Part shown: positions 1 to 41,342 of the stretch, piece after piece | How positions within the stretch are numbered: the first letter of the stretch is position 1 | How the letters are laid out: each line of letters starts with the position of its first letter | Source: a virus | Reading direction: 5' to 3' (one strand) | Length of the DNA: 41,342 bases | IMG/VR virus record: IMGVR_UViG_3300025000_000210 | Coordinates: 1-41,342 of that record | Made by a program: the position numbers and the translations under genes | The notes under the pieces: model-generated | Told to the model about the DNA's origin: nothing | Databases searched by the model: none | Seen by the model: the letters and a program-made list of their open reading frames with translations, nothing else

Positions 1-3000
1 ATTGATTTCTAATGCTAAATTAATTAATGATTCAGCTAAACCTACTGTTGCATCTCCAATATAATCCATAGCAACTTTCTTTATAGCTTTAAGCAAATTA
101 ATTTTTGCATCATAATAAGATGTAAAATTACCAATAAAATTACTAGTATTGATTATATAAGAATCATTCATATACGTTAATATAGGTGAAACATATGAAA
201 TGAAATTATTATAAGCAATTTCATAACTTGCCAATGTATCAATTACTTCTTGATAAACAGGATCATGATTAGGATTTGTGTAATAATTTGCTTGTGTTTC
301 AATTGACAATTTTTCATTCACAATTGCATCATAATATTTTTTAACTGTCTTTTTTTCATCTTTTGTAACCGTATCATTTTCAGCAATCTTATTAATATCA
401 ACCATTGCTGTAATTTTACCTGATTCTGCTGTTTTAACTGCTAATGTTGCTTGTGCAGAAATTACAGTAGTACCAACTGCTATTCCTTGTGGAATTCCAT
501 CTGTTATTTTTGTAGATATTTCTGCAAAAGGAGATTTAGTTCCAGCATCTGAAAATACCTCTAATCCAGATCCTTTAAATAATCCAGGAATGCCAATAAA
601 TGCAAATGGAAATTTACCATTTCCTGTATCTGTACCTGTTCCTCCACATCTAATCATTGCGTCTAATAATGTTTGATTCCATCCAATTGAAGTATGAGAA
701 GATAGCGCAACAATTACCTTATCTCCAAATAAACCAGTAACATTGTCACATAATTCATTTAATTTTGTGGCTAATGCATTTCTATTATCGTCAGAACTGT
801 ATGTTTCATATATTTGTGTGAAAATGACTGATAAATTTTCTCTGCTAATTACAGTTAACATTAAACCTGGTTCCTGTGTACTACTATCACTAATAATTTT
901 CTTATTAATTTTTAACACTCTATCACTATTAGAAGTTCTATTCGCACCAGTACCTTTAATATACATTTCTCCATCAACTGAATATTCAGGTGTTGCTAAT
1001 ACAATTGCGTTATTCAATGCAATTTTTGTACTTGTAACTAATTTAAATTTATTAAGGAAAACTTTTCTCTGTGAAGATGTAATTTTAAAACCTTTATCCG
1101 CATAATTTGCTAATGGTAAATCTACCCATTTTACCAATTCTACACGTAAACTATTTAAATCGTAAGGTTCATTAATACCTATTGCATTTTGATAAGCATT
1201 AATCAATGTAGGCGAAACTGACATACTATTTGCAATATCAATTACATTTGCACTTTCTGCTACAACATTATCGAACGATTCTTTTAATGATACAGATTCA
1301 TCATAAGTAATATAATTATCTAATGCAAATGATTTTATATTAGAATATAAAGAATCAATTGCAACATTTACTTCAAATAACTGTTGATCTACAAGAGTTA
1401 ATTCATTATCTATTTGTACCTGAGTGATTATAGAAGTTAAAGTTTCTTTTGTTGTTTCTACTTTACTTATTTTTTTGTTTACATTTATTCCTTTACTACG
1501 AGATATATCAATTGAATCGTCAGATTTATTAAACCAATCATCTATTTCAGTAAGAACATCGTGTATAGCACCTGAAGTTCTATCAACGCTATAATAAGCA
1601 TTTCTTGCAATACGCAAACTGTCGTAAAGAACATTATCATCCCCTATAATTACTAATAATTCATCAGCAATAGAGACAACATCGTTAGATTCAGTTTGAA
1701 CATCAGTAAACAAACCACTTAATGTTATAGATTCAGTTTGAGTAATTTCACCTGCTTCTATATATTCATTCACTTTAAGTTGAAATTCACTAAGAGCAGT
1801 ATTCAATTCCGTAACTTGATCCTCAACATATCTTTTACCGTCATCTTGACGAGTTTCTCCAATTGCATTTATTAATATAGATTTTTTATCTTCTACATCT
1901 TTAAATAAATTAGTAATTTTTATTCTTTCATCAAATGGACTAGAATCAGAAATAATAGCAATTGGATAAGTTAATGAAGGATCAGTTGGCCCTATCCATT
2001 CTGCTATTAAATATGTTTGTAATTCATTTAAAGCAACTTGATAATTAGTTTTTTCATTTACATCTGGCAAATCAAGAAATTCTAATTGAGTAGCAGTATT
2101 AATAATATCTGTAGATTCTGCAATTGCTTTATCTAATGTTAACTTTAGTGTCTTAGCTTCCATGGCAGTTATATAGCCATCTGCCCCAAATCTATTAATA
2201 TCAATGTTTAGATTTAATAATGTTCCAGTCATTTCTTGTATTTGTTGGTCTACATATTCTGTGGCGTTAACTAATGATTCGTTCCATCTTGTTTGATTAA
2301 TATCAATAACTTCAGCAAATGAATCAGTCCTATAAAGAAAATCTGCAATTTTATCTCTAGCTGTTTTACTTTTTTTTACATCGGAAATAGTTAGTTTCAT
2401 TTCTGCATTTTCGAAATCAAAACTTGCTTTAGTTATAGTAGTTATCACATTAATGCCTAGTTGCTCTTGTACTATTGCAACTTTATTTCCTACTACTATT
2501 TTTTTATGATTGCGTTGTTCAGAAATAACCTCAAGAAAATTAACAATACTAATTTCTATTAATGTTTGTGGTATTTTTCTGTCAATTATTTCATCGAGCG
2601 CAGCAAAATAAAGATCAGTGTCTAATGTATAAGTTTCATCAGTCCACTCTTTTTCAATTTCAAAATTAATTTTCTCAATTAATAATTCTGGAGAAAAATG
2701 ATTAGTTTCAGAAAGTTCTGTTTGCATGGTAGTTATTTGTTCGTTTATACCTGTAATTTCTAATTGTTTAGCATCTATTTCAGATTGTAATCCATTAGGC
2801 CCATCAATTGATGCTTGTAATATTTCTTTTTCAGCAACTAAGGTTGTTGTGCTTTGTCCATTATTTTGAGCATCTTCAATTAAATCATCAATTTCCTTCA
2901 TTGCATCTGTTAATAATGTCATTTCATTTTCCAAATTTGTTAACTCTATTTGTAATACAGATAATTGTTCTAATAATTGAGTATGACCTATTGCATTTTG

Positions 3001-3924
3001 AGATAAAGCTTCTTTATAATCTAAAATAGCATGACATAATTCGTCAGACATCCAATTAGAAGAAACTATAACATTTCTTTCATCATCTCTAATAAAAGGA
3101 TAAAGGAAATAACTATAATCTTCAATGAAGGGTTTGTTTATCGGATTAATTTTTTGAATGGATAATGAATCTTTTCCATAAACATTTAATCTTGTGCAAA
3201 AATCTTCATCATCTTCAGTTTGTGTGATTGTGCGCAGATAATTTTTATCTGTTATTTTTAATCCATCATTTTCTCCAAATGCTTCAGTTTCATAAAAATT
3301 AATCACCCTATTTGCAGTATCGAATTTAGAAATTAATTTATATTTATCACATATATTTTTTCTTATAAAATCTAATTTTGTACTAGTAATCCCTTCGAAA
3401 GACCTATATATAGTTTCAATAGAAGTAGGTACATTACCCAGAGTCCACAAAGTTCCTTTAAGTAATCCATCTACAGTATTTGTAGTAGTTATATTATTAA
3501 TAGTTGTATCTCTTGAATAACCATTCATTAATTCTGATAATTTAACAGCATTCCAAGTAAAGTTACGAACTCGTTTATTATTCAATTCATTTTCTAAGGA
3601 AACACAATTTACTTCAAGAAAATCAGAATCATCATCTGAAGTGGGAATTGGACTAGTAATTATAAACCATTGAATATAATCACCTAGAATTAATTTAATT
3701 AAATAGCGATTATGCAGTTGTGATATATGAGGATTACGTTGAAGTTGATGATTTTTAGTGATATGATAAGGTAAAGAGAATGAGAGTGTATCTAAATCTG
3801 ATATATTTATTTCAAGATTAGGATAATATGCCTCTGGAAGATTACATATTTTTGTTTTATTTGGTTTACAAAGAGATAATTTAGGTTTTTGTGTAGCAAG
3901 AGACAGGTCAATATCTAAAAACAT
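1..3924 (-). CDS. Tail-tip / tail endopeptidase-like protein (Tal), partial, with ILEI/PANDER-like domain
   Basis: A single open frame of 1308 codons that runs off the left edge, so the C-terminus is missing. ATG at 3924 follows GGAAGGTGAAAATAAAAT. It comes directly after the distal tail gene, the usual place of the tail-associated lysin/tail endopeptidase (Tal) that forms the siphophage tail tip. The first ~290 residues look like a Tal N-terminal platform domain; ~291-405 is a strong coiled coil rich in L, E and Q heptads. The middle is made of helical stretches with recurring patterns. Around residues 1000-1125 I read GLMLTVISRENL, a YETYSS helix start, VIVALSS, a RCGGTGTD segment and FAFIGIPGLFKGSG, which is the pattern of the interleukin-like EMT inducer (ILEI/PANDER) fold known from secreted animal proteins and some phage tail proteins, where it may bind carbohydrate. 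Receptor contact is an inference. No catalytic residues were identified. Confidence 0.8.
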   Translation of the reverse strand, partial: MFLDIDLSLATQKPKLSLCKPNKTKICNLPEAYYPNLEINISDLDTLSFSLPYHITKNHQLQRNPHISQLHNRYLIKLILGDYIQWFIITSPIPTSDDDSDFLEVNCVSLENELNNKRVRNFTWNAVKLSELMNGYSRDTTINNITTTNTVDGLLKGTLWTLGNVPTSIETIYRSFEGITSTKLDFIRKNICDKYKLISKFDTANRVINFYETEAFGENDGLKITDKNYLRTITQTEDDEDFCTRLNVYGKDSLSIQKINPINKPFIEDYSYFLYPFIRDDERNVIVSSNWMSDELCHAILDYKEALSQNAIGHTQLLEQLSVLQIELTNLENEMTLLTDAMKEIDDLIEDAQNNGQSTTTLVAEKEILQASIDGPNGLQSEIDAKQLEITGINEQITTMQTELSETNHFSPELLIEKINFEIEKEWTDETYTLDTDLYFAALDEIIDRKIPQTLIEISIVNFLEVISEQRNHKKIVVGNKVAIVQEQLGINVITTITKASFDFENAEMKLTISDVKKSKTARDKIADFLYRTDSFAEVIDINQTRWNESLVNATEYVDQQIQEMTGTLLNLNIDINRFGADGYITAMEAKTLKLTLDKAIAESTDIINTATQLEFLDLPDVNEKTNYQVALNELQTYLIAEWIGPTDPSLTYPIAIISDSSPFDERIKITNLFKDVEDKKSILINAIGETRQDDGKRYVEDQVTELNTALSEFQLKVNEYIEAGEITQTESITLSGLFTDVQTESNDVVSIADELLVIIGDDNVLYDSLRIARNAYYSVDRTSGAIHDVLTEIDDWFNKSDDSIDISRSKGINVNKKISKVETTKETLTSIITQVQIDNELTLVDQQLFEVNVAIDSLYSNIKSFALDNYITYDESVSLKESFDNVVAESANVIDIANSMSVSPTLINAYQNAIGINEPYDLNSLRVELVKWVDLPLANYADKGFKITSSQRKVFLNKFKLVTSTKIALNNAIVLATPEYSVDGEMYIKGTGANRTSNSDRVLKINKKIISDSSTQEPGLMLTVISRENLSVIFTQIYETYSSDDNRNALATKLNELCDNVTGLFGDKVIVALSSHTSIGWNQTLLDAMIRCGGTGTDTGNGKFPFAFIGIPGLFKGSGLEVFSDAGTKSPFAEISTKITDGIPQGIAVGTTVISAQATLAVKTAESGKITAMVDINKIAENDTVTKDEKKTVKKYYDAIVNEKLSIETQANYYTNPNHDPVYQEVIDTLASYEIAYNNFISYVSPILTYMNDSYIINTSNFIGNFTSYYDAKINLLKAIKKVAMDYIGDATVGLAESLINLALEIN

Positions 3925-3962
3925 ATTTTATTTTCACCTTCCTATATGGTATTTTAATTTAT

Positions 3963-4733
3963 TTATAGATTCTTAAATTGATATCGAAATTGTAATTTAC
4001 AATCCCCAAAAATTTGAAGATTATTAATTCCTCTTTTCATATTAAGAAACTCACCTATTTGATTATCATAACGATATGTATTTGGAATTGATGTAACAAT
4101 TTCTTCATTTTCATTATCAATATATAAATCTTCATTATTTAAAAGATTTCTTAAACCAAATTCTTTTCCCCCATCAGATAAGTTAATTATTGCTATATTA
4201 CCATCATTTACCTTTTGCAAAGACAACATTGGTTTACAATCAACATCTCCATTATTTATAAATTGAATTACAGGCGATAAATTGTTTATTGAGAAGTCGT
4301 ATAAAACTGAAGTATAAACTGGGGAGTATACAAAATTTGAATCACATTGAAATTCTACATTTATATATCCATTACCATTTCCAGTGTGTAATAAATCAGA
4401 TGTATTGGTACATAAAGAATAATAAATATAGTCTGGTGATTCAGAAAAAATCAATGGAGAATAATAGGAAGTTGTTAACCAACGTTTTACCGAACGTAAT
4501 TTATCTTCATCAAATCCTTCCTTAAAAGCTAAAGAGCAGTTTATCACTCTTGACGAGTCTTCAACCCCTTGAAAAAATGGAATTGGATTATTTCTTACTT
4601 TTGTTTCTTTAATTGTTCTGTCAGGAATGAAAGTTTCTTGATAAAGACCAGAGTCTATATGTATGTTAATTATATCAAAATCTTGTGAATTTATATTATT
4701 AAATAGTATGTAAAGTGATTCTGAAATTGGCAT
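3963..4733 (-). CDS. Distal tail protein (Dit-like)
   Basis: 256 aa, in the position between tape measure and Tal where the distal tail hub protein of siphophages is encoded. Its length and mainly beta composition, with segments such as NNPIPFFQGVED and SLAFKEGF near residues 48-72, fit the Sipho_tail/Dit N-terminal domain (belt), followed by a galectin-like C-terminal half. The role would be to form the hexameric hub joining the tail tube to the tip. The ATG overlaps the stop of the preceding endonuclease gene (TAATG), with GGAGG 13 nt upstream inside that gene, so translation is probably coupled. The endonuclease has therefore taken over the space that normally holds the tmp-dit junction. 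Confidence 0.75.
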   Translation of the reverse strand: MPISESLYILFNNINSQDFDIINIHIDSGLYQETFIPDRTIKETKVRNNPIPFFQGVEDSSRVINCSLAFKEGFDEDKLRSVKRWLTTSYYSPLIFSESPDYIYYSLCTNTSDLLHTGNGNGYINVEFQCDSNFVYSPVYTSVLYDFSINNLSPVIQFINNGDVDCKPMLSLQKVNDGNIAIINLSDGGKEFGLRNLLNNEDLYIDNENEEIVTSIPNTYRYDNQIGEFLNMKRGINNLQIFGDCKLQFRYQFKNL

Positions 4734-5881
4734 TAACTAATTTTCACCTCCAATTGATTAAGGTATTTATCTAAAATATTTTCAATATTATCAAAATCCT
4801 TATACCAAATTTCTAAAAAATTATATTTATTGTTTAAAGCATATTCTTTCTTACGTCTGTCATGCTCGACTTGTATTATAAATTCTTCTGGAGTTTGATT
4901 ACCTGCTGTTCCATCATGATATTGACCTTGGTATTCTATTAATAAATTATATTTAGGTAAATAAAAATCATATGATAATAAACCATTACCTAAACCTATT
5001 AATCCATCAAATGTTTTTTGTGGTATGTAGTAAATATTTGATAAATCAAAAACTTCCTTACATCTCTTTTCTCCTTTTGATTTTCTACATGATGGGCAAC
5101 ATCTATCGTTATTTCTATGAGCAATAGATGCTTCCCAACTGTTGCCACAATCTCTACATATCCAATAAACTTTTTCTCCACTGTGGGGAGTGTATTCTGT
5201 AGGAAATTTTTTATTGTTATCATAATCCCACTCTTCACAAAGTTTAGGATTATCTAATAGTAAATTATAATCCTCTGAAGGATATAATCCAGAACAATAT
5301 GGACACCCACAATTCATATTTGTTCGATTTGAAATTTCAGATTTCCACTCATGCTTAGAGTTATATCGACATTTCCACCATACTTTTTTATTAGAATATT
5401 CAGCAAAATCATAAGGGGTTAGATTTCCATTCTTTGTGGAGTGCCATTCGGGAATCAACTCTGGCCTTTTTGTTGCTAAACAATTAGATAAGACGACTTG
5501 TTTACCATCACAAACGCCACACCCTTTTCCTGCAAATATTTGATTCCAACTTGCAGAAAATATTTCACCACAACCTTCCTTTAAACATTGCCATTTTAAT
5601 TTTATAATTGCACTTATATATGTAATATCGACCAATTTATAACTTTTATTATTTAATTTAACCCACAATTTTATGTTGTATATAGTATAAGGGTTTGCTA
5701 TATTAAACCTACTTGGGATATGTTTTGATTTTAAACTATTTAAAGATACAAAATAATAATATCCCTCTTTGTCTTTAAATATTAATTTTTGGTTATTTCT
5801 AAAATATTCTCTACCAATTAATTTATAACCTAAATTTTTTAGAAACATTTCTGCTTCTTCGACTGTGAACTTTCTACTCAT
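4733..5881 (-). CDS. Free-standing homing-endonuclease-like protein: zinc-ribbon repeats plus PD-(D/E)XK nuclease
   Basis: 382 aa. Residues ~90-270 hold three or four zinc-ribbon/treble-clef units, each with a WxC...HEW/SW...CPxC layout (WKCRYNSKHEW...CPYC; WICRDCGNSWEA...CPSC), like the DUF4379 probable zinc-ribbon family. The last ~95 residues are a nuclease domain with YYIPQKTFDGLIGLG, then SYDFYLP, LIEYQGQYHD and VEHDRRKKEYA; the D, the E of IEYQG and the basic/HD cluster fit a PD-(D/E)XK (Vsr/EDxHD-like) active site. The same domain recurs nearly unchanged at the end of the gene at 30134..31450, so these are paralogous mobile genes with different DNA-binding arms. It lies between tape measure and dit, after a complete terminator. 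ATG 5881 is 13 nt from GGAGG, so the start is a little uncertain. Confidence 0.8.
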   Translation of the reverse strand: MSRKFTVEEAEMFLKNLGYKLIGREYFRNNQKLIFKDKEGYYYFVSLNSLKSKHIPSRFNIANPYTIYNIKLWVKLNNKSYKLVDITYISAIIKLKWQCLKEGCGEIFSASWNQIFAGKGCGVCDGKQVVLSNCLATKRPELIPEWHSTKNGNLTPYDFAEYSNKKVWWKCRYNSKHEWKSEISNRTNMNCGCPYCSGLYPSEDYNLLLDNPKLCEEWDYDNNKKFPTEYTPHSGEKVYWICRDCGNSWEASIAHRNNDRCCPSCRKSKGEKRCKEVFDLSNIYYIPQKTFDGLIGLGNGLLSYDFYLPKYNLLIEYQGQYHDGTAGNQTPEEFIIQVEHDRRKKEYALNNKYNFLEIWYKDFDNIENILDKYLNQLEVKIS

Positions 5882-5940
5882 ATTTTATTTTCAACCTCCT
5901 CAAATTAATTGGGTCATTACCTCAAAAATTGCATAGCAAA

Positions 5941-6002
5941 AAGAGCAGAAGTGCTTGAGGAACACTTTTCATCGGATCGCGACTTCCAATATATCTGCTC
6001 TT
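5941..6002 (-). promoter_or_regulatory. Three-way-junction RNA leader upstream of the 4733..5881 gene
   Basis: A 9-bp perfect outer stem (AAGAGCAGA / TCTGCTCTT) encloses two small hairpins on the minus strand: TTGGA/TCCGA and AAGTG/CACTT. A T-run follows, so it could terminate transcription, but TMP already has its own terminator at 6028..6059. It ends 59 nt before the endonuclease start codon. Elements of the same layout are found 58 and 60 nt before two other genes (15973..16038, 21691..21739). Function unknown; attenuator or terminator. Confidence 0.5.
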
Positions 6003-6027
6003 AAAATTTTCTTATTTGAATACATAA

Positions 6028-6059
6028 AAAGTGGAGAGAATTGAGTTACTCTCCACTTT
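6028..6059 (-). terminator. Rho-independent terminator after the tape measure gene
   Basis: Perfect 11-bp stem (AAAGTGGAGAG / CTCTCCACTTT) with a 10-nt loop and a T-run on the minus strand, starting 7 nt after the tape measure stop codon. Confidence 0.85.
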
Positions 6060-6066
6060 AATAAAT

Positions 6067-9000
6067 TTACTTCTTAATCATTTTTGAGAACTCTTTAAAA
6101 ACTCCATCTGCTATCTCTTTTACTTGTGATCTTGTTGTACCTTTTGGGACTGTTATATTGAATACCGGATTCAAATTATTAGTTGTTGATGTACTTATAT
6201 TATTCGCCAATTGCGGTGCTTGAAACTGTGGAACAGAAAATGATGGCAATGATACAGAATTAAGCAAATTAGATATATCTACTTTTGATAAAATATCTGA
6301 CAAAATACCATTAGAGCTTATATTTCCTATTCCAGTTGCATATGAAGGTATACTAGACTTATTAAGCATTTTTTTTGTTAAATCTGCAGGAAGAACTTCT
6401 GAATCTTTAGGTAAATTTACGATTTCTGGGCCATTATTCCCACTAAGGAATGAATGTCCATCTGGAGTTGTTACTAATTCTGGGCCTAATTCAGATATTT
6501 TTGCAAGGCCACCAGGATGGGATTTTGTTCCATTAGCATAACCATCTAATGATGGAATACTATCTGATGCAGATTTAATCTGATTAATTGTATCAATTAT
6601 ATTCTTAAAACTAGCATCAATTTGATTGGCTTTTGTTGTTAAGTCTTTTGTATAGTCATCAGAGAATTTTGTTAATGCAGTCTGAATATCAACTATATTT
6701 CCATCAATAATTGCTTTCCTAAGATCAGCAAATGTTTGTTCGCTTGCCATCATTGCAGTATAATTATCATCTGCTATTTTCTTCTCATCAGAATATTTTT
6801 GTTTCTTTAATTCATATGCATCATTTTCAGATTTTTTCTGAGCATCAAATACTTTTTTGATGCTGTCTAATTGATCTTGTAAATTCTGTTTGCGAAGGTC
6901 ATTAGTGTGATCAGATTGCATATCATCAATTGAACTATTCTTCTCATCTAATTGAGCTTGTAATTCTGCTGTACGAGCTTTACCTTCATTTGATGTATCT
7001 AAGGATAGATAATTAATCTGATTCTGAAGCCCTTGTGCTTCACCTTGAGATTTTTTAAGATTTTTATTATAATCTTCTGCGTCAGCAAGTTTATCTATTG
7101 CTTTAATTTGTGCATTAATTGAATCTTCTTGTGCTTTTAATTCTTCATCTAGATTATCTAAAACTTTTTGATGAGCAGTATCCATCTTTTTTATTTTAAT
7201 ATCATATGCTTCGTCTTCTAGTTTTTTCTGATTTTCTAGGGATTGTTTAAAAGCCGCTACTGCTTCATCTGCTTGGGTGGAAATTATGTCTTGGAGAGAT
7301 TGTTTGAGATTTTTCTGACTAATAATTAGATCATCTGCAGATTTTTTATTATCTTGCCAACCTTTTCGTAATTTTTGCATAGTTGTAAAGGTTGACTCCA
7401 TTTGCTTTTGAACTTCTGCTGTTTGAGCATTTAATTCTGAAACATATTGAGTGGATGCTTCATTTGCATCATTGTACCATCGAGAAGTATCGCCAAATGG
7501 AGATGTAGCAATAGATGTGTCTTTTAAGGCATTTATTTTGTCTCTTGCTGTGGAGAGTTGTTGGAGTTCAAGGGATTGATTTTTCATTAGTTCTGTTGAT
7601 TTAGAGAGGACTAATGAGTAATCTTTTGATGACTTTGCCTGATCTATTTCTGATTGGAGGGATTTGTTGCGCTCTGCTGTTAGGAGAGATTGTGCATTTG
7701 CTTCTGCTATTAGGGCATCAATTGGTGATGTGTAGGATGGGTCAGATATTTTCTTATCGCCTATCTCTGCAACCGCTGTTTCATTGCTTTTACGAGCATT
7801 ATAATCACCCAATACAGTTTTTACATAATTTTGCGTCTCGGCATATGGAGGGATTTTATTGCCATACTTAGTAACTGCTCCTGGCCCTGCATTATAAGCT
7901 GCTAAGGCAAGTGATATATCTCCCCCAAACTTATCTAATTGTTGTTTGAGATATTTTGCTCCCCCTTCTATATTTTGTGCAGGGTCATAGGAATTAGATA
8001 CTCCAAATGATTTAGCGGTCGAAGGCATTAATTGGGTTAATCCTACTGCACCTGATGGCGAAACAATCTTTGCTCTAAATCCAGATTCTTGTTTGATTAG
8101 AGCGTCTAGGAGTGTAGCAGAAATACCGTTTTGTTTTGCAGAAGCACGAATTAATTCTGCATAGGGGCCAGTAACATTTTCGAAGATTTCTTTAGATGTT
8201 TTATTTAAATCTGGATTAGCAGATGCTATAAGGTCTTTTGGAGTTATTTGTTTAGAAACATCAATACCTTTTAGAGCATCTTCTATTGATTGCATTTCAT
8301 CGAGAATAGAAGAATTTTTTTGACGTATAGCTCTTGTTTCTGGATCTGCTAAAGAGGAAGCACCATTAAATTGTTCTTCTGATTTTGCTCTCATCTCTGC
8401 AACAGATTTTAATCCACCAACTTCTTCTCCAAAAAAGTATAGTTTTTTCTTTAATAGATTTTCAGAATCTTCTAATTCTTTTTTGTTTTGTTCTATTTTT
8501 TTCTTAAATGCTTTATCATTAGCTTCCATTACTTTTTCTATGGCAGATTTTTGTATTGTATATAAACCGTTTTCTTTAACCATAGCAGATGCGAGTTCTG
8601 GATGTGCTTTTATGAGCTTGTATAATTCTTCGGTGGTCATTTTATGACCATCATTCATTTTTGCTACTGTTGATGCAAGGTCTTTTGAGTTGTCTAGATA
8701 TTTTTCTGTAGATTCGTTGACATCATCAAGAGTTTTGGAGATGTTTAAAATAGAATTATTAACTTTTGAAGTAGTGTTTCCCAACAAAATAAATGATTGT
8801 GCAATTGAATCAATAACTTCTGGTTTTAATTCAGGGTTAGATTTTTTAAGAGATTCAGTTAAATCATCAATCGCTTTTTTATGTAGTTTTTCAACTTCTG
8901 TGGCTTTAATTGTTCCTTCTTTGTATTTATTTTGAGCGTCTGTCCAATTTCTAAATACATTTTGAATATTTGTATCTTTTTTAATAGATTCAAATATTCC

Positions 9001-11844
9001 TCTTAAAGTTACAGAAGGGTCGTTTCCACCATTTTTTAATGTTTCAATTAAAGATAAATAATTATCCGAAAAATTATTTATAACATCATTAGATAGTTTT
9101 AATGACTCCAACTCATACTTAACTGTTGATGTTAATCCTTGGTCATAAGTTGATTTAACTTCATTTAATTTACTCTGAGTAGTAGAAATCTTTTCACTAA
9201 CTGCATCAAATTTTTCATACCAACCTACTAAATATGATTCTTTAACATCTTCAGACATACTAGTATTGGTTTTTACATTATCTATATTGCTTTGTATATC
9301 ATTTTGCTCTTTTTTTAAATTATTTAATTCTGTTTGGGAAACAACCATTGACTGTATCCAAGTTGATTGATTTTGATAAAATTGAGAAGAAAGACGATTA
9401 GTTTCTAAATCTATTTCTTCTTTCTTTTTATCAAGGAAATTACTCAATTTTGAATCAACATTAATAATTGCCTGACCTTCTAATGTATAACCACTAACAA
9501 GAGATGGGAATAATTGAGCTAACTGTTGTTGTATCTCAATAATTTTTTGTTTTTGATCAACTGTTTTATCAGTTACGCCAGATAATTTACCGTATGCATC
9601 TACTAATTCTTTTGCTTTAGAATAATCTGTACTAATATTGCTTAAATTACTCAATATATCTTTGAAAGATTGAGATTGTTCTTCCATAGATTCTTTAGAT
9701 TTACCTAAATGCTCTACTAATTTTTGAACCAATGTAATTACGCCTGTAATTGCCAAACTTAATCCCAATGTCATAGTTGCTTGTAATGCAATTACAGAAA
9801 TTCTTGTTGAGGTTAATCCTGCTCTTAAAAAAGCCAATGCCCCAGAAAAACCCCTAACCCCACCAGTCGCAGTTAACCACAAAACAGGAATTGATCGCAA
9901 TAAACCATATTGTTTAACCTTTAACCTTATTGTTTCATAAACAGATGTTCTAAGAGCACTAGAGAATATCAATATCGCAGTTGTACTTGCTCCTGCTAAT
10001 GCTGGTATGCCTCCAAAAATTGAAGAAACACCATTTAGTAAACTAACTAAACCACCAAGAACGCCGATTCCACCTTTAAGTAAATCAGAAGAGAAAAATA
10101 ATTTGTAAAGTTCTTCAAGACTGACTTGAAATTGTTTAACCTTGGCCTCTACTGAAGTTAAGTATACTTCATTTTCCTTTGCACTGGACCCTACGGAAGT
10201 TAATGCGTCTCCCATTGTTTTTTCAGCTTCGGAAAAGTTTTGAAGAGTGGCTGCTAAAACGTTTGCTTGGTATTTTCCACCCATATCTTCTAGAAGTTTA
10301 CTTCTACTCATGTCGTCCATGCCCATATAGACTTTTGAAAAATCCTTGAGTATATTATAGGTACTTCTAAAGCCACCATCAACATTTCTTATTTGAACTC
10401 CGACAGCATCCAAATCTGCTTCTAATTTAGGAAATACATCTTTTGATTCCTCATCTACACCCCTAAGCCTAAGTGCCAAAGTTTTAAATCCATTTCCTAC
10501 TTTTTCTGGATTTTGAACTACGGCATTTGCTGCAGTTAAAAGTGCAGTTGTTTCTTCGATTGTATTTCCGGCCTGTGCCATTACCGCAGAAGATCGTTCA
10601 TATGCACTTCCTAGCCCATCTACAGAAATACTGTGTTTATTCGACACTTCATTCATAATATCGATTACTTTCGAGCTTTCACTTACCTGAAGATCAAAAC
10701 CTTTTAATGTTGAAATTAAATATTGAGTTGCTTTATCAACATTTTCAATATCTCCTACGTTTTGCATAATTAAAGCTTCTTTTGCAAGTTCTTTTGCTTC
10801 TCTTAATGTATAACCCATTTTTGCAAAATTCGTAGTAGCTTTTATTACTTCAATAGTTGTTCTGGCAAGAGATTTACCTAAATTAGAAGAATCACTTTCA
10901 AACTCTTTGTAGGCCATGTCTGTCTCGTTAGTAACCTTTTTTAAATTTATCATGGCAGAATCTAAATCCTTGATAAAAACCACTGCAGATTTTATTTGGG
11001 AAATAGTTCCAAAAATTAAATTTCCCATCCCAAGCCACGTAAGCATTTTAAATGCTACAAGTTTTAGACTTTCTCCTAGAGACATCGCATTTCTATTTAC
11101 GGTATTTATACCATTGGCAATAGCAGTTGTATTTAAACTATTAAATTCTGCTCTTAATAACCCTACATTTCTTCGTAGATTTTCTGTTGTTGGAGTTAAT
11201 TGATTTAATCTAGTTCTTAAATTGTTTAACTCGTCTACATTGTATAATCCAGTTCTTTGAGTTTCAAATCTACTCATTGAAGAGTTTAAATTCATTTGTT
11301 GTATTCTTAGATAATGTTCTAAAGAATCAGCATTGCTCTGTATTTGTGCATTTAGTCTTTGGCGTAATTGTAATTCTCTTTCAATATTAACATTAGAATT
11401 ATCGCTATTTTTCATATTTGTTCTTGAAAGTCTTTGAGTTAGTTCATCCCATTGCAATGTATATCTTTTAATAGCACCACTTGCTGTATCAACTTTTAAA
11501 CTTACCTTACCAAATTCGTCATATACTACAGATGTTTGGCCTTTGAACTTTTGAAAAGTAGAAACTAAATTATTTATTGTTCCAATATATTTCTGTGCTT
11601 CTTGATTTGGATTATCAAGATTAAACATTGGGGCTTTTATTGCATTAAGTTCTTTTGCAGCAGATTTGGAAAGTTGACTTAATCTTTCTAACCCCTTCAA
11701 TGTATTTTCATTAAGATTTAAATTTATATTTAATTTGTGATTTGCCGTTATATATTTCTGTATATCTTGAATCTGTTTAGTCAAGTCTTGTGGTGTCCAC
11801 GATATTTTAATTTTTATTCCAAACATATCATCATTACTAGCCAA
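6067..11844 (-). CDS. Tail tape measure protein with internal lytic transglycosylase (SLT) domain
   Basis: About 1925 aa, the longest gene in the window; its length sets the tail length (about 0.15 nm per residue, so near 290 nm if the usual rule holds). The N-terminal third has the TMP core signature: helices with AKMGYTLREAKELAKEAL, GLGSAYERSSAVMAQAG and NGFKTLALRLRGV. Hydrophobic segments occur around residues 640-760. Residues ~1235-1357 are a canonical SLT domain: LIKQESGF with the catalytic Glu, GAVGLTQLMPSTA, SLALAAYNAGPGAV and PPYAETQNYVKTVL, which would cut peptidoglycan during DNA entry. Long coiled coils follow, and a tail-hub-binding C-terminus with a SHPGGLAKISELGPELVTTP motif. 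I choose TTG 11844 (spacing 8 from AGAGG) rather than GTG 11853, which abuts the ribosome binding site. Confidence 0.95.
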   Translation of the reverse strand: MASNDDMFGIKIKISWTPQDLTKQIQDIQKYITANHKLNINLNLNENTLKGLERLSQLSKSAAKELNAIKAPMFNLDNPNQEAQKYIGTINNLVSTFQKFKGQTSVVYDEFGKVSLKVDTASGAIKRYTLQWDELTQRLSRTNMKNSDNSNVNIERELQLRQRLNAQIQSNADSLEHYLRIQQMNLNSSMSRFETQRTGLYNVDELNNLRTRLNQLTPTTENLRRNVGLLRAEFNSLNTTAIANGINTVNRNAMSLGESLKLVAFKMLTWLGMGNLIFGTISQIKSAVVFIKDLDSAMINLKKVTNETDMAYKEFESDSSNLGKSLARTTIEVIKATTNFAKMGYTLREAKELAKEALIMQNVGDIENVDKATQYLISTLKGFDLQVSESSKVIDIMNEVSNKHSISVDGLGSAYERSSAVMAQAGNTIEETTALLTAANAVVQNPEKVGNGFKTLALRLRGVDEESKDVFPKLEADLDAVGVQIRNVDGGFRSTYNILKDFSKVYMGMDDMSRSKLLEDMGGKYQANVLAATLQNFSEAEKTMGDALTSVGSSAKENEVYLTSVEAKVKQFQVSLEELYKLFFSSDLLKGGIGVLGGLVSLLNGVSSIFGGIPALAGASTTAILIFSSALRTSVYETIRLKVKQYGLLRSIPVLWLTATGGVRGFSGALAFLRAGLTSTRISVIALQATMTLGLSLAITGVITLVQKLVEHLGKSKESMEEQSQSFKDILSNLSNISTDYSKAKELVDAYGKLSGVTDKTVDQKQKIIEIQQQLAQLFPSLVSGYTLEGQAIINVDSKLSNFLDKKKEEIDLETNRLSSQFYQNQSTWIQSMVVSQTELNNLKKEQNDIQSNIDNVKTNTSMSEDVKESYLVGWYEKFDAVSEKISTTQSKLNEVKSTYDQGLTSTVKYELESLKLSNDVINNFSDNYLSLIETLKNGGNDPSVTLRGIFESIKKDTNIQNVFRNWTDAQNKYKEGTIKATEVEKLHKKAIDDLTESLKKSNPELKPEVIDSIAQSFILLGNTTSKVNNSILNISKTLDDVNESTEKYLDNSKDLASTVAKMNDGHKMTTEELYKLIKAHPELASAMVKENGLYTIQKSAIEKVMEANDKAFKKKIEQNKKELEDSENLLKKKLYFFGEEVGGLKSVAEMRAKSEEQFNGASSLADPETRAIRQKNSSILDEMQSIEDALKGIDVSKQITPKDLIASANPDLNKTSKEIFENVTGPYAELIRASAKQNGISATLLDALIKQESGFRAKIVSPSGAVGLTQLMPSTAKSFGVSNSYDPAQNIEGGAKYLKQQLDKFGGDISLALAAYNAGPGAVTKYGNKIPPYAETQNYVKTVLGDYNARKSNETAVAEIGDKKISDPSYTSPIDALIAEANAQSLLTAERNKSLQSEIDQAKSSKDYSLVLSKSTELMKNQSLELQQLSTARDKINALKDTSIATSPFGDTSRWYNDANEASTQYVSELNAQTAEVQKQMESTFTTMQKLRKGWQDNKKSADDLIISQKNLKQSLQDIISTQADEAVAAFKQSLENQKKLEDEAYDIKIKKMDTAHQKVLDNLDEELKAQEDSINAQIKAIDKLADAEDYNKNLKKSQGEAQGLQNQINYLSLDTSNEGKARTAELQAQLDEKNSSIDDMQSDHTNDLRKQNLQDQLDSIKKVFDAQKKSENDAYELKKQKYSDEKKIADDNYTAMMASEQTFADLRKAIIDGNIVDIQTALTKFSDDYTKDLTTKANQIDASFKNIIDTINQIKSASDSIPSLDGYANGTKSHPGGLAKISELGPELVTTPDGHSFLSGNNGPEIVNLPKDSEVLPADLTKKMLNKSSIPSYATGIGNISSNGILSDILSKVDISNLLNSVSLPSFSVPQFQAPQLANNISTSTTNNLNPVFNITVPKGTTRSQVKEIADGVFKEFSKMIKK

Positions 11845-11879
11845 ATTATTCACCTCTCTTTATTTTAGGGCATAAAAAT

Positions 11880-11902
11880 ACCCTCTTTAATAAAAAGAGG
11901 GA
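11880..11902 (-). terminator. Terminator between lipoprotein and tape measure genes
   Basis: CCCTCTTT / AAAGAGGG hairpin followed by TATTTTTAT on the minus strand. It ends the lipoprotein transcript and would also stop late transcription into the tape measure gene unless read through. Confidence 0.8.
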
Positions 11903-11921
11903 GTTTAATATAAATTTTTAC

Positions 11922-12314
11922 TTATTTAACCCCTATGAGTCCACCTTCATAATAGTAAAGTAATTGCTTAGAAGAATTTGATTTTACATAAACATTTACT
12001 GCACTTTGATCAAATTCTCTTATAGTCAAACTAAAGTATTCTGCCATTTTGTTTAGCAAATCTTTCTTTTGTTGATAAGTCCCCACTTTCATTGCGTCTG
12101 TAACATATAATGTCAATGTATGATTATCTTTACTAAGTTCATAATCAATTACGTCATTAGTTGCTGATGTTAATTCTTTCAAATCTTTTTCTATTTTATC
12201 TTGCGTCACTGTAGGATTATAATTTGACTTTGCTGAAGTTTTGTCCCCACAGCCACCTACTATAGACAATAAGAAAACAACAATTAAGTAAATTAAATAT
12301 CTACTTTTTATCAA
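11922..12314 (-). CDS. Small secreted lipoprotein, possible superinfection-exclusion moron
   Basis: 130 aa. With the TTG at 12314 (9 nt after AAAGGAGG) the protein begins MIKSRYLIYLIVVFLLSIVG then GC: a classic signal peptide II with lipobox VGGC and lipidated Cys22. The GTG at 12323 abuts the ribosome binding site and is unlikely. The mature part (~108 aa) is hydrophilic alpha/beta with an N-terminal Ser/Lys/Asn linker, as for proteins anchored on the outer face of the membrane. It has its own extended -10 promoter (12349..12377) and terminator (11880..11902), so it is an independent unit inside the late operon. Phage-encoded lipoproteins such as Ltp of Streptococcus phage TP-J34 block DNA entry by acting on the incoming tape measure protein; the position beside the tape measure gene makes that role attractive here, but it is inference from context. 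No homology to Ltp was recognised by eye. Confidence 0.75.
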   Translation of the reverse strand: MIKSRYLIYLIVVFLLSIVGGCGDKTSAKSNYNPTVTQDKIEKDLKELTSATNDVIDYELSKDNHTLTLYVTDAMKVGTYQQKKDLLNKMAEYFSLTIREFDQSAVNVYVKSNSSKQLLYYYEGGLIGVK

Positions 12315-12348
12315 TTGATTCACCCTCCTTTGATTTAATTATAAGGTT

Positions 12349-12377
12349 ATTATACCAGAAACAAAAGGAAATTATAA
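12349..12377 (-). promoter_or_regulatory. SigA-type promoter for the lipoprotein gene
   Basis: -35 TTATAA at 12372..12377, 17-nt spacer, -10 TATAAT at 12349..12354 with an extended TG motif (TGGTATAAT). The leader to the TTG start is about 30 nt. Confidence 0.6.
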
Positions 12378-12388
12378 CTAAAATATTA

Positions 12389-12847
12389 TTATCTGTAATT
12401 TTTATTTGTAATAATTGTTGTTACGGCTCTTTTGAATTTAATATTCACTTTTTGTTTTATTTTTTCTGCTGTTTCTTCTAACCATCTACGATCTCCTGGA
12501 TAATCATGAAAATAATCATTTGTTCCTTCATAACCAGATTGAGTATGACCAAAATAGAGTAGAGGAGGTACATAAGTACCATCCCCATCTACAACACTTT
12601 TATGACTCATTAAATTTTCATCAAAGAATATTCTCATTTCAATACTGAAACCATTTACAATAAGTTCACTTCTAATGGAATTTAAAAACTGAAAAGTTCT
12701 CTCATATTCCTTTGGATCATATGCTTGGTAGTGATATTTTAATACAGCATCTCTAAGGTCTTGTGTTGCTTCTGCCTCTATATCTTTTACCATTGAAAGA
12801 AAAGCAGTTGAATTTAGCATTTTGCTAATCTTATCAGATATTCCCAA
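12389..12847 (-). CDS. Tail assembly/minor structural protein, HK97 gp10-like candidate
   Basis: 152 aa, starting at TTG 12847, which lies 7 nt after GAGGAG and 14 nt inside the end of the upstream chaperone-like gene, so the two are translationally coupled. Residues ~20-60 (IEAEATQDLRDAVLKYHY, YDPKEYERTFQFLNSI) match a pattern common in phage proteins of the gp10/tail-completion group, in which a conserved Y..P..Y.RT segment occurs early. The C-terminus is basic (INVKFKRAV-like end, TTIITNKNYR). Function is not certain; alternatives are a second half of the tail assembly chaperone or a small virion protein. There is no slippery heptamer in the overlap, so a programmed frameshift fusion is not supported. 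Confidence 0.5.
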   Translation of the reverse strand: MGISDKISKMLNSTAFLSMVKDIEAEATQDLRDAVLKYHYQAYDPKEYERTFQFLNSIRSELIVNGFSIEMRIFFDENLMSHKSVVDGDGTYVPPLLYFGHTQSGYEGTNDYFHDYPGDRRWLEETAEKIKQKVNIKFKRAVTTIITNKNYR

Positions 12848-13313
12848 TTGGAATCTCCTCTTGCTCTAATCCAAAATTTTGTTGTTGTTTCATTAGTTCT
12901 AATACTTGAGGCATATTTTTAAACGAATCATTAATCCAAGTTTGAACCTTTTCTACTTCTTCTTGAGGTAACGCTAAGAAAATCTCATTTAAAACTTCTG
13001 CATTAATTAATTCCTGAATATATGCAATTAACTCTAATCCATCTTCAGGCAAGGGTATATTTGTCATATATTTTATTAATAAGATTTGAAAGAGAAAGAT
13101 GTCATTTGAAGTTATATCAACGTCTGCTCCGCTTTCAATTAATTGCTCGGTAATTGTAATATAGTCACCTAAGAGTTTTGACGCATCTGTTTTTTTAAAA
13201 TATTTATTTACAATTATTTCATATTTTCCATCTTTTATTTGAACTGTCATTTTCTCATTAAATTTTGCATTATCCTTTTTAATTGCAGATAGAGTTAATT
13301 TTTTACTTGCCAT
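12834..13313 (-). CDS. Tail assembly chaperone (gpG-like)
   Basis: 159 aa from ATG 13313 (MASKKLTLSAIKKDN), 8 nt after GAAGGA. The size, the small N-terminal beta part (KMTVQIKDGKYEIIVNKYF), the helical acidic C-terminal half and the place upstream of the tape measure gene fit the chaperones that coat the tape measure protein before tube polymerisation (XkdN/gpG group). It is separated from the tail tube gene by ~14 kb of unrelated genes, whereas these genes are normally adjacent. A mobile endonuclease gene ends 24 nt upstream. Confidence 0.6.
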   Translation of the reverse strand: MASKKLTLSAIKKDNAKFNEKMTVQIKDGKYEIIVNKYFKKTDASKLLGDYITITEQLIESGADVDITSNDIFLFQILLIKYMTNIPLPEDGLELIAYIQELINAEVLNEIFLALPQEEVEKVQTWINDSFKNMPQVLELMKQQQNFGLEQEEIPIGNI

Positions 13314-13337
13314 GTTTATATTCCTTCTTTCATTCAT

Positions 13338-15914
13338 TTATTTATTACCTTTATATCCATTTGCATTCTCTCCAACTAAATGTAACGATTGCCACTTACC
13401 TTGGCATTCTCTAGAACACACTACTGACTCAGATTGAGATGGAACTGCCTGATAATCTATTCCACAAATTTCACATACTTTGTCAATCTTAGTAGATACT
13501 CTATTTTCCTTCATCCACTTATCAGAACATTCATGAGAGCAGAAATGATTTTTTGATTTATCATATTGACTTTGTGTTCTGCTTATTTCCTTTCCACAAC
13601 ATTCACAATTTAATTTAATTCTATCTCTTTTGGATAATTGACTGCATTCTGGAGAGCAAAATTTATCCTTGCCACTTATAATTCTGTTCATGGGTAAAGT
13701 GAATTCTTCACCGCATTGTAAACATATTTTCTGTGCTCTTAATGTAGTAACACAACCTATTAATTTCATATATTCACATATATCCTTTAATGGTATATTT
13801 AATATCTCCTCCAATTCATTTAAATACTCAATCCTCTTATATAGAACATTATTTAAAATTATATCTGCTATTTCTTCTGTCCATATTTCAGAATACAACA
13901 TATCATGAGTAGTTTTATATGTACAAACTTTGCACAAACCATTCTTATGAGGTATATTATTACCACAAACATTGCATAGTTGTTTTGATTTTGATCTCTT
14001 TGCTCCATAATAAGCTGTATTACATTTATTTGAACAAAAATGATGACCTACTCTATCATACTGTGTTAACATACAAGATGTTTCCGTGCCACAATATTCA
14101 CAATTATATGTAATATGTTTTTCTGGTTGATATGTACTTCTAGCCTCCCTGACAGACAGATCGATTATCTTATTTAGGTCTTCAATATCATAGTCCATAT
14201 ATGGAATTTCAATATTTTCGTTTATTGTTAAAACGCCATCATTTAGATGATAATTAAAACTATGATAATTATCTAATACACCACTATTGTCTATGTATAA
14301 TGTTGTCAGTTCTCTACATAATTCTCTATCATTATTTATATCATATTCCCAAAGATACAATATATCTATATCATCATAATACTTTTTAATATATGTTTTC
14401 TTTGCTTTATCTTTACTAATACCAGTTGCTTGAGAAAGATAATTTATTTTATCAAATATTCGATGATCCGTATGCCAAAAACTCCCCATTACTTCAATCA
14501 TCAGATTAGATTTATTCAAATAATTATCAATGGCATAATATTTACAATTATACTCATTTTCATTTTCTACGTTTAACTCCTTCAATATGTCATTAACTAT
14601 CAATTGAGGTTTTGTATCAGTGTGAGAAAACACGCCATCTGACAACCTATTAACCATTTCTATTCTCATAAATTCTTTCCACTCAGGAGTTTGAGAAAAC
14701 ACATTAGTATAATGTGCGCGAGCACAATCTTTACTGCAAAAATGATTTTTAGACCTATTGTAACTATTCTCAGTTTCATCAAACTCTGTTTTACACCAAT
14801 CACATGTTACTTTTAATCTTTCAACCCATTTAGCATTGTTTTCTCCTGTAAAATAGTCACCTACGCATTTATTGCTACAAAATCTCCTATCTTTTGCTTC
14901 GCATTCTCTTACTTCGTACTCAGTCCCACAATTCTCACAAATTTTAACTACTAAATCTTTTGTTCTTTCTATAGCAAGATATTTAGAAGAACATTCATGG
15001 CAACAAAAGTAGTTTTCTTGTCCTTTTCTTGGAGTTTTATTAAATTTACCACCACACCATTTACATAACATTTCTATTTCTTCCGATTGTCCTATATCAT
15101 AGCATTCTTTACTGCAATAATGATCAACATTATATTCCATCTGAGAAAATATTCTAAATACGTCTATTCCACAAATAGGACATTTGAATTCTAATTTTAT
15201 TGATTTTCCCCCAATATTAATCAACTTAATAAAAGGAATCAAAAAATCTAATTCTATATTTATTAATAAGGATAATTTATTTATTGAATCTACTTTATTA
15301 TTTAATATATTATCAAAGATTATATTAACAATATCTTCTGTAAAAATATCATCATAAATTATATCTCTTTTAGATAAAGCGTCACATACTTTACAAGTAG
15401 TTTTGTATTTTGTTTCAGTATCTTTACTAAACTCATCAAAATGTTTTTCTTGATTGCATTTTCCACACTTTTGATGATGCTCTTTACATCCATAAGAATT
15501 GCTTTGAAAAATGTCGTGACATTCTTGACCACAGAAATAATTAGTTCTTTTAAGATATTCAGAAATTTTATAAGTAGCAGGTTTATAGCATACATCACAT
15601 TCTTTATTTACTGGTAATTTTATATTTCTAATATTTAATAATTGTATTGCTAAAAGTATTTCTCTTAATGGTTTATTTAATATAGTTTCAAATTCATTCA
15701 TAAATTTTACTTTTTCATTTAATATATTGTCTAGGATAATCATATTTTCCTCTTTGGATAATTCATTTATGGTGTTCAAATCTTCATGTTTACTAGACCA
15801 TACACAGATTTTACATGTTGTCTTTTCTGTATGTTTATAATACTCACCAACTGGTTTCTCCTTGCCACAAACTTTACAAACCTTTGTCTCAACACTTGTC
15901 TTAACATTTTCCAT
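13338..15914 (-). CDS. Giant zinc-finger homing-endonuclease-like protein
   Basis: 858 aa from ATG 15914 (MENVKTSVETK); the frame is open for another 70 codons upstream, but that part overlaps the structured leader and has no ribosome binding site. About a dozen Cys-rich modules of the type CxxC...F...(Y/H)FCSxxC occur along the chain, e.g. CDWCKTEF...NHFCSKDC and CENCGTEYEV...RRFCSNKC. A ~45-residue helical module (DNILNxKV...INELxxLLNIxLxxI) appears three times. Residues ~455-580 are a different fold, with LIVNDILKEL, LMIEVMGSFWHTDHR and DILYLWEYDIN, read as a PD-(D/E)XK/Vsr-like nuclease core. The layout (nuclease embedded between many small DNA-reading fingers) suggests a site-specific mobile endonuclease with a very long recognition site. 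It forms the left border of the early gene block, just upstream of the tail chaperone. Confidence 0.75.
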   Translation of the reverse strand: MENVKTSVETKVCKVCGKEKPVGEYYKHTEKTTCKICVWSSKHEDLNTINELSKEENMIILDNILNEKVKFMNEFETILNKPLREILLAIQLLNIRNIKLPVNKECDVCYKPATYKISEYLKRTNYFCGQECHDIFQSNSYGCKEHHQKCGKCNQEKHFDEFSKDTETKYKTTCKVCDALSKRDIIYDDIFTEDIVNIIFDNILNNKVDSINKLSLLINIELDFLIPFIKLINIGGKSIKLEFKCPICGIDVFRIFSQMEYNVDHYCSKECYDIGQSEEIEMLCKWCGGKFNKTPRKGQENYFCCHECSSKYLAIERTKDLVVKICENCGTEYEVRECEAKDRRFCSNKCVGDYFTGENNAKWVERLKVTCDWCKTEFDETENSYNRSKNHFCSKDCARAHYTNVFSQTPEWKEFMRIEMVNRLSDGVFSHTDTKPQLIVNDILKELNVENENEYNCKYYAIDNYLNKSNLMIEVMGSFWHTDHRIFDKINYLSQATGISKDKAKKTYIKKYYDDIDILYLWEYDINNDRELCRELTTLYIDNSGVLDNYHSFNYHLNDGVLTINENIEIPYMDYDIEDLNKIIDLSVREARSTYQPEKHITYNCEYCGTETSCMLTQYDRVGHHFCSNKCNTAYYGAKRSKSKQLCNVCGNNIPHKNGLCKVCTYKTTHDMLYSEIWTEEIADIILNNVLYKRIEYLNELEEILNIPLKDICEYMKLIGCVTTLRAQKICLQCGEEFTLPMNRIISGKDKFCSPECSQLSKRDRIKLNCECCGKEISRTQSQYDKSKNHFCSHECSDKWMKENRVSTKIDKVCEICGIDYQAVPSQSESVVCSRECQGKWQSLHLVGENANGYKGNK

Positions 15915-15972
15915 CAATAAACATCTCGCTTTCTTATTTTGATTTTGGTATACTCGCCCATAAAAATATAAA

Positions 15973-16038
15973 ACTAGCAAGAACGATGTGCGAGTTACAT
16001 CTAATAGTGGGTAATTACTTCCACTATCTCTTGCTAGT
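15973..16038 (-). promoter_or_regulatory. Three-way-junction RNA leader upstream of the 13338..15914 gene
   Basis: 10-bp perfect outer stem with two inner hairpins, same layout and same distance to the start codon (58 nt) as the element at 5941..6002. Both have GGAAGT at the 5' side of the first inner hairpin. Confidence 0.5.
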
Positions 16039-16203
16039 AAAACTATCGAACTTAAATTTTTACACACAAAAATAGAGAGTGAACCATAGGAGTAGATCAC
16101 TCTCTCAAAAATATTTAATAGCAAATCAAAGCGTCCAATAATTTGCTAAAACTATCAAATTAAATTTAGTATAGTTCAATATGAACTCCCTTTAAATCAC
16201 AAA

Positions 16204-16231
16204 AAGAACCCACAAAAACCAGTGGATTCTT
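16204..16231 (-). terminator. Terminator after the PIN-domain gene
   Basis: AAGAATCCAC / GTGGGTTCTT stem (one G-U pair), 8-nt T-rich loop and a T-run on the minus strand, 45 nt after the PIN gene stop. Confidence 0.75.
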
Positions 16232-16276
16232 CTCTAAATCTTTAAAATATATAATATTATTCTCAAAATAAATTAC

Positions 16277-16747
16277 CTATCCAACCAACAACTCTTCATA
16301 CATCTTAATAAATTCCTGAGAACTAACTATCTTAATATCATTTTTATTATTCGTCCCTAATACATGCATACCACTTCTAAAATCATTACTGATAAGATAA
16401 TTAGCTTTTCCCTCAATTGCACACTTCAGAAACATCTCATCATAAATATCATTAATTTTTGGACATAATGTGTCTGAAGTATCAACGGATGTTGCCAAAT
16501 AAAACATTTCCGCTAATTTTTGCATAAAAGGAATTCTAGATTTGTCACTACTCATATTCTTGATAGCATACTTCTTAGCAACATAAATTAATTCTCCAAT
16601 AGTATCTTGTGAAAATAATAATCTTAGTCTATTAATAAAAATTAATTCTAAAATATAATTACAACTACCAAAATCATCTATCCAAGAGTTTAGAAATATA
16701 TTGGTATCAATAACTACCCTTGGACGTACCTTTCGTTTATTTTTCAT
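16277..16747 (-). CDS. PIN-domain endoribonuclease-like toxin
   Basis: 156 aa from ATG 16747; TTG 16762 in the same frame is an alternative. The N-terminus VVIDTNIFLNS gives the first catalytic Asp (D14), TIGEL the conserved Glu, and DEMFLKCAIEGKANYLISND the second acidic pair, the full PIN-domain quartet layout of the 'putative toxin, PIN family' (VapC-related Mg-dependent RNases). Its start overlaps the end of the small basic gene upstream (ATGA-type overlap), the usual arrangement of a toxin-antitoxin pair. Target RNA unknown. It could stabilise the prophage or act in abortive infection; neither can be decided from the sequence. Confidence 0.75.
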   Translation of the reverse strand: MKNKRKVRPRVVIDTNIFLNSWIDDFGSCNYILELIFINRLRLLFSQDTIGELIYVAKKYAIKNMSSDKSRIPFMQKLAEMFYLATSVDTSDTLCPKINDIYDEMFLKCAIEGKANYLISNDFRSGMHVLGTNNKNDIKIVSSQEFIKMYEELLVG

Positions 16748-16934
16748 ATCTTTTAATTCCAATAGACTTTCTTGCTTGTTCTGGAGTAATTCCTTTTTCT
16801 TTCATAGATTGTTGAACTATAATCTTAATGTCATTTAAACAAGTCATTGGTTTTTTATACTCGTATTTCACTAGTGATTTACACCTCACTTTCTTGCGAC
16901 GAATATTCTTTTTTGGTGTTCTTGTTCTTAACAA
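16737..16934 (-). CDS. Small basic protein, candidate antitoxin of the PIN pair
   Basis: About 65 aa if it starts at TTG 16934 (8 nt after GAGG); ATG 16958 is in the same frame but sits about where transcription would begin (TGGTAAAAT extended -10 just upstream). Residues 1-30 are Arg/Lys rich (KKNIRRKKVRCKS), the rest is a helical segment with IVQQSMKEKGITPEQARKSI, resembling a short helix-turn-helix or ribbon-type partner. It overlaps the PIN toxin gene by 11 nt. I do not recognise a named antitoxin family; the pairing is inferred from position. Confidence 0.5.
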   Translation of the reverse strand: MLRTRTPKKNIRRKKVRCKSLVKYEYKKPMTCLNDIKIIVQQSMKEKGITPEQARKSIGIKRYEK

Positions 16935-17002
16935 TACAGCACCCTCTTTCATACACATTTTACCATAAAGTGTAATGAAATGAAATAATGATATTTAAAA
17001 AG

Positions 17003-17020
17003 AGGGAGAATAAGCTCCCC
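17003..17020 (-). terminator. Terminator ending the repressor-side operon
   Basis: GGGAG / CTCCC stem with 6-nt loop, followed by CTCTTTTTA on the minus strand. It lies 22 nt after the small gene at 17042..17209. Confidence 0.65.
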
Positions 17021-17041
17021 ATAATTTTCAAACCAAAATAA

Positions 17042-17209
17042 TCACAATCTCATCAAAACAAACATCAAGCATTTCCTAACAAATCCCTTAAACCAATTTT
17101 CCTTAACTAAAACTTCCTCACCATAACCTTGTTCCTCAAACTCTTCATTATAATAATCTTCATACTCCTCATAATAATCTCTACAAGGAAACACTATCAA
17201 CTTACCCAT
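17042..17209 (-). CDS. Small acidic protein with hydrophobic C-terminus
   Basis: 55 aa, ATG 17209, two bases after the stop of the preceding gene, so it is the last cistron of the regulator operon. Residues 9-33 are very acidic and Tyr rich (DYYEEYEDYYNEEFEEQ), the end is basic then hydrophobic (FKGFVRKCLMFVLMRL). No family recognised. Ribosome binding site is weak, consistent with coupling to the upstream gene. The acidic, DNA-mimic-like composition is notable, but no function is claimed. Confidence 0.5.
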   Translation of the reverse strand: MGKLIVFPCRDYYEEYEDYYNEEFEEQGYGEEVLVKENWFKGFVRKCLMFVLMRL

Positions 17210-17211
17210 AA

Positions 17212-17787
17212 TTAAACCAACTCACTTTTTGCTATGTATTCATCACCTTTATCCTTATCCATCCTTTTATACTTATCTCTAATCTCCCTCAACATTTTCC
17301 TACTAGAACCCACACAACCCTTCTTAATGCTCTTAATCACAACAAAACTATCACTACTACCATAACCTAAATCTCTACCCCTTACAAATGATTCTACAAC
17401 ATCCTCACGACTCTCAAACTCTTCAACCATCCAGTCTAAATCAAATCCTGCTAATAAATTAATTTCTCTTAATTTTCTAATCTCATTCTGCAATTCTAAA
17501 TTAATTTCATCACAATTATCACAATCAACCTCGTACCAACTAAAAGGATAGGAAGTTGAGTAATAACTCCACTTATAATCTCCTCTGCCAGTTTCTGCAT
17601 TGGAGAAAATATTTAGTTTACCACCATAATTCCCATTGGTATCCTTAATTACATATGCTTTGGTCATGTTTATGTAACTCTCCTCTACTTTAATATTTCG
17701 AGGCCGATTGTTTATCAACCCCTTAATAATATTATAGATGGAGAAAGTGATTCCGTCAATACATAAAATGATATTATTAGTATCCAT
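17212..17787 (-). CDS. Hypothetical protein in the Xre-like regulator operon
   Basis: 191 aa from ATG 17787, five nt after the stop of the Xre-like gene; no ribosome binding site is visible, so translation is probably coupled. A later in-frame ATG (MTKAYVIKDT) has GAGGAG 12 nt upstream and is an alternative start. The middle has aromatic-rich YKWSYYSTSYPFSWYEVDC and a CDNC pair; the C-terminal half is charged and helical (LQNEIRKLREINL, RKMLREIRDKYKRMDKDKG). Family not recognised. Position between repressor-like gene and the small acidic gene suggests a lysogenic or early accessory role. Confidence 0.6.
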   Translation of the reverse strand: MDTNNIILCIDGITFSIYNIIKGLINNRPRNIKVEESYINMTKAYVIKDTNGNYGGKLNIFSNAETGRGDYKWSYYSTSYPFSWYEVDCDNCDEINLELQNEIRKLREINLLAGFDLDWMVEEFESREDVVESFVRGRDLGYGSSDSFVVIKSIKKGCVGSSRKMLREIRDKYKRMDKDKGDEYIAKSELV

Positions 17788-17792
17788 GTCTA

Positions 17793-18098
17793 CTAAACAA
17801 AATCTATATCTATTCTTTCCTCTTGATCATTTTCAAAATAAAACAAATCTCCAATTTTTGCTTCAAATATCTGGCATAATCCCACAGCATAAATTAATCT
17901 CCAATCACTACGATTGTTTAAAAGTTGAACAAGTGCTTTATATTCTATCTTGAATCCATTCTCATTAAACTTTTCAACTAACCAAGGTATTTTTCTACCA
18001 TCTAATTTAAGATTTATTTGATATCTGTCGCATAATATTTTAAGACCAGTGGTATTAGTAGGAATCTTGATTTTTTTAATAGTAGTCTTAATTATCAT
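17793..18098 (-). CDS. Xre/Cro-like transcriptional regulator
   Basis: About 101 aa from ATG 18098 (11 nt after AAGGAG; GTG 18110 abuts the ribosome binding site). Residues ~15-95 read as a helix-turn-helix of the Cro/HTH_26 type: LKILCDRYQINL, then KIPWLVEKFNENG, and LIYAVGLCQIFEAKIGDLFYFE, where the C-terminal GLCQIFEAKIGDLF matches the end of Xre domains (LAxxLxVxxxDLF). It is divergent from the Bro-N antirepressor gene with an intergenic region carrying opposed promoters, so it is the best candidate for the lysogeny repressor or Cro of this phage. The HTH is degenerate relative to textbook Xre proteins. Confidence 0.65.
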   Translation of the reverse strand: MIIKTTIKKIKIPTNTTGLKILCDRYQINLKLDGRKIPWLVEKFNENGFKIEYKALVQLLNNRSDWRLIYAVGLCQIFEAKIGDLFYFENDQEERIDIDFV

Positions 18099-18123
18099 AA
18101 TTCTGATCACTCCTTATCCCTCT

Positions 18124-18153
18124 ATTATACCACATTGCCCATATGCCTATCAA
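18124..18153 (-). promoter_or_regulatory. Promoter of the Xre-like operon
   Basis: -35 TTGATA (18148..18153), 18-nt spacer, -10 TATAAT (18124..18129) with extended TGG. Palindromic CATATG occurs between the boxes (18140..18145) and again 23 bp upstream (18163..18168, inside ACATATGT), plausible operator half sites for a repressor. Confidence 0.7.
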
Positions 18154-18251
18154 AAATCAAAACATATGTATAAAGGAGTAAAAATAGAACAGTTGCTACA
18201 ATATTATTATATATTATCTCAAACAATCTGTCAAATAATTTTATTTCTCAC

Positions 18252-18280
18252 TTTACAAATCAAACTTCTCCATGTATAAT
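18252..18280 (+). promoter_or_regulatory. Promoter of the antirepressor gene
   Basis: -35 TTTACA (18252..18257), 17-nt spacer, -10 TATAAT (18275..18280). The leader to the antirepressor ATG is ~155 nt and holds a possible 14-codon leader ORF (18321..18365) and a CGAC/GTCG hairpin. Together with the opposite promoter this is a divergent switch region (18111..18441). Confidence 0.65.
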
Positions 18281-18320
18281 GATGAAGGGATACAAATAGG
18301 AAATATAATATAGAAAGGAA

Positions 18321-18365
18321 GTGATAATTATTATTAGAGATGGGCCTGAGATATTAGATACATAA
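18321..18365 (+). CDS. Possible short leader peptide upstream of the antirepressor
   Basis: GTG (or a downstream ATT) after AGAAAGGAA, then 14 codons reading as a run of Ile followed by RDGPEILDT and TAA. The ribosome binding site is excellent, but the GTG touches it, so an Ile-codon start is possible. It could be a regulatory uORF or a relic. Low confidence. Confidence 0.3.
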   Translation: MIIIIRDGPEILDT

Positions 18366-18441
18366 GGTGAAAATCCCGACAACTTTGTAAGTCGTAATAA
18401 TACAAAAATAAATTAATAATTGAAAGAAGGAATAATAAAAC

Positions 18442-19278
18442 ATGACAACTGAATTGCAAGTATTTACAAGTGAAAAATTTGGGAAAATGAGAGTTATTAA
18501 TAAAAATGGAGAACCTTGGTTTGTTGCAAATGATGTTTGTTCTATCTTAGATATTGATACAAGTACATCTGTAAATGGAAGATATCGCAAAGACAAAGAT
18601 GGTAACTCTTATAAAGATGGTGGATTAGATGATGATGAAAAGGACACTGACATTGTCAGTACCCATGGAGGAGATCAAGAAATGATCATAATCAGCGAAC
18701 CTGGATTATATTCACTCATATTAAAAAGTAGAAAGTCAGAAGCAAAAGAATATAAAAGATGGGTTACTCATGATGTTCTTCCTACAATTCGTAAGACAGG
18801 AGGATTCGTTGCTGACGAAAAACAATTTATTGATACATATTTACCATTTGCAGATGATCATATTAAATTATTGTTTAAGTCAACTTTGGCAATTGTAAAT
18901 TCTCAAAATAAACTTATTGAAGAACAAAAAATTGATATAGGTCACAAAGGCGATATTATTAAGGGATTAATCGATGATATGACACTTGCTGATAAAAGAC
19001 AAATACTTAATAGAGTTGTTATGAAATGTAGTAATTTTCACGATAGGTGGAAAGAGTTATATAAAACTTACGAACTAAAAAATCATCTATCATTAGATGC
19101 TAGACTAAATTCTTACAATAAAACTCATACTCCACAACTTAGAAATAAATTAGAATACATAGAAACAATAGGTAAAATTGATGAATTATTTGCCATTGCG
19201 TGTAAATTGTACGAAAATGAGGTGAATGTATTAGTAAAAGAAATGTATAGATTACATGAAGTCGAGTTTGTGCAATAA
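18442..19278 (+). CDS. Bro-N domain phage antirepressor
   Basis: 278 aa, the only clear plus-strand gene. ATG follows GAAGGAA by 9 nt. Residues ~5-118 are a BRO-N domain: GKMRVINKNGEPWFVANDVC, ending with IISEPGLYSLILKSRK and VTHDVLPTIRKTGGF, the hallmark of phage antirepressors (P1 Ant-like). The C-terminal half (160-278) is helical with MTLADKRQILNRVVMKC and is of the kind that varies between antirepressors. Role: binds or titrates the repressor, favouring the lytic switch. It has its own promoter and a strong terminator, and faces the primase gene convergently. Confidence 0.88.
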   Translation: MTTELQVFTSEKFGKMRVINKNGEPWFVANDVCSILDIDTSTSVNGRYRKDKDGNSYKDGGLDDDEKDTDIVSTHGGDQEMIIISEPGLYSLILKSRKSEAKEYKRWVTHDVLPTIRKTGGFVADEKQFIDTYLPFADDHIKLLFKSTLAIVNSQNKLIEEQKIDIGHKGDIIKGLIDDMTLADKRQILNRVVMKCSNFHDRWKELYKTYELKNHLSLDARLNSYNKTHTPQLRNKLEYIETIGKIDELFAIACKLYENEVNVLVKEMYRLHEVEFVQ

Positions 19279-19304
19279 CTAATAAGTAAATATTGTGTTA
19301 TTAT

Positions 19305-19330
19305 AGAGACTCTAATCCACTAGAGTCTCT
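19305..19330 (+). terminator. Terminator of the antirepressor gene
   Basis: Perfect 10-bp stem AGAGACTCTA / TAGAGTCTCT with 6-nt loop and TTTCTTTT after it on the plus strand. Confidence 0.85.
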
Positions 19331-19503
19331 TTTCTTTTATTAATTTAATCCATCTAATAACTCAAAATTATTCAGACCCATACAAATATATCAACAATCA
19401 ATTCTGACTCAACACATACGATTGTAGTGCGTGTGATTTGATTGTAGATTAATTGAGATTGGATTTTTGTTATGATATATTAAAGATAGATAAAAATAAA
19501 TTT

Positions 19504-21630
19504 TTAATTCTTCTCATCTTTACAAATAATCACTGGATACCCATTACTCTGAACAGAATATCTTTCTTTTAACTCTTTATTTGCTCTAATCCTTATGTAT
19601 CCTAACTTTTCTAGCTCACCTCTCATTTTACGCAACTGAATTTCGGTGACTTCCCATTTATACTCTTCAGATAAATATAATACAATTTCTTTTTCAGTTG
19701 TATAATTATTTTCTCCCACTAATTTCTCAACCACAGAAACGATATTTTCAACTCTTTCATCACTTTTCTTAGTTGTTGTTCTGTCTTTAACAGATTCTAT
19801 AATTTCTCCTGTTTTATAATCAATATCTTTAGAAGCAACCTTTTTGTATTGAGGGTAAATATTTTGAGCAACTTTTAACCCTTCTGTTCTATAAAACATC
19901 TCATATGAAGTACCTTTTACTGTATATCCATTTTGTTTCCATTTAACTCCTTGGGATTCAATATTGTTAAGTTGATCAAATACCCATGAGGGGATAGAAT
20001 AAAAACTTACTCTCTGTGTTGTTTTATTTGCTATAGCAATTGCTTGGGCTTTAGCAAGCATTTTTGGAGGAATTTTATCATCATCTAATTTTCTTATTAA
20101 ATCGTGATAAGTTAAAACAGCAAGTCTTTGACTTATTCTTTTTAGATTGTTTGCTGCCGTTTTAGTAATTCTAGCCAATTCTCCTAATGAAACAAAGAAT
20201 ACAGCATCTCCATCTGAGTTCATATAATTTTCACCATAAATATTATTCTGTGCGATACCTGCCATTACTAAAAATAATTCTTTAACATATCTTATATTTT
20301 TATCTGTTTGAGGACATAAATCCATAAACTTATTTAAATTCATAGTATTAATAATTAAATCAAGATTTGTCTTTTGTTCAATACTCCATTGAGTTTCTTT
20401 AATAGATAAATTAAAGATAGTCTTTATAAATTCTATTGCTCTATATTCACTCTTAAAACCACCTAGTTTTTCAATCAATTGTTTGGTATTCATGGATACT
20501 CCACATTTGCCACTATGACATTTATAAAGCCATTTTCCTTCATTGGTTTGAAATATACTTGCACTCGGATTACTATCTTTGTGAAATAGACATTTAACTG
20601 ATGAAGGATATTTAAACTCTAATAATTCAGCCATATTAATGTTATAATAAATGTGATACCAAAAATCTTCCTTATTATCAAAAACTATAGGATCGCAATT
20701 TAAACTAGTTTGTAAATATTCTGCTTCCCTATTTATCAATGCTTTAATATTATATCTCTCTTTTATGGAGGAAGAAGGTTTGGGATTGCCTAAAACCTTG
20801 GCGCGAGAGGGGTTTCCGAACCGTTGAGAAAGGGTGACTATTAAATTAAAGGAGTAACTTCTATAAGTATATATATTAGTCACCCTTAACCCTCTCACAA
20901 TATCCTTAATCTTATAATCTTTATTATAGAGTTTAGGATACTTTTCCATAAGACTTTTACCCTTATTATTACTTTTATTATTATTATTTATTTTATTACT
21001 TTTAACCTTTATAGGTTTAGAATCCTCTAATACAATATCTTTAGATAACTCTATAATATAATTACTATTTAATATATTACCAGAATCAAATACTATATTT
21101 TTACCTGCAAAGAATATTCTATTAAGATTCTTACATGTTTCATCTACTTCCCCTATAGATTCCATTAAATATAATAATATTCTTTTTGCTGTATTTTCAT
21201 CAGTTATAACTTTATCTAGTACAAATACTAATCTCATTTTATGGTGGTTTTCTTTATGATTAAAAGAAGTATAAATGAAATTTGGTATTATATTTATCTC
21301 TTTACAATGTTCAATTATTTCTTCATATGTTCTATGATTTTCTTTAAGATATTGTTCTGTTAATATTTCATAATCATTATCAGACATTTTCTTAGGCTTT
21401 ACAGGTTTATTATCAATATCAATCATAAATACTTGCTGTGATATCCAATCTGTTTCTTGCCCTCCACAATAGGATGGTCTAATAGTTTTACCATCTAATA
21501 CACTTTTCTTAATTTCTTCAATAGAATACTCTTTTACGTTTTCGATTTTCATTCTGTTGATAATTGCTCCAATGTCTGTACTGGGTTTAGTTTGATAATT
21601 TACTTTGTCCATAATTAATTTAATTTTCAT
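19504..21630 (-). CDS. Replication primase (AEP-like domain plus CHC2-type zinc finger)
   Basis: 708 aa. Residues 68-74 FMIDIDN carry a DxD of the archaeo-eukaryotic primase (PrimPol) type; FIYTSFNHKENHHKMRLVFVLDK (~115-138) and CKNLNRIFFAGKN resemble the following AEP/RepB-family motifs. Residues ~340-385 are a CHC2-like zinc finger (VKCLFH...YKCHSGKCG) with DSNPSA between the pairs. The C-terminal ~90 residues look like a winged helix (TTEKEIVLYLSEEYKWEVTE...LRKMRGELEKLGYIRI). Such proteins start phage or plasmid replication. An odd, GC-rich segment encodes residues ~248-290 (see 20830..20887). The ribosome binding site is the unusual AAAGGCGG, preceded by a structured leader shared in part with the GIY-YIG gene. 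No helicase domain was recognised, so the helicase is elsewhere. Confidence 0.75.
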   Translation of the reverse strand: MKIKLIMDKVNYQTKPSTDIGAIINRMKIENVKEYSIEEIKKSVLDGKTIRPSYCGGQETDWISQQVFMIDIDNKPVKPKKMSDNDYEILTEQYLKENHRTYEEIIEHCKEINIIPNFIYTSFNHKENHHKMRLVFVLDKVITDENTAKRILLYLMESIGEVDETCKNLNRIFFAGKNIVFDSGNILNSNYIIELSKDIVLEDSKPIKVKSNKINNNNKSNNKGKSLMEKYPKLYNKDYKIKDIVRGLRVTNIYTYRSYSFNLIVTLSQRFGNPSRAKVLGNPKPSSSIKERYNIKALINREAEYLQTSLNCDPIVFDNKEDFWYHIYYNINMAELLEFKYPSSVKCLFHKDSNPSASIFQTNEGKWLYKCHSGKCGVSMNTKQLIEKLGGFKSEYRAIEFIKTIFNLSIKETQWSIEQKTNLDLIINTMNLNKFMDLCPQTDKNIRYVKELFLVMAGIAQNNIYGENYMNSDGDAVFFVSLGELARITKTAANNLKRISQRLAVLTYHDLIRKLDDDKIPPKMLAKAQAIAIANKTTQRVSFYSIPSWVFDQLNNIESQGVKWKQNGYTVKGTSYEMFYRTEGLKVAQNIYPQYKKVASKDIDYKTGEIIESVKDRTTTKKSDERVENIVSVVEKLVGENNYTTEKEIVLYLSEEYKWEVTEIQLRKMRGELEKLGYIRIRANKELKERYSVQSNGYPVIICKDEKN
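20830..20887. repeat. Palindromic element inside the primase gene
   Basis: Perfect 11-bp inverted repeat AAGGGTGACTA / TAGTCACCCTT with a 36-nt AT-rich centre, next to a GC-rich stretch (~20765..20830, roughly half G+C against ~30 percent around it, with GGCGCGAGAGG and CCGAACCG). The element is in frame and encodes primase residues ~248-290 (VTNIYTYRSYSFN, LSQRFGNPSRAKVLGNPKPS). It looks like a mobile palindromic insert that keeps the reading frame. Confidence 0.6.
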
Positions 21631-21690
21631 TGTTTAATACCGCCTTTCAATATTGTGTATATTTTATTTTGCCTTAATTTAATAAAGAAA

Positions 21691-21739
21691 AGCAGGAAAC
21701 ACTAAGGCTTGTGTTTTTCGATGATCAGTCTATCCTGCT
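21691..21739 (-). promoter_or_regulatory. Structured leader of the primase gene
   Basis: Outer stem AGCAGGA / TCCTGCT enclosing GAT/ATC and AAACAC/GTGTTT hairpins, then a T-rich run. It ends 60 nt before the primase ATG. The loop AAGCCTTA (21703..21710) can pair with TTAAGGC downstream (21671..21677) or with AAGGC of the ribosome binding site (21642..21646), so two exclusive folds are possible. Confidence 0.5.
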
Positions 21740-21768
21740 AATTTTGTGTCATATTTAAGACACATCAA

Positions 21769-21797
21769 AAAACACCTTAATTATCTCAAGGTGTTTT
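21769..21797 (-). terminator. Terminator downstream of the integrase gene
   Basis: AACACCTT / AAGGTGTT stem with a 9-nt loop and a T6 run on the minus strand. A further small hairpin (TGTGTC/GACACA) lies at 21745..21764. These, the leader above and repeat copy 1 account for the 355-bp gap between primase and integrase (21631..21985). Confidence 0.75.
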
Positions 21798-21852
21798 AAT
21801 CTATCTTAAATTATTTTTAAATTATTATATTTATGGAATCTTATAAATCCTA

Positions 21853-21945
21853 AAACCCTTGCTACAGGCCACTTTCATGATGTTAAATATCCTATGAAAA
21901 TGTCCTTTTATTTTGTTGGGGATGATGGGTTGGGTGGAAGGAGGA
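21853..21945. repeat. Imperfect long direct repeat, copy 1 (next to integrase)
   Basis: Shares TTGCTACA-GC-ACTTTC, AAATATCC-AT-AAAA and a downstream TGG-rich, pyrimidine-free run (on the plus strand) with 25983..26088 in the same order and orientation. Starts 40 bp after the integrase stop codon. Could be an attachment-site arm region, a replication or regulatory site, or a structured RNA. Confidence 0.5.
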
Positions 21946-21985
21946 GGGATTAATTTGTAATTTTAATCCCTATTATTTTTATAAT

Positions 21986-23053
21986 TTATTTATCTTCTTC
22001 AACTTTATCCTCTTCTTCAATAACTTCTTTATTATCTAAATGAGCTTTAAGTTTATCTAAACCTTTCCATTGTCTATCTTTTGCTGTTAAATCATTGTAA
22101 ATTCGATACATTTCACTTGACGACCATCCCATAATTTCAATAATAAAATCGGATTCTAAACCTATTTTTGTTAAATATGTGACTGTATAATGTCGAAAAT
22201 TGTGGAAATATATCGAATCTTCCATAAAATCATCCCACTTTTCAATCCAACCCCTAATAGTATGTATTGTTGCAGGTTTGCCATCTCTTGTTATAAAAAT
22301 AGAGTCATGATCCATATTATATTTCTTCATAACTTTTTCTCTTTCAATTAACCAATCATTGTAATATGGTAGAAATATATCTTTCACTATGTATTTTATT
22401 AGTGGTTTGCCTTGTTTTGTAAAACCTTTCGTTTTTATTGGCTTTAAGGTTTCTAAAAATAAGTCCCATGCAATATTATTTTCATCAATAATAGATGTTT
22501 TAAACCTAAGTAATTCGCTAACTCTTGCTCCTGAACTAATAGCTAATGCCAAAAGACATGCCTCTTGTGGTCTTTTTAATGTGTTTTTCAAATGATCCAA
22601 TAAATAATCAATCTGTTCTTCGGATAGGATTGTCTTTTCTCTAACAGGAGACTTTGGCATTAAATCTACTGCTTTTAGCACAATATTACGATAATTAACA
22701 TATGTTTCATCATAAAATCTTTCAATGAACTCTGACAATGAACTCAAAGCAGACCTAATTCTACTAAATCTATTAGCACTCCAATGTAATTCTTCTACTC
22801 CATAACTAAAGAAATCTGCAAACTCAATTTTCTTCATATCCGTAAATAACTTGTTATCATTTTCCAATAAATTCCAAGTGAAAAAGATATTCAAGTCCGA
22901 TGTATAGCCAGTTACAGTACCATCGCTCTTTGAGGTGTTTTTGTATTTTAGAAATCTATTAACCAATTTTACATTTTCAGGATTAAATTGTGCTGTTAGT
23001 TCTGGAGAAGTTATTTGTTTTTTAAATGTTTCTCTAGGAATAATTATCACCAT
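21986..23053 (-). CDS. Tyrosine recombinase / phage integrase
   Basis: 355 aa. The catalytic domain shows R177 (SSGARVSELLRFK), the box II motif H284-x-x-R287 (FHNFRHYTVTYL), W310 in place of the second His (IMGWSS) and nucleophile Y319 (MYRIYNDL). The N-terminal ~150 residues form a SAM-like core-binding domain (SDGTVTGYTSDLNIFF). The acidic C-terminal tail (EEEDKVEEDK) is unusual. Role: site-specific integration and excision of the phage or of the block it lies in. ATG 23053 is close to AAAAAGG, so the start may be GTG 23050. The gene is preceded by a GIY-YIG endonuclease and followed by repeat copy 1 and a terminator. Confidence 0.9.
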   Translation of the reverse strand: MVIIIPRETFKKQITSPELTAQFNPENVKLVNRFLKYKNTSKSDGTVTGYTSDLNIFFTWNLLENDNKLFTDMKKIEFADFFSYGVEELHWSANRFSRIRSALSSLSEFIERFYDETYVNYRNIVLKAVDLMPKSPVREKTILSEEQIDYLLDHLKNTLKRPQEACLLALAISSGARVSELLRFKTSIIDENNIAWDLFLETLKPIKTKGFTKQGKPLIKYIVKDIFLPYYNDWLIEREKVMKKYNMDHDSIFITRDGKPATIHTIRGWIEKWDDFMEDSIYFHNFRHYTVTYLTKIGLESDFIIEIMGWSSSEMYRIYNDLTAKDRQWKGLDKLKAHLDNKEVIEEEDKVEEDK

Positions 23054-23073
23054 CCTTTTTATTTTATTGTCTA

Positions 23074-23961
23074 TTAAGCACTTACATTTTTATAATCTTC
23101 TTTATAAATCCACTTAAACCCACCTGCTGTTTTTAACCTCCCAATGACAACACTTCCAATATTAAAAATATTTGTCATTCTTTGTGCTTCTCGTACACCT
23201 TTATATTCATTAATAATATTATTATTTAAATCTATCTGATATACTGCTTTACGTCTTCCGTTATTTTTTATTATTCTCCTCTGAATAATATCGTCCCTAT
23301 TTGGTGAGTTATATTGTTCTTCTCCTAACCATATGTATCCAGAATAAGTTGCATTTACTTCTTGACGAGATGCTCTTATATTTTCAGCGCATAAACCTAA
23401 AACATTACTTGCTTCAGTTGAACTTTCAAATGTATTTAAAAGATTTCCACTTAAATCTAATTGGTATACTTTTTTCATTGTGTTTAAAGCTATAATTCTT
23501 TTTACTTCATCAGTATGAGTTTTCCCATACATATAATTGTTTTCACCTTTCATTCGCTCACTTTTTATTTTCTTTAATTCTTCTGATTCTAAATAACCAT
23601 GATTATTGTCTGCTTTTCCTCTAATATTGTAACCAACATCCTTATTATAACTTTTATAATAATCCATCCAATATTGTTCTCTTGTTTTTAACTCACTGTT
23701 GTTCACACATTCTTCTATAATCTCAAATTTGAAATTATCTTCCCCATATTTATTCCAAGCGTTCTGAATATTATAATGTAAATTTGTTCTCAATTTACCA
23801 ACGTGTCCCTCTCTAATACGTTTCCATAGATTTCTAGACTGTCCAATATATTTTTTATCATTAATTATATTTGTTATCATGTATATTCCTGATTTCTTAT
23901 TATACCTGAACAATTCCTCAAACATTTTATTAGTCTTTTTTAATTCAATATTCTCTAACAT
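23074..23961 (-). CDS. GIY-YIG homing endonuclease with NUMOD modules
   Basis: 295 aa. The GIY-YIG domain is at residues 25-110: SGIYMITNIINDKKYIGQS with GIY at 25-27 and YIG at 38-40, arginines at 48/50 and FKFEIIEEC later. Then comes a NUMOD3-like module (~130-160; SERMKGENNYMYGKTHTDEV), and two NUMOD1-like modules (KKVYQLDLSGNLLNTFESST and KAVYQIDLNNNIINEYKGV) that read DNA. This is the classic build of I-TevI/Seg-type mobile endonucleases. It is free-standing, placed 20 nt upstream of the integrase start. Start ATG 23961 follows AAAGGCGG, the same rare ribosome binding site as the primase gene. Confidence 0.92.
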   Translation of the reverse strand: MLENIELKKTNKMFEELFRYNKKSGIYMITNIINDKKYIGQSRNLWKRIREGHVGKLRTNLHYNIQNAWNKYGEDNFKFEIIEECVNNSELKTREQYWMDYYKSYNKDVGYNIRGKADNNHGYLESEELKKIKSERMKGENNYMYGKTHTDEVKRIIALNTMKKVYQLDLSGNLLNTFESSTEASNVLGLCAENIRASRQEVNATYSGYIWLGEEQYNSPNRDDIIQRRIIKNNGRRKAVYQIDLNNNIINEYKGVREAQRMTNIFNIGSVVIGRLKTAGGFKWIYKEDYKNVSA

Positions 23962-23970
23962 CTTTTATTA

Positions 23971-24040
23971 CCGCCTTTCGTTTCTTTAATTACTGCCTTA
24001 ATCCAAAAAAGAGAATTAAGAGGAAAGGATAAATTAAGGC
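23971..24040 (-). promoter_or_regulatory. Leader of the GIY-YIG gene with competing pairings
   Basis: GCCTTAAT (24033..24040) can pair with ATTAAGGC (23995..24002) or, in part, with AAGGC of the ribosome binding site (AAAGGCGG, 23971..23978). A second alternative stem GGATAA/TTATCC (24027..24032 with 24044..24049) overlaps the first. The same GCCTTA / TAAGGC / AAAGGCGG series precedes the primase gene. Confidence 0.4.
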
Positions 24041-24120
24041 AAATTATCCCTTATCGAACTGCAGATTCTATCCCACTTATCTGTGCAAATCAATCAAAAT
24101 AATCAATCACACAACAAAAA

Positions 24121-24148
24121 GCACCTCATTCTCATATAAATGAAGTGC
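24121..24148 (-). terminator. Terminator after the RusA gene
   Basis: GCACTTCATT / AATGAGGTGC stem (one G-U pair) with 8-nt loop and a T5 run on the minus strand, 31 nt after the RusA stop codon. Confidence 0.8.
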
Positions 24149-24179
24149 CTGAGTTCTATAATTGATTAAATTTATTTTA

Positions 24180-24629
24180 TTACCATTCTAAAATCATTTC
24201 CACGCGAGGATTTAACTTATCATATTGAAATGGATCAAATTCTAACTTCAAAAACTCTCCACAGTCATCCTTAAAAACTCCTGCTTCAACTAATCCATCG
24301 TTCAAGAATTTAGGAGTTAACATAAGGTTATCAAAATCGTGTCTTATATGAGTTTTGAAGTAAAATGTATATGTAATAATTGCATTATCTAAATTGAGAT
24401 TATTTATTTTATAATGTTCTGCCAACCAAATAGAAAATTCCTTATATTTACCTTTAAGTGTATTCTGAGCCATTCTAATCATAGAAATATATTCATTTAA
24501 TGAAGGAGGAATAGGTTTCTTGATTGGTGCAACTTTTCTTCTTGGATATTTAGCAAAGTAATATTTGTTATATTCATCTAATGTGTTTTTATCTAAAGTT
24601 ATTAAAACTTGATTTCCTATATCTCTCAC
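24180..24629 (-). CDS. rusA: RusA-family Holliday junction resolvase
   Basis: 149 aa. The motif HDFDNLMLTPKFLNDGLVEAG followed by FKDDCGEFLKLEF is the RusA signature: paired Asp residues in D-x-D-N and DD that bind Mg, ahead of the conserved basic helix. KPIPPSLNEYISM near residue 40 fits the RusA PPSxN start. It would cut four-way junctions formed in phage replication or recombination. The ~40-residue N-terminal extension is longer than in E. coli RusA (120 aa). GTG 24629 lies 8 nt after AAGGA. It has its own terminator and an upstream hairpin 61 nt away, so it is probably a single unit. Confidence 0.85.
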   Translation of the reverse strand: MRDIGNQVLITLDKNTLDEYNKYYFAKYPRRKVAPIKKPIPPSLNEYISMIRMAQNTLKGKYKEFSIWLAEHYKINNLNLDNAIITYTFYFKTHIRHDFDNLMLTPKFLNDGLVEAGVFKDDCGEFLKLEFDPFQYDKLNPRVEMILEW

Positions 24630-24690
24630 TCCTAATTTCCTTAATTCAATTTTATATTAATTCCAATTACTCAAATCATCACAAATACAA

Positions 24691-24726
24691 ACAAAGACAC
24701 AACCGATAATTCAGTCATGCCTTTGT
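24691..24726 (-). terminator. Hairpin/terminator between ORF6N and RusA genes
   Basis: Long imperfect hairpin (ACAAAG / CTTTGT outer, ACTGA / TCGGT inner) followed by TTGTATTTG on the minus strand, 38 nt after the ORF6N stop and 61 nt before the RusA start. Confidence 0.55.
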
Positions 24727-24764
24727 TATATTATATTTTATTAATTAACCCTATTAATTCAAAC

Positions 24765-25643
24765 CTAAGTCAACTTCTTAAACTCATTACTATCTATAGC
24801 AAATTTCTTTGCTTTCTTTAACTCTTTAATAGACTTCTCTGCTTTAACTGGTTCAATTTGATCAGGATATTCTTTTACTAAATCCCTATAAATTTCTCTC
24901 CAAGTATAACCTTTCTTACACATCCAATGTATTTCATCTTCAATCTCTCTAATTACTGATAAGTCTGGAGTTGAAAGGAAATCTCTGAGATTATCTTGTT
25001 GTTTTAAATTTAAATATTCCTTTATTTCTTTTGCGTACATGCCAAATAAAATATCATATGTAGTATTCGTAACAGAAGAATATGATTTTCGATTATTTGG
25101 TAATTCACCATTTTGGATAAATGTTGATATAGACTTTGTTTCTCTATTACGCCTAATGATCCCATCTTTTCTAACAACTAATTGATCTAATTCTGCTTGA
25201 GTAAGATATAGTATAGATTCTTTATACTCTCTCAACTTAAAATAATCTCTAACAACTATTTTATATTGTTCCATTGCTAATTCCGAATCAAGTAATTTTA
25301 ATAAAGTCGTGTATCCTTGTTGAGATAAAAGGTATATATTTTTTGCGTTAGCTATAGATTGTCTATTAAATCCTAACTCTAAAAGTGAGTCGTTTGAACC
25401 GACCGACTTTTTCAAATCAATATAATCAATTCCAACTTTAAAATATTCGTTTTTTAGATTCTTATTTATTAATTCATTTACATGCTTTAATTCCCTATCA
25501 TGAATAATTGCAACTGTTTTTGCTAACATAACTTTTTGATTACCACTAAACCCACCATAAATATTATGAACCTCAATACCACATACTTTAGTTTTGCCTT
25601 TAATCATCAACTCATTGTTTTTGCTATTATTATTCTTTTTCAT
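24765..25643 (-). CDS. ORF6N-domain antirepressor-like regulator
   Basis: 292 aa. ATG 25643 lies 7 nt after GAAGGA. Residues ~20-130 match the ORF6N type: KVCGIEVHNIYGGFSGNQKVMLAKTVAIIHDRELKHVNELI in the order of the family, then FKVGIDYIDLKK and a region ending YLLSQQGYTTLLKLLDSE, related to Bro-N/KilA-N antirepressors. The C-terminal half is helical (EIKEYLNLKQQDNLRDFL; WMCKKGYTWREIYRDLVKEY). Likely role: early regulator that inactivates a repressor. It is the second antirepressor-type protein in the block, besides the Bro-N protein. Confidence 0.8.
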   Translation of the reverse strand: MKKNNNSKNNELMIKGKTKVCGIEVHNIYGGFSGNQKVMLAKTVAIIHDRELKHVNELINKNLKNEYFKVGIDYIDLKKSVGSNDSLLELGFNRQSIANAKNIYLLSQQGYTTLLKLLDSELAMEQYKIVVRDYFKLREYKESILYLTQAELDQLVVRKDGIIRRNRETKSISTFIQNGELPNNRKSYSSVTNTTYDILFGMYAKEIKEYLNLKQQDNLRDFLSTPDLSVIREIEDEIHWMCKKGYTWREIYRDLVKEYPDQIEPVKAEKSIKELKKAKKFAIDSNEFKKLT

Positions 25644-25700
25644 TAAAAATTCCTTCTTTCACATTTAATTTTATTACGTTTATTATTAGTTCACTCATAA

Positions 25701-25889
25701 TTATTTCTTTCTACTACACCATGCGTCATAGACATTTGTGCTCTCAGAAAAACTAAACTTGTACCAAACTCTTTTTGTTTCTGGATGCACTCCTGTTGAT
25801 TTTGCCATAATTCCATTTTCCATATAGAACGATGCTTGGGTAGGATTGTAAATATAAACAAATCTTTCTTGTTCTTTTTCCGTCAACAT
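25701..25889 (-). CDS. Small DUF5659-like phage protein
   Basis: 62 aa, ATG 25889 five nt after AGGAGG. The pattern VYIYNPTQASFYMENGIM, then GVHPETKRVWYKFSFSES and a final DAWC matches small Firmicute phage proteins of the DUF5659 type, which have a conserved 'xYNxxQAxFYxxNG' start. Function unknown. It probably opens the early operon leading to ORF6N, since a promoter-like pair lies directly upstream. Confidence 0.6.
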   Translation of the reverse strand: MLTEKEQERFVYIYNPTQASFYMENGIMAKSTGVHPETKRVWYKFSFSESTNVYDAWCSRKK

Positions 25890-25904
25890 AATTTCCTCCT
25901 TTCA

Positions 25905-25932
25905 CTTATATATTTGCATCACAACTTTGCAA
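25905..25932 (-). promoter_or_regulatory. Putative early promoter
   Basis: -35 TTGCAA (25927..25932), 16-nt spacer, -10 TATAAG (25905..25910), just after a terminator hairpin and just before the small DUF5659-like gene. Confidence 0.45.
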
Positions 25933-25939
25933 CACATAA

Positions 25940-25967
25940 AATCTCATTCTAATTAAAGAATGAGATT
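25940..25967 (-). terminator. Terminator hairpin upstream of the early promoter
   Basis: Perfect 11-bp stem AATCTCATTCT / AGAATGAGATT with 6-nt loop, T-run on the minus strand. Confidence 0.75.
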
Positions 25968-25982
25968 CAATCTTTTGCAAAA

Positions 25983-26088
25983 TATCCATTGCTACAAGCG
26001 ACTTTCGTAAGCCAAAATATCCGATAAAAGTTGATATTTAGTATAAAATCAGTGATTTATTTGGATTTGGATGGTTTGGATGGAAATA
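25983..26088. repeat. Imperfect long direct repeat, copy 2
   Basis: Same orientation as copy 1 at 21853..21945, with the same TTGCTACA-GC-ACTTTC core, an AAATATCC box and a TGG-rich run. It lies in the 282-bp gap between the DUF5659-like gene and the endonuclease gene. The pair encloses the integrase, GIY-YIG, RusA, ORF6N and DUF5659 genes. Confidence 0.5.
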
Positions 26089-26099
26089 GTAAAAAAAAT

Positions 26100-26138
26100 G
26101 AGGAAAGAAAGACAATTTGGTTTTGTCTGTCTTTCCTC
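26100..26138 (-). terminator. Terminator after the 26171..27844 gene
   Basis: GAGGAAAGACA pairs with TGTCTTTCTTTCCTC (bulged), then a T8 run on the minus strand. It ends the right-hand structural transcript before the early block. Confidence 0.8.
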
Positions 26139-26170
26139 TTATTTTGATGTTGTGATGGGTAATTATAAGT

Positions 26171-27844
26171 TTAGCTATTACTTATAATTAATTGTTGGTT
26201 ATTGTATTTTTCTAGGATTTGTTTTGCTAGGAGTTGGTGTTGTGGCTTGATACTAATTGTCCCTTTAATTATTTTATTTAAATATAATAAATCATAATCA
26301 TTAATTTTATTTAAATAAATATGTAAAAATTTTAATTCCATAAGGATCTTACCACCATATTTTGACACTTTATCAAACCCACTGTATAATTCTTTACAAA
26401 TATCACATACTTCTTTATTTTCTTTAACTTTTGCCATTGATAAAAATTTACCATATTTATTATGAATTTTAATTAAATAATCCAACAACCGTTCTTCTGA
26501 CCAATATCCATTGGGTTTGAAGTTTAACCTGTCTCTCATATTAAATTTTTCTGCCATTTTGCTAAAATTTCCAAATCTTTTGTAAACTTCTGTATACAAT
26601 TTACTATTTAATTTTTGCACATTTTTATCAGATGGGAAGTAAAATCCATCACTAGAATAACTCATAAATTCTTCTAGAATCTCATTATCTGTTCTATTTT
26701 TATATGTACTAGTATTTAATAATTTATTGTCTATATATTTGAATTTTAAATCCATATAAGGTTTGAATTTTTCACGGAGCATATTTTGTATTTCTTCATA
26801 TGATTTGTTGGCAAAATCTTTTGGATATAGACTAATGAGTTTGTAACTATATTTGTTATAAATGTTCATTTTTATATTGTGAGTCTTATCATATTCTCCT
26901 TTAAATTTACTTTCTCCATAACCTCCCCATGCTTCTATCCAAAGATAATTATTTTCAATATTATCATCAATAATAGTTCTAAAATCACAGTTAAATTTAC
27001 CATCTTCTAATGAAATAATTACATTTCTATCATATTTTATATTGGTATTATGTATTAAAAATTGTGCAATTATATATTCATAGGATGATGCGTTGTGATA
27101 ATTATTATCATCTAAAAGATTATTGTCTCTATCGTAATTTAATTTATTTTTTATTTCTTGCATGCCACCATGTTTTTTAATTACTAATGAACCAATTCTT
27201 AAACATTTTTGAATTTCTAATGAAGTTGGAAACCTACCATATTTATTAATAAGATCAATCATATCCTCTTTAAAAATATCAAAATCATCATACCATCCAT
27301 ACGGGATTCTACCAAAATCTTGAATTGAATAACCCAATTGCAATGCCATTGATGTAATATTTTCATCATGTTTTTGTAATCCATTTATTATAGAAGTCCC
27401 GTAACTGTTTTTATTCATTTCAGAGAATGTACCATATTGTTTATAGTATTTATTAAACTCTTTAATTAAATTATCTTTATCACACCAATATCCATGTCCA
27501 TTTTCATTTAACATGGTTTTATTTCTAACAATTTGCATAAGTTTTGTTTTTTCGCTTTTGCACTCGTCGCATGAATCAATATTGTTTTCTTTATATTTTT
27601 TTACCGAACGGTTATACATATCATAATGAGGATATATATCTTTTCCGCATAAGTCACATTTTACATGAACTTTTTCATGACTTCCAAGTGGTAAATCTTC
27701 TATCTTTACTATTATTTTACTATTTAATATGAATTTCTCTTTGCCTTTATCATTAATAGTTGTTGGTATTTTATATCCTAAATTCTTATAATATTTTACT
27801 GTGAAAGCTACGATTGTTATTTCAATTTCTTTTGTCATTAACAT
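26171..27844 (-). CDS. Homing-endonuclease-like protein with PD-(D/E)XK core and repeat arms
   Basis: 557 aa from ATG 27844 (9 nt after GGAG); ATG 27853 abuts the ribosome binding site. Residues ~45-95 hold one zinc ribbon (VKCDLCGKDI ... DSCDECKS). Residues ~245-345 are the nuclease core: SSYEYIIAQFLI, GKFNCDF, NYLWIEAWGG and YDKTHNIKMNIYNKYSYKLISL, with the D, the E of IEAWGG and the downstream K/H helix placed as in PD-(D/E)XK enzymes. On both sides are repeats of the form W(C/S/Y)...L...NKYGxF, e.g. LINKYGRFPTSLEI, YKQYGTFSEMNK, HNKYGKFLSMAKV and YKRFGNFSKMAEK, probably helical DNA-reading modules. It forms the right border of the early block, after the tube-like gene. Confidence 0.72.
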   Translation of the reverse strand: MLMTKEIEITIVAFTVKYYKNLGYKIPTTINDKGKEKFILNSKIIVKIEDLPLGSHEKVHVKCDLCGKDIYPHYDMYNRSVKKYKENNIDSCDECKSEKTKLMQIVRNKTMLNENGHGYWCDKDNLIKEFNKYYKQYGTFSEMNKNSYGTSIINGLQKHDENITSMALQLGYSIQDFGRIPYGWYDDFDIFKEDMIDLINKYGRFPTSLEIQKCLRIGSLVIKKHGGMQEIKNKLNYDRDNNLLDDNNYHNASSYEYIIAQFLIHNTNIKYDRNVIISLEDGKFNCDFRTIIDDNIENNYLWIEAWGGYGESKFKGEYDKTHNIKMNIYNKYSYKLISLYPKDFANKSYEEIQNMLREKFKPYMDLKFKYIDNKLLNTSTYKNRTDNEILEEFMSYSSDGFYFPSDKNVQKLNSKLYTEVYKRFGNFSKMAEKFNMRDRLNFKPNGYWSEERLLDYLIKIHNKYGKFLSMAKVKENKEVCDICKELYSGFDKVSKYGGKILMELKFLHIYLNKINDYDLLYLNKIIKGTISIKPQHQLLAKQILEKYNNQQLIISNS

Positions 27845-27884
27845 TTTCAACATCTCCTCTTTCTGATTTAAAGGAATAAATGGG

Positions 27885-27919
27885 AAAAGAGACTACTTAT
27901 CAGAATCGTAGTCTCTTTT
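27885..27919 (-). terminator. Terminator after the tube-like gene
   Basis: Perfect 12-bp stem AAAAGAGACTAC / GTAGTCTCTTTT, 11-nt loop, 62 nt after the stop codon. Confidence 0.85.
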
Positions 27920-27980
27920 AATTACTCTCATAAACTCGCGCAAACCTATAAGAAACCATATGTAATTATTTATTGCTCAA

Positions 27981-28754
27981 CTAAGACAAAGGAATTCTAA
28001 GCAATTTTCCAACAACAGTAGTCGTAGCTGGTTTAATAACCTTTAATTTCAAATTCTGTGTTGCCGCCTTTTTCTCAGATGATGTCTGAATTTGGAAACT
28101 ACCATTAGGAATAGCGTTTGTAAATTGATATTGCAATTCAAATGGATTGGATTCGTTTTCATCTGTTTCAAAAGTAGAAAGAACTAATGTAACACCATGA
28201 GAAAATTTATCACTTTCCATTGTAAGTGTTTGAGTAGTAACAGGAGTAGTATATTTATATGTTCTCACTTCATATAAATCACCAACCTCAACACCAGCAG
28301 TAACAACTGTTACAACTTTTGCGGCAATGGTATAATTAGTAGTAACCGCAATAATTGCTCCATCTTCGTTATAAATAGATAGTCCACTAGCAGATGCTAA
28401 AGGCTCTTTTTCAAGAGTAAAACCCAAAGCAGTTCCGGCTCCTGTACCATCTAAATCAACTACTTCATACCATTTTGGCATAGCATAACCAACCCCTGCA
28501 CCAGTAGTAACAGATGTGCCAAGCTGTTTAGCAATCCATTCAGGTTTCCACTCAATATCTGTTAAATCTACACTAATATCACGTTGTACGTGGAGAGTGG
28601 CCTGTAAAGAATTTCCTTTACCTGCTCTAATTTCAACTTCAGAAACAGCTATATCAATATTTGCACTTTGTAATGTAGTTGTTCCAGCAACACTACCATC
28701 CACATTATCGATCATAACCGCATCAAATACGTCGCAAACTAATTTTTTTGACAT
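27981..28754 (-). CDS. Putative major tail (tube) protein
   Basis: 257 aa, ATG 28754 after AAGGGGGAATT. Beta-rich with many Thr/Val and almost no Cys, composition of an abundant virion protein: LQSANIDIAVSEVEIRAGKG, GLSIYNEDGAIIAVTTNYTI, LTMESDKFSHGVTLVLSTFE and QYQFTNAIPNGSFQIQTSS. The order after the neck genes and before the tail chaperone (now 14 kb away) fits the tail tube. Other possibility: a capsid or tail decoration protein. The next gene on the transcript is a mobile endonuclease gene. Confidence 0.55.
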   Translation of the reverse strand: MSKKLVCDVFDAVMIDNVDGSVAGTTTLQSANIDIAVSEVEIRAGKGNSLQATLHVQRDISVDLTDIEWKPEWIAKQLGTSVTTGAGVGYAMPKWYEVVDLDGTGAGTALGFTLEKEPLASASGLSIYNEDGAIIAVTTNYTIAAKVVTVVTAGVEVGDLYEVRTYKYTTPVTTQTLTMESDKFSHGVTLVLSTFETDENESNPFELQYQFTNAIPNGSFQIQTSSEKKAATQNLKLKVIKPATTTVVGKLLRIPLS

Positions 28755-28771
28755 TGTATAATTCCCCCTTT

Positions 28772-29509
28772 TTATTTCAGTGCTTTATTTAATCCACCTA
28801 ATTTATCTGAACTAACAAATAAATCATCATAAGGATTATGAAAAATGTCTAAATCCTCAGCATAATCATCAAGTTTTAAATCTGCACCAACACACTTAAA
28901 TTGAACATTTGTATCATACTCTACCATTTTTCTTAACCTATAAAAATCAGAATAAATCTGATAGATTGTATAATTCTCCAAATCTGAATAATTTTTACCA
29001 GTACCAACTGAAACAGTGGTAATTATATCTTCCATTAAAATTTTAGAAGCGTTTTTTTGTTTTGCTTTTAAAGCTTTTTGTGCCCAATCATTCATAATTT
29101 TTGTTTTATATATTTTTTGTTCATGTATTAGATTTTGTTTTAGAATTATATTCCTAATTTCTTCATAATTATAAATTGTGATAATATTAGAGTTACCTAT
29201 TATAAATCCTTCTATTTGTCCATTTGATATAAATTTAACATCTTGTCTAGTTGTAATGGAAAAAATATCTTCTAATTTTTTTACTAATTCTTCTTGTGTT
29301 AATTGCAAATGTGGCAAACTGCTAAAAATTAATAGCAACAAAGGATATTCTATATTTTCAAAATGATTCTTAGATATGTGTAAAAGATGTGATACTTCAC
29401 TAAATTTATCATAATCTTTTAATCTGACTGGATAAATACATATTGGATTATCTTTATCAATTCCCTCCACATAATCAGGTTGAGCAAAAATATATTTAAG
29501 TTCTGCCAT
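28772..29509 (-). CDS. Conserved-type phage structural-operon protein, function unknown
   Basis: 245 aa, ATG 29509 immediately after the stop of the preceding gene (TAAATG), with AAAGGA inside that gene. The pattern PDYVEGIDKDNPICIYPVRLKDYDKF at the start, WAQKALKAKQKNASKI in the middle and DLDIFHNPYDDLFVSSDKLG near the end is one I associate with an unnamed protein next to tail genes of Firmicute siphophages. Mostly helical, no catalytic motif. Given the place beside the tube gene, a tail assembly factor is possible. Confidence 0.6.
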   Translation of the reverse strand: MAELKYIFAQPDYVEGIDKDNPICIYPVRLKDYDKFSEVSHLLHISKNHFENIEYPLLLLIFSSLPHLQLTQEELVKKLEDIFSITTRQDVKFISNGQIEGFIIGNSNIITIYNYEEIRNIILKQNLIHEQKIYKTKIMNDWAQKALKAKQKNASKILMEDIITTVSVGTGKNYSDLENYTIYQIYSDFYRLRKMVEYDTNVQFKCVGADLKLDDYAEDLDIFHNPYDDLFVSSDKLGGLNKALK

Positions 29510-30013
29510 TTATCTCAGTCCTTTTAAAGTTGAAGAATTAACTTCAATAAATAAAGTTAATCCAGAGTAAGTTTCATTAACTTTGTATGCTTTGAAATTA
29601 GTAATATTTACTTCTCCTAAGCCAGCAACCTTTTGTCCGTCAACTAATTGTGCAAATTCATCACTTATTCTGTATGGTCTCAATTGTCCCATACCATTTA
29701 ACTTCCAATAGAGATTTGGTACAATTATGTCTAAAGTAAAAACTATGTCAGAAAGTGGCATTGATTTAAGAGAACCATTAAATGGATTTAAGAATACTTT
29801 AACCTGAGAATTTGTTAATACTGTTTCATCAAATAGAGTTAATATTATATTTCCATTTACCATTAAGTCTTCTGTTACGTCAGATTCAGATAAAGGGTCA
29901 TCTACTAAATGATAAATATATTTTGAGATATTTTGACTACCAAGCAATAGAGATAATAACTTTACAAGATTATTTTCTATATGTTTAAATTTGAAAGATT
30001 TTTCTATTTCAAT
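29510..30013 (-). CDS. Tail terminator/completion-like protein with apparent ATT start
   Basis: About 167 aa if it starts at ATT 30013, six nt after GAGG. The first TTG in frame (29947) has no ribosome binding site and would lose residues (EIEKSFKFKHIENNLVKLLS) that look like a normal N-terminus. GTG two bases upstream of the ATT codon is out of frame by a single T, so the ancestral start was probably GTG-ATT and a one-base insertion occurred. The rest, DDPLSESDVTEDLM, LKSMPLSDIVFTLDIIVPNLYWKLNG and a C-terminal TNFKAYKVNETYSGLTLFIEV, fits proteins that close the tail tube or join it to the head. Translation would rely on the rare ATT or be reduced. Confidence 0.55.
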   Translation of the reverse strand: MEIEKSFKFKHIENNLVKLLSLLLGSQNISKYIYHLVDDPLSESDVTEDLMVNGNIILTLFDETVLTNSQVKVFLNPFNGSLKSMPLSDIVFTLDIIVPNLYWKLNGMGQLRPYRISDEFAQLVDGQKVAGLGEVNITNFKAYKVNETYSGLTLFIEVNSSTLKGLR

Positions 30014-30062
30014 ACACCACCTCTAGACTGAAAATATTTATATTAATTACCCAATCACCACC

Positions 30063-30152
30063 CTAAAACAAACTCTTTACCTGAATCCTAAATCCACTAC
30101 TAACTACTGTTTCTCCAACATTCTTAACAAACACTAGATCATAAGCATCACT
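30063..30152 (-). pseudogene. Displaced 3'-end remnant of the neck/Ig gene
   Basis: Open frame without a start, reading SDAYDLVFVKNVGE then TVVSSGFRIQVKSLF and stop. The Ig-domain neck gene upstream of the endonuclease ends in SDDLSVFDEHLLQIKSLF. The shared SD...VF and the final Q(I/V)KSLF show this is an alternative or older ending of that gene, cut off by the endonuclease insertion. The last six codons of the endonuclease are read from this same DNA in another frame. Confidence 0.6.
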
Positions 30153-31450
30153 TCCTCTAATAGATTTAATTCTTTTGTAAGAATCTCTTCTATATTATCA
30201 AAATCCTGATACCATATTTCGAGAAAATTATATTTGTTTTGTTCTGCGTATTCTTTTTTTCGTCTATCATGTTCTACTTGTTTTTCAAAGTCTTTAATTG
30301 ATTTATGTATTCCTCTGACAAATCTTTCGTGCATTTCACCTTGATACTCAATTAAAAGATTTATTTTAGGAATATAAAAGTCATAAGATAATAAACCTCC
30401 ACCTAGACCAATCAGACCATCAAATGTTTTTTGTGGGATATAGTAAATTTCTTTATTCAATAATTTCTTACCAACTTCAATCTCACCTGTTGAACATTGG
30501 CATTCTGGACATCTAAAATCACGAATTGATGAAGAAGATATTAGTCTATAATAATCTTCATGTTTTTCATCTGGACATTTCCACCAAACATATTGATGAC
30601 TCATAGGAGCATATTCATATGGAGAGTTTTCATTTTTATCTGACCAAAATTTAAATACATCTGGGTATATTGTTCCAAGAGAATCTAATTTATGAATTTT
30701 ACCATTACGATTATTACAATAAGGACATCTGCTACTATTAGTAAAATTATCTGGTGATACTTCATAACTTTCATGATAATATTTTTCTTGACATTTTATA
30801 AATATTTTATGTTTATTAGAACATTTATCGATATCCCAAGGGGAAACTATATTCTTTTCATAATCCCAATATTTATCAAGAAAATCTTCACCTAAATTAT
30901 CTATACCCCATTGTGCAATAGAATTACAAGCATTACAATCCATTGATCCATTTTGACCACTAGTAAAACTTTTTATATTTTTTAATTCGCTATTGTGTAA
31001 GTTTCTTAGACATTTAAAATAATATCTTTTTTGAGTTCCAAAACTTATTTCACTAGGTTTGCAATTGTTTAATTCATAATCCCACCGATCTAATATATCC
31101 TGACGATTATTTTCGATACACCATTGTTTAAAAGATATACTATTTTTCAATTTTGATTTTTGTATATTTACTCCACCATATAATTTTTTAGCACATTCAT
31201 TACAATAATATTTATTATCTTTATGAACATTAGTTAAATAATTCACCCATGTCATAGGTTTTAAATATGGATTCTTACAATTACCACAATCACATTTAAC
31301 ATTTACTAAAACATGACTACTATTACTTAAATCTTTAATATTAACTTCAAGTTCATCTTTATATTTTGTAAAAACATATCCTCTTTCTTCATACCTTATT
31401 TTATTATTGTGCATCCATTTTGTCATTGCTGTTTTACTAATTAATCCCAT
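30134..31450 (-). CDS. Homing-endonuclease-like protein, paralogue of 4733..5881
   Basis: 438 aa from ATG 31450 (MGLISKTAMTKW), well placed after AAGGAGG; the frame is open further upstream into a hairpin. It contains five Cys-rich zinc-ribbon units (CDCGNCKNP...YYCNECAK; ...FKCLRNLHNSE...CNAC; FIKCQEKYYHES...CPYC; WWKCPDEKHEDY...CPEC). The C-terminal ~100 residues repeat the nuclease of 4733..5881: YYIPQKTFDGLIGLG, SYDFYIPKINLLIEYQG and VEHDRRKKEYAEQNKYNFLE. The stop codon lies inside the displaced 3' remnant of the neck gene. The gene therefore sits at the 3' end of its host gene and carries with it a substitute ending. Confidence 0.8.
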   Translation of the reverse strand: MGLISKTAMTKWMHNNKIRYEERGYVFTKYKDELEVNIKDLSNSSHVLVNVKCDCGNCKNPYLKPMTWVNYLTNVHKDNKYYCNECAKKLYGGVNIQKSKLKNSISFKQWCIENNRQDILDRWDYELNNCKPSEISFGTQKRYYFKCLRNLHNSELKNIKSFTSGQNGSMDCNACNSIAQWGIDNLGEDFLDKYWDYEKNIVSPWDIDKCSNKHKIFIKCQEKYYHESYEVSPDNFTNSSRCPYCNNRNGKIHKLDSLGTIYPDVFKFWSDKNENSPYEYAPMSHQYVWWKCPDEKHEDYYRLISSSSIRDFRCPECQCSTGEIEVGKKLLNKEIYYIPQKTFDGLIGLGGGLLSYDFYIPKINLLIEYQGEMHERFVRGIHKSIKDFEKQVEHDRRKKEYAEQNKYNFLEIWYQDFDNIEEILTKELNLLEEVMLMI

Positions 31451-31489
31451 TTGATCCTCCTTATTTCTACTTTTAAACATAGAAAAAGA

Positions 31490-31524
31490 AGGATAGCGGT
31501 GTGTCTCACGACATGACATATCCT
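31490..31524 (-). terminator. Nested hairpin after the Ig-domain neck gene
   Basis: Outer AGGATA / TATCCT and inner TGTC / GACA stems with TCTTTTTCT after it on the minus strand; 19 nt after the stop and 39 nt before the endonuclease ATG. Confidence 0.55.
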
Positions 31525-31542
31525 CCAAAAATATTAATTTAA

Positions 31543-32715
31543 TTAAAACAAACTCTTAATCTGCAATAAATGTTCGTCAAACACACTCAAATCATCACTC
31601 TTACTCGCCCTAACAACAACATATTTATTAATATAAGCACTATTACTAGTTGCTTTCAAAGTAACACTACTTCCATCATAACTCACAATACTCAAATAAA
31701 TATTACTTGACAAATCCTGATTACTCAAATTCCATACAACACTCTTGCTCAAATCAACTATACCATTATTAAATACATTTGAAGTCAATGTAATACTATT
31801 TCCAAGTTTGACTGTTGTTAATCCAGTAATATCAATAGTATAATTGTCAGCAATCACTTCATTTTGAACAGTTAAGTTGATACTATCTGAAACACCATTG
31901 TATGTTGCAGATATAATTGCTGTCCCTTCACTAATACAAGTGATTACTCCGTTTACTACAGTTGCAATATTTATATTACTTGATAAATAAATTATAGTAG
32001 GGGAGAGAACTTGTACTCCATTATCAGTACATATAATATTTAATGTTAAAGTATCATCTACATATAATGTGGCATCACTATTTTGAATAGTAATATTAAA
32101 AGTATGAACAAGAGGTTCAACCTCACTATAAACCATTCTCAAAATCAATAACCCATTCACAGTAATATCATCAATATTTGTAACCTGCCAAGATGACCTC
32201 AATCCAATTTTAAACACATCATTCATCTCAATTTGTCTAGTAATAGACGTATTGCTTATTTGTACTGCAATTTCTGAATCTAATGTTGATATTATTTTTT
32301 GTTCATCTAGGGAGATTGAACCTTTTGAGATTATGCATGGGATCTCATTTAAAATTGAATTTTTATCGTAGAATTTTAATGTGTTGTTGGATTTAACCAT
32401 ACTTGCAGTTTGATATGCTTGTAAATTGTCAATATTGCTTACAATAATCCATTTATCTTCTTCCCATTCAACTATTGATCCAGTATTAACAACTGTTTCA
32501 ATTGGCATATGAATTTTCTTATCATATTTACCTTCATTTAAAGGATTTAAATGTGATTGGATTATTACTTGTGTTGTGGTGTTGTCGATTGTTACACTTT
32601 TGCCTTCTGCGCTATAATATCTACGAATATCAAAATTTTCTTTTACGTCTGATACAATTTCTTCTTTTGAAGAATAATTTGAGTCACTACTTATCCATTT
32701 TTTTCTTACATCCAT
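31543..32715 (-). CDS. Neck / head-closure-like protein with two Ig-like (BIG2) domains
   Basis: 390 aa. Residues 1-200 have the layout of head-closure (stopper) proteins of this phage type: KKIHMPIETVVNTGSIVEWEEDKWIIVSNID then SMVKSNNTLKFYD and LRSSWQVTNID. Residues ~212-287 are a BIG2 domain (DTLTLNIICTDNGVQV, NIATVVNGVITCISEGTAIISA), and ~295-388 a second Ig-like domain (ITGLTTVKLGNSITL ... VVVRASKSDDLS). Surface-exposed Ig domains on virions may bind carbohydrates weakly. The C-terminal codons have been exchanged by the neighbouring endonuclease element: an alternative ending lies at 30063..30152. Confidence 0.65.
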   Translation of the reverse strand: MDVRKKWISSDSNYSSKEEIVSDVKENFDIRRYYSAEGKSVTIDNTTTQVIIQSHLNPLNEGKYDKKIHMPIETVVNTGSIVEWEEDKWIIVSNIDNLQAYQTASMVKSNNTLKFYDKNSILNEIPCIISKGSISLDEQKIISTLDSEIAVQISNTSITRQIEMNDVFKIGLRSSWQVTNIDDITVNGLLILRMVYSEVEPLVHTFNITIQNSDATLYVDDTLTLNIICTDNGVQVLSPTIIYLSSNINIATVVNGVITCISEGTAIISATYNGVSDSINLTVQNEVIADNYTIDITGLTTVKLGNSITLTSNVFNNGIVDLSKSVVWNLSNQDLSSNIYLSIVSYDGSSVTLKATSNSAYINKYVVVRASKSDDLSVFDEHLLQIKSLF

Positions 32716-32742
32716 ATTTCACAACCTGTCACAATTAAATGA

Positions 32743-32776
32743 AGTAGAGAATCATATTATTAATAGACTCTCTACT
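32743..32776 (-). terminator. Hairpin between small virion protein and neck gene
   Basis: AGTAGAGA / TCTCTACT stem with an 18-nt loop and a weak T-rich tail on the minus strand; partial terminator at most. Confidence 0.5.
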
Positions 32777-32787
32777 CAAATTACAAA

Positions 32788-33057
32788 TTAGAATTCTGCT
32801 TTTGCCAATCCTTCAATTCTTAAAGCAGAAGCATCGGCAGTAGCTTTGTAGTACAATTTACCAAAAGGTACTGCAATATTTTTTCTTACTTCTCCTGCTT
32901 TTAAAATCATTATGTTAGTTGTTGCGGTTACGTCAAAGGCCAAAGTAATCACATTTGCTGAATCATTTACAATAAGATTAATAAAAGACATATTTAATTC
33001 CACATTTTGTTCGAGAATATTTGCCGTCAATGAACGACCAATAAAGTTTGTTGCCAT
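32788..33057 (-). CDS. Small virion protein, unknown
   Basis: 89 aa, ATG 33057 after AGAGGAGG. Beta-rich, no Cys, with SFINLIVNDSANVITLAFDVTATTN and a positively charged KAGEVRKN turn. It follows the 268-aa structural protein with a 47-nt gap. The regular strands and lack of charge clusters suggest an external decoration or connector subunit, but no family is recognised. Confidence 0.6.
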   Translation of the reverse strand: MATNFIGRSLTANILEQNVELNMSFINLIVNDSANVITLAFDVTATTNIMILKAGEVRKNIAVPFGKLYYKATADASALRIEGLAKAEF

Positions 33058-33104
33058 TATTAATTCCTCCTCTAAATTTTATTTATTTTCTTACATGTAT
33101 TCTA

Positions 33105-33911
33105 CTATTCTACAGCCATTACCTGAATTACATTAGTAGCAGCCAAATGAGTTGCACCAGCTTGTAGTACACGAACACGATTTGGATTTGCTTGGATGGA
33201 TGCCTTATCTGTAATTGTACCAAGCAAAATTCCATCTGCATCAAAATAATTAACTAATATTTTAGTTGGCACAAATGGCAAAGGTATATTAGTTTCAAGT
33301 GCTAATACATCTTGTGCAGTAACAATGCGATCTACAACAACCATTTGTTTTATACCAGATGCAGTTCCACCAACTGAATTTTCCACAGTACAGTTCGCTG
33401 CACTTGTAGTAGTAATAGTTACATTTCCTGCAACGCCTATAGCATCCCATGTGAGAATTACACTTGCACCATCAGCAGATAAAAATGCTGTAAAAGGAAC
33501 TGTTGCTCTTGTATCACCATTAATTGCAGCAACCAAACTTGTAGCAGAGTTTGCAGCACTTGCACCATTAGTCCAGACACCTGTTGTTACTACAGCTACA
33601 TCTGCTTCTTGATAATCAACACCATTTATGACTACTTTCATTGCAGGTTCACCAGTCGCGTTAAAATCAATTACTGCTGTTGACATGGTTCCAGGAAAAT
33701 TAATCAAAGAATTAATTTGTGTAGCATTAGCAGTTACAGAAGTTCCTGCTCCAGCTCCCAATTTTAAATCTGCAATTGCCAACACATCAACATTTTTATT
33801 TGTCCCTGCAACAATTGCTTTTGAAGCTAATACTGTTCCAGCAGTTACGCCATCTATAGTTGCTTCTTCACTTTGAGATATTCTACTAAATTCAGAATCA
33901 CTATATCCCAT
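33105..33911 (-). CDS. Putative virion surface/structural protein
   Basis: 268 aa, ATG 33911 after AAGGAGG. Ala/Val/Thr/Gly-rich and clearly higher in G+C than its neighbours. The middle (VVINGVDYQEADVAVVTTG ... SLVAAINGDTRATV ... GASVILTWDAIGVAGNVTITTT) is the insert-type domain often found in tail sheath, tube and head fibre proteins (VAAINAD ... GxAGNxI pattern). N-terminal residues SQSEEATIDGVTAGTVLASKAIV fit head-fibre or collar proteins. The base composition hints at a more recent acquisition or selection for abundant translation. Exact role unknown. Confidence 0.55.
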   Translation of the reverse strand: MGYSDSEFSRISQSEEATIDGVTAGTVLASKAIVAGTNKNVDVLAIADLKLGAGAGTSVTANATQINSLINFPGTMSTAVIDFNATGEPAMKVVINGVDYQEADVAVVTTGVWTNGASAANSATSLVAAINGDTRATVPFTAFLSADGASVILTWDAIGVAGNVTITTTSAANCTVENSVGGTASGIKQMVVVDRIVTAQDVLALETNIPLPFVPTKILVNYFDADGILLGTITDKASIQANPNRVRVLQAGATHLAATNVIQVMAVE

Positions 33912-33974
33912 TTTTCTTTCCTCCTTTTTGATTATTTTGTTATGATTTTTATCATTATGACTTATATTATTTAA

Positions 33975-34196
33975 TTACATAATTTCCCTTTGTAAGTAGG
34001 GTATTCTCTTAATAAAATTGCTTATGTCTAGAATCTCACCTCTAAGTTCAGGATAATCATGCAAAGAAATATCAAATTGTTTCTCAATCATATGCATAAG
34101 ATTGTTTATTTTTAAATATTCTTTCTTACATAAATCTTCTAAGCTCATTTCGCAATTTGGAGTTTTAATTAATATTTTCTTATTGTTATTATTCAT
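33975..34196 (-). CDS. Hypothetical small protein in the neck gene cluster
   Basis: 73 aa, ATG 34196 after TAGGTGG, ten nt after the stop of the connector gene. Helical, with two Cys (NCEMSLEDLCKKEY) and a tail YPELRGEILDISNFIKRIPYLQ. No family recognised. Location inside the head-tail joining genes suggests a small virion or assembly factor. Confidence 0.6.
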   Translation of the reverse strand: MNNNNKKILIKTPNCEMSLEDLCKKEYLKINNLMHMIEKQFDISLHDYPELRGEILDISNFIKRIPYLQREIM

Positions 34197-34206
34197 TTTT
34201 TACCAC

Positions 34207-34887
34207 CTAATTTAAATAGGAATTAAATTCTTGTCTAAAATCTTTAATCTCTTCCTTTAAATTACTTAACATTAATGAATAAACTTTTAATTCTTCTACT
34301 TTACTTTCCAAACGATTAAAATCTTTGGTTCCAATTTGCTTTTTTAATCGAGATAATGGTTTTAATAAATAATCTAAATATGCTTTTTTCATATTTAATG
34401 AAATTAATTCAATCTCATCTATATCTAAGTCATTATTCATTATGCCATCATATGTTTTACTAATTATTAGATTTAAATTGGTATTATCTGTATTAGTAAA
34501 TGTTACCACAATATTATCTGTAAGTGGTTTAGTGATTGTTAACATAGGATTTTCAATATCATCTAATACTACTGTATAATTTACTTCAATAGTAGACTTT
34601 ATTTTTGTTGCTATTTGAAATTTTGTATCAGTATTTAATAAAGCAATTGTATATGTATCAGAGTTAATTTGAAGAGTTATATCTCCACTATTTTCTATTA
34701 CATCATAAATTATTAAAACTGCATTATTAGAATACAAAGTATAACTCAAATCATGTGGTGTAGTTTTGTAGCTATACCCCACAGCAGTTTCAAAAAACTC
34801 ATAAACTAAATCTTGCTTATAAGTGAAATCCACATCAGATACTTTTATGAAAAATTTATCATATATTTTCTGGAGTAAAGTTCCCAA
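34207..34887 (-). CDS. Head-tail connector/adaptor protein with inserted beta domain
   Basis: 226 aa from TTG 34887 (9 nt after GGAGG). Residues 1-50 (LLQKIYDKFFIKV ... YEFFETAVGYSY) and 150-226 (DIDEIELISLNMKKAYLDYLL, KKQIGTKDFNRLESKVEELK, EIKDFRQEFNSYL) are helices of the adaptor type that docks under the portal (Ad1-like). Between them (~55-145) lies a beta-rich insert (GDITLQINSDTYTIALLN, PMLTITKPLTDNIVVTFTN), perhaps displayed on the neck. The order capsid, unknown, connector, neck agrees with this. Confidence 0.6.
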   Translation of the reverse strand: MGTLLQKIYDKFFIKVSDVDFTYKQDLVYEFFETAVGYSYKTTPHDLSYTLYSNNAVLIIYDVIENSGDITLQINSDTYTIALLNTDTKFQIATKIKSTIEVNYTVVLDDIENPMLTITKPLTDNIVVTFTNTDNTNLNLIISKTYDGIMNNDLDIDEIELISLNMKKAYLDYLLKPLSRLKKQIGTKDFNRLESKVEELKVYSLMLSNLKEEIKDFRQEFNSYLN

Positions 34888-34916
34888 ACTATATCACCTC
34901 CAATGATTTATTATAT

Positions 34917-35402
34917 TTATTCTTTATCATCATTTTTATCAGTTTTAAATGAAAGACCTGTGAATTCAATTAAATACTGTATCTGATCATAATTATTTAT
35001 CTTATTTTTCTTAGCATAATTAACTATTTTTGATTTTTCTTGATTTGTAATGATATTTTCAGTTACATGTTTTTTGAAAGTGCTGAAAGTTTTATAATCA
35101 AATATTTCTTTGCATTTTTCATCACTTAGAATTAGTTGAGTTCGCTTTTCTTCTTTGTTGTCAAAACCAAGATGTTCTCTCATTTCTGGATTATGAATAT
35201 AAACCCTACTGTGATCTCCATTCCCTGATCCAACAAAAAATAGATTGTTGTTTTGCACCTGTGTTTCAATCTCCATATTTGGAATATACACTGTCTGATT
35301 TGCTTTTATGAATTCATCTCCGTCCATGGAAAACCTCTCCCATGAGACATTCCAATCACATAAGTTTTGTACCTTTGACCTACTATTCATATCAATTGCC
35401 AT
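34917..35402 (-). CDS. Phage structural-operon protein, unknown, typical neighbour of the major capsid gene
   Basis: 161 aa, ATG 35402 after GGAGGG. The pattern SRSKVQNLCDWNVSW at the start, YIPNMEIETQVQNNNLFFVG and SRVYIHNPEMREHLGFD, then a helical C-terminus (YKTFSTFKKHV ... QIQYLIEFTG) is one I associate with an unnamed gene next to the capsid gene in Firmicute siphophages. Possibly a capsid completion or head-vertex protein. It normally follows the capsid gene directly; here an endonuclease gene lies between. Confidence 0.6.
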   Translation of the reverse strand: MAIDMNSRSKVQNLCDWNVSWERFSMDGDEFIKANQTVYIPNMEIETQVQNNNLFFVGSGNGDHSRVYIHNPEMREHLGFDNKEEKRTQLILSDEKCKEIFDYKTFSTFKKHVTENIITNQEKSKIVNYAKKNKINNYDQIQYLIEFTGLSFKTDKNDDKE

Positions 35403-35458
35403 AATTATTTATTCCCTCCATTTTACCCTCTATTATTTTGTTTTGTTTTTATTTGTAT

Positions 35459-37090
35459 TTATATTGCTACTTGAATTTCTATAATATCAGTTGATTTGAT
35501 TCTTCTTAGTTCGCCAAAATCATAATCAAATTCACCTTGAGAATTAATTATTTTTGAATTGTCAATGTCGAATTTAATATAATGATGATTTTGATTGAGG
35601 TATGTACGTGCGTATAATAGAATTTCTAGAAGTTTTTGGTCTGATGGGATTAGGTCATCTTTTTCACTAATGATTCTAATTTCTTTCCAACCAGAACGTA
35701 GTAACCCATAGGTTCTATTTCTTTCTCTTTTTATGAATTCTTTTTCTGTAAATGTTCCAAGTGTTACACTCATTCTATGCCCAGAACCATCATATTCTAG
35801 ATAAATCATTTCATCTGGAAATGCTACATCAAGAGAAGATCCTTTAAATGGGTAATTGAGTTTTCCTCCTATAAGATTGTGTATGTATTTTTGTTGCCTA
35901 CTACATCTTGCAGTTCCATTTTTATATAAAGATTGCCTATTTCTTTCTTTTATTTCTGGATTTTGCATAGGATACTCTACTCCATTATTTTTGAGATTGG
36001 TATCTTTAACTCTCTGTCTTAAGCAACTTCTACACCTCTCACCACCTTTAAAGTGAGCTAAAGAAATAAAAGATGGTTTATTATTTCCGCAAGAACATTT
36101 ATAACTTAATTTATTGTCATCATCTGGAGTAGTATAATATTCTTGCTCGGAAGTTAATAATATACAATTCTCAATTTTAAATAAATCATATACTTCGTTA
36201 TAAGGTATTTTATTTAATTTTTTAAAATTAATTAATGCACAATCATCACATTTGTCTTTTGCACCAATTTTCCTTGAAAACATCTTGTATGTTGTTTCAA
36301 ATGGTTTACCACAATTACATTTGATTTCCAAAAGAGAATTAGAATTTTCATAATTTTCAATAGTAGTTAATAATTCGCAACCATTGATTGCTATAGTATT
36401 TTTAACTTCTATATATGGTTTACTCAGTTTTTCTCCTCTTGCTTTATTGCCACAATCATCACAATGTTGCTTTTTAGATTGTTCTCCTTTAAATTGCTTA
36501 AAAGATGTAGTAAAAGGGTTTTCACATTTGCATTTAATATCAATATCTAGATGTGTGTTTACATATTCATCTTCAGTTGTTATTAACTCACAACCACTAT
36601 TACTTTCAATCTCTATATAATGCTTTATATCTTTATAAGGTATTTTATGTTTTTCTCCTGATAATTTATTGCTACACTCATTACATGTTCTTTGATTACA
36701 ACTATAAAACTTATTCCAACTTTTCTTAAATGGCCTTCCACAACCACATTCTAAATCTAATAAATCAGTTGCAATAGTATATTCTGATAATAATTTGCAA
36801 TTTGATTGAGATTCTACTTCTATGAAATATTTAACTTCTTCAGTAGTCCTTCTTTCTAATCCAGAGCATTTATTACATTGCTTTTTAGAATATTTGAAAT
36901 TATCATAAGATTTCTCAATATCATTTCCACATTTACATTTCATGAATATTACTACATGTGAGTTATTTTTATTTTGATCTATTTTTGCTTGATAAAATTC
37001 TTCTTCTGTGGTTTTTAGACTACAACCATTTCCTGTTTCTTCGCTATTTATATAGTTTTTAATGATTTGATATGTAAGTTTTGTTGCCAA
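35459..37090 (-). CDS. Homing-endonuclease-like protein with zinc-ribbon repeats and Vsr-like nuclease, next to the capsid intron
   Basis: 543 aa from TTG 37090 (8 nt after GGAGG). Residues ~15-370 consist of six repeats of ~55-60 residues, each with 'CxLxxTxxEYxxxxxxLxIKCxCGxxFxxS...F...CxxC' and a following basic link (e.g. IKCKCENPFTTSFKQFKG ... HCDDCGNKARGEKL). Residues ~385-500 are the nuclease: MQNPEIKERNRQSLYKNG, CSRQQKYIHNLIGG, SLDVAFPDEMIYLEYDGSGH and FIKRERNRTYGLLRSGWKEIRII, with Asp, Glu and His placed as in Vsr/EDxHD homing endonucleases such as I-Bth0305I. It begins 138 nt after the second capsid exon and is not inside the group I intron at 37294..37549, which encodes no protein of its own. 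It is the natural candidate for the enzyme that cleaves intron-less capsid genes. Confidence 0.8.
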   Translation of the reverse strand: MATKLTYQIIKNYINSEETGNGCSLKTTEEEFYQAKIDQNKNNSHVVIFMKCKCGNDIEKSYDNFKYSKKQCNKCSGLERRTTEEVKYFIEVESQSNCKLLSEYTIATDLLDLECGCGRPFKKSWNKFYSCNQRTCNECSNKLSGEKHKIPYKDIKHYIEIESNSGCELITTEDEYVNTHLDIDIKCKCENPFTTSFKQFKGEQSKKQHCDDCGNKARGEKLSKPYIEVKNTIAINGCELLTTIENYENSNSLLEIKCNCGKPFETTYKMFSRKIGAKDKCDDCALINFKKLNKIPYNEVYDLFKIENCILLTSEQEYYTTPDDDNKLSYKCSCGNNKPSFISLAHFKGGERCRSCLRQRVKDTNLKNNGVEYPMQNPEIKERNRQSLYKNGTARCSRQQKYIHNLIGGKLNYPFKGSSLDVAFPDEMIYLEYDGSGHRMSVTLGTFTEKEFIKRERNRTYGLLRSGWKEIRIISEKDDLIPSDQKLLEILLYARTYLNQNHHYIKFDIDNSKIINSQGEFDYDFGELRRIKSTDIIEIQVAI

Positions 37091-37138
37091 TTTTAATTCC
37101 TCCTTAGAATCACTCCCTAATTTTTTATAAAATAAAAG

Positions 37139-37164
37139 AAGAGTGGTCTAGGAAAACCACTCTT
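37139..37164 (-). terminator. Terminator after the capsid gene
   Basis: Perfect AAGAGTGGT / ACCACTCTT stem, 8-nt loop, T-rich tail on the minus strand, 63 nt after the second-exon stop codon. Confidence 0.85.
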
Positions 37165-37227
37165 ATCAGTAATTAATTAGGCTTGCAATCTTAATTAATA
37201 CCTACCTTTTATAAAATTTGTTTAATA

Positions 37228-38599
37228 TTACTCAGCTAAAGCAGAGTCATAAATATATCCAACCATTGGAATATATTCAGGAACCAAATAATTCAATTTT
37301 GTTACCCTACAAGCTTTTTATCCTGTAGTTCTTATACTTTTTCTTCGTATAAGTTCAGCATATCTTTTCACCTTCAAGAAAAACTTGATAAGGTGTCGCG
37401 GACTCGTGGGAAGATTATATTTATTCACTTCCTATGCGTTGCCCCTGACTAATCTTAAATTAGCCTTCGGTTCTGATTCCCATTTCAGGGTTCCAGCTTA
37501 ATACCGCGATTTTTACATTAAACATTTCTGTCTAAGTCGGCAATTATTCACCGAATTCCCAATCATAACGAATGGCACGACTCCTAGAATTTAGGTCTGT
37601 GCCTTCCATGGAAGTTAAATTACCTTTAAGACCTATTTGTAAAGGACTCATAATACCTTGTGGCAAAAACCATAAATCAGTTGTAGGTAATTGAGGAGCA
37701 TAAAAATCTCCAGCAGTATTAAGATCGATCATATTGTAAGAATTTGGCAATTCAACTACTATACTTCCTTTATACACTTTAATAAGACCAGTTTTCATTA
37801 CTTCTTCCATTACGGATTCAGGGAATCTAAATTCTGTGCCAGCAGCCACAACACTAAAATTAGCAAGATCCCCAAGTTTATTTACTGCACTGTAATCTCC
37901 CATAATTGTTACAGAAGTACCAAAACGTTTTGCTAATTTTCTTGTATTTTCAACATTAGTCTTAGTAATCCCCTCGCTGTAGTTCTTTAAAGTGGTAGCA
38001 GCAGTAATTCCTGCTCTCAGAGCATTGATGTGAGAGAGAACCATTTGATTTGTTAAATCTGTAACGACTTGTTCATTTGCCATTGCAAATCCATCTGTAG
38101 CTCCAGATTGTAACTCTCTATAATCAACTAGCACTCCACCAGTAGAAGTTTGAGTGGTCATAATACCAGTTCTTTTCTTAACAGTTGGGAATACAAAAGA
38201 ACCAGAAGATGCTTGGATTCTTGATTTTTGACCTTGCATCTCATATACTTCATAATGCATTTCTTCATTAAATCCAACTTTTGTAACTGTCCCCATTGCA
38301 CTATTGATTGCCAGTCTTTTTTCAAGAGGTTGTTGAATAGTAATAGTCCGAATTGCGTTCAATTCTGTTGTAGCTTGAGAATTACCATCATTAGCAGCAG
38401 TTGCTAACATCTTAATCTTATCCATTACCGTATCAACTTTTTTACCATACTTAGATACATCTTTACCATATAAAATATTGGTGAAAATCTCCACATTCTC
38501 GTTTTTAACAATATTCGGTAACATATTCTTAACGTTTTTATTAATTTCCACTTGTTCTGCATTTGCTTGAAAATTTGTAAAATCTATTCCAAAACTCAT
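37228..38599 (-). CDS. Major capsid protein, split by a group I intron (exons 38599..37550 and 37293..37228)
   Basis: Exon 1 gives 350 codons, exon 2 gives NYLVPEYIPMVGYIYDSALA plus E and a stop, for 371 aa after splicing. Without splicing, translation stops two codons into the intron (EFG-E-stop). HK97-fold features: an N-terminal helical part, RIQASSGSFVFPTVKKR, then VVTDLTNQMVLSHINALRAG, SVTIMGDYSAVNKLGD and IKVYKGSIVVELPNSYN, ending with the exon junction RYDWEFG-NYLVPEYIP. Related capsid proteins of Firmicute siphophages end with a (V)VPEYIPxxGxI motif, exactly what exon 2 supplies. ATG 38599 follows AAGAGG. Downstream: terminator, then the 35459..37090 endonuclease gene. Confidence 0.85.
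37294..37549 (-). ncRNA. Group I intron (IA-type) in the major capsid gene
   Basis: 256 nt, no ORF. P1: exon TCGGT (37554..37550) pairs with GCCGA (37541..37537), including the required U-G at the 5' splice site. P10: intron AATT (37545..37542) with exon 2 AATT. P3: TCGCGG with CCGCGA. P4: CTG/CAG, P5: CCC/GGG, P6 stem CTAAT/ATTAG. P7: CGCATA with TATGC(T)G; this replaces the common CGACTA/TAGTC pair by base-paired substitution. P7.1: GGAAG/CTTCC, which marks subgroup IA. P8: CACCTT/AAGGTG plus TCAAG/CTTGA. P9: CTTATAC/GTATAAG, P9.1: CTACA/TGTAG. The intron ends GGGTAACAAAATTG, with the last G at 37294. All standard elements are in the right order. Confidence 0.92.
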
Positions 38600-38718
38600 T
38601 GTTAATACCTCTTTTCTTTCTTATTAATTATTTATTACAATTAAATTATTTGACATTAATCAAAAAATATTATATATTCATTACAAATAGCACATACAAT
38701 AATCTATAATCTCATAAC

Positions 38719-39240
38719 TTACAGATTATCGTTTGCCATTACTTCTACAACATAACCACCAGCAACAGTTCCACCACCTGCATCAATAGTAAACGCACCA
38801 AAAGTAGTTTTCTTAATTACTTTAAGATAAACCTCATACGCAGAAGGATCTGCTGTTTTTGTCCATTTCATTACATTTGTAGTATCTGCTACAGAACGTC
38901 CAATGACAAAAGCACCAACTGCAACATCTGCAAAAGCATCAGTAACTAAATCAGCACTCATATCAAGTTGAAGTCCTACCATGTCTTTAAGTCTAAATGC
39001 ACGAATATACTCATTTGCAACAACTTTATAGGAATCTGTATTGATGATTTCAGGCTTATCAATGATATTGCACATAACATAAATATCACCTAATTTTGCT
39101 GTAGCTAAATCTGGAACTAATACCTGAACATCAGATGTAACATTGAACTGATAACCATTATATGTATCTGCAATTGCCTTTACATTAGGTTTGTTGGATA
39201 CATTAAGAAAATTTGAATCATGGAATTTAAATAAACTCAT
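38719..39240 (-). CDS. Capsid decoration / head protein candidate
   Basis: 173 aa, ATG 39240 after GAGG. Beta-rich (YQFNVTSDVQVLVPDLATAKLGDIYVMCNIID ... GAFTIDAGGGTVAGGYVVEVM), no membrane segment. It lies between the protease/scaffold and the major capsid gene, where many siphophages encode a decoration protein that cements the mature head. No family recognised; role inferred from position. Confidence 0.55.
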   Translation of the reverse strand: MSLFKFHDSNFLNVSNKPNVKAIADTYNGYQFNVTSDVQVLVPDLATAKLGDIYVMCNIIDKPEIINTDSYKVVANEYIRAFRLKDMVGLQLDMSADLVTDAFADVAVGAFVIGRSVADTTNVMKWTKTADPSAYEVYLKVIKKTTFGAFTIDAGGGTVAGGYVVEVMANDNL

Positions 39241-39358
39241 TATTAATTACCTCATTTCTTTTTATTTTTGTTATTAATTTTACCACTAACTTACAATTAA
39301 TTAACCATTATTACATATTGTTGACATTAACTGTATATTTATCTTTACTTTCTAAAAC

Positions 39359-41017
39359 TTAGTTAAAGAAAGATGGGATACTACCAGGAACTTTTTTCAT
39401 TTCTTTCTCTTTAATTGAAATGAACATATCATTCTTAGTGTTAGTTTCAACATCAGTGTTATCTTGAGATGCAATCATTTCTTTAAATTTCTTTGCACAA
39501 AGTTCTGCTTCTGCTTTCTTTAATCCTTCTAAATCAATTGCTTCTACAAAAGTTTTCAAAGAATTAACTTCGCTTTCTTCAAAACCATTCTTAGTAATTT
39601 CTGTTTCAAAATAAGCATTGACTTCTGCAATTTTTGCTTCTGAATCTGCTTTAATTTTTTCTTCTCTAAAAGAATTTACTTCGACAGTAAGAGATTCTTT
39701 TTCTGCTTTTTCAGATTCAAGTAATTTATTAACCTCTACAATACTGGTGTTTAGTTCAACTACTTTATTATCTAGTTCTTGTGTTTTTTCAACTAGAGCA
39801 TTAATTTCTGTTGCTTTTTCCTCCAAAGATTTAGTTAATGAATTAATTTCTACTCCTTTTTGTTCTAGGGAATTCGTAAGAGTATTAATTTCATTAATTT
39901 TATCTTCGATTTTTTGATTAAGTTCTAATACAATTTTTTCATCCATTTTTTTATTTTCCTCCTTCGTTTGATTATTTAATATATTAATCAGCGTATTATT
40001 AACTTCGACAAACTGTTCACCATCAACTGGTTTCCACCCTTCTTCGACTTTAATAATGTTGCCAATAATAACCTTAGAATTTTCCACTGTATAAGAGCTT
40101 CCATAATATTCCCCTGTACAACTATAACTTTTCATTACAAAAGTTGAATTAGTTGGATAAAACTTATGAATATAATAATAATGGTAATCATTTTCTGAAT
40201 CTGAATTTTCAATAGTGAATTTTCTATTAAATGCATTTTGAATTAAGGTTGCAAGATCATTGATATCTAATTCGTTTATTTCGATTGATGCGTTATTTGG
40301 AATATTGTTATCATCTGGCAATATATTGTCCTCCTTTCCTGTTTCTGATGTTGGATTATTATTTATATCAAGATCATCCTGTTTAGAATTAACCTCAAAA
40401 ACAATTGAGTCATCATCAGCCTGATTTTCTAAACTTGACAATATTGCCAGTCCAGAAAAATCAAAAACTGTGGGACAACGGCCCATTTTTAAAGTTCCAT
40501 CGATATTCTTGTTTCCATCAAGATATACAATATTTTTAGATTTTCCTTTTCCATTTATCTCAATAGAACCATAAACTTTGCCATTTTTAATTTCTTCTTT
40601 TAACCATTTTACAAAAAGACTGTATCTTTGTGAATTAATATATCCTTCTGTCATCATTACCTTTTTTATTTGTCCATCAATTTCTACATCACAAACATAA
40701 GCATCTAATACACTTCCGACAACAACGCCTTCAAATTTAACATTGCCATCTTCATCAAAACTCATTTCTCCGTGTCCTGAAGGAATTTGATTTTCCTCAT
40801 CTGCCCAAGACACCACATAATTCATTCCTATAGCAGATTTTATATTATCTTGAGTATATTGTTCAAGCCATGTGATTCCATTCTTATTCCACTTACCTGC
40901 TTCTGGGTGGATAAAATGACTAGACATACGAATTTTTGCTCTTCCTGCAACATCTTCTTCGGACATTTCACAAATTTCTATATATGTATTATCAGAGTTT
41001 ATGATTGAATTATTCAC
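39359..41017 (-). CDS. Capsid maturation protease-scaffold fusion (putative)
   Basis: About 552 aa from GTG 41017 (GTG 41029 abuts AAAGGAG, so the later one is likelier). Residues ~1-200 have the prohead-protease style: ARIRMSSHFIHPEAGKW-like start, SWADEENQIPSGHGEMSF, VVVGSVLDAYVCDVEIDG, KVYGSIEINGKGKSK; the catalytic Ser/His are probably within these but cannot be fixed by eye. Residues ~355-520 are a long charged coiled coil rich in Glu, Lys, Leu and Asn, as in scaffold proteins. An AGGAGG (39958..39963) lies 11 nt before an internal ATG at 39946, which would make a ~195-aa scaffold alone, as in lambda C/Nu3. Followed by decoration and capsid genes. Confidence 0.6.
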   Translation of the reverse strand: MNNSIINSDNTYIEICEMSEEDVAGRAKIRMSSHFIHPEAGKWNKNGITWLEQYTQDNIKSAIGMNYVVSWADEENQIPSGHGEMSFDEDGNVKFEGVVVGSVLDAYVCDVEIDGQIKKVMMTEGYINSQRYSLFVKWLKEEIKNGKVYGSIEINGKGKSKNIVYLDGNKNIDGTLKMGRCPTVFDFSGLAILSSLENQADDDSIVFEVNSKQDDLDINNNPTSETGKEDNILPDDNNIPNNASIEINELDINDLATLIQNAFNRKFTIENSDSENDYHYYYIHKFYPTNSTFVMKSYSCTGEYYGSSYTVENSKVIIGNIIKVEEGWKPVDGEQFVEVNNTLINILNNQTKEENKKMDEKIVLELNQKIEDKINEINTLTNSLEQKGVEINSLTKSLEEKATEINALVEKTQELDNKVVELNTSIVEVNKLLESEKAEKESLTVEVNSFREEKIKADSEAKIAEVNAYFETEITKNGFEESEVNSLKTFVEAIDLEGLKKAEAELCAKKFKEMIASQDNTDVETNTKNDMFISIKEKEMKKVPGSIPSFFN

Positions 41018-41055
41018 AAAACATATCACCTCCTTTCAACTTTTTATTATTTAAA

Positions 41056-41342
41056 TTATTTTTTGTTCTCAACTCTTTGTTCGTTACTTTTTAAGTTTTT
41101 TGTTATTAAACCTGATTCTTTTAATTCTGAATTATCCTTTGTAGGTCTTCCTCCTAAATTGCCATCTTCATTTGCTGTATCAGCACTATCAGTGGCTGTA
41201 TAACTAGTAATATGAGGAGGATATCGCTCATCAAAACCAGCTTCAATTTCTTCGTCACAAATACTAAGGTAGTCCTCTGGATCAAATCCACTAGCAGCAA
41301 TATAGAATTTTCTACTTCCTCCTGCTGTTAAATACAAATCTT
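41056..41342 (-). CDS. Portal protein, C-terminal fragment (runs off right edge)
   Basis: Open to the right edge; 95 codons are visible. Reads YIAASGFDPEDYLSICDEEIEAGFDERYPPHITSYT, then a polar Thr/Asp/Asn-rich tail with NLGGRPTKDNSELKESGLI. A low-complexity end with a 'GGRP' motif just before the protease/scaffold gene is typical of siphophage portal proteins, which form the dodecameric DNA gate. Only the tail is present, so the assignment rests on position and composition. Confidence 0.5.
   Translation of the reverse strand, partial: DLYLTAGGSRKFYIAASGFDPEDYLSICDEEIEAGFDERYPPHITSYTATDSADTANEDGNLGGRPTKDNSELKESGLITKNLKSNEQRVENKK

Follow-up and report, generated by a model that had tools for sequence, protein, structure and literature searches.

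A predicted ORF-less group I intron near the end of the major capsid gene of an SPbeta-related phage

In an SPbeta-related phage, the gene for the major capsid protein very probably contains an ORF-less, IA-like group I intron, the removal of which would restore the conserved C terminus of the capsid protein. The gene lies on the minus strand of IMG/VR record IMGVR_UViG_3300025000_000210, analysed here over all 41,342 nucleotides (the window), and the 256-nt intron is inserted after codon 350 of a gene predicted to encode an HK97-fold protein. Left unspliced, the ORF at 37544-38599 encodes 351 aa, of which the last (E) is non-native, whereas the CDS joined without 37549-37294 encodes 371 aa and ends in ...YDWEFG-NYLVPEYIPMVGYIYDSALAE. 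The splice context on the minus strand reads ...GAA UUC GGU|GAAUAAUUGCCGACUUAG ... GGUAACAAAAUUG|AAU UAU UUG GUU CCU GAA..., with the 5' splice site at U37550|G37549. No internal ORF longer than 38 aa is present within the intron in the ORF list. The gene is laid out as follows.

37550-38599, minus strand: exon 1, 350 codons, part of ORF 37544-38599; homologues are about 73-84% identical
37544-37546, minus strand: UAA stop, in frame, which closes the unspliced ORF after a single intron codon and sits within the P1 loop, read from the sequence
37294-37549, minus strand: group I intron, 256 nt, based on held-out covariance model matches, covariation and the ORF list
37228-37293, minus strand: exon 2, 66 nt, NYLVPEYIPMVGYIYDSALAE plus stop (21 codons and a stop), present as an in-frame fusion in all uninterrupted homologues

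Uninterrupted relatives define the exon junction

Close homologues of the capsid protein were found on 23 IMG/VR contigs, and a profile search returned 44. At least 18 close relatives lack an insert and read continuously across the predicted junction, two further assemblies (L001 and L002) carry the same intron with capsid-intron DNA identical to that of the window, and 11 contigs carry a different insert. The uninterrupted protein of L006 reads ...TATGATTGGGAATTTGGT|AATTATGTTGTGCCTGAA... where the joined window product reads ...TATGATTGGGAATTCGGT|AATTATTTGGTTCCTGAA..., and the L006 DNA at this point is GGT|AATTAT. Uninterrupted proteins of close relatives are 370-375 aa long, compared with 371 aa for the spliced window product. 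In a wider alignment whose uninterrupted members extend to ~30% identity and include SPbeta-group phages, all 36 uninterrupted homologues run beyond the junction, and two residues of the exon 2 segment, G366 and D370 in the numbering of the first sequence, are at least 90% conserved. No capsid relative was confirmed in genome contigs. Joining the exons restores a conserved host protein of 371 aa at the same junction at which uninterrupted relatives are continuous. The preliminary description had added a 21-codon second exon to the C terminus and had warned that the capsid protein would otherwise be 21 residues short with a false end; both points agree with these relatives, and routine annotation would call the gene 21 residues short with the wrong last residue.

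The intron has a complete group I core

The following elements were assigned, with percentages giving the proportion of paired bases across an alignment of 20 introns.

37537-37554, minus strand: P1, UCGGU (37554-37550, exon) with GCCGA (37541-37537), from the sequence, on a junction fixed independently by homology
37542-37545, minus strand: P10 5' strand AAUU, partner AAUU at 37293-37290 (start of exon 2), from the sequence
37518-37535, minus strand: P2, 37535-37530 with 37523-37518, 99% paired with compensatory changes
37504-37509, minus strand: P3 5' strand UCGCGG, 100% paired, 3-5 pair types per position
37396-37401, minus strand: P3 3' strand CCGCGA, from covariation
37473-37496, minus strand: P4, 37496-37493 with 37476-37473, 99% paired, enclosing P5, 95% paired
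37433-37437, minus strand: P7 5' strand GCAUA, 100% paired, one covarying pair
37358-37362, minus strand: P7 3' strand UAUGC, from covariation
37409-37432, minus strand: P7.1 hairpin, 37432-37428 with 37413-37409, 97% paired
37369-37395, minus strand: P8, 37395-37390 with 37374-37369, 93% paired
37331-37353, minus strand: P9, 37353-37347 with 37337-37331, 96% paired
37307-37328, minus strand: P9.1, 37328-37323 with 37312-37307, 97% paired
37294, minus strand: terminal G (omega G), from the sequence; the covariance model match stops at 37295

The 5-bp P1 places a U37550-G37541 wobble at the 5' splice site, exactly on the homology-defined junction, and both the terminal G37294 and a P10 with the 3' exon are present at the other end. 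A pseudoknot of P3 and P7 is a hallmark of group I introns; here this core forms together with P4-P6 and P8, and all of its helices pair in the window sequence. The folding z-score of the intron is -3.06. The well-paired P7.1 points to an IA-like subgroup.

Introns that match the 3' half occur in phages of Clostridioides, Bacillus, Staphylococcus and others, and most of these matches stop close to the 3' splice site. These sister introns lie within or between pieces of genes for RecD-like helicase, tape measure protein, large terminase and DNA polymerase. Two covariance models, one for each half, were trained on the introns of other phages, excluding the window and its copies. The 3' model matches 37441-37295 (137.9 bits, E = 4e-31), ending one base before the terminal G, and the 5' model matches 37545-37431 (63.4 bits, E = 1.4e-13). 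The two matches adjoin in the expected order and, for a search over 41 kb, lie well beyond chance expectation; elsewhere in the window the best E-values are 0.21 and 7.6.

The covariation alignment, which includes a small manual gap shift next to P3, shows two or more pair types at most helix positions. P6a is 90% paired, and P6 reaches 95% when shifted by one base from its initial register, which gave 55%. Controls with slid partners are mostly 20-60% paired, with a maximum of 71% for P7. P7, the guanosine-binding helix, is paired in 20/20 introns; its first two pairs are invariant and one of its five pairs varies (A-U in 17, G-C in 2 and U-A in 1). Covariation comes from introns at other insertion sites, the orthologous copies in L001 and L002 being identical and offering no variants. 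We note that the window both supplied the structure and is one of the aligned sequences used to test it, so the pairing percentages are not probabilities, and that the held-out models provide the independent test.

The covariance models, covariation and uninterrupted homologues uphold the reading in the preliminary description of a capsid gene split by an ORF-less, IA-type group I intron, including its splice coordinates (37550/37293) and the elements that it listed: the U-G pair in P1, the AAUU/AAUU P10, P3, P7, P7.1, P8, P9 and the terminal G. Its hand-folded structure was sound in these helices but omitted P2, P4, P5, P6/P6a and P9.1, which are also present, and the compensated change that it reported in P7 is real but modest.

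The Rfam group I model misses this intron family

A search with Rfam model RF00028, proposed in the preliminary description as a check, gave no match in the window stretch, either at the gathering threshold or at E ≤ 1. The same model found nothing in 15 sister-intron loci (among L027-L042), several of them in plainly split genes, and its score for T4 nrdB, 35.7 bits, fell below the cutoff of 50; nrdB makes the better control because the T4 td intron is only partial in the stretch tested. The null result was considered as an argument against a group I intron and rejected: since the sister introns and part of T4 are missed as well, the absence of a match is uninformative rather than counter-evidence and is a weakness of RF00028 for these introns. 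Models such as R1 and R2, by comparison, recover introns of this family where RF00028 fails. The Rfam group I model has been described as incomplete, with a warning that phage variants may escape models of group I introns (PMC11878797). Because RF00028 flags neither the window intron nor its sisters in Firmicutes phages, other structural genes have probably been annotated with similarly wrong ends.

Predicted splicing and alternative readings

Group I introns are excised by guanosine attack followed by attack of exon 1, with the exons aligned by P1 and P10. In the capsid pre-mRNA, the end of exon 1 (UCGGU) would pair with the guide GCCGA to form P1, with the U-G wobble at the splice site, and the first attack, after U37550, would come from a guanosine bound by P7. 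Exon 1, once released, would stay paired in P1 as P10 brings exon 2 into line; attack by exon 1 after the terminal G37294 would then join codon 350 to exon 2. The predicted product is the 371-aa capsid protein with its conserved C terminus; unspliced message would instead yield a 351-aa protein that ends early and is presumably useless. Ribosomes may be kept out of the ribozyme core by the UAA, which follows the first intron codon. On this reading of the sequence, a highly expressed gene would depend on efficient self-splicing.

The intron could be genuine in origin but dead for splicing, so that a 351-aa capsid protein is made or the contig represents a degraded variant. The open ORF does end cleanly at its UAA, yet this explanation is very improbable: no core helix is broken in the window sequence, where all of them pair; P1, P10 and the terminal G agree with the junction set by homology; exon 2 is a conserved, open reading frame; the intron-containing locus is unchanged in two other assemblies; and the C terminus that would be missing holds near-invariant positions. 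Partial splicing, with the 351- and 371-aa forms both made on purpose, is less probable still. A short product is possible in that the unspliced ORF extends only one residue beyond the junction, but no uninterrupted homologue ends there, exon 2 contributes a short helix and the last strand of the modelled fold as well as the final part of a long strand, and no sign of regulation was seen.

An insert of another kind (a group II intron, an IStron, an intergenic structured RNA or a chance fold), with exon 2 as a separate small ORF starting from TTG at 37296, would be consistent with that TTG just upstream of exon 2 and with the lack of an RF00028 match. This reading is largely refuted by the covariation of the pseudoknot; the held-out group I models and the exact junction also oppose it, the space is too small for a transposase, and exon 2 is fused to the capsid gene in homologues, leaving it with a negligible probability.

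The interrupted gene is predicted to encode an HK97-fold capsid protein

The host gene is identified as an HK97-fold major capsid gene by predicted fold and head-module synteny. Pfam gave no match for the protein, PHROGs assigned it to a family of unknown function (and five wider relatives to 'virion structural protein'), and a profile search against PDB sequences was negative; the fold search alone gave matches. The model was built with AlphaFold for the uninterrupted relative L072, which lies on the same contig as L006, from an alignment of 36 homologues (mean pLDDT 75, pTM 0.72); this alignment replaced one of 10 close homologues that gave an unusable model (pLDDT 33). The best Foldseek match of the L072 model in the PDB is the capsid protein of phage NF5 (E = 1.8e-11), with HK97 at 6.6e-8, and matches in BFVD are to capsid proteins (1.2e-16). 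TM-scores of these matches are moderate (mostly 0.35-0.6), as is common among distant HK97 relatives. Phage SPR encodes a homologue downstream of its portal gene and two intervening genes, both of which have counterparts in the window. The exon 2 segment is modelled with a pLDDT of ~80-90; because it is confidently predicted to be structured, translation without splicing would leave the capsid protein short of a structured region.

Neighbouring endonuclease gene and a second capsid-gene insert

A free-standing HNH-type endonuclease gene at 35459-37090 (PHROGs, E = 3e-28) starts 137 nt downstream of exon 2. Among L001-L023, an endonuclease-like ORF occupies the same slot in almost every relative whose downstream sequence extends far enough, with or without the intron; those of the intron-less loci L007 and L012 are 71% identical to the window gene, and other loci are more distant. 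Presence of the endonuclease gene does not track the intron. It is rather unlikely, though conceivable, that the 35459-37090 endonuclease mobilises the intron in trans by cutting intron-less capsid genes near the junction ('collaborative homing'), in which case the capsid gene end, the intron and the endonuclease gene would spread as one unit. The window contains further endonuclease-like ORFs at 13338-16124, 26171-27853 and 30134-31528.

The gap between the capsid and endonuclease genes folds at 37130-37212 into a three-way junction with a terminator-like hairpin at its end (z = -3.9). Several related loci fold similarly, and TTGACA/TATAAT-like boxes lie just upstream in L006, L007, L010, L012 and L022, an arrangement that would suit control of the endonuclease gene by a structured leader. 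When the capsid 3' region was searched for structured RNA, RNAalifold gave no consensus and Rfam nothing convincing.

The different insert found among the capsid relatives is ~375-381 nt long and interrupts the capsid gene at a point ~11 codons 5' of the window's insertion site (after ...DINLR).

L008:4020-4460, L011, L013-L016, L018, L020 and L092-L094: loci with the second insert

This insert has group I-like core elements, a weak R1 match (18 bits) and related DNA in 93 phage records. Its reading frame demands a splice after ...AAGGG|U, which would end the exon in G instead of the usual U and would be unusual. A capsid family with two different introns ~11 codons apart, together with free-standing endonuclease genes, would be a usable system for the study of intron spread among phages.

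Comparison with known introns

The preliminary description implied that a group I intron in a capsid gene was a surprise, but the literature already contains both capsid-gene group I introns (LittleE and Tuc2009) and phage introns that lack an ORF (PMC3706429). Given these precedents, novelty is low, and the window intron is a new example. In the Cluster J mycobacteriophage LittleE, RT-PCR and protein sequencing established that the major capsid gene contains a group I-like intron; as in the window, U ends exon 1, G ends the intron and the joined product matches intron-less relatives (PMC3706429). The LittleE intron differs in its length of 819 bp and in carrying a homing-endonuclease ORF on the opposite strand (PMC3706429). 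Its insertion point is close to the capsid processing site and not at the C-terminal end, the phage has a high-GC host, and the comparison with the window intron is one of description. The BAKA/Optimus tail-gene intron, shown by RT-PCR in BAKA, is likewise ORF-less and in a virion structural gene, and its 265 bp are close to the 256 nt of the window intron (PMC3706429), although it resides in a tail gene of mycobacteriophages. Lactococcal phage Tuc2009 has a group I intron in a capsid subunit gene according to the passage of PMC3706429 that cites it, and is likened to the window by description only.

The sister introns, by contrast, share the same core by both sequence and structure. Those in the phiCDIF1296T tape measure region, the PJN02 RecD-like helicase gene and the PMBT8 large terminase gene are among them, with 71-83% identity over ~85-150 nt of the 3' half, and several are also ORF-less; they differ in host gene and insertion site, and many carry an endonuclease gene in a loop. 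The group IA intron of T4 td is more distant in sequence and carries the I-TevI gene, but its 3' half is matched by the sister-trained 3' model R1 (29.7 bits, E = 1e-4).
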